From Saprospiraceae bacterium (GTDB taxonomy: Bacteria > Bacteroidota > Bacteroidia > Chitinophagales > Saprospiraceae), in contig JAHDBF010000001.1 in NCBI GenBank assembly GCA_020630525.1, positions 1-49,704 on the forward strand: 49,704 bases of DNA, read 5' to 3'. Each line of letters begins with the position of its first letter. Within the stretch, counting starts at the first letter, position 1. Shown here in pieces: positions 1-49,704 of the stretch. The notes beneath the pieces were generated by a model. The model ran no database searches. It had not been told where the DNA came from and saw nothing but the letters and a program-made list of their open reading frames with translations. The translations under genes were made by a program, and so were the position numbers.

Positions 1-69
1 AACATATTTTTATTAGCGGAATAAATACTGATACTTCTTTATACTGTCAAGTTAGCCTCCATTAAAAAA

Positions 70-1101
70 ATGAATAGAACAAAGAAAATAGTATACATGG
101 ATTGGAATACTCTTAAAGGAATTAAAGATTCCGTTAGAGAACCATTCATTTCTATTGGGAAAATATTGTCAAAATATCAAAATGAAATATCAATTCCATA
201 TTCTCCTTCACATCTTTCAGACTTAAATAAAAGATACGAAGAAAATAAAGAGAAAATTGATTCTGATTTAGAATTCTTAAGAAGAACTTCTGGAGATTCT
301 ATTATTGCTAAATACTTTGGAATTAATGAAATAAGGTTTGAAAAAAGAGATATAATTAAATTCTTTCACGAAATACGAAAAGATAAAGAAAATGAAAAAC
401 CAATTTCGAAGATATTTGATGATATTGGCGATGACTTAAGTATTGATATTAAAAGTATGTTCGAGGGAATAAACTTGAAATCAATTTTGCCAAATACCGA
501 AGAAATTGAAAAAACTGAAACTGGAAATGTTCTATTGAAGCAATATAAATCCTTTTTTGAAACTGGAAATATTACGGATTTATTGGATGATATGGCAAAA
601 ATGAGTTCGAATTTCGAAAACAATCCTCAAGATTACAATGAACTAAGAAAAGGATTAAAAGAAGATTTAAATTTAGATCCAAATACTTCAAATTGGCAAT
701 TGCCGATACAAAAACTTGATTCATTTCTTCCTAATACATCAATTGGGAAATCGTTTTCAGAATTGGTAAACGAAGATGTAAAAAGACATCACAAAGACCC
801 AATATTCTTCGACTATTACCTCAGTGCTTATAACCAATTAGGATTGTTTGGATTCCGCCCAGATAAATTAAGTGAGAAAAATAGATTTAACAATACTATA
901 GAAGATGGATTTCATTCTTTCTATGGAGCTCATGCCGATATTTTCGTCACAAACGATAAGATAATGTATCATCGTTCAAAAGTTCTATTTGAAGCATTTG
1001 AAGTCGACACTAAATTATTCAAAACTTTTAAAGTATTAGACTATAAGGAATTGATTAAAGAAATTGAAGAAAGTTTAAAAGAAAATAAAAACGGTGGCTA
1101 A
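70..1101 (+). CDS. Hypothetical protein, possible PIN-like nuclease
   Basis: 343 residues, no signal peptide or membrane segment, so probably cytoplasmic. I do not recognise the family with certainty. The N-terminus reads KIVYMDWNTL, with Asp11 and Asn13 placed as in the first acidic motif of PIN-fold ribonucleases. Near the C-terminus ADIFVTNDK (about residues 289-297, Asp290 and Asp296) resembles the closing PIN motif. An intermediate motif PYSPSHLSDL (about 43-52) could supply a further acidic residue. The central part (about 55-250) is charged and helical. If the reading is right it is a metal-dependent RNase, of a sort often found in toxin-antitoxin or defence settings, but no antitoxin-like partner lies beside it in the window. 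The ATG follows an A-rich stretch. It is followed by a gene-remnant region, which suggests an accessory locus. Confidence 0.55.
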   Translation: MNRTKKIVYMDWNTLKGIKDSVREPFISIGKILSKYQNEISIPYSPSHLSDLNKRYEENKEKIDSDLEFLRRTSGDSIIAKYFGINEIRFEKRDIIKFFHEIRKDKENEKPISKIFDDIGDDLSIDIKSMFEGINLKSILPNTEEIEKTETGNVLLKQYKSFFETGNITDLLDDMAKMSSNFENNPQDYNELRKGLKEDLNLDPNTSNWQLPIQKLDSFLPNTSIGKSFSELVNEDVKRHHKDPIFFDYYLSAYNQLGLFGFRPDKLSEKNRFNNTIEDGFHSFYGAHADIFVTNDKIMYHRSKVLFEAFEVDTKLFKTFKVLDYKELIKEIEESLKENKNGG

Positions 1102-1103
1102 CA

Positions 1104-1292
1104 AGACATGATGATGGCATATCTGATCGTTCCTCACAGAGACGCCACATATCACAATCCGTCATTTTTATTTCTATGTTTGATATGGAAGGAAACTTTA
1201 TTAATAATGATAATTATACTTCAGGTACTTACCTATTACAGATTCAAAATGAAGATGGGTTTACTGAGGTTACGAAAGTGGTGAAACAATAA
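1104..1292 (+). pseudogene. Remnant of a type IX secretion C-terminal sorting domain
   Basis: Starting just past the stop of the preceding gene, an open frame ends at the TAA at 1290-1292. Its last 38 codons from the ATG at 1176 read like the end of a Bacteroidota Por/type IX cargo sorting domain: ISMFDMEGNFI, then SGTYLLQIQ and a basic end KVVKQ. The usual start of such a domain (a YPNP motif about 75 residues from the end) is absent, and the preceding codons up to 1101 are not cargo-like. I read this as the 3' tail of a deleted secreted-protein gene, not an expressed gene. Confidence 0.6.
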
Positions 1293-1317
1293 GTGACATC
1301 ACATAACAAATAACAAA

Positions 1318-1351
1318 AAAAGACCTTCAACAAAACAGTTGAAGGTCTTTT
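1318..1351. terminator. Bidirectional hairpin terminator
   Basis: Perfect 14-bp inverted repeat: AAAAGACCTTCAAC at 1318-1331 and its complement at 1338-1351, with a 6-base loop. It has A-runs on the left and T-runs on the right, so it can work on both strands. It would serve the plus-strand sorting-domain tail and the minus-strand gene tail that converge on it. Confidence 0.8.
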
Positions 1352-1400
1352 AAATTTTAATTGCCTGTTTTTCTTACTTGTACTGCTTGCCTAAATCATT
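1344..1400 (-). repeat. Duplicated 3'-end/terminator module, copy A
   Basis: Bases 1344-1372 are identical to 7118-7146, a 29-base exact match covering the right terminator arm and the spacer. The match continues, with one indel and scattered differences, into the last codons of a minus-strand frame (DLGKQYK then stop at 1374-1376). Copy B ends in FDLSKQYK then stop. Similarity is lost around 1399. Confidence 0.75.
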
Positions 1401-1469
1401 AGATAAACAGACTTCTCTATATCTACATAAAGATGCTGCATCAACTTTACTGAAACTTGCAATACTGAT
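1374..1469 (-). pseudogene. C-terminal remnant sharing its end with the 7.1-kb helical-repeat gene
   Basis: Reading the minus strand, an open stretch of 31 codons ends ..CLSNDLGKQYK with stop at 1374-1376 and is closed upstream by a stop at 1470-1472. Only the last few codons and the trailing non-coding bases match the gene at 7149-7628. It has no start codon, so it is a fragment, either of a paralogue or of another gene that acquired this 3' end by recombination. Confidence 0.45.
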
Positions 1470-1706
1470 CTAGCACTTAAAAAAGTCAACGTAATTTTTT
1501 AATAAATTTATTCCTATAGAAATTACTGTAAAACAAACTAAGGTTATTAAACTACCACTGGTTAAAGAAATAAAATTTGTAAAATCAAAGCAAAAAAACA
1601 CAGGCATATCCAAATATATAATGAGTATTTCTAAACGATATAACGGTTTTTATAATTTTTGTGTGGAATATTTAATATCATAATTTGTATATGCAGCCAA
1701 AATAAA

Positions 1707-1732
1707 ACCAGAGCAAAAATTATTGCTCTGGT
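1707..1732 (-). terminator. Hairpin terminator of the CHRD gene
   Basis: Inverted repeat ACCAGAGCAA (1707-1716) and TTGCTCTGGT (1723-1732) with a 6-base loop. Read on the minus strand it is followed by a T-rich run (TTTTATTTT). It lies 25 bases beyond the stop codon of the minus-strand CHRD gene. Confidence 0.8.
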
Positions 1733-1757
1733 AAAACTTAATGACATCTATGAGTGT

Positions 1758-4562
1758 CTACAACCTAGAAAATTTAATTACCTGTATATCATTTAATGAT
1801 TGTATGCGGATATAATAATTTCCCGAATGTAAATCACTTATAAGAAGTGTGGTTTGTTCTTCTGACAACTTTCCTGTTTTCACTAACATCCCAGCACTAT
1901 TAAATATATCGAAATAAGAGAAATTTTCAGCGCTTGGATATTTTAAATTAATATGTGTTTTTGCTGGGTTAGGATAGAGTACAATTTCTTGCTTTCCAAT
2001 AACATTATTAATGCTTGATGTAGCTATCTCACATAATAATTCTTTAATTACTTGCCCCCGTAATTCTCCACCAGGATTATCTTCTGTATGAAAATTAATA
2101 TATACTCTTTCTTCCTTTATAGGGGCTCCAATTATGTCTCTAAAATCTGTAATTCCATAGTAAAGAAAAACGCCATTGTCTGATAAATTAGAACTAAGAT
2201 CAAGAATTACATCACCATCTTCGTTCATTGGGGCTTGATGTAAATGCACACCAGAGATATCACCGGAAGTATTTGACACTACTGCCATCAAGTGCATATT
2301 GCTTCGTTTTCGATCTAGACTTAATATTGCTCCACCGTTAGCAGAGTCAGCATTAATAACTTCACTATTTTCTTGCGAAGTACAGATATCAAAATTGTAA
2401 CTATCACGAGTTAATGGATATAACTGCGCTCTTATCTCTCCATCTGGATTTGATGCAGTATGAATATTAAGGTATACATTCCCTCCTACCAATTCAGTAA
2501 TTATACTATCATCAAAATTACTTGTATTAAGGTTTATCATCTCTCCGTTAATGCCTTCATCTAGGGATAACAAGACGTCACCATTCTGCCCTTGTGCACC
2601 AAGATGCAAATGCGAAGCTGCAATACCATTATCTAAGTTTAGTGTCAAAGCCCATATCGTTATACTTTCCATTTCAGGATCAACATTTGTAGCTACGAAA
2701 CCTAGTGCACCAGTAGAAACTTGGGGAACACTTTGGTCTCCTGAGATCCAGCCATCAGTATTTATTCCTGTCCATTGGTTTAATTGTGCTCTTATCTCTC
2801 CACCTGGGTTTTCTTCTGTATGTATATTGAGGTAAATATTTCCCGCTTTTAATTCACCAACAAAGTCTGCTGCTGATACCGTTCCGATTATTGTGTTTTG
2901 AAATACCATAGTTGATAGATCAGCCACAACATCTCCGTTTGCTGACTCTGCAGCATTGTGTAAATGTGCTCCTATAATTGGACTACTTAAGTTTTTGAAA
3001 AGTGCATTGATTTCTAGCTGGTTCATAACTTGAGTTAGGTTTGCACTTATAAGACCTATACCTTCTGTTTCTACTGCTGGAACTTCTTGTTCTCCTGAAA
3101 TCCAATTTACAAAACTTAAGTCTTTCTCTAGTAGTAACTGTGCCCTTAACTCTCCATCTGGAAATACTTCCGAATGTACATTGACATAAATATTGCCATG
3201 CATTAATTTATTCAGTAAATCTTTATCAACTGGAAGTTCTGTAGAAATTCTATTATTTAAAAATTGATCTGTAAGATTTAAAACCACGTCACCGTTTTGA
3301 CCGGAAGGGGACTCGTGTAAATGTACTCCTGTGATATTTCCTGATAATCCACTAATAGAAAGATTAAACGTTGCAGAATTCATTTCAGTGTTTAATAGTA
3401 TACCCATTACTCCAGTTGCACTAGTAGAAACAGTAGGCACTTGATTGTTACCTGATAGTCTTCCTGTAAACAATAGTCTTCCATCATACTCAGGATTAAA
3501 TGGAATGTATTGATCTTTTACTCTATTACTATTTAGATAAACTGCTGATGCACCAGCAAAAGCCCAAGAATTCTCAGGCACTAGATCTTGACTGCTCACA
3601 GGAATATCAAATGATAATATCTTCCCACCTTCATTTGCTCTTTCTGCTACATAGATAATCTCAGTATTAAAATCAAATGCAATATCAACTGGATTTCCTA
3701 AATTCGAGTTAATTCCTTCGACTCTTAGTTGCTCATCCTCAGATATCATTCCATCTGTAATTGTAGAACTAAAGTCTGCAACTACGAGAAAAGCACCATC
3801 ATCTGGAGAAGATGCTGCTCCCACATCTGTTAACAACATTAAATCATCTTCTGCATAATAAGTCAAACCATGAGTTCTGATCATATTTTCAATCACTACT
3901 GAACCATCTGGAGAAACTATATCATCGTTAATATTTAGAAAATCACTGTACCATACTAATCTATCAGAATTATCCTCTACCGCCCAAAGGTCTCCATTTA
4001 TAAATTGAATTCCCCAAAGGTTAATTTCAGTATCTATAGATTTTTCTAACATAATAGTATCTGCTGTTATCTGGTAAACGATAAATTTATTTTGTTGACC
4101 ATTGGCATCATTAGCATCTTGAGCAACTATTAGTCTGTCACCTATAACTGCAATCTCTCTCCCATTGATAAAATCAGAACTAGAACTCATAGAAACTTCA
4201 GGCGTTTCTCCAACAGCTATTTTACTCATGACATTATCATATCTGTCAATGACATTAGCTGTCCTGTTTAATTGAAACAATTGATCTTGGAATTTATCAT
4301 AATAGATTCCATCAGCATCCAAATCGCTTGAAGGAAACTCACAATAGTTTTCATTATCATCATAATCAAAATTCAGTAACCCAAACTTACCCATAGTATT
4401 TGAACTTATGAAAAGTTGAGATCGAATGTCTTGTATATCAATTTCTAAACTATCGGTGGCGCTTGAACAAAATTGACTAATTGGCTTTAATGCAGATTCA
4501 TTAAAGGAATAAAGATGAGTTGCTATAGATATTAATACGATTATATGTAGAAGTGCTTTCAT
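1758..4562 (-). CDS. Four-CHRD-domain type IX-secreted surface protein
   Basis: 934 residues. A signal peptide occupies about 1-19 (MKALLHIIVLISIATHLYS). Residues about 25-355 look like a beta-propeller-type domain. Four CHRD (chordin-like) repeats follow at about 363-477, 485-595, 603-715 and 725-840; each has an HLH core (GVHLHESPS, GAHLHNAAES, ASHLHLGAQ, GVHLHQAPM), an NGDV or DGDV step and an ending like N(I/V)HTxxNPGGEIRAQL. Residues 858-934 start YPNPAKTHINLKYP and form a type IX sorting domain, so the product should be exported through the Por system and anchored at or released from the cell surface. The role of bacterial CHRD domains is unclear. It is the last gene of a minus-strand cluster headed by a sigma/anti-sigma pair; a 69-base gap separates it from the HAHD-repeat lipoprotein. 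Confidence 0.85.
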   Translation of the reverse strand: MKALLHIIVLISIATHLYSFNESALKPISQFCSSATDSLEIDIQDIRSQLFISSNTMGKFGLLNFDYDDNENYCEFPSSDLDADGIYYDKFQDQLFQLNRTANVIDRYDNVMSKIAVGETPEVSMSSSSDFINGREIAVIGDRLIVAQDANDANGQQNKFIVYQITADTIMLEKSIDTEINLWGIQFINGDLWAVEDNSDRLVWYSDFLNINDDIVSPDGSVVIENMIRTHGLTYYAEDDLMLLTDVGAASSPDDGAFLVVADFSSTITDGMISEDEQLRVEGINSNLGNPVDIAFDFNTEIIYVAERANEGGKILSFDIPVSSQDLVPENSWAFAGASAVYLNSNRVKDQYIPFNPEYDGRLLFTGRLSGNNQVPTVSTSATGVMGILLNTEMNSATFNLSISGLSGNITGVHLHESPSGQNGDVVLNLTDQFLNNRISTELPVDKDLLNKLMHGNIYVNVHSEVFPDGELRAQLLLEKDLSFVNWISGEQEVPAVETEGIGLISANLTQVMNQLEINALFKNLSSPIIGAHLHNAAESANGDVVADLSTMVFQNTIIGTVSAADFVGELKAGNIYLNIHTEENPGGEIRAQLNQWTGINTDGWISGDQSVPQVSTGALGFVATNVDPEMESITIWALTLNLDNGIAASHLHLGAQGQNGDVLLSLDEGINGEMINLNTSNFDDSIITELVGGNVYLNIHTASNPDGEIRAQLYPLTRDSYNFDICTSQENSEVINADSANGGAILSLDRKRSNMHLMAVVSNTSGDISGVHLHQAPMNEDGDVILDLSSNLSDNGVFLYYGITDFRDIIGAPIKEERVYINFHTEDNPGGELRGQVIKELLCEIATSSINNVIGKQEIVLYPNPAKTHINLKYPSAENFSYFDIFNSAGMLVKTGKLSEEQTTLLISDLHSGNYYIRIQSLNDIQVIKFSRL

Positions 4563-4631
4563 TTTAAAAAAATTTCAGATTAAAAAATAAACCGGTTTTC
4601 GGGATTGACGACCTTATATAAATTATATAAT

Positions 4632-5591
4632 TTACCTTGCGAAAACTCCTAGAATTATATAAGTAGTTGGGTCTACTGTAGTAAGTGTCTGTAGTGGATC
4701 ATGTACAACGAAAAAACCATCATAGCTAGTCGTAATACTATCAAAAGAAGTTTCAGAAATTACAGCTGCACCAGCAGTTGCGCCATTTCCTAAAATACTT
4801 GCAGCAAACACCCCAACATTAGGAGCCTCGATATAAGGTGTTCCATTTGGAGTAGTTGCAGCATCTGCCATATCATGCGCATGACTATGATAAGTTTCGC
4901 CTTCTAGAGAATTCATAATTCTTACTGTAACTCTAGATCTACTATCAGCCAATTCATCAACTTGAATGGTCGCCTTTAAATCTGTTGAATGACTACCTGA
5001 ATATGCAAAGCTAGGAACTAGCTGTCCAGTATTAAAATCATAACTAAAAGTACTGGAGTTTAGGGTTGGATTATTTTGAGTTCTAGCAAAAGAACCTACC
5101 ACTAAATAGCTTGTAATGTCAACTGTACTTAAACCTTGTAAAGGGTCATGAATTACGAAAAACCCACTGTAATCATTAATCAAATCACTGAATGAAATCT
5201 TTGCTTCCTGAGATACTGAAGCTTGTCCTCCAGTGCCTAATAATGCTTGAGCAAATATATTGCTATTAGGCGTTTCATCATAAGGAGTTCCGTTTGGTGT
5301 AGATGAAGCGTCAGCAGCATCATGTGCATGCATATGATATGTAGCTCCAGAAATTGTATTTTCTAAAGTAATCGTAACCATAGTATTGCCATTTTCTAAT
5401 GACTCTAAGGTCATCGATGCTGTAACATCATTCGGATGTATGCCTCCATATGGTGCAGCAGGTACTGTCTGACCATTGTGTATTGTATAATTAAATGTCT
5501 CTGTTTCTACAGAAAACATATCATCATCTGATCCACAAGCAAATATGAATATCGATGTAAGGGCTAAAAAATAAAATTTTAAATTTTTCAT
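4632..5591 (-). CDS. Lipoprotein with two tandem HAHD repeats (CHRD-like)
   Basis: 319 residues with a lipoprotein signal (FIFAC, Cys19 lipidated; the following SDDD could affect sorting). The mature part is two copies of one domain, about residues 32-170 and 181-319. Each copy starts with TF.Y....GQ.VP, has a central YHMHAHD or YHSHAHD followed by a TPNGTPY motif, and ends in an FFVxHDPLQ..TVD segment closing with FAR. The layout recalls CHRD domains (paired histidines, then a second conserved histidine before a terminal strand), and the next gene is a true CHRD protein. The clustered His/Asp residues suggest metal binding, which is inference. It follows the anti-sigma gene by 81 bases and is probably co-transcribed with it. 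Confidence 0.75.
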   Translation of the reverse strand: MKNLKFYFLALTSIFIFACGSDDDMFSVETETFNYTIHNGQTVPAAPYGGIHPNDVTASMTLESLENGNTMVTITLENTISGATYHMHAHDAADASSTPNGTPYDETPNSNIFAQALLGTGGQASVSQEAKISFSDLINDYSGFFVIHDPLQGLSTVDITSYLVVGSFARTQNNPTLNSSTFSYDFNTGQLVPSFAYSGSHSTDLKATIQVDELADSRSRVTVRIMNSLEGETYHSHAHDMADAATTPNGTPYIEAPNVGVFAASILGNGATAGAAVISETSFDSITTSYDGFFVVHDPLQTLTTVDPTTYIILGVFAR

Positions 5592-5672
5592 AGACTAATT
5601 AAATTTTGTTTTAAGAATTTAATCTACCTACGAGGATGGAATTGATTTTGGATCTTTTGACGTGAAAAAAAA

Positions 5673-6467
5673 TTATCCTGATATGCTAAAAACTCCAATT
5701 AGCTGTTCGAGTGTTGGTGATGTACTACCACCCTCTTGCTCTATTGTTATGGCATAAGCATTAGTGCTAGATACATGTTGTACCTCAAATATACTTGCTG
5801 AATCTCTTTGAAAAACATCTAGTGGTATTGGATCAGAATCTGCTTTTAGTGACCACAATTGAAAACTTTGATCGGAAGCCAATTCTGGTAAATTTTGGAC
5901 TTGAATAAATGTTTTCTGATCAGTTTGATTATCATGAATAATGAGTTTGGTCTCTGGGTACTTTTCTGTAGCGTCTACAAAAACAATATTGTTATTTCTA
6001 TTTCTAATTTGCTCCAATATTAATAACTCATCGTTTATTTCCTCATTACTTTGTAGACAACTAGCAAGTTGCTTTTCCAAAGAATCATTAGTTGATAATA
6101 AATTAGAGATCGTCCAATAGCTTACAGCAAATGTGATTGCAAATATTAGTGGCCACAACAATTTACCAAATATAGACGCAGCTGGTGGGTTGATATTATT
6201 TTTTTTATTGTTGTTGCTGTCTTTATTTATTTTTGGTTCACTACCTAATTCATTTAATATATTGCTTAGTGTAATTGGTGGTGCAGGAATAGAATGTGCC
6301 TTTGAATAAAATGCTAATGATTGTTCTATTTCATATAAATCTTGCTTTAAGACAGGGAAATTAGATATAGCCTCCTCAACAATTTTTGATTCATAAAGAC
6401 TGAGATTACCGATAATATACAATTCCAGTAATCCAGATTCTCGTATTTCGGTTAAACTCATAGCCAT
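5673..6467 (-). CDS. Anti-sigma factor, RskA type
   Basis: 264 residues. An N-terminal cytoplasmic region (1-95) would bind the sigma factor; it has the LYIIGNLS start typical of anti-sigma-K-like proteins and lacks a zinc-binding HxxxCxxC motif. An Asn/Lys-rich linker (81-94) leads to one membrane segment (about 102-122), then a short coiled coil (128-155) and a periplasmic RskA C-terminal domain (about 160-262) with the LPxL..DQSFQLW signature. It overlaps the sigma gene by 10 bases, so the two are translationally coupled. Met3 is an alternative start. The pair probably controls the two secreted-protein genes downstream (inference from order and strand). Confidence 0.85.
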   Translation of the reverse strand: MAMSLTEIRESGLLELYIIGNLSLYESKIVEEAISNFPVLKQDLYEIEQSLAFYSKAHSIPAPPITLSNILNELGSEPKINKDSNNNKKNNINPPAASIFGKLLWPLIFAITFAVSYWTISNLLSTNDSLEKQLASCLQSNEEINDELLILEQIRNRNNNIVFVDATEKYPETKLIIHDNQTDQKTFIQVQNLPELASDQSFQLWSLKADSDPIPLDVFQRDSASIFEVQHVSSTNAYAITIEQEGGSTSPTLEQLIGVFSISG

Positions 6468-7030
6468 AACAAGATTAGTATGGTAAATAAAAATCCTAAA
6501 AATAATTTCTTTTCACTTTTCAATTCATCACGTAAAATTCTAATGGCAATCTTCAATCTAGACTTTACTGTTCCTAATGGAATATCTAACAATTCGGAAA
6601 CTTCTCTCTGAGTATATCCTTCGAGATAAATTTTATTAAGAACACTACTATATTTAGACTCTAATTTTTTCAAAAGTTTGTCTGTATCTATTCCACTTAC
6701 ATTAGTATTTGCGTGGTTATTACTAAATACGAGTGAATCTTCGGATTCGGTTTTTTTATTGTTTTGAAAACTTTTTAATCTTACTTTATCTATTGCGGAA
6801 TTCTTGGCAATAGTATTCATCCAAGTAAATAATGTACTTTTTTCTTCATCGTACTGCTCAATACTATTCCAAATTTTGAGAAAGCTTTTCTGTAGAATAT
6901 TTTGCGATGTAAATTCATCTTTGACGATACGATATATAGTTCCGTATAAAACATCTGAATATGCATGATACAATTCTTTCAAGCCTTCTTGATCTCTGTT
7001 TCGAATTTTATGTATAGTCTCTTTATTCAC
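6458..7030 (-). CDS. ECF-type RNA polymerase sigma-70 factor (SigK-like)
   Basis: 190 residues. Region 2 lies at about 14-85 (QEGLKELYHAYSD, then an FTWMNTIAKNSAIDKVR end) and region 4 at about 115-168 (EGYTQREVSELLDIPLGTVKSRL, a helix-turn-helix that would read the -35 element). Short and without region 1 or 3, as in ECF factors. The last 16 residues (FLGFLFTILILLWL core) are strongly hydrophobic, unusual for a sigma factor and possibly a tail anchor. Its 3' end overlaps the RskA anti-sigma gene. Upstream, the terminator of the 7149-7628 gene separates the two, so this gene should have its own promoter, which I could not identify. Confidence 0.88.
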   Translation of the reverse strand: MNKETIHKIRNRDQEGLKELYHAYSDVLYGTIYRIVKDEFTSQNILQKSFLKIWNSIEQYDEEKSTLFTWMNTIAKNSAIDKVRLKSFQNNKKTESEDSLVFSNNHANTNVSGIDTDKLLKKLESKYSSVLNKIYLEGYTQREVSELLDIPLGTVKSRLKIAIRILRDELKSEKKLFLGFLFTILILLWL

Positions 7031-7091
7031 TCAATATAAAGATATTATAATAATCCACTTTATGGTATTCTATAAATAAGTATTTAACAAA

Positions 7092-7125
7092 AAAAGACCC
7101 TCAACATTTCTGCTAAGGGTCTTTT
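7092..7125 (-). terminator. Hairpin terminator of the helical-repeat gene
   Basis: Inverted repeat AAAAGACCCT (7092-7101) and AGGGTCTTTT (7116-7125), 14-base loop, with an A-run on its left that reads as a T-run on the minus strand. It lies just beyond the minus-strand stop at 7149 and is the counterpart of the stronger hairpin at 1318-1351. Confidence 0.75.
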
Positions 7126-7175
7126 AAATTTTAATTGCCTGTTTTTTTTTACTTGTACTGCTTGCTCAAGTCAAA
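7118..7175 (-). repeat. Duplicated 3'-end/terminator module, copy B
   Basis: Bases 7118-7146 match 1344-1372 exactly, and similarity continues into the last codons of the gene that ends at 7149. This copy is attached to an intact gene and is the more likely source. Confidence 0.75.
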
Positions 7176-7628
7176 TATTGCTTGTGCATATTGCTGATCG
7201 AATACTTTACGATCTTGTGCATATTTACCTTGTACTTGTTGTAATATTTCACTTGGTATTTTAGAAACATCTAAATTGAAATCTTCTACTATTTTCTTTA
7301 CACCTGTGCTTGCTTGACGCATTGGCTTATCCTCAATTTTCTTTAAGATAGAATCAAAAATAGATTTTGGCGCAGTAGCTACGTTTGCATCTTTTTTGTT
7401 TTGGCTTCTAACACCAGCAACTTCTTTTTTAATTAAGTCCAAAATACTTTTTGGAGATTTTCCTCTTGTTGCTTTCGACTCTTGCGTTTTTGCTTCTAGG
7501 TTTTGTAGTTTCTCTCTGATTAGATTAAATACAGAAGGATCAGCAGTTTCTTCAGTTTTACTAGCTTGGTTTTTTTTCTGAACGTCCGCTACTGTCTTCA
7601 ATAAAGTTTCAATAATACTCTTTGCCAT
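7149..7628 (-). CDS. Small charged helical-repeat protein, unknown function
   Basis: 159 residues, no signal peptide or membrane segment; rich in Lys, Gln, Ala and Ser. I do not recognise the family. It contains three spaced copies of a short amphipathic motif: PSVFNLIREKLQ (about 31-42), KSILDLIKKEV (about 59-69) and KSIFDSILKKIED (about 87-99), joined by polar linkers, with a related stretch at the N-terminus (KSIIETLLKTVADV). The C-terminal half ends in FDLSKQYK. The pattern suggests a helical adaptor, coiled-coil or DNA-associated protein. A promoter-like element lies about 40 bases upstream and a hairpin terminator follows the gene, so it is probably a single-gene unit. Confidence 0.6.
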   Translation of the reverse strand: MAKSIIETLLKTVADVQKKNQASKTEETADPSVFNLIREKLQNLEAKTQESKATRGKSPKSILDLIKKEVAGVRSQNKKDANVATAPKSIFDSILKKIEDKPMRQASTGVKKIVEDFNLDVSKIPSEILQQVQGKYAQDRKVFDQQYAQAIFDLSKQYK

Positions 7629-7667
7629 TGATAAATGTGTTATATGATTTTTATAAAAATGTTAATA

Positions 7668-7675
7668 CAAAAATA
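7668..7675 (-). promoter_or_regulatory. Candidate -7 element (TATTTTTG) for the helical-repeat gene
   Basis: On the minus strand this reads TATTTTTG, matching the Bacteroidota TAnnTTTG -7 consensus, 40 bases before the ATG at 7628. No clear -33 TTG was found at the usual spacing. Confidence 0.4.
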
Positions 7676-7709
7676 TGTCCAAAATTTTCTTTATTATAAT
7701 AAGTTGCCA

Positions 7710-8333
7710 TTATTTCAACCCAATATGCAAATGATCTGCTGTTCCATGATGTCTCAGAGTATCAAAACCCATCATCCAAAAATATAATGCCAAAGCAGTG
7801 TTTTTAAATTCTGATCTGTTTTTAGTTCTAATATCTACCGCATACACGTATCCGTCACTTTGCTTATAATGTAATGAAGATTTATTCTCCTTCATTCCCC
7901 AAGAACTATAGTCACTTGATTTCCTAGATGCGTCAGTCACAACCAAATCCTTATCTAAATGAATCAAGGTACTTAAGCTCAATCGCAATATTGGATGCAA
8001 ATCAGTAACTTCCTCTTTTATTGCTGCTGTTTTAAAATTACTGGTATTAAAAAAAAGCACTCCATGTATTACATAAACTGAGACTACAAAAAATGAAATA
8101 AAAACCCGACGTTTAAATGCAGAAGAGCTACCATATTTTCCAGTAAAACTTTCAAAGAAAAAGGTCAAATAGATAAAAAGTAAAACAGCAGTTAGAATAA
8201 CTCCACCTAGTACACAAGCATATGGCACTAAGTTATATTCATGATGCAAATATACACTACCTCTAATTAATAGGATAAACGGGAATATTAGCACAAAAAC
8301 ATATTTACATACTTGATATAAAAACCAAAACAT
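7710..8333 (-). CDS. Membrane-anchored protein with M15-like (LAS) peptidase motifs
   Basis: 207 residues. Three membrane segments occupy about 6-29, 34-62 and 75-96. The soluble C-terminal part (about 105-207) carries SLHYKQ (His155), AVDIRT (Asp167) and a final DHLHIGL (His201/His203). The order S-x-H ... D ... H-x-H is that of zinc peptidases of the M15/LAS group (VanY/VanX, phage L-Ala-D-Glu endopeptidases), and the upstream LDKDLVVTDASR segment also fits. The His-to-Asp distance (12) is longer than the usual 7, so the assignment is tentative. It would cut peptidoglycan stem peptides at the membrane surface. It is divergent from prfC, with 124 bases between them. Confidence 0.55.
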   Translation of the reverse strand: MFWFLYQVCKYVFVLIFPFILLIRGSVYLHHEYNLVPYACVLGGVILTAVLLFIYLTFFFESFTGKYGSSSAFKRRVFISFFVVSVYVIHGVLFFNTSNFKTAAIKEEVTDLHPILRLSLSTLIHLDKDLVVTDASRKSSDYSSWGMKENKSSLHYKQSDGYVYAVDIRTKNRSEFKNTALALYFWMMGFDTLRHHGTADHLHIGLK

Positions 8334-8429
8334 AGCTAGATTAAGTTATGACTACTGCGCAGAAAATAATACAATTATAATAGAATATACAATCATATTT
8401 AGAATAAAAAAGTTCCATTCAATTTTTAG

Positions 8430-8437
8430 TACTTTTG
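8430..8437 (+). promoter_or_regulatory. Candidate -7 element (TACTTTTG) of prfC
   Basis: TACTTTTG fits TAnnTTTG and ends 20 bases before the prfC ATG at 8458. The -33 position lacks a clear TTG. Confidence 0.5.
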
Positions 8438-8457
8438 CGGTCGAAAATTAGAATAAA

Positions 8458-10047
8458 ATGGGATTACAGCAAGAGATAGACAAGCGTAAGACTTTCGGGA
8501 TTATCAGTCACCCAGATGCAGGTAAAACTACATTGACAGAAAAGTTACTGCTTTTCGGTGGTGCGATCCAAGTTGCAGGTGCAGTAAAGTCGAATAAAAT
8601 AAAAAAACATGCCACCTCCGATTTTATGGAAATCGAAAAACAAAGAGGAATCTCTGTTGCGACTTCTGTAATGGCATTCATCTATAGAGATAAAAAAATT
8701 AATATCTTAGATACGCCAGGTCACAAAGATTTTGCTGAAGATACTTTTAGAACATTGACAGCGGTAGATAGTGCAATTGTAGTTATTGATGTGGCAAAAG
8801 GTGTCGAGGAACAGACAGAAAAATTGGTTAGCGTATGTAAAACACGTAATACTCCGATGATTGTCTTCATTAACAAAATGGATAGAGAAGGAAAGGATGG
8901 TTTTGACCTTTTAGATGAGGTAGAGCAAAAACTGAATATGAAAGCTTGTCCACTGTCCTGGCCTGTGGGAATGGGGCAAGACTTTAAAGGTGTTTACAAT
9001 ATCTATGAAAAAAAATTAAACCTTTTCTCGCCACATGGTAAGCAAGTGGATGAAGACATCATAGCAATCGAGGATTTATCTGATCCGATCTTAGACGAAA
9101 AAGTTGGGGAAAGATTGGCTAATGAATTACGAGAGGAAATTACCATGCTTGAGGAGGTATATCCTCCATTTGATAGAGAAAGCTATTTACGTGGAGAATT
9201 GAATCCAATATTTTTTGGTAGTGCTATAAACAATTTTGGTGTTAAGGAAATGCTTGATGCATTCGTTGAGATCGCTCCAGGTCCACTTGCTAGAGTAACA
9301 GAGGAAAGAACTGTAGAACCAGATGAAGCAAAATTTTCTGGATTTATATTTAAGATTCATGCGAATATGGATCCAAAACACAGAGATAGAATTGCTTTCT
9401 TAAGAATATGCAGTGGAACATTCGAACGTAACACAAATTATCTCCATGTCCGCCAAGGAAAGAAAATGAAGTTTTCTAACCCCACTGCTTTTATGGCATC
9501 TAAAAAGTCTATTGTTGATGAAGCATTCCCTGGTGATATTGTCGGTCTTTATGATTCTGGCAATTTTAAAATCGGAGATTCCATGACTGAAGGTGAGCAA
9601 TTACATTTTAAAGGAATACCAAGTTTCTCTCCGGAACAGTTTAGGTTTATAGACAATGCTGATCCGATGAAAACCAAACAGCTCAACAAAGGAGTTTTGC
9701 AATTGATGGATGAAGGTGTCGCCCAACTTTTTGTAAAAGAAGATACCAATAGAAAAATTATCGGTACAGTAGGTGCACTCCAATTTGATGTAATCCAATA
9801 TAGACTTGAGCATGAATATGGTGCAAAGTGTTCTTACGAACCAATAGCCATTCATAAAGCAGCGTGGATAGATGCTGATGATCCAGCAGCCTTGAAAGCA
9901 TTTATTAATAGAAGAAAAAATAATATCGCTAAGGACAAAGACGGCAACCATGTTTTTCTTGCAGAGTCAAGATGGATACTTGGTAGTGTGGAAGAGGCGC
10001 ATCCAGAAATCAATTTTCATTTTAGTAGTGAAATTAGAAGTAAATAA
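8458..10047 (+). CDS. prfC: Peptide chain release factor 3
   Basis: 529 residues, the usual length for RF3, a translational GTPase that removes RF1/RF2 from the ribosome after peptide release. The GTPase domain is intact: P-loop SHPDAGKTT (about 17-25), switch region with QRGISVATS, DTPGH (about 84-88) and NKMD (about 138-141). An EF-Tu-like domain 2 and the RF3-specific C-terminal domain (FDVIQYRLEHEYG, about 438-450) follow. The ATG at 8458 sits immediately before the conserved start LQQEIDKRKTFGIISHPDAGK. Beta-lactamase-like lipoprotein gene follows after 33 bases on the same strand and may share the transcript. Confidence 0.97.
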   Translation: MGLQQEIDKRKTFGIISHPDAGKTTLTEKLLLFGGAIQVAGAVKSNKIKKHATSDFMEIEKQRGISVATSVMAFIYRDKKINILDTPGHKDFAEDTFRTLTAVDSAIVVIDVAKGVEEQTEKLVSVCKTRNTPMIVFINKMDREGKDGFDLLDEVEQKLNMKACPLSWPVGMGQDFKGVYNIYEKKLNLFSPHGKQVDEDIIAIEDLSDPILDEKVGERLANELREEITMLEEVYPPFDRESYLRGELNPIFFGSAINNFGVKEMLDAFVEIAPGPLARVTEERTVEPDEAKFSGFIFKIHANMDPKHRDRIAFLRICSGTFERNTNYLHVRQGKKMKFSNPTAFMASKKSIVDEAFPGDIVGLYDSGNFKIGDSMTEGEQLHFKGIPSFSPEQFRFIDNADPMKTKQLNKGVLQLMDEGVAQLFVKEDTNRKIIGTVGALQFDVIQYRLEHEYGAKCSYEPIAIHKAAWIDADDPAALKAFINRRKNNIAKDKDGNHVFLAESRWILGSVEEAHPEINFHFSSEIRSK

Positions 10048-10080
10048 TTTACACCAAAAAACATCATCAATATTATTAAT

Positions 10081-11388
10081 ATGAGGATTATTCTTGCCAT
10101 CACTATTTTATTTATTATTAGTTGTAATTCATCATCGACTAATGAACCAGTAGCAGAAAAAAAATACCAAGATTTAAAAAATAACATAAACAGCTACTTT
10201 AACGCACTAGCGGAGATAAAGAAATTTAATGGTGGTGTAACTGTTAAAAAAGATGGAGAGACGATATTGTCGAAAGTATATCATTTAGAAGAAAATGAAG
10301 TCAAAACACTTGGGGTTCAATTGAATTCACAATTTGATATTCATTCCATTTCAAAATTGATGGCTAAGGCTTCAGTAATAAAATTAGAACAAGAAGGCAA
10401 AATCAGCAAAACTGATTACATAAGTAAATACATTCCAGATTTTCCAAACGGAGATAAAATAAGGATTACTGATTTAATGGAACATCAATCTGGCTTACCA
10501 AGAAGATTTAGTATAAAATATGATAACTTAATTGACAAAAACCCAGAAGAAATTATTGCACTAATAAAAAAGGAAAAATTGAATTCTGAACCAGGAACAG
10601 AAACGGTGTATTCTAATCTTGGTTATGAATTGCTTTATTATATCATTTCAAAAGTGACTAACATTCCATTTGTTCAGTATATTGATGAAACGTTTTTTGG
10701 TCCATTAGATATGAATGATAGTGGTGCGCACTTTCATATAAAAAAAGACAATCTAAAAAACAAAGTGAATAATCATGAAGAAGACGATGGTGCAATTGTA
10801 AACATTCCAAACATAGAAAATAGTGGAATGAATCAATCAAGGGTATACGCTACAATGGAAGATTTATTGAAATTTATAAATTATTTGAAAGACGAACCTT
10901 TTGCTTCTGAGCTAAAAAACAAAAGTAATATCATTAGTGGATCTGGTGGTGGCGATGGTATCCTAAGTCATGTCAAAGCAGATTTATCAAACAACTATGA
11001 TCTTGTATTTTTCTCCAACTATGATGAAATTCCTTTCGGTAAAATCATTGGAGATGTAGAAAAAATAATGACGAATCAAGCGTTTGAAATTCCTAAAATC
11101 TTAAATAGGAAAGCTATTGCGGTAGATCAAAATGTCTTAAAGAGGTATGAAGGCGTGTATAATCTTCCAGATTTTAATAATAACAATTTTGGTTTTAAAG
11201 TAGAATCTGACTCTTTGGTTTTTTATCAAAATGGAGAAAGAAGAGATGCATTATTTGCAGAAAGTGACAGTACCTTCTTTTTTGAAGCAACTGATCCAGA
11301 CTTCTTTACTTTTAAGAAAAACGAAAATAAAACTTACGACCTAATTTTCAATTTTAAAGGAATGAATATGTTGGGTAAGAAGCAGTAA
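10081..11388 (+). CDS. Serine hydrolase lipoprotein, class C beta-lactamase/PBP-like
   Basis: 435 residues. Lipoprotein signal with lipobox IISC (Cys15). The catalytic domain (about 45-320) has the Ser-x-x-Lys motif in HSISKLMAK (Ser89, Lys92) after FDI, and the Tyr-x-Asn motif in VYSNLGY (Tyr177, Asn179). TDLMEHQSGLPRR between them is typical of the family. The third motif, normally H/K-x-G, appears only as SGSGGGDGI around 312-320, without the basic or His residue. A C-terminal domain (about 360-435) is beta-rich, as in family members with a lipocalin-like tail. Function is probably an esterase or D-amino-acid peptidase acting on the cell envelope, not antibiotic resistance. Confidence 0.85.
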   Translation: MRIILAITILFIISCNSSSTNEPVAEKKYQDLKNNINSYFNALAEIKKFNGGVTVKKDGETILSKVYHLEENEVKTLGVQLNSQFDIHSISKLMAKASVIKLEQEGKISKTDYISKYIPDFPNGDKIRITDLMEHQSGLPRRFSIKYDNLIDKNPEEIIALIKKEKLNSEPGTETVYSNLGYELLYYIISKVTNIPFVQYIDETFFGPLDMNDSGAHFHIKKDNLKNKVNNHEEDDGAIVNIPNIENSGMNQSRVYATMEDLLKFINYLKDEPFASELKNKSNIISGSGGGDGILSHVKADLSNNYDLVFFSNYDEIPFGKIIGDVEKIMTNQAFEIPKILNRKAIAVDQNVLKRYEGVYNLPDFNNNNFGFKVESDSLVFYQNGERRDALFAESDSTFFFEATDPDFFTFKKNENKTYDLIFNFKGMNMLGKKQ

Positions 11389-11415
11389 AGATTTTTTAGT
11401 AAATATTTTAAATTA

Positions 11416-12216
11416 TTAAATTGAATTCAATGCCAATAAATTAATCCCAACTCTATAAAACTGAATAAATAGATTCACTAAAAAAACTGAAATAACACCT
11501 TTAAAAACTGAAGCTACCCAAGAATTTTTATAAAATTTATTTAGTCCAACTATATAGTAGACTAGTTCAGCGATAGTGATTGGAATGATAAACCACCATT
11601 TTGAAAACCCATCTATAAATAATTTTAGCAGTTCACTATTAATGACTGATACGATAAGTACAAATGAAAAGTAGTGAGTAGCAAAAACAAGATGTTCTGG
11701 GAATTTTAATTTTTTTCTAAAATTCAAAACTACTCCAATGAATGCAATAAATGGTATGAGCACAAATATTAAACCTTTTGCATAACTTTCAGATTTTTGA
11801 TCATACAAAACAGCAATTTCTTCTTGAGTGATTGACTTAAGTGCTGCTATTTGTCTTACCTTTTCTAAAACTTTTATTCCATCAAAATCTTCTTTAAAAA
11901 ACCATTTAGATGGTGTTCTAAAAAGATCAATATCTGATAAAAACAAGAAAAATATTATATTGGCAATAACAAAGATTTGAAATGGCTTCATAAAAGGTAC
12001 TCTGATTCCTTCGATGTAATTTTTCGACAATCTACCTGGATAAAAAAATAAAAGTTTAATTGTTCTAAATAATTTTGAATCAAAGTTTGTTATGATACCG
12101 ATAGCTTCTGAAACAATGTGAGTTATTGTTAGTTCATTTTTACCAATAACTTTTTCTCCACATTGGCTGCAGAATTTTCCTTCTAGTTTGGCTTTACAAT
12201 TTTTGCAATTTCTCAT
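11416..12216 (-). CDS. DUF3667 zinc-ribbon membrane protein
   Basis: About 266 residues from the chosen start MRNCKNCKAK; an ATG 18 bases upstream would overlap the stop of the serine dehydratase gene and puts six extra residues before the ribbon. The N-terminus is a zinc ribbon with two Cys pairs (CKNC and CSQC). Then comes the DUF3667 signature with FDSKLFRTIKLLFFYPGRLSK and FMKPFQIFVIANIIFFL. Four or five membrane segments follow. The family is common in Bacteroidota and of unknown function. It is next to sdaA with a small gap, so it is probably co-transcribed. It converges with the serine hydrolase gene. Confidence 0.85.
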   Translation of the reverse strand: MRNCKNCKAKLEGKFCSQCGEKVIGKNELTITHIVSEAIGIITNFDSKLFRTIKLLFFYPGRLSKNYIEGIRVPFMKPFQIFVIANIIFFLFLSDIDLFRTPSKWFFKEDFDGIKVLEKVRQIAALKSITQEEIAVLYDQKSESYAKGLIFVLIPFIAFIGVVLNFRKKLKFPEHLVFATHYFSFVLIVSVINSELLKLFIDGFSKWWFIIPITIAELVYYIVGLNKFYKNSWVASVFKGVISVFLVNLFIQFYRVGINLLALNSI

Positions 12217-12227
12217 AATTTCTATCA

Positions 12228-13631
12228 CTAACAATTCGCATGCACAACAGGTAGATTAAAAGCCAGTCCTCCTTCCGATGTTTCTTTATAATTGACATGC
12301 ATATCTTGCGCTGTATCCCACATGGTTTTTATTACCGTATCTAACTTTACGATTGCTCGATCTGGATCACTCATCAAAGCAAGATTAGAAGCAGTTATAG
12401 CCTTAATGGCACCTAAAGCATTCCGCTCTATACATGGCACTTGCACTAAACCACCTATTGGATCACAGGTTAAACCGAGATGATGTTCCATTGCTATCTC
12501 TGCTGCCATAAGACAATGTTTTGGAGAACCGCCCAGCACTTCTGTTAATGCTGCCGCAGCCATCGCCGATGACACTCCGATCTCTGCTTGACAACCACCA
12601 ACTGCAGCAGAAATTGTAGCTTCCTTTTTAAATAAACAGCCGATCTCACCTGCAGTAAACAAAAATCTCTTTACAGACTCCTTACCTTTATAATCACAAA
12701 AAAAACGATAATACAATAGAACAGCAGGTATCACACCCGCCGCACCGTTAGTAGGAGAAGTGACTACCCTACTCAGAGAAGCGTTTTGCTCATTAACTGC
12801 TAGAGCAAAACAACTGATCCATTTGTTTATAGAATTAAAATCAGTTTTGCTTTCTTTTATCATTTGCATCCAATGATCTCTGGATTCAAAATTTTCAACG
12901 CCAGTAAAGCTAGAGCATAATGACTTTGCTCTACGGCTGACATTTAATCCTCCGGGTAATACCCCTTCCGTTATACAGCCTTGATATACACACTCAAGTA
13001 TTGTTTCTAGCAATGCTTCAATCTTTGCATCAATAATTTCTTCTGCATTAAAGTATAATTCGTTTTGCCAAACTATATCTGATATGCTACAATTTTCAGT
13101 ATTTGTATAATCTATGATATCCGACCCATAACTTATAGGAAAAGGCAATTCTATAAACTTAATGTCTGGATGCGCAGATTCATCTCTTTCTAAAAATCCT
13201 CCACCTACAGAAATAAAAAGTTCTTCTTTTATTAAAACACCTTGTTTGTAAATTTTAAAAACCAACGTATTGGGATGCGCATGATGAATTGTGGGTTCGA
13301 ATATAATGTCAAGTTCAGGGTCGAAAAATATCTCCTTGTTAGCAATACAGATTTTTCTATTTTCCTTTACATCGCTAATTAATTTGTCAATACCATTAGT
13401 ATCAATAGTATCAGGATGATAAGCCAACAAACCCAAGATTACGGCTTTGTCAGTAGCATGACCAATTCCAGTTTTTGATAACGACCCATACAGTTGAATC
13501 GTTATTTTATCAAAGTCCAAATCTATAATTTCTTCAAGAAATATATTGGCTGCTTTCCATGGACCTAAGGTATGCGAACTAGATGGTCCGATTCCTATTT
13601 TAAATATATCAAAAATGCTTATTGATTCCAT
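12228..13631 (-). CDS. sdaA: L-serine ammonia-lyase (iron-sulfur, single chain)
   Basis: 467 residues; converts L-serine to pyruvate and ammonia in the cytoplasm. The beta domain comes first, with the start [20 protein letters not shown]; the alpha domain follows with [13 protein letters not shown] and the iron-sulfur cysteines. GGCQAE supplies one, and [13 protein letters not shown] two more, 11 residues apart as in known enzymes. The chain ends in VVHANC, so the terminal Cys467 is placed to cap the fourth iron, the tail-in-mouth arrangement known in type 2 enzymes. The start is fixed by the conserved N-terminus. The DUF3667 gene follows directly; the TPR lipoprotein gene lies 35 bases upstream on the same strand. 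Confidence 0.95.
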
Positions 13632-13666
13632 TGCTTAATTATAAAGCTAATATTGTACAAATTAAA

Positions 13667-15214
13667 TTATTCGGTTTCATGGCTTATTTTTTCCAAAGCT
13701 TTTGTTGGAATTAATCTTTTCGGAGCTCTGATAAGTGTATTTTCAAATTGTAATTTTGCCTCTTCATTTCTACCTTTTGAAAGCAACCATTCACCATACA
13801 ATTCACTTGATGGCTTTATGATTTCTGGAGGCCCATACAGATACGTTGTTTTCTGTTCCAATGAGATTGCTTCGCTCAATAATTTATCCACCTTTGTATC
13901 ATCATTAGATATCATAGCTACCAATGATTGTAACTCTTTCTTCATCACCTCAGTCCGATCTACATGCACTTGCATTGGTCTTTTCCTAGTATAAGAACCA
14001 CTACACATTTGGCTTTCGCCCAAAAGTAATTCATTCCCAACTTCCCGTATCCTTCGTTCTAATTCTCCTATGATTATATTAATGGCATTGGTATCACGTT
14101 GAGTATAAGCATACATACCTTCTACAAATTTATGAGAAGCAAATATTTGTATCGGAAGATCATCAAAAGACATGGTGTCGATTCTCAACTCATCATCCCA
14201 TAATCCTGTCTCAACAAAATATGCACCTTTCATCATAATATGGTGCGCTTTTGATTTACTTGTAGGATCAAGGTAACAATATTTTTTCATCTCCTCTACC
14301 AACGATCTTGCTTGTGCATAATCTCCTTTTTGAAGATAGCCATACATTAACCACTTAAAGGAGTGTAAGCCTAATTTACTATAATTTAGATTTTTGCGTT
14401 GACGTTGCTTTTTGCTGGCTTCCCAAGAAGCAATATTACTATTTATTACTTCATCCCACATTCCTAAAGCTATATAAATGTGTGATGGCATATGCAAAGC
14501 GTGCGTAGCATCAGGTGCTACCTTGGCATAACTATTCGCAGCAGACAAGGCTTTGTGTGCATTTACTGGATCATCATATCCATGTATCAAATAGTGTAAT
14601 GCACCTGGATGGTTTGGGTTTTCATCAATTACACTTTGAGCTATCGTTGCAGCTTTATTGTATAATGTAGAGTCACGTTTTCCTTCACTAGATCCCAATA
14701 AAGACAATGCATAAAAAGCAGCAATTTCGTTATTATCAGGATATTTCTTATATAGAGCATTCATAAATTCAGCATAGGCTTTATCACATTCACTCTTACT
14801 ACCTTCACCATACAATATTGAGATTGCATCAAACAGATCTTTCTCATAATCTGTTTTGAACATAGTTCGTTGCTCAATTCTCGTTTCTCCTAAACTTGTT
14901 AAAATTTCATTGGCTTCATCTTTTTCTTGTTCTCTCCAAAGTGCGTGATTTTTGGTCATTGCTTCTCCCCAATATGCCATTGCGAAGCTACTATCTATTT
15001 CTTGTGCCTTTTGAAACTGCTCTGCCGCATCATCAAATTCAAAACTATATAGCAACAACAAACCATTATCAAAATAAGGAAGTGCCAATGAGTCTCCAGT
15101 AACCTTCATAGAGGCAACTCCTAGCTGAATATCATTTTCAAAGCTCTCGATTTTAGTTTCTGAATCACAAGCTATTAGCATTAAGATTGTTATCCCAAGG
15201 TATACCGCTTTCAT
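13667..15214 (-). CDS. TPR-containing lipoprotein
   Basis: 515 residues. Lipoprotein signal with LIAC (Cys16). The first repeat has the classical TPR shape (FDNGLLLLYSFEFDDAAEQF, then AMAYWGEAMTKN, about 48-90), and more helical repeats run through the chain, with a last one at about 470-505 (YGEWLLSKGRNEEAKLQFENTL). The GALHYLIHGYDDP and ATHALHMPSHIYIALG segments are characteristic of a Bacteroidota and proteobacterial family often found near oxidoreductase or copper genes, but I cannot name a function. It probably sits in the periplasm attached to a membrane. A 124-base gap with a hairpin separates it from the upstream receptor gene. Confidence 0.8.
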   Translation of the reverse strand: MKAVYLGITILMLIACDSETKIESFENDIQLGVASMKVTGDSLALPYFDNGLLLLYSFEFDDAAEQFQKAQEIDSSFAMAYWGEAMTKNHALWREQEKDEANEILTSLGETRIEQRTMFKTDYEKDLFDAISILYGEGSKSECDKAYAEFMNALYKKYPDNNEIAAFYALSLLGSSEGKRDSTLYNKAATIAQSVIDENPNHPGALHYLIHGYDDPVNAHKALSAANSYAKVAPDATHALHMPSHIYIALGMWDEVINSNIASWEASKKQRQRKNLNYSKLGLHSFKWLMYGYLQKGDYAQARSLVEEMKKYCYLDPTSKSKAHHIMMKGAYFVETGLWDDELRIDTMSFDDLPIQIFASHKFVEGMYAYTQRDTNAINIIIGELERRIREVGNELLLGESQMCSGSYTRKRPMQVHVDRTEVMKKELQSLVAMISNDDTKVDKLLSEAISLEQKTTYLYGPPEIIKPSSELYGEWLLSKGRNEEAKLQFENTLIRAPKRLIPTKALEKISHETE

Positions 15215-15283
15215 AGTTATTTTTTTCTTTCAGAAAGATAAAAGAAAATACTGAAACGGAATATATTAATCACCAAAACAAAA

Positions 15284-15311
15284 AGTCCTTGCAAATTATT
15301 ATGCAAGGACT
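15284..15311 (-). terminator. Hairpin terminator of the outer-membrane receptor gene
   Basis: Inverted repeat AGTCCTTGCA (15284-15293) and TGCAAGGACT (15302-15311), 8-base loop. On the minus strand it is followed by TTTTGTTTTGG. It lies 28 bases past the receptor stop codon at 15339. Confidence 0.75.
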
Positions 15312-15338
15312 CCAACTTTAAAATCTAATATATAACTA

Positions 15339-17762
15339 TTATTGCTTGCCTCCTCCTATTCTACTTTTCTCATCTTCTAATCCAGTTTTTCTCTTTCTAG
15401 ATTTTACTTGTTCGTTTCCAAAGTTATAAGTAACACTCAATTTTACTTTTCTACTATCCCAACCACCATTGGCCATTACTGATAGATCACCTAACACACT
15501 TTCGCCATTCCAATCTTGCGTCTTCAATATATCAGATACCGATAACTTAACTTTCATCGCATCATCTAAGAATGATTTTTGAACACCTAAATCTATACTT
15601 GCCATTGCCTTCATTTTGAAATTTGCACCCCAAAGTCCTGGAGTTGTATACCATCCTGATAATTCCATATTATATCCCTTCGGTAAACGGAAAGTATGTT
15701 GTTGATACAATTGACCAGAAGTAACTGATAGATCAACATCTTTTCCAATTCCAATATTACCAGTATTTTCAGAATGGCTTACGGTAATAGAGGTATAACT
15801 ATTCCACCACTCTTTTATTGGAATCGGTGAACTGATATTAAGACTTAATACATTTTGTGACTCTAAATTATATTGAGAAATAACAGTTGTATTTTCTCCA
15901 AATGACTCTGTCAATTGTCCAATAAGATCATTGGTTCTTGCATAAGACAAACTTGTATTCAAACTATAATTCCAAGAATGGCTTACCGTTATATTGTGTG
16001 AATATTCAGGTTTCAAAAATGGGTTTCCCTGTTCGAATGTCAGTTCATCAATTCTAGATCTAAATGGATTAAGTACTTGATAATCTGGTCTTGATAATCT
16101 ACGGCTATATCTAAATTGAAAAGAATTCTTTTCATCAGCAGTATAAGTTAATCCTACGGAAGGAAACAAGTCAAAATAATTTCTTTCTACGATTTGGTCA
16201 TTAGAATCAATCATAGCATCTAAGTCACCTTTAGAAGAAGTGTGCTCTGCTCTCAGTCCAGTTTGCATTCCCACTTTACCAATTGTGGTATTGTAATTTA
16301 CATATGCGGCAGTCACCATTTCTGTATAATCAAAGTCATTAGAGTTTTCAATATTCAATATTTCCTCTTCACCATAGATGTCATAAAAATCAAAACTATT
16401 TTTAGTAACCACTTCAGAAACTTTCGAACCTACTTCTAATTTGCCTTTTCCTAAATTCTGTTCGTAATCCAATTTTGCAGTTTTTATATCAATAACGGTA
16501 GGTGTATTTGTCGAGAATTCTACCATTCTCAACAAGCTTCTATCTGCTCCATCTAAGTAACTATTAGGTAGTCTCTCGTAGCTGTCATTATCATATCTAC
16601 CATAATCCAAATCAACATTAAATTTCTTATCTGCATTTTCATATTTATAATTCAAATTATAGTTCAAGTCTAAAGATTCGCTGTTGCTTAATACATTAGC
16701 AGCTAAGATGCTATCTACTTTTGTTGTACCGATATTAAATATATCAGTATTTGAGACAGAATTCCAATCGCTTTTACTTATGCTACTTGACAGCAATACG
16801 CCGACCGTACTTTTATCTGATATAAAATGATCTAAACCAAATTTAAAATTATTTCCAGACCAATTACTTCTTCCTGTTGACCTCTGATCATACACGACTC
16901 CGTTAAGTTCACTTCTTATATTGGTAGGATTAATATTCCCACCGTCATAAAGTGAAGCATTTCCAAATGCATTCCATTTTTTATTTCTCCAATTTCCAGT
17001 TAAGGTCGCTCCATATCCAGTAGTTTCACCTTGTTTATAATTTACATTTAAACTTCCATTAGCACCTAGACTAGCATCTTTCTTAAACCTGATATTGATG
17101 ATTCCGGCATTACCTTCAGCATCATATTTTGAAGAAGGGTTGGTAATAATTTCTATATTATCAATCTCAGAAGATGGTATTGTTTTAAGGTAGTTAGATA
17201 ATTGATCACCAGATAATTTAGAAGGTTTTCCATCAATGAATATCATTACACCAGATTTTCCCATAAGCATTACATTCTCATTGTTATCTACCATAACGCC
17301 AGGTGCCTTTCTTAGTAACTCCAACGCATCAGAGCCCGAAGCATTTATACTTCCATCGACATTAAAGACCATTCTATCAGCTTTCATTTCCAACAAAGGT
17401 CGCTTGGCCGTTACGGTTACTTCAGCCAATTCATTAGAAGGTGGAGACATTAAAACATCTTCAATTTCAAAAGATGCTTCATTATTTAATGAAAAGATTT
17501 CTGTATTGAAATCTGCTAATCCTACATAGTTTATTCTAATCCAATATTCACCAGGCTTTACATTTGGGATAGAGAAGCTTCCATCTTGGTTGGTATATTC
17601 TAGTTTTACTATTGTGCTATCCGCTGCACCATTTAAAATTACATTTGCAAAGTCTACCGGCGTACCGTCACTATTTAAGACTCTTCCTTTTACTTCTGTT
17701 GCATTTAAAGCTAGTGAAAACAAAGCAAAAAATACAGTTATAATCATTGATCTCATATTCAT
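15339..17762 (-). CDS. TonB-dependent-receptor-like outer-membrane beta-barrel protein
   Basis: 807 residues. Signal peptide about 1-21. A carboxypeptidase-regulatory-like domain (about 23-100; VKGRVLNSDGTPVDFANVIL) is followed by a plug domain (about 115-225; GSDALELLRKAPGVMVDNN and SSKYDAEGNAGIINIRFKK) and a long beta-barrel to the end. The barrel belongs to the OMP_b-brl_3 type (FQFRYSRRLSRPDYQVLNPF). The C-terminus has a short basic tail after YNFGNEQ, common in this subfamily. Substrate unknown; no SusD gene or other uptake partner is adjacent. It may import a peptide, metal complex or small organic molecule in a TonB-dependent way, but no clear TonB box was identified. Confidence 0.88.
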   Translation of the reverse strand: MNMRSMIITVFFALFSLALNATEVKGRVLNSDGTPVDFANVILNGAADSTIVKLEYTNQDGSFSIPNVKPGEYWIRINYVGLADFNTEIFSLNNEASFEIEDVLMSPPSNELAEVTVTAKRPLLEMKADRMVFNVDGSINASGSDALELLRKAPGVMVDNNENVMLMGKSGVMIFIDGKPSKLSGDQLSNYLKTIPSSEIDNIEIITNPSSKYDAEGNAGIINIRFKKDASLGANGSLNVNYKQGETTGYGATLTGNWRNKKWNAFGNASLYDGGNINPTNIRSELNGVVYDQRSTGRSNWSGNNFKFGLDHFISDKSTVGVLLSSSISKSDWNSVSNTDIFNIGTTKVDSILAANVLSNSESLDLNYNLNYKYENADKKFNVDLDYGRYDNDSYERLPNSYLDGADRSLLRMVEFSTNTPTVIDIKTAKLDYEQNLGKGKLEVGSKVSEVVTKNSFDFYDIYGEEEILNIENSNDFDYTEMVTAAYVNYNTTIGKVGMQTGLRAEHTSSKGDLDAMIDSNDQIVERNYFDLFPSVGLTYTADEKNSFQFRYSRRLSRPDYQVLNPFRSRIDELTFEQGNPFLKPEYSHNITVSHSWNYSLNTSLSYARTNDLIGQLTESFGENTTVISQYNLESQNVLSLNISSPIPIKEWWNSYTSITVSHSENTGNIGIGKDVDLSVTSGQLYQQHTFRLPKGYNMELSGWYTTPGLWGANFKMKAMASIDLGVQKSFLDDAMKVKLSVSDILKTQDWNGESVLGDLSVMANGGWDSRKVKLSVTYNFGNEQVKSRKRKTGLEDEKSRIGGGKQ

Positions 17763-17897
17763 AAAGTTTTGTTAACGTGTTGTGTTATGCCTCTATGACG
17801 TATGAAGTTTAGATTAAGTTAAAGGTGTTGGTCGAGTAAAGGAGTGCGTTTGTCGAGTGGCTCAAAAGATATTGTAACTATATGATTTGTGAAAGTA

Positions 17898-17936
17898 AAA
17901 ATGGATATCAATCACTAAGGTTTGACATCCATTTTC
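17898..17936 (-). terminator. Hairpin terminator of the anti-sigma/beta-barrel gene
   Basis: Arms AAAATGGATATCAA (17898-17911) and TTGACATCCATTTT (17923-17936) pair with one mismatch around an 11-base loop. It is 34 bases past the minus-strand stop at 17971. The T-run lies within the arm, so its strength is uncertain. Confidence 0.6.
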
Positions 17937-17970
17937 ACTAAAAACAATAAAAAAATACTAATTCTATATA

Positions 17971-19407
17971 CTATCCAATTTGGTAACCAATTTTCACTCC
18001 TGCAGAAATTAGATTGTACGTTTGATTAATAGTGCTTGTATTTTCTATTTTAGGAATCCTCTGATACTTTATAGTACTGCCAATAAAGATGCGATTTGTG
18101 ATTTTTCGTAAAATTGAAAACTGCATATTGTAAGTAACTTGTATTTTTCTTCCATTTGTTGACTTTAAAGAAATAGGCACATTATATTCACTTAACACCA
18201 TTGAGTTGTCAGAAAACTTACTGCTTAGTTTTGTTGTCAATCCTAGCTTAGTATCTAAAATCCAATTGTTTTTTGAAATTCTATACATTCCATTCAAATC
18301 AATATTATAGCTGATGTATTTGTTGTATATCTTCAAATTTCGTTCTATTCTTGTTACGTTATACCGAACTAAGGAATCTGTAATCTGAGTCGTTTTAGCA
18401 TAGTGACCACTCCAGTCAAATCTTTCATTAATTTGTATTCTATTGGCTCCTATGGAAAATCCAAAATTCGATTGATGGATTCCAGCATATGACAATCCTA
18501 TTACAGTTGTTTCTAAATGTGTCTCTAGATCATCTCTTGTTTTAATATAATTTTCTCGGTTAGCATCTCTTGATGTTAGCTTTCTTAATCCATAACCAAC
18601 TAAAGTATTCATTGCTAAAGAATGGTTCCATTTTTTTGGTTGTAGTTTGGTCGATTCCTCTTGCTTTAAACTATTCTCTACTAAAGTAAATTTTGGTCTT
18701 TGAAATTCAACAGATGGATATAGATTTAAAAAATTTAATTCCTCTAACAAAGCGAAACCTATCATTTTTTTATCATCAGAGGTAGAATCACTTACATAAA
18801 TATCCTTATCAATTACAGAATTAATCATCTCCAAATTATCAGAAGCCAACTCAATCTCCTCTACTCTATTTTCAATACTGAAAACATCCAATTGGGAATT
18901 TGAAATTGAATTACTCTTTAGTTCAACAGTCTTAGCATCTGTATTTTTAGATTTTGAAATATTAGATTTTGATTTTGTAGAATTTGATTCTGTTACTAGA
19001 TTATCAATCTTATTTTCAAGATTTGTTTCTGATTCTATAGAATTTGACTTTTCAATATTTGATAAAAGTTGGGCATTTATATTTGAAGATAAAGTGGCGT
19101 TTTCTTGTGCACTTATTTCTTTATCAAATTCTATAACTTTAGTTGCTTCAGAATTTTCATTGAACGTGTTAGATGATTTTTCTACTGCAATGCTATGCTC
19201 CGACGTTGGTTGCTTTTCATCTAATAAAAGGAATACAGTTAAACCAATTAAGAGGCTAGAAAAAATAAAGAATAGAAATAAAAACGGCTTCTTTCTCGGC
19301 TTATTAAAAGTCCGTTGATCTACTTTTTTCCAAAGTTTATCTAGATCCAATTGCGTTTCTTCAGTTTCAAACGCATTTCTTAATTTATCTTCAAATGAAC
19401 TTTTCAT
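17971..19407 (-). CDS. Anti-sigma-like protein with C-terminal beta-barrel-type domain
   Basis: 478 residues. The N-terminus (FEDKLRNAFETEETQLDLDKLWKKVDQR, residues 5-32) resembles the cytoplasmic sigma-binding arm of Bacteroidota anti-sigma-like proteins. A membrane segment follows at about 41-62. Residues about 70-260 are a low-complexity Ser/Asn/Lys/Glu region that could span the periplasm. The C-terminal part (about 260-478) is a run of alternating polar/hydrophobic strands ending in LISAGVKIGYQIG, as in small outer-membrane barrels. The gene overlaps the sigma gene by 17 bases. I infer that it senses an envelope signal and controls that sigma factor. Whether the barrel-like part really inserts in the outer membrane cannot be told from sequence. 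Confidence 0.65.
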   Translation of the reverse strand: MKSSFEDKLRNAFETEETQLDLDKLWKKVDQRTFNKPRKKPFLFLFFIFSSLLIGLTVFLLLDEKQPTSEHSIAVEKSSNTFNENSEATKVIEFDKEISAQENATLSSNINAQLLSNIEKSNSIESETNLENKIDNLVTESNSTKSKSNISKSKNTDAKTVELKSNSISNSQLDVFSIENRVEEIELASDNLEMINSVIDKDIYVSDSTSDDKKMIGFALLEELNFLNLYPSVEFQRPKFTLVENSLKQEESTKLQPKKWNHSLAMNTLVGYGLRKLTSRDANRENYIKTRDDLETHLETTVIGLSYAGIHQSNFGFSIGANRIQINERFDWSGHYAKTTQITDSLVRYNVTRIERNLKIYNKYISYNIDLNGMYRISKNNWILDTKLGLTTKLSSKFSDNSMVLSEYNVPISLKSTNGRKIQVTYNMQFSILRKITNRIFIGSTIKYQRIPKIENTSTINQTYNLISAGVKIGYQIG

Positions 19408-19897
19408 AATCTTTTTTGGATTTTGGATCTACATTTAGTGTACTATACCTGTCAACTAACCAACGCTTCGCGCGTATGTATTGAGATCTTGAAGTACTGG
19501 TTTTAATTTTGAGCAATTCAGCAATTTCTTTATGTGGTTTGGATTCGAATACAAAAAGAGAAAAAATCCTTCTATACCCTATTGGCATTTCTTTTACTAG
19601 CTTTAAAACTTCTTGCATTTCTAGCTGTGAAAAAACATCAGGCTCTTTTACTATTTCGATTTGGTTCTCAAGATGTACTTCTTTCTTATAATAGTTTAAT
19701 CTATATTTATTCAATGCAAGATTTATAGTTATCTTTTTAATCCATGCATACAATTGACCTTCGGAATCACCTTCGAATTGATTTATCTTTTTAAAAACGA
19801 TGACATAGGCATCTTGTAAAACATCTTCTGCATCAGCTTTGTTTTTACAATATAGACAAGCAGAAGCAAGAAGCTTAGGTGAATAGTGATATACCAT
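19391..19897 (-). CDS. ECF-type RNA polymerase sigma-70 factor
   Basis: 168 residues from the first ATG. Region 2 is at about 1-62 (ACLYCKNKADAEDVLQDAYVIVFKKI; LYAWIKKITINLALNKYR) and region 4 at about 95-150 (MPIGYRRIFSLFVFESKPHKEIAELLKIK). The frame stays open upstream of the ATG and encodes AIKKLDQEAFRC, which looks like the normal start of region 2. The true start is therefore probably one of the non-ATG codons upstream (ATT at 19966, CTG at 19957 or another), which would overlap or abut the stop of the lipoprotein gene at 19960. I keep the ATG as the conservative start. It is paired with the anti-sigma/barrel gene by a 17-base overlap. Confidence 0.85.
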   Translation of the reverse strand: MVYHYSPKLLASACLYCKNKADAEDVLQDAYVIVFKKINQFEGDSEGQLYAWIKKITINLALNKYRLNYYKKEVHLENQIEIVKEPDVFSQLEMQEVLKLVKEMPIGYRRIFSLFVFESKPHKEIAELLKIKTSTSRSQYIRAKRWLVDRYSTLNVDPKSKKDYEKFI

Positions 19898-19959
19898 ACA
19901 CCTAAAAGCTTCTTGATCTAATTTCTTAATTGCTTGTATATTAATTTTTTGTTGCAGAG

Positions 19960-21705
19960 TTATAATTCTAGATTAATCGTAAATTCTACTTCGGTAATAG
20001 TATCATCATATAGACTTGGATCTGTTATCTGAATATCGGTGTTTTTATCACTAAATGAGATCATTAAACCCCCATTTACATATCCCCCAGTTGTTGTTCC
20101 TGAAATTGTAAATCCATAAGAATCGAATTCGAAAGTATATGGAATGTCTGTTTCACCCTCAGTTAATTCAAAAATACATTCTGATACATTTGCTGTCAAC
20201 CAATCTAAAATTGTAACAGTAAATACTTTTCGATTCTCATCAGAAATATCAAAAACTTGATAAGATAAACCTATAGTATCTTGATTTGAACTATAGGTTG
20301 TTCCATTATTAAAATCCAAATAAACTCCAGCCTCATAAAATTCATCGCAAGCATTAAGTGTACCTAAATTTACAGATTCGCTTAAATTAAATTCAATTGG
20401 TGCACTGATTAAGTTATTGGTAATATCAACACCCAAAGCAGTGGCTTTACTATCTCCTAAACAGCTCACAATTTGCGTTTGAAAACTTTGATTCTCATCT
20501 ATATCAATTGATAGTTGCTTTCCACTTTCAAAATTAATATTTACATATCCATTCTCAATTTCTGTTCCATCACAATTCGATAAAGAACCTGAAATATTGA
20601 TATTACTTCCACTTAATACTGGAACTGCACCAATATTAACATCGTCTTCATAAGGGCCAATATTCCCAGAGGAAACAATATCTCCACATGGACTAATAAC
20701 TTCCAATAACAACTCATGATCTTTAGGAACTTTACCATTAAATATACCTCGTGTTCCAGAATGAGTACAACCTGATTGATTTAATGTCAAATCTGTAACC
20801 TTAATTTTTACATTTTCTAAGTTACCATTTTGACTAGTAAGATATCCTTCTATATTAACTAATGGAAATGGAGCATCACAATTCCAAAATGAAAAATGTC
20901 CAACTTCACCTACATACTTATCGCCTTGTAGATTCGCTACTCCTTCTTCAATCCACAGACCTATCTCTGTATCAAAATGCCACAATGGGATTTGTGCTGG
21001 TGCTTGTGAAAGTAATTCAGCTGGAACCTCCATTTCAATCGTTGCATTAGACTCTGCAGCAAGTTCTAACTCTTGACCACTTTCTGTTTCTAACTCAACA
21101 GTTAACATGCCAAAAGTTTGCAATGCTTGTTGATTACTTTCTAGATCTATTCCTACTAAATCACCTGGCATAATATCACTCAAATTTTCTGCCACTGGAT
21201 TTAACCACTTTACGTATGTGTTTACTGATCCAGAGTAAGAAGATCCGTCTTCATGAATAAATTGTGGATTATCAAAATTAATATTTAATCCTTCTGTTAT
21301 AATTGATTTTGACTCTCCAGAAATTAACTTATCAGTTAGTGTTTTTTCCATCAAAGCTATGCTAAAATGACTGGTCTCATTTTCAGTAGGATAAATGGTT
21401 TTTGAGCTTTTAAAATAACCATCTTTTTCTACGATTATGCTGGTAGCTTCTTTATAAAAATTTATGTTTTTTAACTGGAAATATCCTTGATCGTCTGTTG
21501 TTGTGGTATAACTTTCAAACAAAACTAAAACATCTGTCAGTGGTTCTCCATCTTCATCAGTTATTAGTCCCAAAACAGAAGCATTTATTTCTGTAAATTT
21601 TGGTTTCTCCGTAGGAGTAGTTGTAGGAATAATTTCATCAACATCCTCTCTACAACTCATCAATAATAATAAAAGGGCAAAAACTAAGAATTTATATATT
21701 TTCAT
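19960..21705 (-). CDS. Lipoprotein with carboxypeptidase-regulatory-like domain
   Basis: 581 residues. Lipoprotein signal with LMSC (Cys18). After a Thr/Pro-rich spacer, a carboxypeptidase-regulatory-like beta-sandwich occupies about 43-118 (VLGLITDEDGEPLTDVLVLF; TTDDQGYFQLKNI). The rest is beta-rich and contains a segment with WHFDTEIGLWIEEG and HFSFWNCDAPFPLVNIEGYL, a pattern seen in Bacteroidota surface lipoproteins that carry repeated beta-sandwich units. I do not recognise a specific activity. It is immediately upstream of the second sigma gene on the same strand and probably co-transcribed with it, which makes it a candidate member of that regulatory unit. Confidence 0.75.
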   Translation of the reverse strand: MKIYKFLVFALLLLLMSCREDVDEIIPTTTPTEKPKFTEINASVLGLITDEDGEPLTDVLVLFESYTTTTDDQGYFQLKNINFYKEATSIIVEKDGYFKSSKTIYPTENETSHFSIALMEKTLTDKLISGESKSIITEGLNINFDNPQFIHEDGSSYSGSVNTYVKWLNPVAENLSDIMPGDLVGIDLESNQQALQTFGMLTVELETESGQELELAAESNATIEMEVPAELLSQAPAQIPLWHFDTEIGLWIEEGVANLQGDKYVGEVGHFSFWNCDAPFPLVNIEGYLTSQNGNLENVKIKVTDLTLNQSGCTHSGTRGIFNGKVPKDHELLLEVISPCGDIVSSGNIGPYEDDVNIGAVPVLSGSNINISGSLSNCDGTEIENGYVNINFESGKQLSIDIDENQSFQTQIVSCLGDSKATALGVDITNNLISAPIEFNLSESVNLGTLNACDEFYEAGVYLDFNNGTTYSSNQDTIGLSYQVFDISDENRKVFTVTILDWLTANVSECIFELTEGETDIPYTFEFDSYGFTISGTTTGGYVNGGLMISFSDKNTDIQITDPSLYDDTITEVEFTINLEL

Positions 21706-21876
21706 CTTAAATAAATTATTTCGTTATTAATAAAATTTACCACATGAATTGTGGCCAGCATATTCATGTTCGTTACTCATAGGAGAGTCTCAAAGCATAT
21801 AAAGCTGCATTTACGAAATAAAAAAATGAAAATAATTGACCAAAGAGCAATTTAATAGGATATGTAGCCTAGTTTT

Positions 21877-22914
21877 CTACCACCCATCACCCATTAAAAT
21901 ACGTATTCCGATATGGTTTGTCGCGCCTGCTAAATGATAATACCCAGAGCTGTAGTCTAATTTTAACCGTTTGATCTTGATTCCAAAACCAATTGAAAAT
22001 CCACCTAAACTTCTAAATTCTGAAACTTTAAGCTCTTGCCTTCTAAGATGATTATAAGCAAATCTCAGGTTAAAAGCTTCTTTTTTGCCAAATAGAAATT
22101 CACCTGCAAAAACCAAATGACGGAATAGATTATCCACATTTAATTGAAATTGATTTTCTTCGACAACATTACCAAAAAAGTCTGTTTCTTGAAGTGCATT
22201 TGGATCTTCATATCTGATATACCAGTCTTGTAAATGATGATAGGTTATACTATATCGGAATGGTAAATATTTTAGCTTATTGGAATATCCTAATTTTAAA
22301 TCAAATGGCAGTCCTTTTGAATCACCTGCAACTTCACCAAAACTAAAGCCAATGTTTTGAGCCACCAAACCGATGGTCCATGATTTTCCTGGCACTTGGT
22401 ATATTGTTCCAAGGTCTAACCCTAATCCATATCCATTGTATCCAGCATAACTGGCAAAAACAAATTTCGTATTGATTCCTACGCTAAATCGCTCATTCAT
22501 TTGCTTTGCACCACCTAAGATTAGTGCTACTTCATTGGCCTTAAAGTCACCGATAATATTTCCGATTTCATCTGCTTCTTGAAAATTACCAAAACTTGCA
22601 TATTGTATTCCTCCATGTAAATGAATATCTAAAGAATCCAAATTGTATCCGTAAGAAACTAGTCCTTCTGAAATTCCCGAAAAGTGAAAAATGTGGTTTA
22701 TGGAAATTTGATTATCCATAGAAGAATTACTGACGCCAGGATTTTGCTGAAAGCCAGAAATATCATTATCTCTGACGGACACATTCATTCCACCTACAGC
22801 AGAGACTCTTGCTGAGCCTGGTGATGCTAAAAAATCAAAATTATTATTTCCTCCCAATTGTGCAGACAATTGAGAAAAAGTTAGTGCTAAAGAGAAGATT
22901 AAAAATTGCCTCAT
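21877..22914 (-). CDS. porQ: Type IX secretion system protein PorQ
   Basis: About 345 residues from the chosen start MRQFLIFSLALTF, which gives a normal signal peptide (about 1-19) and places the ATG one base past the upstream stop; the longer frame to 22995 would overlap the upstream gene by 80 bases. The mature N-terminus has the PorQ signature FLASPGSARVSAVGGMNVSV, then DNDISGFQQNPGV. The remainder is a 14-strand-type outer-membrane barrel of the FadL/PorV kind. PorQ is an outer-membrane component that delivers cargo to the attachment complex in type IX secretion. Presence fits the sorting domains on the CHRD protein and on the remnant at 1.2 kb. Confidence 0.88.
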   Translation of the reverse strand: MRQFLIFSLALTFSQLSAQLGGNNNFDFLASPGSARVSAVGGMNVSVRDNDISGFQQNPGVSNSSMDNQISINHIFHFSGISEGLVSYGYNLDSLDIHLHGGIQYASFGNFQEADEIGNIIGDFKANEVALILGGAKQMNERFSVGINTKFVFASYAGYNGYGLGLDLGTIYQVPGKSWTIGLVAQNIGFSFGEVAGDSKGLPFDLKLGYSNKLKYLPFRYSITYHHLQDWYIRYEDPNALQETDFFGNVVEENQFQLNVDNLFRHLVFAGEFLFGKKEAFNLRFAYNHLRRQELKVSEFRSLGGFSIGFGIKIKRLKLDYSSGYYHLAGATNHIGIRILMGDGW

Positions 22915-22915
22915 A

Positions 22916-23554
22916 TTATTGACTAACATTAATTTCTTTGATTTCAATATCTCCCTTTTCGAATGTCCAAATGGTTTGGCAAATTGCCATATCATTACAC
23001 ATCATCTTTTTGATTAATGTACCTTCTTTATCGAACTGTTTGAGTAATCCAAATTCGTTATCACCATTTTTATAAATTCCTTCCCATTGTACTTGCCCAT
23101 TTTCATAATACTCCTTGAATGGCCCATTTTCTTCACCATCTACAAATGTGACTTCCTCAGAAATATTTCCATCTGGAAAATATTTTGTAGAAATCCCTTG
23201 TAATGTTCCATTCGCGTAATTGGATTTTAGCAATAGACTTCCATCTTCACGGAATACATTATATTCGCCATCGAGAACACCATCTTTGTAAAATTCTTTG
23301 ATTTCGGGATTTCCATTTTTAAAAAATATTATTCGCTCACCTACCAGTTTATCTTCTTCATATCTTGCTTTTTCCATGATTTCTCCGGTTTCTGCAAGCT
23401 TTTTGTAAGGTCCATTTTTGATAGTCCCATTTTCTTTAGTCTTGAAAACTTCTTTTACTTTCCCACTCTCATACTTTGTTACGACATCACTATCTGCACA
23501 AGATGCAAGGAAAAAGAACATAATCATTGTAAGGCTTAGATGAGTAAACTTCAT
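22916..23554 (-). CDS. MORN-repeat (YwqK-like) lipoprotein
   Basis: 212 residues. Lipoprotein signal with LASC (Cys19). The mature part is made of repeats of the MORN/YwqK type with the pattern G-x-Y/F..Y..G: KYESGKVKEVFKTKENG, FFKNGNPEIKEFYKDGVLDG, FREDGSLLLKSNYANGTLQG, YFPDGNISEEVTFVDGEENG and YYENGQVQWEGIYKNGD. A Cys pair (about residues 190-198) sits near the C-terminus. These proteins are often labelled antitoxin-like but their role in Bacteroidota is unknown; it is probably a structural or binding lipoprotein. It is separated from porQ by one base, so they form a two-gene transcript. Confidence 0.8.
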   Translation of the reverse strand: MKFTHLSLTMIMFFFLASCADSDVVTKYESGKVKEVFKTKENGTIKNGPYKKLAETGEIMEKARYEEDKLVGERIIFFKNGNPEIKEFYKDGVLDGEYNVFREDGSLLLKSNYANGTLQGISTKYFPDGNISEEVTFVDGEENGPFKEYYENGQVQWEGIYKNGDNEFGLLKQFDKEGTLIKKMMCNDMAICQTIWTFEKGDIEIKEINVSQ

Positions 23555-23631
23555 ATTTCGTCTGATTTGAGTAGCAGTATATTAACGAAACCTTAAGAAG
23601 TTAAATTATATGATTTGAGCATTAAAGTGGT

Positions 23632-23874
23632 TTATTCTTCTTTTACTTTTCGGTTGTTTTTCCACCAGATAAATCCGATTGTAGAAACTAAAATATAAGG
23701 CATAGAAAGCATATATAAAATTCCTTTATTTAATCCTTTACCTTCAGAACCTCCATTGGCTAGATTGGTTTCTGCAGCAATTTTACACATTGGGCATTGC
23801 GCATGTACTTCTGCTCCCAAGGCAAATATAAATACAATCACAATAATTGATATGACAATGTATTTAAGTCTCAT
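23632..23874 (-). CDS. Small membrane protein with CPMC motif
   Basis: 80 residues. A signal peptide or N-terminal membrane segment (1-25) is followed by AQCPMC (Cys27, Cys30), a polar loop with LANGGSEGKGLNKG, and one membrane segment (about 50-70) ending in a basic tail. The Cys-x-x-Cys motif directly after the signal would lie in the periplasm and could bind copper or do thiol exchange. It lies one base past the DUF420 gene and just downstream of the oxidase operon; Bacteroidota often carry this small gene beside DUF420 and SCO-like genes. Function unproven; oxidase assembly is the likely setting. Confidence 0.7.
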   Translation of the reverse strand: MRLKYIVISIIVIVFIFALGAEVHAQCPMCKIAAETNLANGGSEGKGLNKGILYMLSMPYILVSTIGFIWWKNNRKVKEE

Positions 23875-23875
23875 T

Positions 23876-24412
23876 TTAATAACAAGATTTTAGCATTAAA
23901 TAAATCACTGGACCTGTTAGAGATACATACAGCCATACTGGAAAAACCCATTTTACCAATTTTTTATGCTTCTCGATTTGGTAGCTGATTCCTCTAATAA
24001 AAGAAATCAAAATAAATGGGAAAACAACGCCGGCTAAAAGTATATGTGTATTAAGAATCGTAAAATATATTGGTCTTGTCCAATCGTGCTTACAATACTT
24101 AGTCGGATCTGTTCCAATATGATACAAGACATAAGATCCCAAAAATATTGCTGAAGTAATCATGGCAAGAAAAATGGTGTTCTTATGTGCTTTTACATTC
24201 TTTTGTTTAATAAAATAAAGTGCCAATAAAAGTAGACAAAATGTTATACTATTCAATACAGAATGAAAAGGAGGCAATGCCTTAAGATTTAATCCTGTGT
24301 CGACTTTTACCATTCCCATAATTGCCACTAAGCCGATTACCAAGACAGAAATAATGTATGCCCATGGCATTAGCTTTTTCGCAAGCCCTGGATTTTCTTT
24401 AAAGTTTGTCAT
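23876..24412 (-). CDS. DUF420 membrane protein (CtaM-like)
   Basis: 178 residues with about five membrane segments (LMPWAYIISVLVIGLVAIMG; FHSVLNSITFCLLLLALYFI; a segment with MITSAIFLGSYVLYHIG; PIYFTILNTHILLAGVVFPF; VFPVWLYVSLTGPVIYLML). The conserved His residues in NAHKN/VLYHIG/LNTHILLAG are those of the DUF420 family, whose Gram-positive member CtaM is needed for heme-copper oxidase activity. It overlaps the upstream SCO-like gene by 4 bases (ATGA), a translational coupling. It is probably a heme/copper oxidase assembly factor. Confidence 0.85.
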   Translation of the reverse strand: MTNFKENPGLAKKLMPWAYIISVLVIGLVAIMGMVKVDTGLNLKALPPFHSVLNSITFCLLLLALYFIKQKNVKAHKNTIFLAMITSAIFLGSYVLYHIGTDPTKYCKHDWTRPIYFTILNTHILLAGVVFPFILISFIRGISYQIEKHKKLVKWVFPVWLYVSLTGPVIYLMLKSCY

Positions 24413-24933
24413 TCGTTATCAGTTTTATGCACTTTTATATCTCTACTTTTCTTTGGTGGTATGGTCAATGCAGTATGAGCAACTAGTTCTTTAAATCCTT
24501 CTTTATCCATTTTATACTCTTTACGAAGTTGCATTTTATTATCGATTAATGCCATTTTATTTTCTGAACTTGAATTAGAATTGACATTTATCAATCTTAA
24601 GTTTTCTACTTTAAAGAGTAAATCTTCCACTTCCTTTTGGTTAAAAGAAACTACTTGAAATTTTTCTACTTCTTTGAATTGATTAAATAGTTTATAAAGA
24701 TCGTCATCATTAGCAGAAGAATTCCTGACAACAACAATGCTTGTCTTATCAAGATATAATGTATCCTCACTAGGCAATTCATTTTCAATTAACCAATCGC
24801 TCACTAATCCTTTAGGTTGTAATGCATCATGTGCAGCAACTCTATAATCCATGCCCGTTTTTAAGTAATACCAAGAAATTGCTGGTAATATTACAAGCAT
24901 AAGAAGTAAAACTAATAATCTAAAGATTTTCAT
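24409..24933 (-). CDS. Divergent SCO-like protein lacking the CxxxC motif
   Basis: 174 residues with an N-terminal membrane anchor (about 5-25). The soluble domain is short; the C-terminal stretch KMALIDNKMQLRKEYKMDKEGFKELVAHTAL has the shape of the last strand and helix of SCO/thioredoxin-fold copper chaperones (a 'liD..g.ir..Y' segment). The CxxxC copper-binding motif and any other Cys are absent, and the domain is shorter than typical SCO1. It sits in the gene position normally taken by SCO next to DUF420. I read it as a degenerate SCO relative, perhaps a scaffold, but the homology is weak and could be wrong. Confidence 0.5.
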   Translation of the reverse strand: MKIFRLLVLLLMLVILPAISWYYLKTGMDYRVAAHDALQPKGLVSDWLIENELPSEDTLYLDKTSIVVVRNSSANDDDLYKLFNQFKEVEKFQVVSFNQKEVEDLLFKVENLRLINVNSNSSSENKMALIDNKMQLRKEYKMDKEGFKELVAHTALTIPPKKSRDIKVHKTDNE

Positions 24934-24973
24934 ATAATTGTAAAACGAAAAAGGTTAATACCAAGTTTAAAAA

Positions 24974-25001
24974 AAGCTGTCAAAAATTCATCTGACAGCT
25001 T
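24974..25001 (-). terminator. Terminator at the end of the respiratory operon
   Basis: Inverted repeat AAGCTGTCA (24974-24982) and TGACAGCTT (24993-25001), 10-base loop. On the minus strand it is followed by a TTTTTTT run. It lies 26 bases beyond the stop of the subunit IV gene and separates the oxidase operon from the SCO-like/DUF420 genes. Confidence 0.85.
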
Positions 25002-25027
25002 CATAGTTTTGTTGGTAGTTGGAAATT

Positions 25028-25441
25028 CTACTGTTCTATATTTTTAATAAGCATTCCAGTTTGAGTAGAAGCTTTATTATCAATTAACCCAATAGGTTCT
25101 TGATTTTTATCTTTAATTAATGTTCTTCTTTTATTCCAATCTGCACCTTCCCAAAAGAAAGCAATTACTGCCCATACTAAAAGTAATGTAGGTAAAATGA
25201 CAGTCTTTACCAATCCTGGCACTTCATATTTCATATGCATAAATTCATATACAATCAAATATGCTTTTACAATACTCATCAAGATCATTACTCCACTGAT
25301 CACGATTAACGGAAAATGCATTCCTTCAATAATGTAACCTTTACCAAGTAAAGCGAATATTACCTCGCTGATCGTAATTATACCAAGTATTATTATTGTT
25401 TTATTTGCAATGGCTTTTGAAGCCTCGTATGATAATCCCAT
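25028..25441 (-). CDS. Cytochrome c oxidase subunit IV-type protein
   Basis: 137 residues with three membrane segments (about 13-32, 39-63 and 75-95), the layout of the prokaryotic subunit IV / CyoD-like family. It stabilises the oxidase core and takes no part in electron transfer. The first segments have NKTIIILGIITISEVIFALL and LIVISGVMILMSIVKAYLIV, the last TVILPTLLLVWAVIAFFWEG. Last gene of the long respiratory operon: the terminator follows directly, and the subunit III gene is 30 bases upstream. Confidence 0.85.
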   Translation of the reverse strand: MGLSYEASKAIANKTIIILGIITISEVIFALLGKGYIIEGMHFPLIVISGVMILMSIVKAYLIVYEFMHMKYEVPGLVKTVILPTLLLVWAVIAFFWEGADWNKRRTLIKDKNQEPIGLIDNKASTQTGMLIKNIEQ

Positions 25442-25471
25442 TTTATAATTTCTTCTGTAGTAGTTATCTAA

Positions 25472-26473
25472 TTATAGTAAGTAAAATACAAGGAAAACGA
25501 ACACCCAAACCAAATCGACAAAGTGCCAGTATAATCCTATCTTTTCTACCATTTCATATCCATTCTTTCGCTTTATGTATAATCCGGTCATCACGTTAAT
25601 CATGATTATTAAAAGAAACAACAACCCTGATGCTACGTGAAATCCGTGAAATCCAGTAATAAAGAAAAACAATGCCCCAAAGGCTTTAGGACCAAATGGT
25701 TCATGTAATATTTGACCTTTATTTACGCTACCTTCTTCTGTCACCATGAACTTACGGTGTATAAATCCATCTTCATCTACATAAGCATCTTTGTAATCTC
25801 CGGGTGCTGCATAATGATGTCCACCATGTGCATCTCCATGCCCAGCTTCTGCACCATGAGCATCACCGTGACTATGATCGCCGTGATCTCCATGACCATG
25901 ATCGTCATGTGTAGATACATCAATCTTATGCAGTAAGTAACTTGTCTCAGGTCCAAATGCTTCACCATTTGGTTTTCCATTTTCATCTAGATATACTCCA
26001 GCTTCACCATGTGTTCCAAAAGTAGATCTAGTGATCGACATGTGTTCTAGATTAATCAAAGTGTTCCACTCCCAAGCTTGACAGCCTAAGAATCCAGCGC
26101 CACCTACTATAGTAAGAAACATCCAAAACGCAACCCCTTTTTGGTTTTCTTGATGACCTTCTTGTACTGCTCTTACCATTGTATAAGAACTAAATAGTAA
26201 AACGAAAGTCATAAAAGTTACGAAATACAAAGGCTTATTATGAATATCTAAACCAATATCTGGAATTGTACTAAAAACTTTATCTGGTATTGGCCAAGTA
26301 TCCATACTTACACGTAACGTTCCGTATGCGATCAAGAATCCTGCAAAAGTAAATGCATCAGAAAGTAAAAAGTACCACATCATCAACTTTCCATAACTCG
26401 CTTTGAATGGTGCTTTACCTCCATCCCACAGATCTTTGTTATCTGTTTCTGTATGTGTTAGCGTTTCTGCCAT
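25472..26473 (-). CDS. ctaE: Cytochrome c oxidase subunit III with His-rich insertion
   Basis: 333 residues, longer than typical subunit III. The membrane part is of the usual family: MMWYFLLSDAFTFAGFLIAY (about 31-50), YFVTFMTFVLLFSSYTMVRA, FWMFLTIVGGAGFLGCQAWEW, then FGALFFFITGFHGFHVASGL and YWHFVDLVWVFVFLVFYLL at the C-terminus. An insert of about 115 residues (145-258) lies between the fourth and fifth membrane segments and contains a run of His, Gly and Asp at 188-220. The insert should face one side of the membrane and may bind metals. Subunit III helps keep the oxidase stable during turnover and is not catalytic. It is one of two subunit III-type genes in tandem. Confidence 0.88.
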   Translation of the reverse strand: MAETLTHTETDNKDLWDGGKAPFKASYGKLMMWYFLLSDAFTFAGFLIAYGTLRVSMDTWPIPDKVFSTIPDIGLDIHNKPLYFVTFMTFVLLFSSYTMVRAVQEGHQENQKGVAFWMFLTIVGGAGFLGCQAWEWNTLINLEHMSITRSTFGTHGEAGVYLDENGKPNGEAFGPETSYLLHKIDVSTHDDHGHGDHGDHSHGDAHGAEAGHGDAHGGHHYAAPGDYKDAYVDEDGFIHRKFMVTEEGSVNKGQILHEPFGPKAFGALFFFITGFHGFHVASGLLFLLIIMINVMTGLYIKRKNGYEMVEKIGLYWHFVDLVWVFVFLVFYLL

Positions 26474-26492
26474 TATAATCTAATTGTGCCTG

Positions 26493-27068
26493 TTAACTTA
26501 ATAGTAAAAAAGCAAATAAATAAATCCATAAAATATCTACAAAGTGCCAATATTGTAACACTAAAGTAAAACGTGTTTTTCTCTTTTCTGAGAATTTAAA
26601 TGGTAAAGTAAATGCATGAATAATAGCTACCGTTAAAGCAGCAATACCTCCTAAGATATGTGCCGCATGTAAACCAGTTATTAAATACAAAAACGAACCA
26701 CTAACATTGCCTTTTAGATCCATTCCTGAATCAAACAATGCATGCCATCCTCTATATTGAAAAATCACAAATAAACATCCTAATAACAATGTTGCAATCA
26801 ACATCGATTTATACAATCCTTCTTTTCCATTAATAAAAGATCGAAAAGAAGTATGCAGCGTTATACTACTCAAAATTATTATAACTGTACTGATATAAAA
26901 TGCATTTGGCATTACATATTCTAACCAGTTTCCTGCTGCTTGCTTCACAATATATGCACTAGTAAGTGCAATAAACATCATTGTAATACTTGCAAAACCT
27001 AAATATAAGGCAAATACCTGCGGGTGTATTCTTTTATTTTCGTTGTGGTTTAATGCTACTTCATTCAT
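26493..27068 (-). CDS. Second heme-copper oxidase subunit III-type protein
   Basis: 191 residues with five membrane segments, the compact subunit III/CyoC form. Landmarks: FALYLGFASITMMFIALTSAY, SGSFLYLITGLHAAHILGGI and the ending LQYWHFVDILWIYLFAFLLL, matching the conserved TGxHxxHVxGG and WHFVDxVW motifs of the family. It lies 2 bases after ctaB and 19 bases before the longer subunit III gene. Tandem short and long subunit III genes are common in Bacteroidota aa3 operons. Confidence 0.88.
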   Translation of the reverse strand: MNEVALNHNENKRIHPQVFALYLGFASITMMFIALTSAYIVKQAAGNWLEYVMPNAFYISTVIIILSSITLHTSFRSFINGKEGLYKSMLIATLLLGCLFVIFQYRGWHALFDSGMDLKGNVSGSFLYLITGLHAAHILGGIAALTVAIIHAFTLPFKFSEKRKTRFTLVLQYWHFVDILWIYLFAFLLLS

Positions 27069-27070
27069 AT

Positions 27071-27976
27071 CTAAAATATTAAATAAGTTGCCAATATTAA
27101 TGGCAAGTAAAAGAATGAACTAAACATTAAACGCATGGCAGTTTTCCTTTCAGATTTTTGCTGAAATGCGATGCAAAAGTATAAATATACCATCGCTAAA
27201 ATTACAGAAAGAATGCATGCTACCATACTAACTCTTACATCAATTAGATATATTGATATACAAGTAGGAATTAAGAAAAATGCATATATCGCAGAATAGA
27301 AACCTAGATTTTCATCAATGTTTCCTTCCTTATTTATTGGTAATAATTTATAACCTGCCTTCTTATAATCGGCAAAACTTAACCAACCAATTGCCCAAAA
27401 ATGAGGGAATTGCCATAAAAATTGAATCATGAAAAGTGCTAAGCCAAATGCAGAAATATATCCTTCTCCAGCTACTGTTCCAATCAATACTGGCAAAGCT
27501 CCAGGTATCGCACCTATTGCTACTGAAGCAGTAGAATATCGCTTCATTGGTGTATATACAAAAGCATAAATAATTAATGATAATGTACCAAGGAATGCAC
27601 ATATTGGATTAATCAATGACAAACAAGTAATCCCAACTGCTGCAAAAATACCTCCAATAAGTACTGCTTCTGATACCGTCATTTGTCCGGAAGGCAATGG
27701 TCTTTCTTTTGTCCTATCCATCAACTTATCAAAGTCTCTTTCTAGCACTTGGTTTAAAGCGTTTGCCGATCCCGTTACCAAAAAACCACCAATAGTCAAC
27801 ATGATAAAGTTAAACCAAGAGAACATACTTCCTGCTACGACAAAGTAACTAAGCATAGAACTCATTAGCACCATCATAGAAAGCTTAAACTTAACCAATG
27901 CTTTCAAGTTGGTCATTAAACCTACCTTGTTTGATTGGCTTAATGCTATGGTTTTATATGTTGGATTATTTCTCAC
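27071..27976 (-). CDS. ctaB: Protoheme IX farnesyltransferase (heme O synthase)
   Basis: 301 residues, an integral membrane prenyltransferase that adds a farnesyl group to protoheme IX to make heme O for the oxidase. The first polyprenyl-diphosphate motif reads NALNQVLERDFDKLMDRTKERP (Asn, Asp, Asp ligands), and the second region is YKKAGYKLLPI after FADYK. Nine membrane segments are expected. Met21 (MTNLKALVKFKLS) is the more usual family start; the annotated ATG adds 20 residues. It lies between the subunit I and subunit III genes. No heme A synthase gene is seen in the window. Confidence 0.93.
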   Translation of the reverse strand: MRNNPTYKTIALSQSNKVGLMTNLKALVKFKLSMMVLMSSMLSYFVVAGSMFSWFNFIMLTIGGFLVTGSANALNQVLERDFDKLMDRTKERPLPSGQMTVSEAVLIGGIFAAVGITCLSLINPICAFLGTLSLIIYAFVYTPMKRYSTASVAIGAIPGALPVLIGTVAGEGYISAFGLALFMIQFLWQFPHFWAIGWLSFADYKKAGYKLLPINKEGNIDENLGFYSAIYAFFLIPTCISIYLIDVRVSMVACILSVILAMVYLYFCIAFQQKSERKTAMRLMFSSFFYLPLILATYLIF

Positions 27977-27997
27977 TAATTATATCGCCTACGCTAT

Positions 27998-29884
27998 TTA
28001 ATGAAAATCTTCACCTGCAGTTTCTCCTTCTTCCATTGGAATATGCTGAGGAACAAACTCTCTTTCATCTTTATTGTAATCATATGCCCATCTATGAACA
28101 GAAGGAATTTTTCCATTCCAATTGCCATGCACTCCAGGTCCCATTGGTGAAGTCCACTCTAATGTAGTTGCTCCCCAAGGATTCATGGTAGTCTGTTTTT
28201 TCCCTTTGAATATACTGTAGAAGAAATTTATTACAAATAATATCTGAACTGCAAAAACAACAATTGCTGCAATAGTAATAAACTGATTCATATCCGTAAA
28301 ATGCTTAAATGCATCAAAAGAATCGAATCTATAATATCTTCTAGGTACACCTGCTAAACCAATGTAATGCATAGGCCAGAAAATTGCATATGCACCAATC
28401 ATTGTTCCCCAGAAATGTATTTTTCCTAAAGTCTCACTCATAAATCTTCCAAACATTCTTGGGAACCAATGGTAAATCCCAGCAAACATACCGAAGAATG
28501 CGGCAACTCCCATTACAATGTGGAAGTGAGCAACAACAAAGTAAGTATCGTGTAATTGAATATCAATCGCAGAGTTTCCTAAGAAAATACCTGTTAATCC
28601 ACCTGATATAAACATTGACACAAAACCAATAGAAAATAACATCGGGGAATTAAATCGGATATTTCCGCCGTATATTGTAGTGATCCAGTTAAACACTTTT
28701 ACCGCAGAAGGTACCGCAATAATGAGGGTAAAGACCACGAAGAAATTTGAAATAAATGGATTTACCCCTGACATAAACATATGGTGTGCCCATACAATAA
28801 AGGATAAAAATCCAATGGCGAGAATTGATAGTACCATTGCTTTGTAACCAAAAATTGGTTTTCTCGCGTGTACTGACAATACTTCAGATACAATACCCAT
28901 TGCAGGAAGTATAATAATATATACCTCTGGGTGTCCTAAGAACCAAAACAAGTGTTGGTATAATACTGGTGTTCCACCAATTCTTTCTAATGCTTGCCCT
29001 TCAATAAATATTTCACTTAAGAAAAATGATGTTCCTAATGATCTATCAAAAGTCAACATAAAGAATCCTGACGCCAATACTGGAAATGATAATAATCCCA
29101 AAATTGCTGTTACAAAGAAAGCCCAAATTGTCAAAGGCATTCTCCACAATGTCATTCCCTTTGTTCTAAGGTTTAATACTGTAGTGATATAATTTATTCC
29201 TCCTAGTAATACAGAAACTACAAAGAGTACCAAACTTACAATCCATAAGGTCATACCTGCGCCGGAGCCTGTCGAAGCTTGCGGCAGCGCACTCAGTGGA
29301 GGATATGCTGTCCAACCACCAGAAAACGGACCTGTATTTAAAAATAATGATATAAACATGACGATTCCAGCGAGGAAAAAGAACCAGTATGAAAGCATGT
29401 TCATAAATGGTGATGCCATATCTCTAGCGCCTAATTGGAATGGGATCAATAAGTTACTGAATGTACCACTCAGTCCTGCCGTCAATACAAAGAATACCAA
29501 AATGGTTCCGTGCATAGTCACCAATGCATAATAGAATTCTGGTGCTAAAGACCCGACCCCGTCAGAAACGGTAATCCATTTTCCTAATAATGGTTTTAAC
29601 CAAGCAAAGTTTTCTTCTGGAAAACCCAATTGTAATCTGAAAATGATTGACATTCCAGCACCAATTATTGCCCAAATAATACCAGTTATTAAAAACTGTC
29701 TAGCAATGATCTTGTGATCCATGCTAAATATGTAGTGAGAAATGAAGTTAGACTGGTACTTATCTCCATGATGATGTTCATGAAAATGGTCATCAAATCC
29801 AGTTTCTTCAATCTGCTTTGCTACCAATATATCTTCTTCGTGAATAGTATTTGCGTCAGCCATAACTACTTCTTTCTTTTTCAA
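27998..29884 (-). CDS. ctaD: Cytochrome c oxidase subunit I
   Basis: 628 residues, the catalytic heme-copper subunit that reduces oxygen and pumps protons. Twelve membrane segments with the expected ligands: low-spin heme His in ALVTMHGTILVFF, CuB/active-site motif WFLGHPEVYIIILPAMG with the Tyr of the His-Tyr pair, a following VWAHHMFMSG (two CuB His), and HDTYFVVAHFHIVMG with the proximal heme ligands. The HPEVYI form indicates an A-type oxidase. The N-terminus carries a His-rich stretch (DDHFHEHHHGDK, about 31-42). The ATG at 29884 abuts the stop of the subunit II gene; Met8 (29863) is an alternative start. Co-transcribed with all neighbours. Confidence 0.96.
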   Translation of the reverse strand: MKKKEVVMADANTIHEEDILVAKQIEETGFDDHFHEHHHGDKYQSNFISHYIFSMDHKIIARQFLITGIIWAIIGAGMSIIFRLQLGFPEENFAWLKPLLGKWITVSDGVGSLAPEFYYALVTMHGTILVFFVLTAGLSGTFSNLLIPFQLGARDMASPFMNMLSYWFFFLAGIVMFISLFLNTGPFSGGWTAYPPLSALPQASTGSGAGMTLWIVSLVLFVVSVLLGGINYITTVLNLRTKGMTLWRMPLTIWAFFVTAILGLLSFPVLASGFFMLTFDRSLGTSFFLSEIFIEGQALERIGGTPVLYQHLFWFLGHPEVYIIILPAMGIVSEVLSVHARKPIFGYKAMVLSILAIGFLSFIVWAHHMFMSGVNPFISNFFVVFTLIIAVPSAVKVFNWITTIYGGNIRFNSPMLFSIGFVSMFISGGLTGIFLGNSAIDIQLHDTYFVVAHFHIVMGVAAFFGMFAGIYHWFPRMFGRFMSETLGKIHFWGTMIGAYAIFWPMHYIGLAGVPRRYYRFDSFDAFKHFTDMNQFITIAAIVVFAVQILFVINFFYSIFKGKKQTTMNPWGATTLEWTSPMGPGVHGNWNGKIPSVHRWAYDYNKDEREFVPQHIPMEEGETAGEDFH

Positions 29885-31381
29885 TTATTTGGAAACGATC
29901 TTTAATTCAGTTCTTCTATTTTCTTGTCTTCCTTCAGGAGTATTGTTGTCTCCTTGAGGGTTACTTTCACCATACCCAACAGCAGTCATTCTGTTAGCCG
30001 TAATACCTTTTCTTACTAAGTAATCTCTAACTGCAGTTGCTCTGCTATTAGACAATGTTTTGTTAGCGTCTTCATCACCTACTGAATCAGTGTGTCCTCC
30101 TACTTCAATGATTGCTGAGTTATACTTCTTTAATAATTCAGCCACTTTATTTAATTCAAACTGAGAATCTGTTTTTAAAACAGAAGAGCCAGTTTCAAAG
30201 AATACATTTTTCATTCTAATAATCGCATTCCCTAATGTATCTGCCATTGCAGAGGCGAAAGCTGAAGTCAATTCTTTATTTCTATTTTGAATTTCAGTTT
30301 CTAGTAATTTTCCTTTGAATGGATCAGCATCTGTGTTTCTAATATTAGACATATAATATGAACTCTGTTCAGATTTCCATGCTTCATATTCTTCTTGAGT
30401 CACAATTTCTACTACCCTTCGCATACTGTAATGTCCCTCTCCACACAACTCTGCACAAGCCAATTCGAAATCAAAAGCTTCCCATCTTTGAGGACCATCT
30501 GGCTCTGATTCATCCGCAGGAATTTGCCATTCAGGGTATTCTTTTAATTGTTTTCTATAATCAGCCGTTGTTGTGATTGGCGTAAATATAAAGTATGTCG
30601 GCAATCCTGGGATCGCATCCATTTTTACCCTAAAGTGTGGTAGATAAAAGTTGTGTAATACATCTCTTGCTGTGATTCTTACCCTTACTTGTTGACCTAC
30701 TGGCAATACAATCTTATCAGGATTGAAGTCATCAATATTTTTAGGATCTGTCCAATCTTGACCAAATGGATTATTTGCTAAATCTACCTTTCTAAAATTT
30801 GTTGTGCCTAATTTTTCATCTGCACCAGGATATCTTATATCCCAAGCAAACTGGTATCCATTGGCTTGAATCTCGATATATTCATCTTCAGGACCAACAT
30901 CTGGCATCACGTCATTCCAAACTACCAATCCTTTAACAACTAAGAATGTCATTACTAAAGCTGGAATTGCCGTCCAAACGATTTCTAAACTTGTATTATG
31001 AACAAAGAAAATTGCTTTATTGCCTTTTTTAGCTCTGTATTTGTAAGAGAACCAAAATAGTGCAACGTGTGTGATAATAAATACTATACCTGTAAAGAAT
31101 AAAGTCCAATTAAATAGTGAATCAATACTTCCTCCATGTTCAGAAGCAGATTTTAACGGACCATATCCCAACATTGAATCTTTATAGTATAGCGCAGATA
31201 CAACACACCCAATTAAAAATACTGGCATGAATATCAGCAACCACAAAGCAGTTCTGTTATTCCCTTGGTAGAATGATTCTTCTTCACCTCTGATTTTTGC
31301 AGAAAGCTCAGACACCTTCCCAATCTGTATTAGTATTACAGCTAGGAGAATAAGTATCAATAATATTACTAAACCTGTCAT
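29885..31381 (-). CDS. ctaC: Cytochrome c oxidase subunit II fused to an OmpA-like domain
   Basis: 498 residues. Four membrane segments: two extra at about 4-20 and 46-66, then the usual pair at about 92-112 and 135-155. The CuA cupredoxin domain follows with all ligands visible: His243 in VLHNFYLPHF and CAELCGEGHYSM (Cys309, Glu311, Cys313, His317, Met320). After a helical linker (about 330-386) residues 387-498 are a complete OmpA C-terminal (peptidoglycan-binding) domain: VFFETGSSVL, GGHTDSVGDEDANKTLSNSR and the final GRQENRRTEL, keeping the Asp and Arg that bind diaminopimelate in family members. The usual fusion partner in caa3 oxidases is cytochrome c; here it is OmpA. Both domains lie on the periplasmic side, so topology is consistent. 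The frame is continuous with no sign of an assembly break. Confidence 0.93.
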   Translation of the reverse strand: MTGLVILLILILLAVILIQIGKVSELSAKIRGEEESFYQGNNRTALWLLIFMPVFLIGCVVSALYYKDSMLGYGPLKSASEHGGSIDSLFNWTLFFTGIVFIITHVALFWFSYKYRAKKGNKAIFFVHNTSLEIVWTAIPALVMTFLVVKGLVVWNDVMPDVGPEDEYIEIQANGYQFAWDIRYPGADEKLGTTNFRKVDLANNPFGQDWTDPKNIDDFNPDKIVLPVGQQVRVRITARDVLHNFYLPHFRVKMDAIPGLPTYFIFTPITTTADYRKQLKEYPEWQIPADESEPDGPQRWEAFDFELACAELCGEGHYSMRRVVEIVTQEEYEAWKSEQSSYYMSNIRNTDADPFKGKLLETEIQNRNKELTSAFASAMADTLGNAIIRMKNVFFETGSSVLKTDSQFELNKVAELLKKYNSAIIEVGGHTDSVGDEDANKTLSNSRATAVRDYLVRKGITANRMTAVGYGESNPQGDNNTPEGRQENRRTELKIVSK

Positions 31382-31412
31382 ATATCTTTAGTTAATAGTA
31401 TTCAATTTTGAA

Positions 31413-32690
31413 TTAAACGTGGTGGTGTAAACTTTCCTCTAAATATGGATCATGTGTTGGTTCTAATTTTGCTTTTGTCAAACTTGAAAAAACAAAATAT
31501 AAGAACAAACATAAAAATCCGATTCCTGTTCCTAACTCCAAAAATCCTGGCATCGCGAATCCACCAATTGCTTCATGTGCACCATGACCATGATCTCCGT
31601 GGTGTCCACTTGCATGTGCAGCTACTTCATGAGCTGTATGCAATACGCCAGGTTTAATCATTAAAAAGTAATCAATCCAGTGTCCAAATAAAACCATCAC
31701 TGCAATGAATCCTAATGATCCCCACTTTCTCTTCGTATCATTTCTCATTAGAACAAAAAATGGAAGCACAAAGTTTATCAATAAATTACCGTAGAATAAT
31801 ACTGGGTAATTATCTATTCTTTCTTTGAAATAAATGGTTTCTTCACCAACATTGGCATACCAAATTAGCATGTATTGAGAGAACCATAAGTATGTCCAAA
31901 AAATACTAAATGCAAATAATAATTTACCTAAATCATGTATATGCTCATTTGAAGTAGAAGCAAAATATCCCTTCATTTTCAAAATCATTAAAACCAAAAT
32001 AGTCAGTGCCAACATAGATACAAACCAAGATGCACCAGAATACCAAGCGAACATAGTACTATACCAATGTGAATCTACTGACATCACCCATTGCCATATC
32101 ATAGCTGCACTTAAAAAACCTGCTAGCGGTAAGTAAGCTGCAGCCCACCATCTCATCCATCTATGGCTCGAAAAGTCTTCATCATTTCCTTCATCTTCTT
32201 TGATAGATAACGCTCTTATTCTTGTCATTATAAAAAACCAAATTCCTACGCTAAATATGGTCCCAAATAAGTACCATGACTTGTTTAAGAATCCTGATTT
32301 TCCAGCGATAATTGGGTCATAAAGTTCATCATTTACATCAAGCAAAGCAGGATCAGTCCAATGATAAAGATGATGCCAACCAAAATAAGTACCCAATGCC
32401 AATATTAGCATTAAAATAAATCCTATACCCATGAATAGAGAAAAGGATTCCCAGATTCTTTTGAAAGTAACATACCATCCAGCCCAAGCTGTGATACTAG
32501 CACATAAAAAGAATCCAGCCATAACTGCTATTCCTGTAAAAAATACAGAATTGTGAAGGAAGTTTGACCAAAAACGGCTATGTATTGCATCATCTGCAAA
32601 AAACCATGTACCTGCCATACATAACACACCAATAACAACACCGATCAACAGTGTCATCCTGTGCCTTCCTGTAAATTCAAAACTGGTCAT
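31413..32690 (-). CDS. actF: Alternative complex III subunit ActF (membrane quinol-site subunit)
   Basis: 425 residues with about ten membrane segments, the length and gene position of ActF. The start FTGRHRMTLLIGVVIGVLCM and a later segment with SVDSHWYSTMFAWYSGASWF are characteristic of this quinol:cytochrome c oxidoreductase subunit, a paralogue of ActC. It anchors the complex and helps form the quinol side and possible proton path. A His-rich loop (HASGHHGDHGHGAHEA) precedes the last membrane segment. It lies between actE and the oxidase subunit II gene. Confidence 0.88.
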   Translation of the reverse strand: MTSFEFTGRHRMTLLIGVVIGVLCMAGTWFFADDAIHSRFWSNFLHNSVFFTGIAVMAGFFLCASITAWAGWYVTFKRIWESFSLFMGIGFILMLILALGTYFGWHHLYHWTDPALLDVNDELYDPIIAGKSGFLNKSWYLFGTIFSVGIWFFIMTRIRALSIKEDEGNDEDFSSHRWMRWWAAAYLPLAGFLSAAMIWQWVMSVDSHWYSTMFAWYSGASWFVSMLALTILVLMILKMKGYFASTSNEHIHDLGKLLFAFSIFWTYLWFSQYMLIWYANVGEETIYFKERIDNYPVLFYGNLLINFVLPFFVLMRNDTKRKWGSLGFIAVMVLFGHWIDYFLMIKPGVLHTAHEVAAHASGHHGDHGHGAHEAIGGFAMPGFLELGTGIGFLCLFLYFVFSSLTKAKLEPTHDPYLEESLHHHV

Positions 32691-32714
32691 TTATATAAGT
32701 TTATTTCTTTTAAA

Positions 32715-33581
32715 TTAATGCTTGTGATCTTCTCCATGTCCATCAGTATCGTGTCCATGGTGTCCTCCACCGTCGTGACTATGTCCTTCGTGTGTATGAT
32801 CACCATCATGGTGTCCACCTTCGTGATGTGCTTCTTCATGATTATCAAGATGTCCATCGTTCATACCGATCATCACGTTTTCACCTGCTGGCTTATCAAT
32901 CGCGTTTAATGTATTTTCTAATTGGTTATAAGCCAATTTTTTGTCTTTAGCTTGTAAAGATCTGATATAATGAATCACTTGCCATCTTTCATCGTAAGAC
33001 AATTTATCAGAGTAACCTCCCATCACATTTTTACCATGCATTATTGAATGATAATATCTTCCATTTGATGCAGATACGAATTCATCCAATAAAAAATTAG
33101 CTGGCTGTGCTGGATACTTTCCTCCATCATCTCTGACTAAATATCCGTTTCCATCACCTTTTGCACCATGACATATTCCACAGTATAAATCATATAATTC
33201 TTTACCTGTAGCAATACCTTTATCTGTAATAGGAAAAGGGTTATCAATTAATTCATTGGTAGCTCTAGTTCTTTCATCTTCGCTATCACCATAAGCATAA
33301 GGGACTGAACCAACTGTAGGAATAGCAATGTTAGCAGCGGAAGTTCTAGATACTGTTCCAGGAACTGGTTTTCTCGGTTGAGCCATTTCATAGTACTCAC
33401 CTTCTGTTCCCCATGTATTAAATGAATAGTAATTATAGTAGTTTGCTTCGTAAGCAACTGAATGTGCCATATCTGGCATATATTCACTACCTGGAGAATC
33501 TCCTCCTGGGCTTTTACAGGAATAAATAACCAATACGATTATCCCTATAACTAATAATTTTTGTATTTCTTTAAAATTCAT
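32715..33581 (-). CDS. actE: Alternative complex III subunit ActE, monoheme cytochrome c lipoprotein
   Basis: About 288 residues from the chosen start MNFKEIQKLL; the longer frame to 33623 overlaps actD and starts before the signal peptide. The lipobox IYSC makes Cys22 the lipidation site. The heme motif CGICH (Cys134-His138 in the shorter form) sits in YDLYCGICHGAKGDGNG, with the distal Met ligand region around ANGRYYHSIMHGKNVMGGY. ActE passes electrons from the complex toward the oxidase. The last 45 residues are extremely rich in His, Gly, Asp and Glu, an unusual extension that could bind metal ions. Gap of 10 bases to actD. Confidence 0.9.
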   Translation of the reverse strand: MNFKEIQKLLVIGIIVLVIYSCKSPGGDSPGSEYMPDMAHSVAYEANYYNYYSFNTWGTEGEYYEMAQPRKPVPGTVSRTSAANIAIPTVGSVPYAYGDSEDERTRATNELIDNPFPITDKGIATGKELYDLYCGICHGAKGDGNGYLVRDDGGKYPAQPANFLLDEFVSASNGRYYHSIMHGKNVMGGYSDKLSYDERWQVIHYIRSLQAKDKKLAYNQLENTLNAIDKPAGENVMIGMNDGHLDNHEEAHHEGGHHDGDHTHEGHSHDGGGHHGHDTDGHGEDHKH

Positions 33582-33591
33582 TGTATTGGGA

Positions 33592-34110
33592 TTAAATCGT
33601 TTTAGAGTGAATTTCAGATGCACCAGTAGAACTTAAGAAACTTTCTGCAGCTCCACTTTCATTTGCTCCTTTTTCAAAAGCAATGCAAAATTTATCATCA
33701 GTGATTCTTGTATCAATGGTAGGATTCACAACGCCTGGACCTAATCCACATATTACATAGAAGGTAACTACCATACCTATAGAAGCAAACAATACTGTAA
33801 GCTCAAAAGTAATTGGAATGAAAGAAGGTACTGCCCAGTATGGTTTACCACCATATACTATTGGCCAATCCTTGGTAAAAATCCAAGTCATACCTAAAAA
33901 TGCCGTCAATGTTCCGATTGCTCCATAGATAAAAGCACCAATGTGTAATCTTGATTCAGACAATCCCAACAACGGATCTAATCCGTGCACGGGAAATGGA
34001 GTATACACATCCATAATATCTAAATGCTGATCTCTAGCAACTTCTACAGCTTTGAGCAAATCTTCCTCATCGTTGTATAAACCGTAAATAATGTCTTTAT
34101 GATTAGCCAT
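33592..34110 (-). CDS. actD: Alternative complex III subunit ActD (DUF3341)
   Basis: 172 residues, the DUF3341 family. Starts with a small alpha/beta domain (IIYGLYNDEEDLLKAVEVAR; DIMDVYTPFPVHGLDPLLGL) and continues with two membrane segments (about 75-98 with FIYGAIGTLTAFLGMTWIF, and 110-128 with FELTVLFASIGMVVTFYVIC). ActD is a structural subunit of the complex. It lies 12 bases past actC and just before actE, in the standard order. Confidence 0.92.
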   Translation of the reverse strand: MANHKDIIYGLYNDEEDLLKAVEVARDQHLDIMDVYTPFPVHGLDPLLGLSESRLHIGAFIYGAIGTLTAFLGMTWIFTKDWPIVYGGKPYWAVPSFIPITFELTVLFASIGMVVTFYVICGLGPGVVNPTIDTRITDDKFCIAFEKGANESGAAESFLSSTGASEIHSKTI

Positions 34111-34122
34111 AATTATTGATTC

Positions 34123-35853
34123 TTAATATTTTCCTCCGTCTAATCTGTCCTGCAAATCTTTTAATTCATCCCACTTTCCTTCGCTTGCCAATTTGGCTTG
34201 TGCAGGCCACGATTCTGGGCTATTACCCATGAAATTTCCATCGCCTTCATCCAAAATTTGTTGTAATCTTTCAACATTAGCATTGGACAATTCTTCGAAA
34301 GTATTTATACCAGCTGCATTTAATGTTGCAGCTACTTTTGGACCAATTCCTTCTAATTTTTTTAAGTCATCTACAACTGTAGCAACCTTTTCTGCTACTG
34401 CTGTGGCAACAGTTTCTGCTACAGATGATTTATGCGTGTGACTTGCATGAGCACCATGATTATCATGTCCATGATGGTGAATGGCATTAGGCCCAGTGTA
34501 TTGATCTCCCGCAGATTTTAAAATACTTTTTACCTCTGCAATAGCAACCACTGGCGCTACTCTTGTAAAAATTAGATACAAAGTAAAGAATAACCCAATT
34601 GTACCTAAGAATATTCCCATTTCTACCCATGTTGGTGTATAATAACTCCAGCTAGATGGTACATAATCTCTTGCTAATGTAGTTGCAATAATTACAAAAC
34701 GCTCAAACCACATTCCGATATTTATTACTATTGATATAAAGAATGTGATGGCAATATTTCTTCTAAATTTCTTAAACCAGAATATCTGTGGAGAAAGTAC
34801 ATTACAGAACATCATCCCAAAGTATGACCACCAATAAGGTCCCATAGCTCTGTTGAAGAATGCAAACTGCTCATATACATATCCTGAATACCATGCGATA
34901 AATAATTCAGTCAAATAGGCAACACCTACTATTGTTCCTGTAACTAAGATTACTTTGTTCATTGACTCTATGTGCGCCAATGTGATGTAATCTTCCAATT
35001 TCAACATTGTCCTAGTAACTAACATCAATGTTAGTACCATGGCAAATCCCGAGAATATTGCTCCAGCCACAAAATATGGAGGGAAAATAGTTGTATGCCA
35101 TCCTGGTATTACTGAAGTGGCGAAATCAAAAGATACAATTGTATGTACAGAAAGTACCAAAGGAGTCGCAATACCTGCTAATGCCAAAGAAAGTGTTTCC
35201 CATCTTTGCCAGTGCTTTGCAGAACCAGTCCAACCAAATGATAAAAAGTTATAAATGCTTTTTCTTATGCCTTTTGCTCTATCTCTTACCGTTGCGAAGT
35301 CAGGCACTAAACCTGTATACCAGAATAATAATGAAACGGTAAAGTATGTACTGATCGCAAATAAATCCCACAATAAAGGAGAGTTAAAGTTAGGCCATAT
35401 AGGACCTCTTGTATTTGGATAAGGGAAAAAGTAGAAAACTACCCACGCCCTACCAACGTGAATTCCTGGAAATAATGCAGCACAGATCACGGCAAATATT
35501 GTCATTGCCTCTGCTGCTCTGTTTACTCCAGTTCTCCATTTTTGTCTAAATAATAAAAGGATAGCAGAAATCAATGTTCCTGCGTGACCAATTCCGATCC
35601 ACCAAACGAAATTAGTAATATCCCAACCCCAACCTATAGTTCTGTTAAGGTTCCAAGTTCCGATTCCATGCCATATTGTCCATGCAATACAGAATAATCC
35701 AAAACCTAAGGCAGATACTGCCAATACAAAACCGATAACCCAAGGTAAGTTAGGTGCTTTTTCTGTCGGTGCGACTAAATCTTCAGTAATTTGGTGGTAG
35801 GACTTGTGTCCATTTACTAAAGGTTCTCTAATATTACTTACATAATGACTCAT
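34123..35853 (-). CDS. actC: Alternative complex III subunit ActC with fused helix-hairpin-helix domain
   Basis: 576 residues. The first 450 or so are an NrfD/PsrC-type membrane protein of about ten segments, with typical stretches WDITNFVWWIGIGHAGTLIS and GIHVGRAWVVFYFFPYPNTR; this subunit holds the quinol-binding site. After a His-rich linker (IHHHGHDNHGAHASHTHKSS) the last 82 residues form an added domain: DLKKLEGIGPKVAATLNAAGINTFEELSNANVERLQ, a helix-hairpin-helix, then a helical tail. Such LEGIGPK domains are known in DNA-binding proteins and as tails on other Bacteroidota proteins. The fusion is in one uninterrupted frame. The domain probably faces the cytoplasm or periplasm and could bind another protein; DNA binding seems unlikely for a membrane enzyme (inference). 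Confidence 0.9.
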   Translation of the reverse strand: MSHYVSNIREPLVNGHKSYHQITEDLVAPTEKAPNLPWVIGFVLAVSALGFGLFCIAWTIWHGIGTWNLNRTIGWGWDITNFVWWIGIGHAGTLISAILLLFRQKWRTGVNRAAEAMTIFAVICAALFPGIHVGRAWVVFYFFPYPNTRGPIWPNFNSPLLWDLFAISTYFTVSLLFWYTGLVPDFATVRDRAKGIRKSIYNFLSFGWTGSAKHWQRWETLSLALAGIATPLVLSVHTIVSFDFATSVIPGWHTTIFPPYFVAGAIFSGFAMVLTLMLVTRTMLKLEDYITLAHIESMNKVILVTGTIVGVAYLTELFIAWYSGYVYEQFAFFNRAMGPYWWSYFGMMFCNVLSPQIFWFKKFRRNIAITFFISIVINIGMWFERFVIIATTLARDYVPSSWSYYTPTWVEMGIFLGTIGLFFTLYLIFTRVAPVVAIAEVKSILKSAGDQYTGPNAIHHHGHDNHGAHASHTHKSSVAETVATAVAEKVATVVDDLKKLEGIGPKVAATLNAAGINTFEELSNANVERLQQILDEGDGNFMGNSPESWPAQAKLASEGKWDELKDLQDRLDGGKY

Positions 35854-35873
35854 TCAAGCGTCTTTTTATATTG

Positions 35874-38800
35874 TTAAGCATCAAGTGATGTATCTCTATT
35901 ATTAACTCTCATTCCATAGGTAACTGCAGATTTCACATTTACCTCTTCCAATGCTATATAATTCAATGGTGAATCCAATTTCTCATTCAATTCTCCATTT
36001 TTATTGTTCAAATCTCCAAAAGTAATTGCTCCAGTAGGACAGGCTGTTTGACAAGCTGTTCTAACATCTTTATCTACCAATCTTCTTCCTTCTACTTTTG
36101 CTCTTAATTTTCCTTCTTGAATTCTCTGTACGCAGAAGCTACATTTTTCAATTACTCCTCTTACCCTTACTGTTACGTCAGGATTCAATACCATTCTAGT
36201 AAGATTATCTGCACCATATGGCACTTCTTCGCCATTAATTGGTACTTGATTCGCAGGGAATAAATCCGCAGTAGTATAATCCAACCAGTTGAATCTTCTT
36301 ACTTTAAATGGACAGTTGTTAGCACAATATCTTGTACCTACGCATCTGTTGTATGCCATTTGATTCAGTCCTTCAGCACTGTGGTTGGTTGCATTTACTG
36401 GACAAACATTCTCGCAAGGCGCGTTATCACAGTGTTGACACATCATTGGTTGATAAACGGTATTCGGATTTTCTACATCTCCGTAATAATATCTATCAAT
36501 TCTTAACCATGTCATTTCGTGGTGACGGCTTACTTCTTTTTTACCAACAACAGGTACATTATTTTCTGCCATACATGATATTGTACAAGCATTACATCCC
36601 GTACAAGCGTTCATATCCACGTGCATTCCCCAGTGATGACCTTGAGAATATCTGTTCTCAGTGTATTCCTCAAAAGGATATAGTGTTTGCTCATTTAAGT
36701 GTTGAGCAAATTTTCTTTTCTTATCTAATTTCTTAATGCTTTTCGGAAGGTCTGCAAGATTCGAAGTGTACATCACCGACCTATCAGTCAATGCTCCTTG
36801 GAATCCACTAGCTCCGTAAGCCATACCTAATGCTTCTTCGTCAGCATTAAATTGCTTTCCATCTTTATCTTCATCTGTTACACCATAAGTGTGGTGGTAT
36901 TGCACACAAGAAAAAGCATCTTCTTTGCCTACTTTATTAGACACACTTACATTTGTATTAAAATACTGCGTGTATCCACCATTTGAAGTAAGGCAATCGT
37001 TTACATTTACGCCAACGCCATTTGCACAAGCACCAGACATTTCACGTCCGTATCCTAATGCGATAGCAACAGTACCTGGCATCTGACCAAACTGCTGAAT
37101 AACAGGAACTTGAACCGTTTTATCACCAATGGTAAGGTTTACTAAATCTCCATCTTGGAGGTTCATAGATTCTGTCATTCCGAAGAATCTTTTAACACCA
37201 TCAAAACCTACTGGTACTGCTAGGTAATTTCCCCAAGACGTTCTATCAACAGGATCTGGCATTTCTTGTAACCAAGGATTATTTGCCAAAGTCCCATTTC
37301 CTATACTTACTTTTTCGTAAAATGAAATTTCTAATTCTGAGTTTGAAGGTTTTGTTACGCCTGCAAAAGCAGCAGAAACATTTCCAGAGAATGCAGATAC
37401 GGAACTACTTCCTTTACCATTTGCAACGCCATCTCTCAATAATTTTTCCCAATAAGATTGAGAAGAAATAAATCCTGATTGGTCGCCAGCACCTGACTGA
37501 TAATTCTTTTTCAAGTATTCGAAGTAAGGCTGATCAGCATTATTATTGACATTTGGTGAATCTGCCCAAGTTAATAATGACAATTCCATTTGACGCGTGT
37601 CGAATAATGGACTGATTGCTGGTTGTATCATACTGATACTTCCTTTTTTCGGTTCTGCATCACCCCAACTTTCAAGCGTATGGTTAATTGGTGCGATAGC
37701 ATCACAACTAGAGATTGTCTCATTAGGGTTATAAGCTAAACCTATTTTATAAGCTGATCCCATTGCTGCTTTTAAGGCAGCTCCGTTATGGTATTCGAAT
37801 ACTGGATTGCAATCGTTAAAGATTACCGTTTTTACTGAGCCATTTTTAAGATCATTGATTAAACCTTCCAATCCAGCTTCATCTCCTTGTCTTTGCATAG
37901 AAGCAGAAGCTAAATCTACTGTTGATCCAATATTTCCTAATTCATTATTTATTGCATTAATTAATATCTGTTCTGAAACGTTGTTAGAGTTAGATACTAC
38001 TAATGATTTTCCTCTATTTGCTTTAAGTTGTGTAGCCACATTATCTAAAGCTTTGGCTGCTTTGGCGTTTACTTTAGGTGCAGAACCACCAACAATTTTA
38101 CTTGCTAAATAAGCTATTGCAACACCTTGTTCTGAAGGTTTTACCAATATTCTATTATCTGCATTTGATCCGGTCATAGACATGTGGCTTTCTACCTGAA
38201 TATGTCTTGACATTGTAGGATTAGAAACATTATCTATTTTACGCTTAGTTGCATATTGACGGGCATATTCTACTGGAGAAATCCAAGTTCCAAGAAAATC
38301 TGCGCCGAAGCTTACGATTAAATCAGCTTTATCAAATCTATAATTTGGAATCACTTTAGCACCAAAACATGATTCATTTGCGTTCAACAATGCTGCTGAA
38401 GACACAGAATCATAAGTAACTACTTTTGTAGAAGGATATTTAGCCTTAAATTCTGCAATTACTTTTTTTGCAGTTGGACTTAATATTGTATTGGTTACCA
38501 AACAGATGTTTCCACTTGATAATTTTGACTTAATTGCTTTATCAAAATCTGCCCATGAAGAAGATGTCATGCCGTCTGCAGACTTCATCATAGGTTTTTT
38601 ATATCTATTCGTGTCGTATAAAGTAAGTACGCTAGCTTGCGCACGTGCAGAAGTTCCACCTTTAGTCATTGCTGACAAGTCGTTACCTTCAATTTTTATA
38701 GGACGACCTTCTCTTGTTTTCACAAGAATAGGACAAAAATCGCCACCATTTACGTAGCTAGATGCATAGTAAGTAGCTACACCTGGAACGATTGCGTCTG

Positions 38801-39035
38801 GTTTTACTACATAAGGTATTGCTCTTTTTACTGGAGTATCACAGGCTGCAACAGTAGCAGCACCAATGCCAAAACCTAGAAACTTTAGGAAGTCACGTCT
38901 GTTAGCTTGGATGCCTTCAGCTGCTTCTTCTACTTGTTCCATTGAAACGGAATGCATTTCATTTTGAACTTCTTTCATGAAGTTTTCTTCCTGCACCAGA
39001 TCCTGTTTCCCTACCCAAATATTATTATTACTCAT
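35874..39035 (-). CDS. actB: Alternative complex III subunit ActB (molybdopterin-like and iron-sulfur protein)
   Basis: 1053 residues, the largest subunit. Twin-arginine-type signal ANRRDFLKFLGFGIGAATVA (Arg46-Arg47) followed by AAC (Cys65), as in ActB proteins that are translocated folded and lipidated. The N-terminal two thirds (about 80-770) is a molybdopterin-oxidoreductase-like domain, without a cofactor in known complexes. The C-terminal part binds iron-sulfur clusters: CTGCNACTISC, CQHCDNAPCENVCPVNA, CVGTRYCANNCPF and CSFCVQR with CQTACPTGAI, enough for four clusters. It transfers electrons between the quinol site and the hemes. It follows actA by 35 bases. Confidence 0.95.
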   Translation of the reverse strand: MSNNNIWVGKQDLVQEENFMKEVQNEMHSVSMEQVEEAAEGIQANRRDFLKFLGFGIGAATVAACDTPVKRAIPYVVKPDAIVPGVATYYASSYVNGGDFCPILVKTREGRPIKIEGNDLSAMTKGGTSARAQASVLTLYDTNRYKKPMMKSADGMTSSSWADFDKAIKSKLSSGNICLVTNTILSPTAKKVIAEFKAKYPSTKVVTYDSVSSAALLNANESCFGAKVIPNYRFDKADLIVSFGADFLGTWISPVEYARQYATKRKIDNVSNPTMSRHIQVESHMSMTGSNADNRILVKPSEQGVAIAYLASKIVGGSAPKVNAKAAKALDNVATQLKANRGKSLVVSNSNNVSEQILINAINNELGNIGSTVDLASASMQRQGDEAGLEGLINDLKNGSVKTVIFNDCNPVFEYHNGAALKAAMGSAYKIGLAYNPNETISSCDAIAPINHTLESWGDAEPKKGSISMIQPAISPLFDTRQMELSLLTWADSPNVNNNADQPYFEYLKKNYQSGAGDQSGFISSQSYWEKLLRDGVANGKGSSSVSAFSGNVSAAFAGVTKPSNSELEISFYEKVSIGNGTLANNPWLQEMPDPVDRTSWGNYLAVPVGFDGVKRFFGMTESMNLQDGDLVNLTIGDKTVQVPVIQQFGQMPGTVAIALGYGREMSGACANGVGVNVNDCLTSNGGYTQYFNTNVSVSNKVGKEDAFSCVQYHHTYGVTDEDKDGKQFNADEEALGMAYGASGFQGALTDRSVMYTSNLADLPKSIKKLDKKRKFAQHLNEQTLYPFEEYTENRYSQGHHWGMHVDMNACTGCNACTISCMAENNVPVVGKKEVSRHHEMTWLRIDRYYYGDVENPNTVYQPMMCQHCDNAPCENVCPVNATNHSAEGLNQMAYNRCVGTRYCANNCPFKVRRFNWLDYTTADLFPANQVPINGEEVPYGADNLTRMVLNPDVTVRVRGVIEKCSFCVQRIQEGKLRAKVEGRRLVDKDVRTACQTACPTGAITFGDLNNKNGELNEKLDSPLNYIALEEVNVKSAVTYGMRVNNRDTSLDA

Positions 39036-39070
39036 TTAAATGTAATGATTACGGTTTTTCAATCTGATTC

Positions 39071-40477
39071 TTAATAATGACATTTTTGACACTCTAATCC
39101 TCCTATGTCTTCCACGGTTACTTTATCTCTATCTCCATTAGCCAGTTGCTCATGGTAATTCTCGTAACTATCATAGTATTCATTGCCTTCAAACTGTACT
39201 TCAGTCTGTCTGTGGCAATTGATACACCATCCCATTGATAGTGGCGCGTGTTGTTCTACGACAGCCATTTCCTCTACTTTACCGTGACATGCTTCACATT
39301 CTACCTTACCCACAGTAACGTGTTGCGAATGATTAAAATAAACATGATCTGGTAAATTATGGATTCTTTCCCATTCTATAGGACCTTGTACTTTCTTTTT
39401 CTGCTCGTTTGTAAGAGAAGAAACCAAGTCTGTCCATTGCTCTTGTACCATTTCTAGACCAGTCTGATCGAGAGAATCAATTCCTTTTTCTGCTTTGATA
39501 TTGTCTCCAATCCACTTAGTATATATAGATTCTACTTCATCTTGAGATAAAGATTCATAATCTTCTATGTATTTATCAGTACTTGGATCGTAACCTATAG
39601 AAGCATATATTTTAGTTAATTCTGCAGTTCCATATTCTGAACCTACTTTTATGGCTTTGTGGCAATTCATGCAAGTATTGGTTGCTGGAATAACAGCGTG
39701 TTTTGACCTTCTTGCACCATCGTGACAGTATTGACAATCTATTTTATGTAATCCTGCATGCGTTTCGTGTGAGAATTTAATTGGTTGCTCTGGAGCATAT
39801 GCTTGTTGTCTACCTAAATTAACTGCTTTTGTAACAGTCAAATATCCACCAAGAATAACAGCAGCAAATATCAAGAATGAAACAACTGACTTGCTTGTCA
39901 ATGTTTCTACTAAAGTTTTTCTTTCTGCAAACCCACCTTCTTTTACAGTAGCAATGTGGTTAAGGTTTCCAACGATTCTTGTCAATATTAAAGCCAAGAA
40001 TCCAAGTATACCAAGTAAAACCCAGTAAATCCAGTTTCCAAAACCATTTTCAGTTGAATCTACATCACCTCCTCCAGAAGCAACTGATAATGTCTCAGGA
40101 ACTTTATTAGCTTGGGCATCAATATATAACATTACAGACTCAATCTCCTCATCTGTAAGATTTGGCCAAGCTGTCATAACTGTAGGCTTCCACTCATTCC
40201 AAAGCTCTACTGCTTTAGGATGCCCAGCCTGAATCATTTTTTGTGAATTCCTGATCCAATCGTATAAATCTTGTCTAGGATAATCTGCCCATCTCTCTTC
40301 TACGCCTCCTAAAGCAGGCCCAGTTAACTTTGACTTCATATCCTTTGCGTGACATGAAGCACAATAGTTTTTAAATACAGTTTTACCGACATCGACAGTT
40401 GGTTCTGCCGTCAGCAAAAGCGGTATAGAAAAAAGAATAAGAAATGATAGTTTAAAGAACAATCTACTGTTTATCAT
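39071..40477 (-). CDS. actA: Alternative complex III subunit ActA, six-heme cytochrome c
   Basis: 468 residues. Signal peptide about 1-24. Six CxxCH motifs: residues 39-43 (CASCH), 248-252 (CQYCH), 269-273 (CMNCH), 394-398 (CEACH), 418-422 (CINCH) and 463-467 (CQKCH). The first belongs to a separate N-terminal class I cytochrome domain (about 25-125) joined by a Gly/Ser-rich linker and a membrane segment (149-169); a second membrane segment (198-216) precedes the pentaheme part. Between hemes 3 and 4 lies an extra charged stretch (about 300-365). ActA passes electrons from ActB to the cytochromes and on toward the oxidase. It is the first gene of the operon; a good promoter lies about 70 bases upstream. 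Confidence 0.93.
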   Translation of the reverse strand: MINSRLFFKLSFLILFSIPLLLTAEPTVDVGKTVFKNYCASCHAKDMKSKLTGPALGGVEERWADYPRQDLYDWIRNSQKMIQAGHPKAVELWNEWKPTVMTAWPNLTDEEIESVMLYIDAQANKVPETLSVASGGGDVDSTENGFGNWIYWVLLGILGFLALILTRIVGNLNHIATVKEGGFAERKTLVETLTSKSVVSFLIFAAVILGGYLTVTKAVNLGRQQAYAPEQPIKFSHETHAGLHKIDCQYCHDGARRSKHAVIPATNTCMNCHKAIKVGSEYGTAELTKIYASIGYDPSTDKYIEDYESLSQDEVESIYTKWIGDNIKAEKGIDSLDQTGLEMVQEQWTDLVSSLTNEQKKKVQGPIEWERIHNLPDHVYFNHSQHVTVGKVECEACHGKVEEMAVVEQHAPLSMGWCINCHRQTEVQFEGNEYYDSYENYHEQLANGDRDKVTVEDIGGLECQKCHY

Positions 40478-40784
40478 TCTTGTCCAAATATTTATTATTT
40501 CGAAAGCATTAACAAAATGTTAAGAGGCTACTTAAATCGACACAAAAATAAAATTCAGTAGCATTAATCACAATTAATACATTTCAATAAATATTATTTA
40601 GATTAAGTCTAAATAGAGAATTGGTTTTACTTGTATGTCGTTTTGTTTGTGATATACACCACGACCCGAAATTAGATTAATTTTAGACAATTATTGTGTA
40701 TTAATAAGAAAGAAATATTCAACAAATGAATATTTACATTTATTTGACAAAAATCATACTTGAAATCAAGCTTATTGATATTTA
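40478..40784. other. Intergenic region between thyA and the respiratory operon
   Basis: A 307-base AT-rich region. It contains the probable promoter of the actA operon (40543-40573). Near 40730-40784, downstream of thyA on the minus strand, I see no convincing hairpin. No small gene was recognised. Confidence 0.6.
40543..40573 (-). promoter_or_regulatory. Promoter of the actABCDEF-oxidase operon
   Basis: On the minus strand, TTG at 40573-40571 is followed after 20 bases by TATTTTTG at 40550-40543. This fits both the -33 and -7 elements and the spacing of Bacteroidota vegetative promoters. It lies about 65 bases before the actA ATG. Confidence 0.6.
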
Positions 40785-41579
40785 CTAGACTGAAACTGTT
40801 GCTTTAATATGTGGATCAGGATCATAATCTAAAAGTTTGAAATCTCCGATCTTAAAAGAGAAAATATCATCCACTTCTTTATTAATAATCATTCGAGGAA
40901 GTGGTTTTGGTTTTCTTGTTAATTGAAGTTTAGCCTGATCTAGGTGATTCAAATAGAGGTGAACATCTCCGAAGCTATGGATAAACTCCCCAACATCAAG
41001 ATTACAAACCTGTGCAATCATCATAGTTAATAATGCATAAGAGGCAATATTAAACGGTACGCCTAAGAATGTGTCAGCTGATCTTTGATACAATTGACAA
41101 GAAAGTTTGCCATCAGCTACATAAAACTGAAACAAACAATGGCATGGTGTTAATGCCATATCATGGAGTTCTCCAACATTCCATGCATTAACGATCATTC
41201 TTCTGGAATCTGGATTGGTTTTAATCGTTTGTATTAATTGTGAGATTTGGTCTATGGATTCTCCATTTGGCGTCTGCCATGATCTCCATTGCTTTCCATA
41301 GACGGGACCTAAATCACCATTATCGTCCGCCCAGGCATTCCAAATTTTTACGCCATTTTCTTTGAGGTAATTAACATTGGTATCTCCATTTAAGAACCAA
41401 ATCAATTCATGAATAATTGATTTTAGGTGTAGTTTTTTTGTAGTCAAAAGAGGGAATCCTTCTGACAGATCAAAACGCATTTGATATCCAAAACAGCTTA
41501 AAGTTCCAGTTCCAGTTCTGTCGGATTTTTCAACGCCATTTTCAAGAATATGAGACAATAAATCTAAATATGCTTTCAT
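40785..41579 (-). CDS. thyA: Thymidylate synthase
   Basis: 264 residues, the same length as the E. coli enzyme. Converts dUMP to dTMP with methylene-tetrahydrofolate in the cytoplasm. Start [23 protein letters not shown], catalytic Cys in [13 protein letters not shown] (about residue 146), nucleotide-binding segment [23 protein letters not shown], and the conserved end [12 protein letters not shown]. Complete, no insert. The ATG is fixed by the family start. It is a single-gene unit transcribed from its own promoter. Confidence 0.98.
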
Positions 41580-41601
41580 GACATGGGTGGTTTTATATGA
41601 T

Positions 41602-41630
41602 CAAATTTACACTTAATTGGCTCAAAGCTA
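41602..41630 (-). promoter_or_regulatory. Candidate thyA -7 elements
   Basis: Two minus-strand matches to TAnnTTTG: TAAATTTG at 41609-41602, 22 bases before the ATG, and TAGCTTTG at 41630-41623. Neither has a clear TTG at the standard -33 distance, so which one is used is open. Confidence 0.4.
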
Positions 41631-41918
41631 TAGAAAACATTACAAAAAACTATTATATGTTGAAGAATTGATTTTCTAATTTTTTATTTTGGTAAACTCC
41701 AGCAAAATCTCTAAATATTTACTTAAAAGTCAATTTTACACAATTTATAAAAATCAGCAATAACTTATAATATTATACATTATTGACATAAATTGAAATT
41801 TCATATTGAATTATGTTAGGATATAAAAATTATCATTACCCTAAAAGCAATATTTTCCGAAGGATAAAATTCCCAATAAAATAAGGTGTTTCAGCAGGCA
41901 TATATTCTTGCAAAAAAT

Positions 41919-41926
41919 TATCTTTG
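41919..41926 (+). promoter_or_regulatory. Candidate -7 element (TATCTTTG) of atpD
   Basis: TATCTTTG fits TAnnTTTG and ends about 40 bases before the atpD ATG. No clear -33 TTG. Confidence 0.45.
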
Positions 41927-41964
41927 CACAAAATTTTAAAGACGAATTAAATCTTAATTTATAA

Positions 41965-43485
<1,521 letters not shown>

Positions 43486-43490
43486 TTAAT

Positions 43491-43733
43491 ATGAATTGTA
43501 CAGTACTTACTCCAGAAAAAGAAATTTACAGCGGCAATATTGTATCTGTAAAAGTACCAGGAATTAATGGTCAGTTTGAAATATTAAATGGTCACGCACC
43601 TATTGTATCTGCTTTGGGTGAAGGCGTTATCAGAATTATTACTGACAATAATGAAACTGAAAAATTTGATATTTCACGAGGATTCATTGAAGTAATAAAT
43701 AATGAAGTATCATTATTGGTACAAGGAGTGTAA
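43491..43733 (+). CDS. atpC: ATP synthase F1 subunit epsilon, short form
   Basis: 80 residues. Contains only the N-terminal beta-sandwich (CTVLTPEKEIYSGNIVSVKVPG; GQFEILNGHAPIVSALGEG) that joins the rotor to the c-ring. The C-terminal two-helix domain, which inhibits ATP hydrolysis in the 130-140-residue enzymes of Proteobacteria, is missing; this short form is common in Bacteroidota. It is translated just after atpD and the transcript ends at the hairpin at 43763. Confidence 0.93.
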   Translation: MNCTVLTPEKEIYSGNIVSVKVPGINGQFEILNGHAPIVSALGEGVIRIITDNNETEKFDISRGFIEVINNEVSLLVQGV

Positions 43734-43762
43734 ATAATAAATTAGCAACCAACTATAAATTT

Positions 43763-43793
43763 AAAGGCAGTATCATTGATGCTGCCTTTTTTT
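43763..43793 (+). terminator. Terminator of atpDC
   Basis: A GC-containing hairpin: AAAGGCAG (43763-43770) pairs with CTGCCTTT (43782-43789), and the stem can extend inward through TATCA/TGATG with one G-U pair. A run of seven T (43787-43793) follows. Confidence 0.9.
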
Positions 43794-43831
43794 GTCCAAT
43801 AATTCTTGCTTCATATTGCACATTTTTATTA

Positions 43832-43839
43832 TATCTTTG
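43832..43839 (+). promoter_or_regulatory. Candidate -7 element (TATCTTTG)
   Basis: TATCTTTG fits TAnnTTTG and lies 56 bases before the ATG at 43896. A TTG at 43806-43808 is 23 bases upstream, slightly far for the -33 element. Confidence 0.45.
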
Positions 43840-43895
43840 AAATCGAAGTCAAAATTCAACTTTTGAATTCCTAATTTTTCAGCACAATTCATATC

Positions 43896-44462
43896 ATGAG
43901 TAAAAGAATACAATTCATCAGTGAAAAGTCAGAACACCTTTTGGCATTGCTTAAAAATGACAATCACGCTCAAAATAGCCTATATACACTTGGTTTTTTA
44001 GTTGTTTTACTTCTAATAACAGCAAGTATTCATTTTATAAAATTTGGTTTAGTTGGTATTACAATTATTGGGTTGATATTATTGTTATTATTAATGATTG
44101 TATTCCGTATTCAAATGCAAACCTCTATCCGAGATAATGCAGCAGCAGCAAATTATGAATCATTTAAGTCTGTAGATGAGTCTACCTACTTGAGGTCAAA
44201 ACTTCAATATTTATTTACAGGGATTGACATCAAATATACTAGAACAAAAGCCATTAGGCTGATGTACGTTCTTATATTCCCAATAATCATGGTTTTATCT
44301 AAAGAAATATTTTTAGGTAGTTTCGGATTTTCGAGCTCTTTAAAATATTTTATTTTCGCCTTAATGACAGGAGGAGTATTCTGGTGGTTTTTCTTCAATT
44401 CAGATATTGAAGATTTAGAAATTTCAAAAGATGATATTAAGGACTATTTAGAAGAACTCTAA
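43896..44462 (+). CDS. Hypothetical membrane protein
   Basis: 188 residues, family not recognised. A cytoplasmic start (RIQFISEKSEHLLALL) is followed by two close membrane segments (about 29-47, TLGFLVVLLLITASIHFI, and 51-70, LVGITIIGLILLLLLMIV). Then a polar middle (about 75-120) and two more segments (about 121-137, LMYVLIFPIIMVLSKEI, and 148-167, YFIFALMTGGVFWWFFF) before an acidic C-terminus (DIEDLEISKDDIKDYLEEL). It has its own candidate promoter and is convergent with the DUF1232 gene, with a 19-base gap. Confidence 0.7.
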   Translation: MSKRIQFISEKSEHLLALLKNDNHAQNSLYTLGFLVVLLLITASIHFIKFGLVGITIIGLILLLLLMIVFRIQMQTSIRDNAAAANYESFKSVDESTYLRSKLQYLFTGIDIKYTRTKAIRLMYVLIFPIIMVLSKEIFLGSFGFSSSLKYFIFALMTGGVFWWFFFNSDIEDLEISKDDIKDYLEEL

Positions 44463-44481
44463 GTCGTTAAACAAAGCGCTC

Positions 44482-44859
44482 CTAAATTTTTGCATCAATA
44501 TAAGCCAATTCTTCTTCATTAATATCATCAAACAAAGTGGCTAACTTGGCACGGGCTTTTAACCTGACTTCATCATTGACATAACAAGCAATAGCTACTA
44601 ATCCATACATCATAACTCCTAAATCATCCGTAAATCCTATAAAAGGAGATAAATCTGGAATGCCATCAATGGGTGCAACAAAATAAGCCAACGCTCCAAT
44701 AATGATATTTTTTGCCCATTTAGGCGTATCTTTTCTAAGATATGCATAAAACAAAAGAAGGATAGTATAACTCAGTTGGACACCAACTTTTAGAAGGTAT
44801 TTGGATAAATGCTGGAATACACTGGTGATATTAGAATTATTCTGGTCGTTCATCGTCAT
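44482..44859 (-). CDS. DUF1232 (YkvA-like) membrane protein
   Basis: 125 residues. The DUF1232 signature is clear: WAKNIIIGALAYFVAPIDGIPD then LSPFIGFTDDLGVMMYGLVA. Two membrane segments (about 53-65 and 84-101), charged C-terminus with KARAKLATLFDD. Function unknown; family members are linked to membrane stress. It is on the minus strand, 53 bases past the polysaccharide deacetylase gene start region, and may be co-transcribed with it. Confidence 0.87.
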   Translation of the reverse strand: MTMNDQNNSNITSVFQHLSKYLLKVGVQLSYTILLLFYAYLRKDTPKWAKNIIIGALAYFVAPIDGIPDLSPFIGFTDDLGVMMYGLVAIACYVNDEVRLKARAKLATLFDDINEEELAYIDAKI

Positions 44860-44912
44860 TTATAACACTAACTCTAAGCTTTAAAGTTTCCAATAAGCAT
44901 AAAATCAATTTA

Positions 44913-45521
44913 TTACATTCCCTTAAATTGATACCCTAAATCATCAAAGTATTCTAAAATCTTTGGCAATACAACATACAATTTAGATTTTGCCTTAATA
45001 CTGTCATGAAATACTACAATAGAACCACTTTTAGTATGTTTTACAACATTCTGATAGCATTTCTCCACTGAAATTTGTTCATCAAAATCGCCACTCAATA
45101 CATCCCACATCACAATCTGTAAATGATCTTTCAATTCCTTCGCCTGACTCATTTTAATTCTCCCATAAGGCGGCCTAAATAATTGAGAATTGGTAAGGTT
45201 AACGCCTGTTTCTATATTTTTAAAATATGCGCTGTTGTCTGTCGTCCATCCGGAAGGATGATCGTAGGTATGACTACCAATACTGTGTTTATCAGCCAAC
45301 ACTTTCGCATAAATCTCTGGGTATAATTCAATATTTTTTCCTAGACAAAAAAATGTTGCTTTGGCTTTGTACTTTTGCAGCGTTTGTAATACGAATTCTG
45401 TAACGTCAGGTGTAGGACCATCATCGAAGGTCAAGAATATTTCTTTTTTACTGGTATCTACATTCCAGGTAAAATCGGGAAATGCCTTTTTAATAAAGTC
45501 AGGTGTTCTGGCTAAATACAT
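44913..45521 (-). CDS. Polysaccharide deacetylase family protein (NodB homology)
   Basis: 202 residues, a bare NodB domain without a signal peptide. Motif 1 is TFDDGP (31-36, catalytic Asp33 and metal ligand Asp34), motif 2 is SHTYDH (His84, His88 metal ligands), motif 3 is RPPYGR (about 116-121). The later MWDVLSGDFD and IVVFHDSI segments complete the fold. It would remove acetyl groups from a GlcNAc-type polymer or peptidoglycan. Lack of a visible export signal is odd for such an enzyme, so the location is unclear. The start was kept because the next upstream in-frame ATG is not available before the promoter. Confidence 0.88.
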   Translation of the reverse strand: MYLARTPDFIKKAFPDFTWNVDTSKKEIFLTFDDGPTPDVTEFVLQTLQKYKAKATFFCLGKNIELYPEIYAKVLADKHSIGSHTYDHPSGWTTDNSAYFKNIETGVNLTNSQLFRPPYGRIKMSQAKELKDHLQIVMWDVLSGDFDEQISVEKCYQNVVKHTKSGSIVVFHDSIKAKSKLYVVLPKILEYFDDLGYQFKGM

Positions 45522-45528
45522 GAGATTA

Positions 45529-45557
45529 CAAACTTATTTTGATTGTCATTAAAACAA
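45529..45557 (-). promoter_or_regulatory. Promoter of the polysaccharide deacetylase gene
   Basis: On the minus strand TTG at 45557-45555 and TAAGTTTG at 45536-45529, spaced by 18 bases, resemble the Bacteroidota -33/-7 pair. The -7 element ends only 7 bases before the ATG at 45521, so the transcript would have almost no leader. Confidence 0.5.
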
Positions 45558-45617
45558 TTAATATTTAAACGCATATTTGGTAATAAAGATGCTACTCGAT
45601 AGCAACAAAAAATAAAA

Positions 45618-47150
45618 ATGGATAAAAAAGTCAGAGTTAGATTTGCACCTAGCCCAACTGGGCCGCTTCATATTGGAGGCGTTAGAACAGCATTATACAA
45701 TTATTTATTTGCCAATAAAATGAATGGTACTTTCATTTTAAGAATAGAAGATACTGACCAAAAAAGGTATGTTCCTAAAGCAGAGGAATACATCATCGAA
45801 GCATTAAACTGGTTTGGATTAAAACTCGATGAAGGACCAGGAATCGGTGGCAATTATGGTCCTTATAGACAATCTGAACGAAAAGATATTTACGGAAAAT
45901 ATGCCCTAGCATTGGTAGAAAAAGGATTTGCTTATTACGCATTTGATACTGGAGAAGAATTGGAACAAAAAAGAAAGTCTGAAGAAGAGAAAGGCAATCA
46001 AGGATATAAGTACAATCACGCGACTAGAGCTGAAATGAGAAACAGTCTTACACTCAGCCCAGAGGAAACAAAAGCATTGATAGAAAAAGGCGAAAATGTT
46101 ACCATCAGACTAAAAATACCTGTTGATGAAACCATAACTTTTACTGATAAAGTAAGAGGAGAAGTTTCTTTTGATTCAAATTTGTTAGACGATAAAGTTA
46201 TTCTCAAAAATGATGGTATGCCGACTTATCATCTTGCCAATATTATTGACGATCATCTGATGGAAATCAGTCATGTTATTAGAGGAGAAGAGTGGTTGTC
46301 GAGTACAGCACATCATGTAATCATGTATAAATATTTTGGATGGGAAGCTCCAGAATTTTCTCACCTACCATTGTTATTAAATCCTACAGGAAAAGGCAAA
46401 TTATCAAAGCGTCATGGGGCTAAATTTGGATTTCCAGTATTCCCATTAGAATGGAATGGAGGAGAAGAAGTCTTCGAAGGATTCCGAGAAAGAGGTTTTG
46501 ATCCAAAGGCAGTGATTAACTTTTTGGCTTTTCTTGGTTGGTCTACTGAAGATGACAAAGAGATGTACACGATGGACGAGCTCATCCAAGCTTTTTCTCT
46601 AGAACGAATCGTTAAATCTGGTGCAAGATTCGATTTTGAAAAGGCACTTTGGTATAATCAACAATACTTGATAAAAGCAGATAATAATGAAATATTAGCT
46701 GCATTACGATCCGGAAAAATGTCGAATTCTATAGCTAATCATTCGGATGATTTCATGGTTGGTATGATTGATTTAATGAAAGAAAGAGCACAATTCTATG
46801 ATCAAATAATCACTGATGGTCAATACTTTCTTACAGATCCTACTGATTATGACATAAAAACATTAAAGAAGAAATATAAGTCTGAAAATCAAAATCACCT
46901 TGACAACATCAAAAATATTATTGCTGATTGCACTGAATTCAATGCAACAAATTTATCTACAAAAATCAAAAACTATATTTCTGAAAACGAATTAAGTTTT
47001 GGTGCCATTTTACCCATATTAAGAATATTCATTAGTGGAACACTAAAAGGTCCTGATATATTTGAAGTAATGGGTTTACTAGGAAAAGAGACAATTCTTA
47101 GTCGATGGGCAAAAGGGGAAGATTTGATTGCAAATTTGTCAAAAGAATAA
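45618..47150 (+). CDS. gltX: Glutamate--tRNA ligase
   Basis: 510 residues; attaches glutamate to tRNA in the cytoplasm. Class I signature FAPSPTGPLHIGGVRTALYN near the start (HIGG at about 18-21) and the KLSKRHGAKFG form of KMSKS at about 256-266. Conserved LRIEDTDQKRYVPKAEEYI and the anticodon-binding helical domain follow. Complete and of normal length. The ATG at 45618 is 11 residues before the HIGH motif region as usual. Divergent from the deacetylase gene. Confidence 0.97.
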   Translation: MDKKVRVRFAPSPTGPLHIGGVRTALYNYLFANKMNGTFILRIEDTDQKRYVPKAEEYIIEALNWFGLKLDEGPGIGGNYGPYRQSERKDIYGKYALALVEKGFAYYAFDTGEELEQKRKSEEEKGNQGYKYNHATRAEMRNSLTLSPEETKALIEKGENVTIRLKIPVDETITFTDKVRGEVSFDSNLLDDKVILKNDGMPTYHLANIIDDHLMEISHVIRGEEWLSSTAHHVIMYKYFGWEAPEFSHLPLLLNPTGKGKLSKRHGAKFGFPVFPLEWNGGEEVFEGFRERGFDPKAVINFLAFLGWSTEDDKEMYTMDELIQAFSLERIVKSGARFDFEKALWYNQQYLIKADNNEILAALRSGKMSNSIANHSDDFMVGMIDLMKERAQFYDQIITDGQYFLTDPTDYDIKTLKKKYKSENQNHLDNIKNIIADCTEFNATNLSTKIKNYISENELSFGAILPILRIFISGTLKGPDIFEVMGLLGKETILSRWAKGEDLIANLSKE

Positions 47151-47399
47151 ACACAAAGTAATTTTTACAAATTTGTATTCCTTCTTTTGGGGAATAATAT
47201 GCGACAATTAGAGAACTGCTTTTAAAGAAGAAGGGTTTAAAACGCCTCAAAATTCATTCTTAAACGTTAATCATAATAGTTATTGTATTCTTATTAAGTA
47301 GGTGTCTATTTTAGTCGAAGTTTTGACTTATTTTACATCTTATCAAAACCATTTTTTACAATAATTTTCAAATTGCAACACATACTGTATATTTAGGAA

Positions 47400-49704
47400 A
47401 TGCACAACTTGAAACTAATAATATTTATAATCTTTAGTTCCCAAATTTCATTATTTGGCTTAAGTAGTGATGATCCAGATCCTCCTACCATTGTAACTCC
47501 TGCAACAGATTTAGAGTTTCCATGCGGTGTACCCTACAGCAATTCTTTTAACGATTGGTTGAACAATAATGCCAATTTTGAAGTGGAAGATGCTGGAGAA
47601 GTAACCTATTTCAATACTTTTGGTGATACAGACATTGACTTAGAAGTTGCTAGTTCGTCAGATACACTTTGTGCGCAGACTGCTTCAATTCCTATAGGAT
47701 TTTATGCTATTGACGATTGTGGGAATGTCAGTGATACGAGTTTTGCAAGATTTAATATTGTAGATTTAGCCAGACCAAACTTTGAGGTATTTGCAGAATC
47801 TGTCGCTTTTGATTGTTCTTCTAGTTTGATAGATACGTTATACACTTGGTTAGACAACAATGGAAATGCCGTTGCAAGTGACTTATGTTCTAATGTAAGA
47901 TGGACCCATTATATCTGGGGTGATAATAATGGCAATAGTGGAACCGTCGAAGCTGGAACAGCGACTAATATAGAAATCAACTTTGAAGAATGCGAATATT
48001 TTCTAAACGTTTCATTTTTTGTTGCAGACGAATGTGGCAACTCTAACGTTACTACTGCGACATTCCGAGTTCAAGATAATTTTCCCCCTGAAATTGTTGG
48101 AGAATTTGGAGATACTACTATCCTTTGTACAGAAAAAATAGATACGTTATTCCCAATATTTTTTGACAATTGCGATGATTCTGTAAAAGTATTATTGTTT
48201 GAAGAAACCACGCAAAATTTAGACAGTACCTTATGTAGTCATTACAACTATCAAATTACACGGGAATTTGAATACAAGGATGCATGTAGTAACACCAATC
48301 TAAGCACACAGATTATCACAGTGGTGGATACAGTAGGACCAATGGTATTTGCATTAGATTCTCTAGCAATATCGTGTACTGCCGACGATACAGATATTGC
48401 TTTATTTATCGATTCGCTTGTGGATTGCAGCCATATAATTACAAACGAATTTAAAGACAGTGCACTTGGAGAATCCAATTGTGAAAGCGCAATCCAAAGA
48501 GAATGGGTTTTTAGAGATATATGTGGTAATGAAACTCAGTTTTTTCAAAAAATTACCTTCATAGACAATGCGCATCCATTATTAGCATCAGAACCAGAAC
48601 CATTGATACTCTCTTGTGGAGAACAATCTAATTTTCAAGAAGAATTGATAAATTATATTGATGCTATACAAGACTTAAATACAATCGATGACTGCTCGGA
48701 TACTAAAATAACCTTTGGCAATTCATTGCTTGATTCAAACACGATAGCAAGGTTGCAATTTATCCCGAGTATAACTTGTGATATAAATAATCAAGGCATA
48801 CTTTTCAGTGATCAAACAAATATAATTGTCAGTGATTTTTGTCAAAATGATACGACATACACTAGCAGCATTCAGATCAGTGACAGTTCATCCCCAATGA
48901 TTACCAATTGTCCAGACGACATTGAAATTATGTTGCCAGACAGCAAATGTGACACCCTTATTTCAATTACTCAACTAACTTTTGAAGATGAATGTCAACA
49001 AGTAGAATTACCATATTTGTTTTATGAATTAAAGGAATTGCCTTATTCTGAAGAGCCACTTGTACATAATTATTCATGGAAAATAGAAAATCAACAAAGT
49101 ATAAATGAGATTGAAAGCTTCTCACTAGAGCTAACTTTTTTCAACTTAAACAATACAACAGAAGAAGATTTTTTAGTCAACTTAACAGATGATTCTGGTA
49201 ATGAATTATTTAATGAAATAATAAATACCAACTGTTCTACCAATGTAATATCTATACCCTTAGATGTAAATTTGGTTTTTGATTATATCAATGGTAATGG
49301 TTTTTCATTTAATCTAAGTTTACCTCCATTATCTGAATCTAATTGTCCAGGATTGCCACAAGGGAGTATTTCTTTTAATGTATTGACATCCACTTCCTTA
49401 TCAACAAGCACTTTTTTTAAAATCAATAATGGAAACTTACAATCTATAAGTGAACAATCAGACCTAAAACTAAATGTAGGCAATCATACCATTAATTATT
49501 ATGTCTATGACTGTGCTGGAAATGTAGATTCTTGCCTTCAAAATATAGTTATTGAGGATCAAGGCATTCCACAGATTGCATGCCCTGATGACATAACCCT
49601 AGAAATAGACGCTTCTTCATGTGACATAATCACAGAACTAATCCCTAGCATCAATTTAATAGAAGATTGTGGTAATTCATTTACATTTCAAACCACGCTT
49701 CCTG
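47400..49704 (+). CDS. Large Cys-rich repeat surface protein, cut by the window end
   Basis: Open from ATG 47400 through the last base with no stop, so at least 768 residues and incomplete at the 3' end. A signal peptide (HNLKLIIFIIFSSQISLFGLS) precedes a repeated pattern of about 100-residue beta units. Units contain spaced Cys, short acidic runs, CGN motifs (DDCGNVSDT, DECGNSNVT, DICGNETQ) and openings of the form P.I..CPDDIEI.L..S.CD and P.IACPDDITLEID, which resemble HYR-type immunoglobulin-like repeats. Such proteins in Bacteroidota are usually adhesins that end in a type IX sorting domain or gliding-motility-linked tail; the end lies outside the window. It is 249 bases after gltX with no visible terminator between them. 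Confidence 0.75.
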   Translation, partial: MHNLKLIIFIIFSSQISLFGLSSDDPDPPTIVTPATDLEFPCGVPYSNSFNDWLNNNANFEVEDAGEVTYFNTFGDTDIDLEVASSSDTLCAQTASIPIGFYAIDDCGNVSDTSFARFNIVDLARPNFEVFAESVAFDCSSSLIDTLYTWLDNNGNAVASDLCSNVRWTHYIWGDNNGNSGTVEAGTATNIEINFEECEYFLNVSFFVADECGNSNVTTATFRVQDNFPPEIVGEFGDTTILCTEKIDTLFPIFFDNCDDSVKVLLFEETTQNLDSTLCSHYNYQITREFEYKDACSNTNLSTQIITVVDTVGPMVFALDSLAISCTADDTDIALFIDSLVDCSHIITNEFKDSALGESNCESAIQREWVFRDICGNETQFFQKITFIDNAHPLLASEPEPLILSCGEQSNFQEELINYIDAIQDLNTIDDCSDTKITFGNSLLDSNTIARLQFIPSITCDINNQGILFSDQTNIIVSDFCQNDTTYTSSIQISDSSSPMITNCPDDIEIMLPDSKCDTLISITQLTFEDECQQVELPYLFYELKELPYSEEPLVHNYSWKIENQQSINEIESFSLELTFFNLNNTTEEDFLVNLTDDSGNELFNEIINTNCSTNVISIPLDVNLVFDYINGNGFSFNLSLPPLSESNCPGLPQGSISFNVLTSTSLSTSTFFKINNGNLQSISEQSDLKLNVGNHTINYYVYDCAGNVDSCLQNIVIEDQGIPQIACPDDITLEIDASSCDIITELIPSINLIEDCGNSFTFQTTLP

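Follow-up and report, generated by a model that had tools for sequence, protein, structure and literature searches.

A putative cell wall tether for the ACIII-aa3 respiratory supercomplex of Saprospiraceae, carried by CoxB or ActE

We analyzed a 49,704-nucleotide stretch of DNA from a Saprospiraceae bacterium (contig JAHDBF010000001.1 of assembly GCA_020630525.1; hereafter the window) and found that one of its genes, coxB-ompA (29885..31381, minus strand), encodes a 498-residue protein joining cytochrome c oxidase subunit II to a C-terminal OmpA domain. This CoxB-OmpA fusion is common within Saprospiraceae, the aquatic family to which the host belongs. A new finding of this analysis is that some genomes place OmpA not on CoxB but on ActE, which carries the haem c of alternative complex III (ACIII). 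Under the reading that we consider best, to which we assign a probability of roughly 70%, the OmpA domain would tether the ACIII-aa3 supercomplex to peptidoglycan.

The frame of the fusion gene (29885-31381) runs from ATG to TAA with no internal stops and, in agreement with the sequence-only reading that preceded this work, holds both a complete CuA domain and a complete OmpA domain. Four membrane helices are predicted at the N terminus by the AlphaFold model (residues 2-31, 33-65, 81-114, and 130-158; 30908..31381; these and all coordinates below refer to the minus strand), the last two of which form the COX2 hairpin and are matched by the Pfam family COX2_TM (PF02790, residues 78-149). These precede a periplasmic CuA domain (approximately residues 165-325; 30407..30889), matched by COX2 (PF00116, residues 171-260), with both Pfam matches lying above cut-off. 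The CuA motif CAELCGEGHYSM (residues 309-320; 30422-30457) is followed by a linker of 66 residues (321-386; 30224..30421), in which the model predicts a helix at residues 361-380, and then by an OmpA C-terminal domain of the peptidoglycan-binding type (residues 387-498; 29888..30223). The latter matches the whole PF00691 profile (residues 394-489, E 4e-25, scoring 88 bits where the cut-off is 27.2). Its motif TDSVGDEDANKTLSNSRA (residues 431-448) contains Asp432 (30086-30088) and Arg447 (30041-30043), 15 residues apart, which we take to be the peptidoglycan-pocket residues of the domain; the earlier claim that both are present is thus correct. That reading had also described two extra N-terminal membrane segments as unusual. 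Two such helices (2-31 and 33-65) are indeed predicted, but they are ordinary in Bacteroidota: of the CoxB alignments listed for the class, nearly all begin at query residue 1-12.

The AlphaFold model of the fusion, made with 52 aligned fusions, has a mean pLDDT of 86.9 and shows four long N-terminal helices, the CuA domain, a one-helix linker, and a regular OmpA fold. In Foldseek searches, the whole model matches oxidase subunit II structures, and the OmpA part matches Capnocytophaga OmpA (5wtp, TM 0.87) and the peptidoglycan-binding domain of OprF (5u1h, TM 0.79, 44% identity). The COX2 hairpin, the CxxxCxxxHxxM motif, and a Foldseek match to 7atn_B identify the protein as a haem-copper oxidase subunit II of the CuA type, and its C-terminal part has the fold, the profile match, and the Asp/Arg spacing of an OmpA C-terminal domain. 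CxxCH is absent from the fusion protein, which places it outside the caa3-type subunits II with their C-terminal haem c. The host genome contains one match to PF00116.

Flanked by actF and coxA, the fusion gene belongs to a series of genes in the order actABCDEF-coxBA-ctaB-coxC1-coxC2-coxD, the arrangement of an ACIII-linked aa3 oxidase operon. Upstream are actA, encoding the multihaem cytochrome c subunit of ACIII (39071..40477; named from its position and from Pfam Cytochrome_C7, Cytochrom_CIII, and Cytochrom_C); actB, the iron-sulphur subunit (35874..39035; Fer4 families); actC, the NrfD-like membrane subunit (34123..35853; NrfD); actD (33592..34110; ActD, 4.8e-56); actE, a monohaem cytochrome c that in this window is without OmpA (32715..33623; Cytochrome_CBB3); and actF (31413..32690), which has no Pfam match and takes its name from its position and from relatives at the same place. 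Downstream are coxA, encoding oxidase subunit I (27998..29863; COX1, 9.5e-147), whose open reading frame runs from a TTG at 29884 and whose probable ATG start, read from the sequence, is at 29863; ctaB (27071-27976); coxC1 (26493-27068); coxC2 (25472-26473); and coxD (25028-25441). Stretches rich in His, with a possible role in binding or buffering metal ions, occur in the ActE tail, ActF, and CoxC2. At a locus elsewhere (L111:1619-2722, genome G187), ActD and ActE occur in one fused frame, with Pfam matches to ActD and cytochrome c.

In Flavobacterium johnsoniae, a six-subunit ACIII (ActA-ActF) has been isolated in complex with cytochrome aa3, and its ActE is membrane-anchored with one haem c (PMC8552683, PMC8361435). 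Deletion and complementation of act genes are feasible in this species (PMC8552683). CoxB and ActE therefore share one supercomplex in a relative, and we infer that they would do so in the window's host as well. The Flavobacterium complex differs in that an OmpA domain goes unmentioned in the passages of these reports that we consulted, where the term 'ompA' (PMC8552683) concerns a promoter.

Searching for COX2-OmpA architectures across Bacteroidota, a check proposed alongside the sequence-only reading, showed the fusion to be widespread in one family. Our sequence searches covered Bacteroidota genomes and solved structures; the surveys scored long frames only, and the phylum-level survey concerned CoxB (match threshold E 1e-15). 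Named relatives, some of whose CoxB cores are identical to cores from other genomes of the host family, assign this family to Saprospiraceae. The order-wide sample comprised 139 genomes, of which 132 gave a CoxB match; the 16 Saprospiraceae genomes in it, the window's own included, all have CoxB-OmpA. Outside Saprospiraceae, long frames in this sample contained CoxB-OmpA in five genomes (G043, G048, G061, G077, G141) and ActE-OmpA in 13, 11 of them in a single family (f12). Besides its own, 24 genomes of the host family were scored: 16 carry CoxB-OmpA, two ActE-OmpA, and four neither, and for two (67% and 87% complete) the listing shows no CoxB match. Among the 80 named loci that lie closest to the window CoxB, an uneven sample of close relatives, 59 have CoxB-OmpA, seven ActE-OmpA, and 13 neither, and one is cut by a contig end. 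The same continuous architecture thus recurs in many separately assembled genomes, which excludes an assembly, frame, or chance artefact; some relatives are without the domain. Cultured bacteria with the CoxB fusion include Membranihabitans marinus, Neolewinella persica, N. antarctica, and Lewinella sp. W8; Phaeodactylibacter xiamenensis has neither CoxB-OmpA nor ActE-OmpA.

Among the long frames of a class-wide sample of 139 genomes, CoxB-OmpA was not found outside the order; one ActE-OmpA was (G223), and its pocket Asp is replaced by Trp. Outside the class, 15 genomes of a phylum sample of 138 had a CoxB match, in frames of at most 368 residues, too short for both domains. These counts leave out four long CoxB frames: G090 (481 residues; order), G253 and G213 (477 and 434; class), and G398 (469; phylum). 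The family-mates of the first three that we read have CoxB without OmpA (L050, L058, and L131; L106 and L126; L110 and L124, respectively). Open-access titles and abstract openings yielded no description of CoxB-OmpA or ActE-OmpA; subscription and annotation sources lay outside this scope, and prior notice is possible.

Long CoxB proteins outside the order were considered as further OmpA fusions and, among those read, rejected, their extra length consisting of N-terminal haem-c domains, insertions, N-terminal extensions, or OmpA-less C-terminal tails. Another type of wall-binding domain standing in for OmpA was also considered: in a selection of ten long or odd act and cox proteins (four CoxB, two ActF, one ActB, and three ActE or ActE-containing), there were no Pfam matches to LysM, SPOR, or PG-binding families, and the only OmpA match was the one already known in L112. 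Sixteen genomes from nine Bacteroidota families (L092-L101, L103-L105, L113, L122, and L123, in other families of the class) have a CxxCH in CoxB 46-91 residues from the frame start, before the membrane helices. Both proteins of this kind that we tested (L092, L105) have an N-terminal cytochrome c Pfam domain, and in 15 of the 16 genomes the actE match is on a different contig. In family f14 (L050, L058, L131), CoxB is 477-488 residues long and without OmpA, and its match to the window CoxB breaks between the membrane and CuA parts, suggesting an insertion.

CoxB and ActE carry the domain alternately. Removal of identical CoxB cores left 126 loci, and both genes could be scored in 113: OmpA is on CoxB only in 62, on ActE only in 18, on neither in 33, and on both in none. 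Among the 33 are two loci (L059 and L086) where ActE is followed by a run of N and then directly by an OmpA reading frame; these probably represent ActE fusions. These two frames aside, the operon loci that we read have OmpA only on CoxB or ActE. Under independence 9.9 loci with both fusions would be expected, against none seen (Fisher p 8e-8, kinship ignored). A kinship-aware paired test has at most four informative pairs, too few for significance (median p 0.5), and in none of these do the CoxB and ActE labels change the same way. A CoxB-core tree, made by a quick search with SH-aLRT support only, implies at least 20 state changes among scored rows, gains being indistinguishable from losses; on its starred branches, the CoxB label must change at least 11 times and the ActE label at least four times.

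Trees of the OmpA domain itself, with 72 and 147 rows, are built on 110 columns and have many open forks, and the bootstrap of the 72-row tree had not settled. In the 72-row tree, the CoxB-OmpA domains of three other families (L053, L054, L057) are starred together with a free-standing OmpA protein from a Saprospiraceae genome (L224); the four also group, unstarred, in the 147-row tree. By eye, the likeness to L224 reaches upstream of the OmpA domain. The OmpA parts of L053, L054, and L057 are 73-77% identical and their CoxB cores 44-54% identical; either spread of the domain or separate captures from a single conserved source may account for this. Two CoxB-OmpA domains of family f4 (L055, L056) fall beside other OmpA proteins in both trees, with a star in the 72-row tree and at 90% in the 147-row tree. 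Starred branches force at least four changes for each of the two labels in the 72-row tree, and at least two (CoxB) and three (ActE) in the 147-row tree. The trees do not support a single common origin of all CoxB-OmpA domains. Because the CoxB-OmpA domains of other families group with different stand-alone OmpA proteins, more than one fusion event is probable; multiple origin is supported, if poorly resolved, and we hold with moderate confidence that CoxB captured OmpA more than once, probably three times, and that ActE did so several times.

In one case, the domain may have moved between the CoxB and ActE genes. The ActE-OmpA of L033 is starred with the CoxB-OmpA of L144 in the 72-row tree, and by CoxB core L144 is the sister of L032 and L033. 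Against a move, the 147-row tree leaves L033 unplaced and puts L144 among other CoxB fusions, which are also the best BLAST matches of L144; the BLAST lead of L033 for L144 is slim (108 bits against 107); and L032, which by CoxB core is sister to L033, has an OmpA domain that is starred with L228, an OmpA protein unrelated to these. A fold model of the L033 ActE-OmpA was poor (pLDDT 61.6) and was left out of the evidence.

The fusion is a CuA subunit of a cytochrome aa3-type oxidase, normal apart from its periplasmic linker and OmpA extension. In the mechanism that we propose, hanging from the CuA head by a linker whose length suggests that it could reach well into the periplasm, the OmpA domain would bind the diaminopimelate side chain of peptidoglycan via Asp432 and Arg447. 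The inner-membrane ACIII-aa3 supercomplex would thereby be held under the wall non-covalently, in the manner of MotB and TssL. An OmpA domain on ActE, in the same supercomplex, should have the same outcome, and this equivalence of the two placements would explain why the domain is found alternately on one subunit or the other. The architecture, the conserved pocket, the purifying selection, and the alternation between two subunits are observed directly. We infer peptidoglycan binding, immobilization of the complex, and an advantage from it, which could be that complexes keep a set position or spacing, or that inner membrane and wall are stapled together.

The pocket and the domain around it are conserved. 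Asp and Arg are kept in all 86 distinct CoxB-OmpA domains recognised by the profile, in 20 of 21 ActE-OmpA domains, and in 39 of 40 other OmpA domains, three of which come from the operon (L031, L059, L086). Across the 52 aligned fusions Asp432, Asn440, Leu443, Ser444, Arg447, Ala448, and Asn488-Arg490 are invariant. Conservation of the pocket in homologues, whose loss the earlier reading had named as grounds for refutation, accordingly holds among recognised domains and breaks down in three CoxB tails that keep the OmpA length and have lost the Asp/Arg motif (L149, L165, L168); these score under the profile threshold and do not count toward the 86. A weak OmpA profile match remains in the L149 tail. 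In 15 close pairs, the OmpA part has a dN of 0.04-0.35, with dS high or saturated; in the eight pairs where it can be computed, dN/dS is 0.02-0.20 for the OmpA part, mostly above that of the CoxB core (0.02-0.08 in the eight pairs that allow a value for the core). The OmpA part is thus under purifying selection. This low dN/dS, the intact pocket of every recognised fusion, and a probable origin on more than one occasion make it very improbable that the tail was caught by chance and persists without function, even though capture would be easy in a genome where OmpA domains are so common (22 matches, 20 above cut-off) and the tail has been lost or eroded in some lineages. Some OmpA-like domains act in protein contacts, and the fused domain might bind another protein or aid supercomplex assembly, with wall binding secondary or absent. 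The three motif-less tails of OmpA-like length would fit such a role. We nonetheless regard it as improbable: residues of the OmpA motif are among those that never vary, and domains from different OmpA proteins would be less likely to have a common partner.

The distance from the CuA motif to the OmpA domain is near constant in Saprospiraceae, at 63-70 residues (script's count) in 75 of 82 distinct tails, 46 of which have a distance of 68. This spacing would also suit a role mainly in the envelope and not in respiration: an abundant inner-membrane complex would be a staple that sets the distance to the wall, and CoxB and ActE would simply offer handy places for the domain. That OmpA can sit on either subunit, and that some relatives do without it, suggests that the electron-transfer core does not need it. 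Such a role leaves unexplained why OmpA stays with this operon, and we consider it unlikely as the principal explanation. A tether of the supercomplex itself, first put forward by the sequence-only reading, gains partial support from pocket conservation, purifying selection, the match to peptidoglycan-binding domains, and the exclusivity of CoxB or ActE. Because some relatives are without the domain and three tails are without its motif, the domain appears dispensable in places; by the same token, with OmpA on neither CoxB nor ActE in 16 of 80 scored Saprospiraceae loci, the tether would not be essential.

More broadly, we lean, by a little, toward the view that Saprospiraceae and relatives in their order have a wall-anchored respiratory supercomplex whose anchor was gained on several occasions, each time from another OmpA protein, on CoxB or on ActE, and may have moved between them, one per complex being enough. 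This view rests on repeated fusion and alternation, not on the CoxB-ActE move. Respiratory complexes are usually regarded as diffusing freely in the membrane. The apparently repeated addition of OmpA to one or the other of two parts of one complex suggests that wall-pinned respiratory machinery can be useful, and a repeatedly evolved wall-bound terminal oxidase, if real, would be a natural system for studying a fixed respiratory complex in relation to electron transfer or envelope spacing. The CoxB/ActE alternation makes the tether idea testable by deleting or transferring one small domain.

Several known systems share parts of this architecture. MotB, MotS, and TssL are inner-membrane proteins with a C-terminal OmpA domain that bind the cell wall, and the window OmpA domain matches MotS, MotB, and TssL1 chains; they differ in being motor stator and type VI secretion proteins, not redox enzymes. 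Subunit II of caa3 oxidases (e.g. 2yev) matches the window protein in sequence and fold and likewise combines COX2 with a C-terminal addition. There the addition is a cytochrome c, whereas in the window protein it is OmpA, with no CxxCH. A core electron-transfer membrane subunit with a C-terminal OmpA domain occurs in photosystem I of the cyanobacterium Gloeobacter violaceus: the window OmpA domain matches residues 754-864 of the 872-residue PsaB chain 7f4v_aB (E 2.5e-20) of PDB entry 7F4V, a G. violaceus trimer (PMC9000952). The terms 'OmpA', 'C-terminal', and 'extension' were not found in a term search of the main text of that report. Judged by this match, Gloeobacter PsaB, which belongs to a photosystem and not to an oxidase, appears to be the nearest precedent for the CoxB-OmpA fusion and is the sole redox case met in this analysis.
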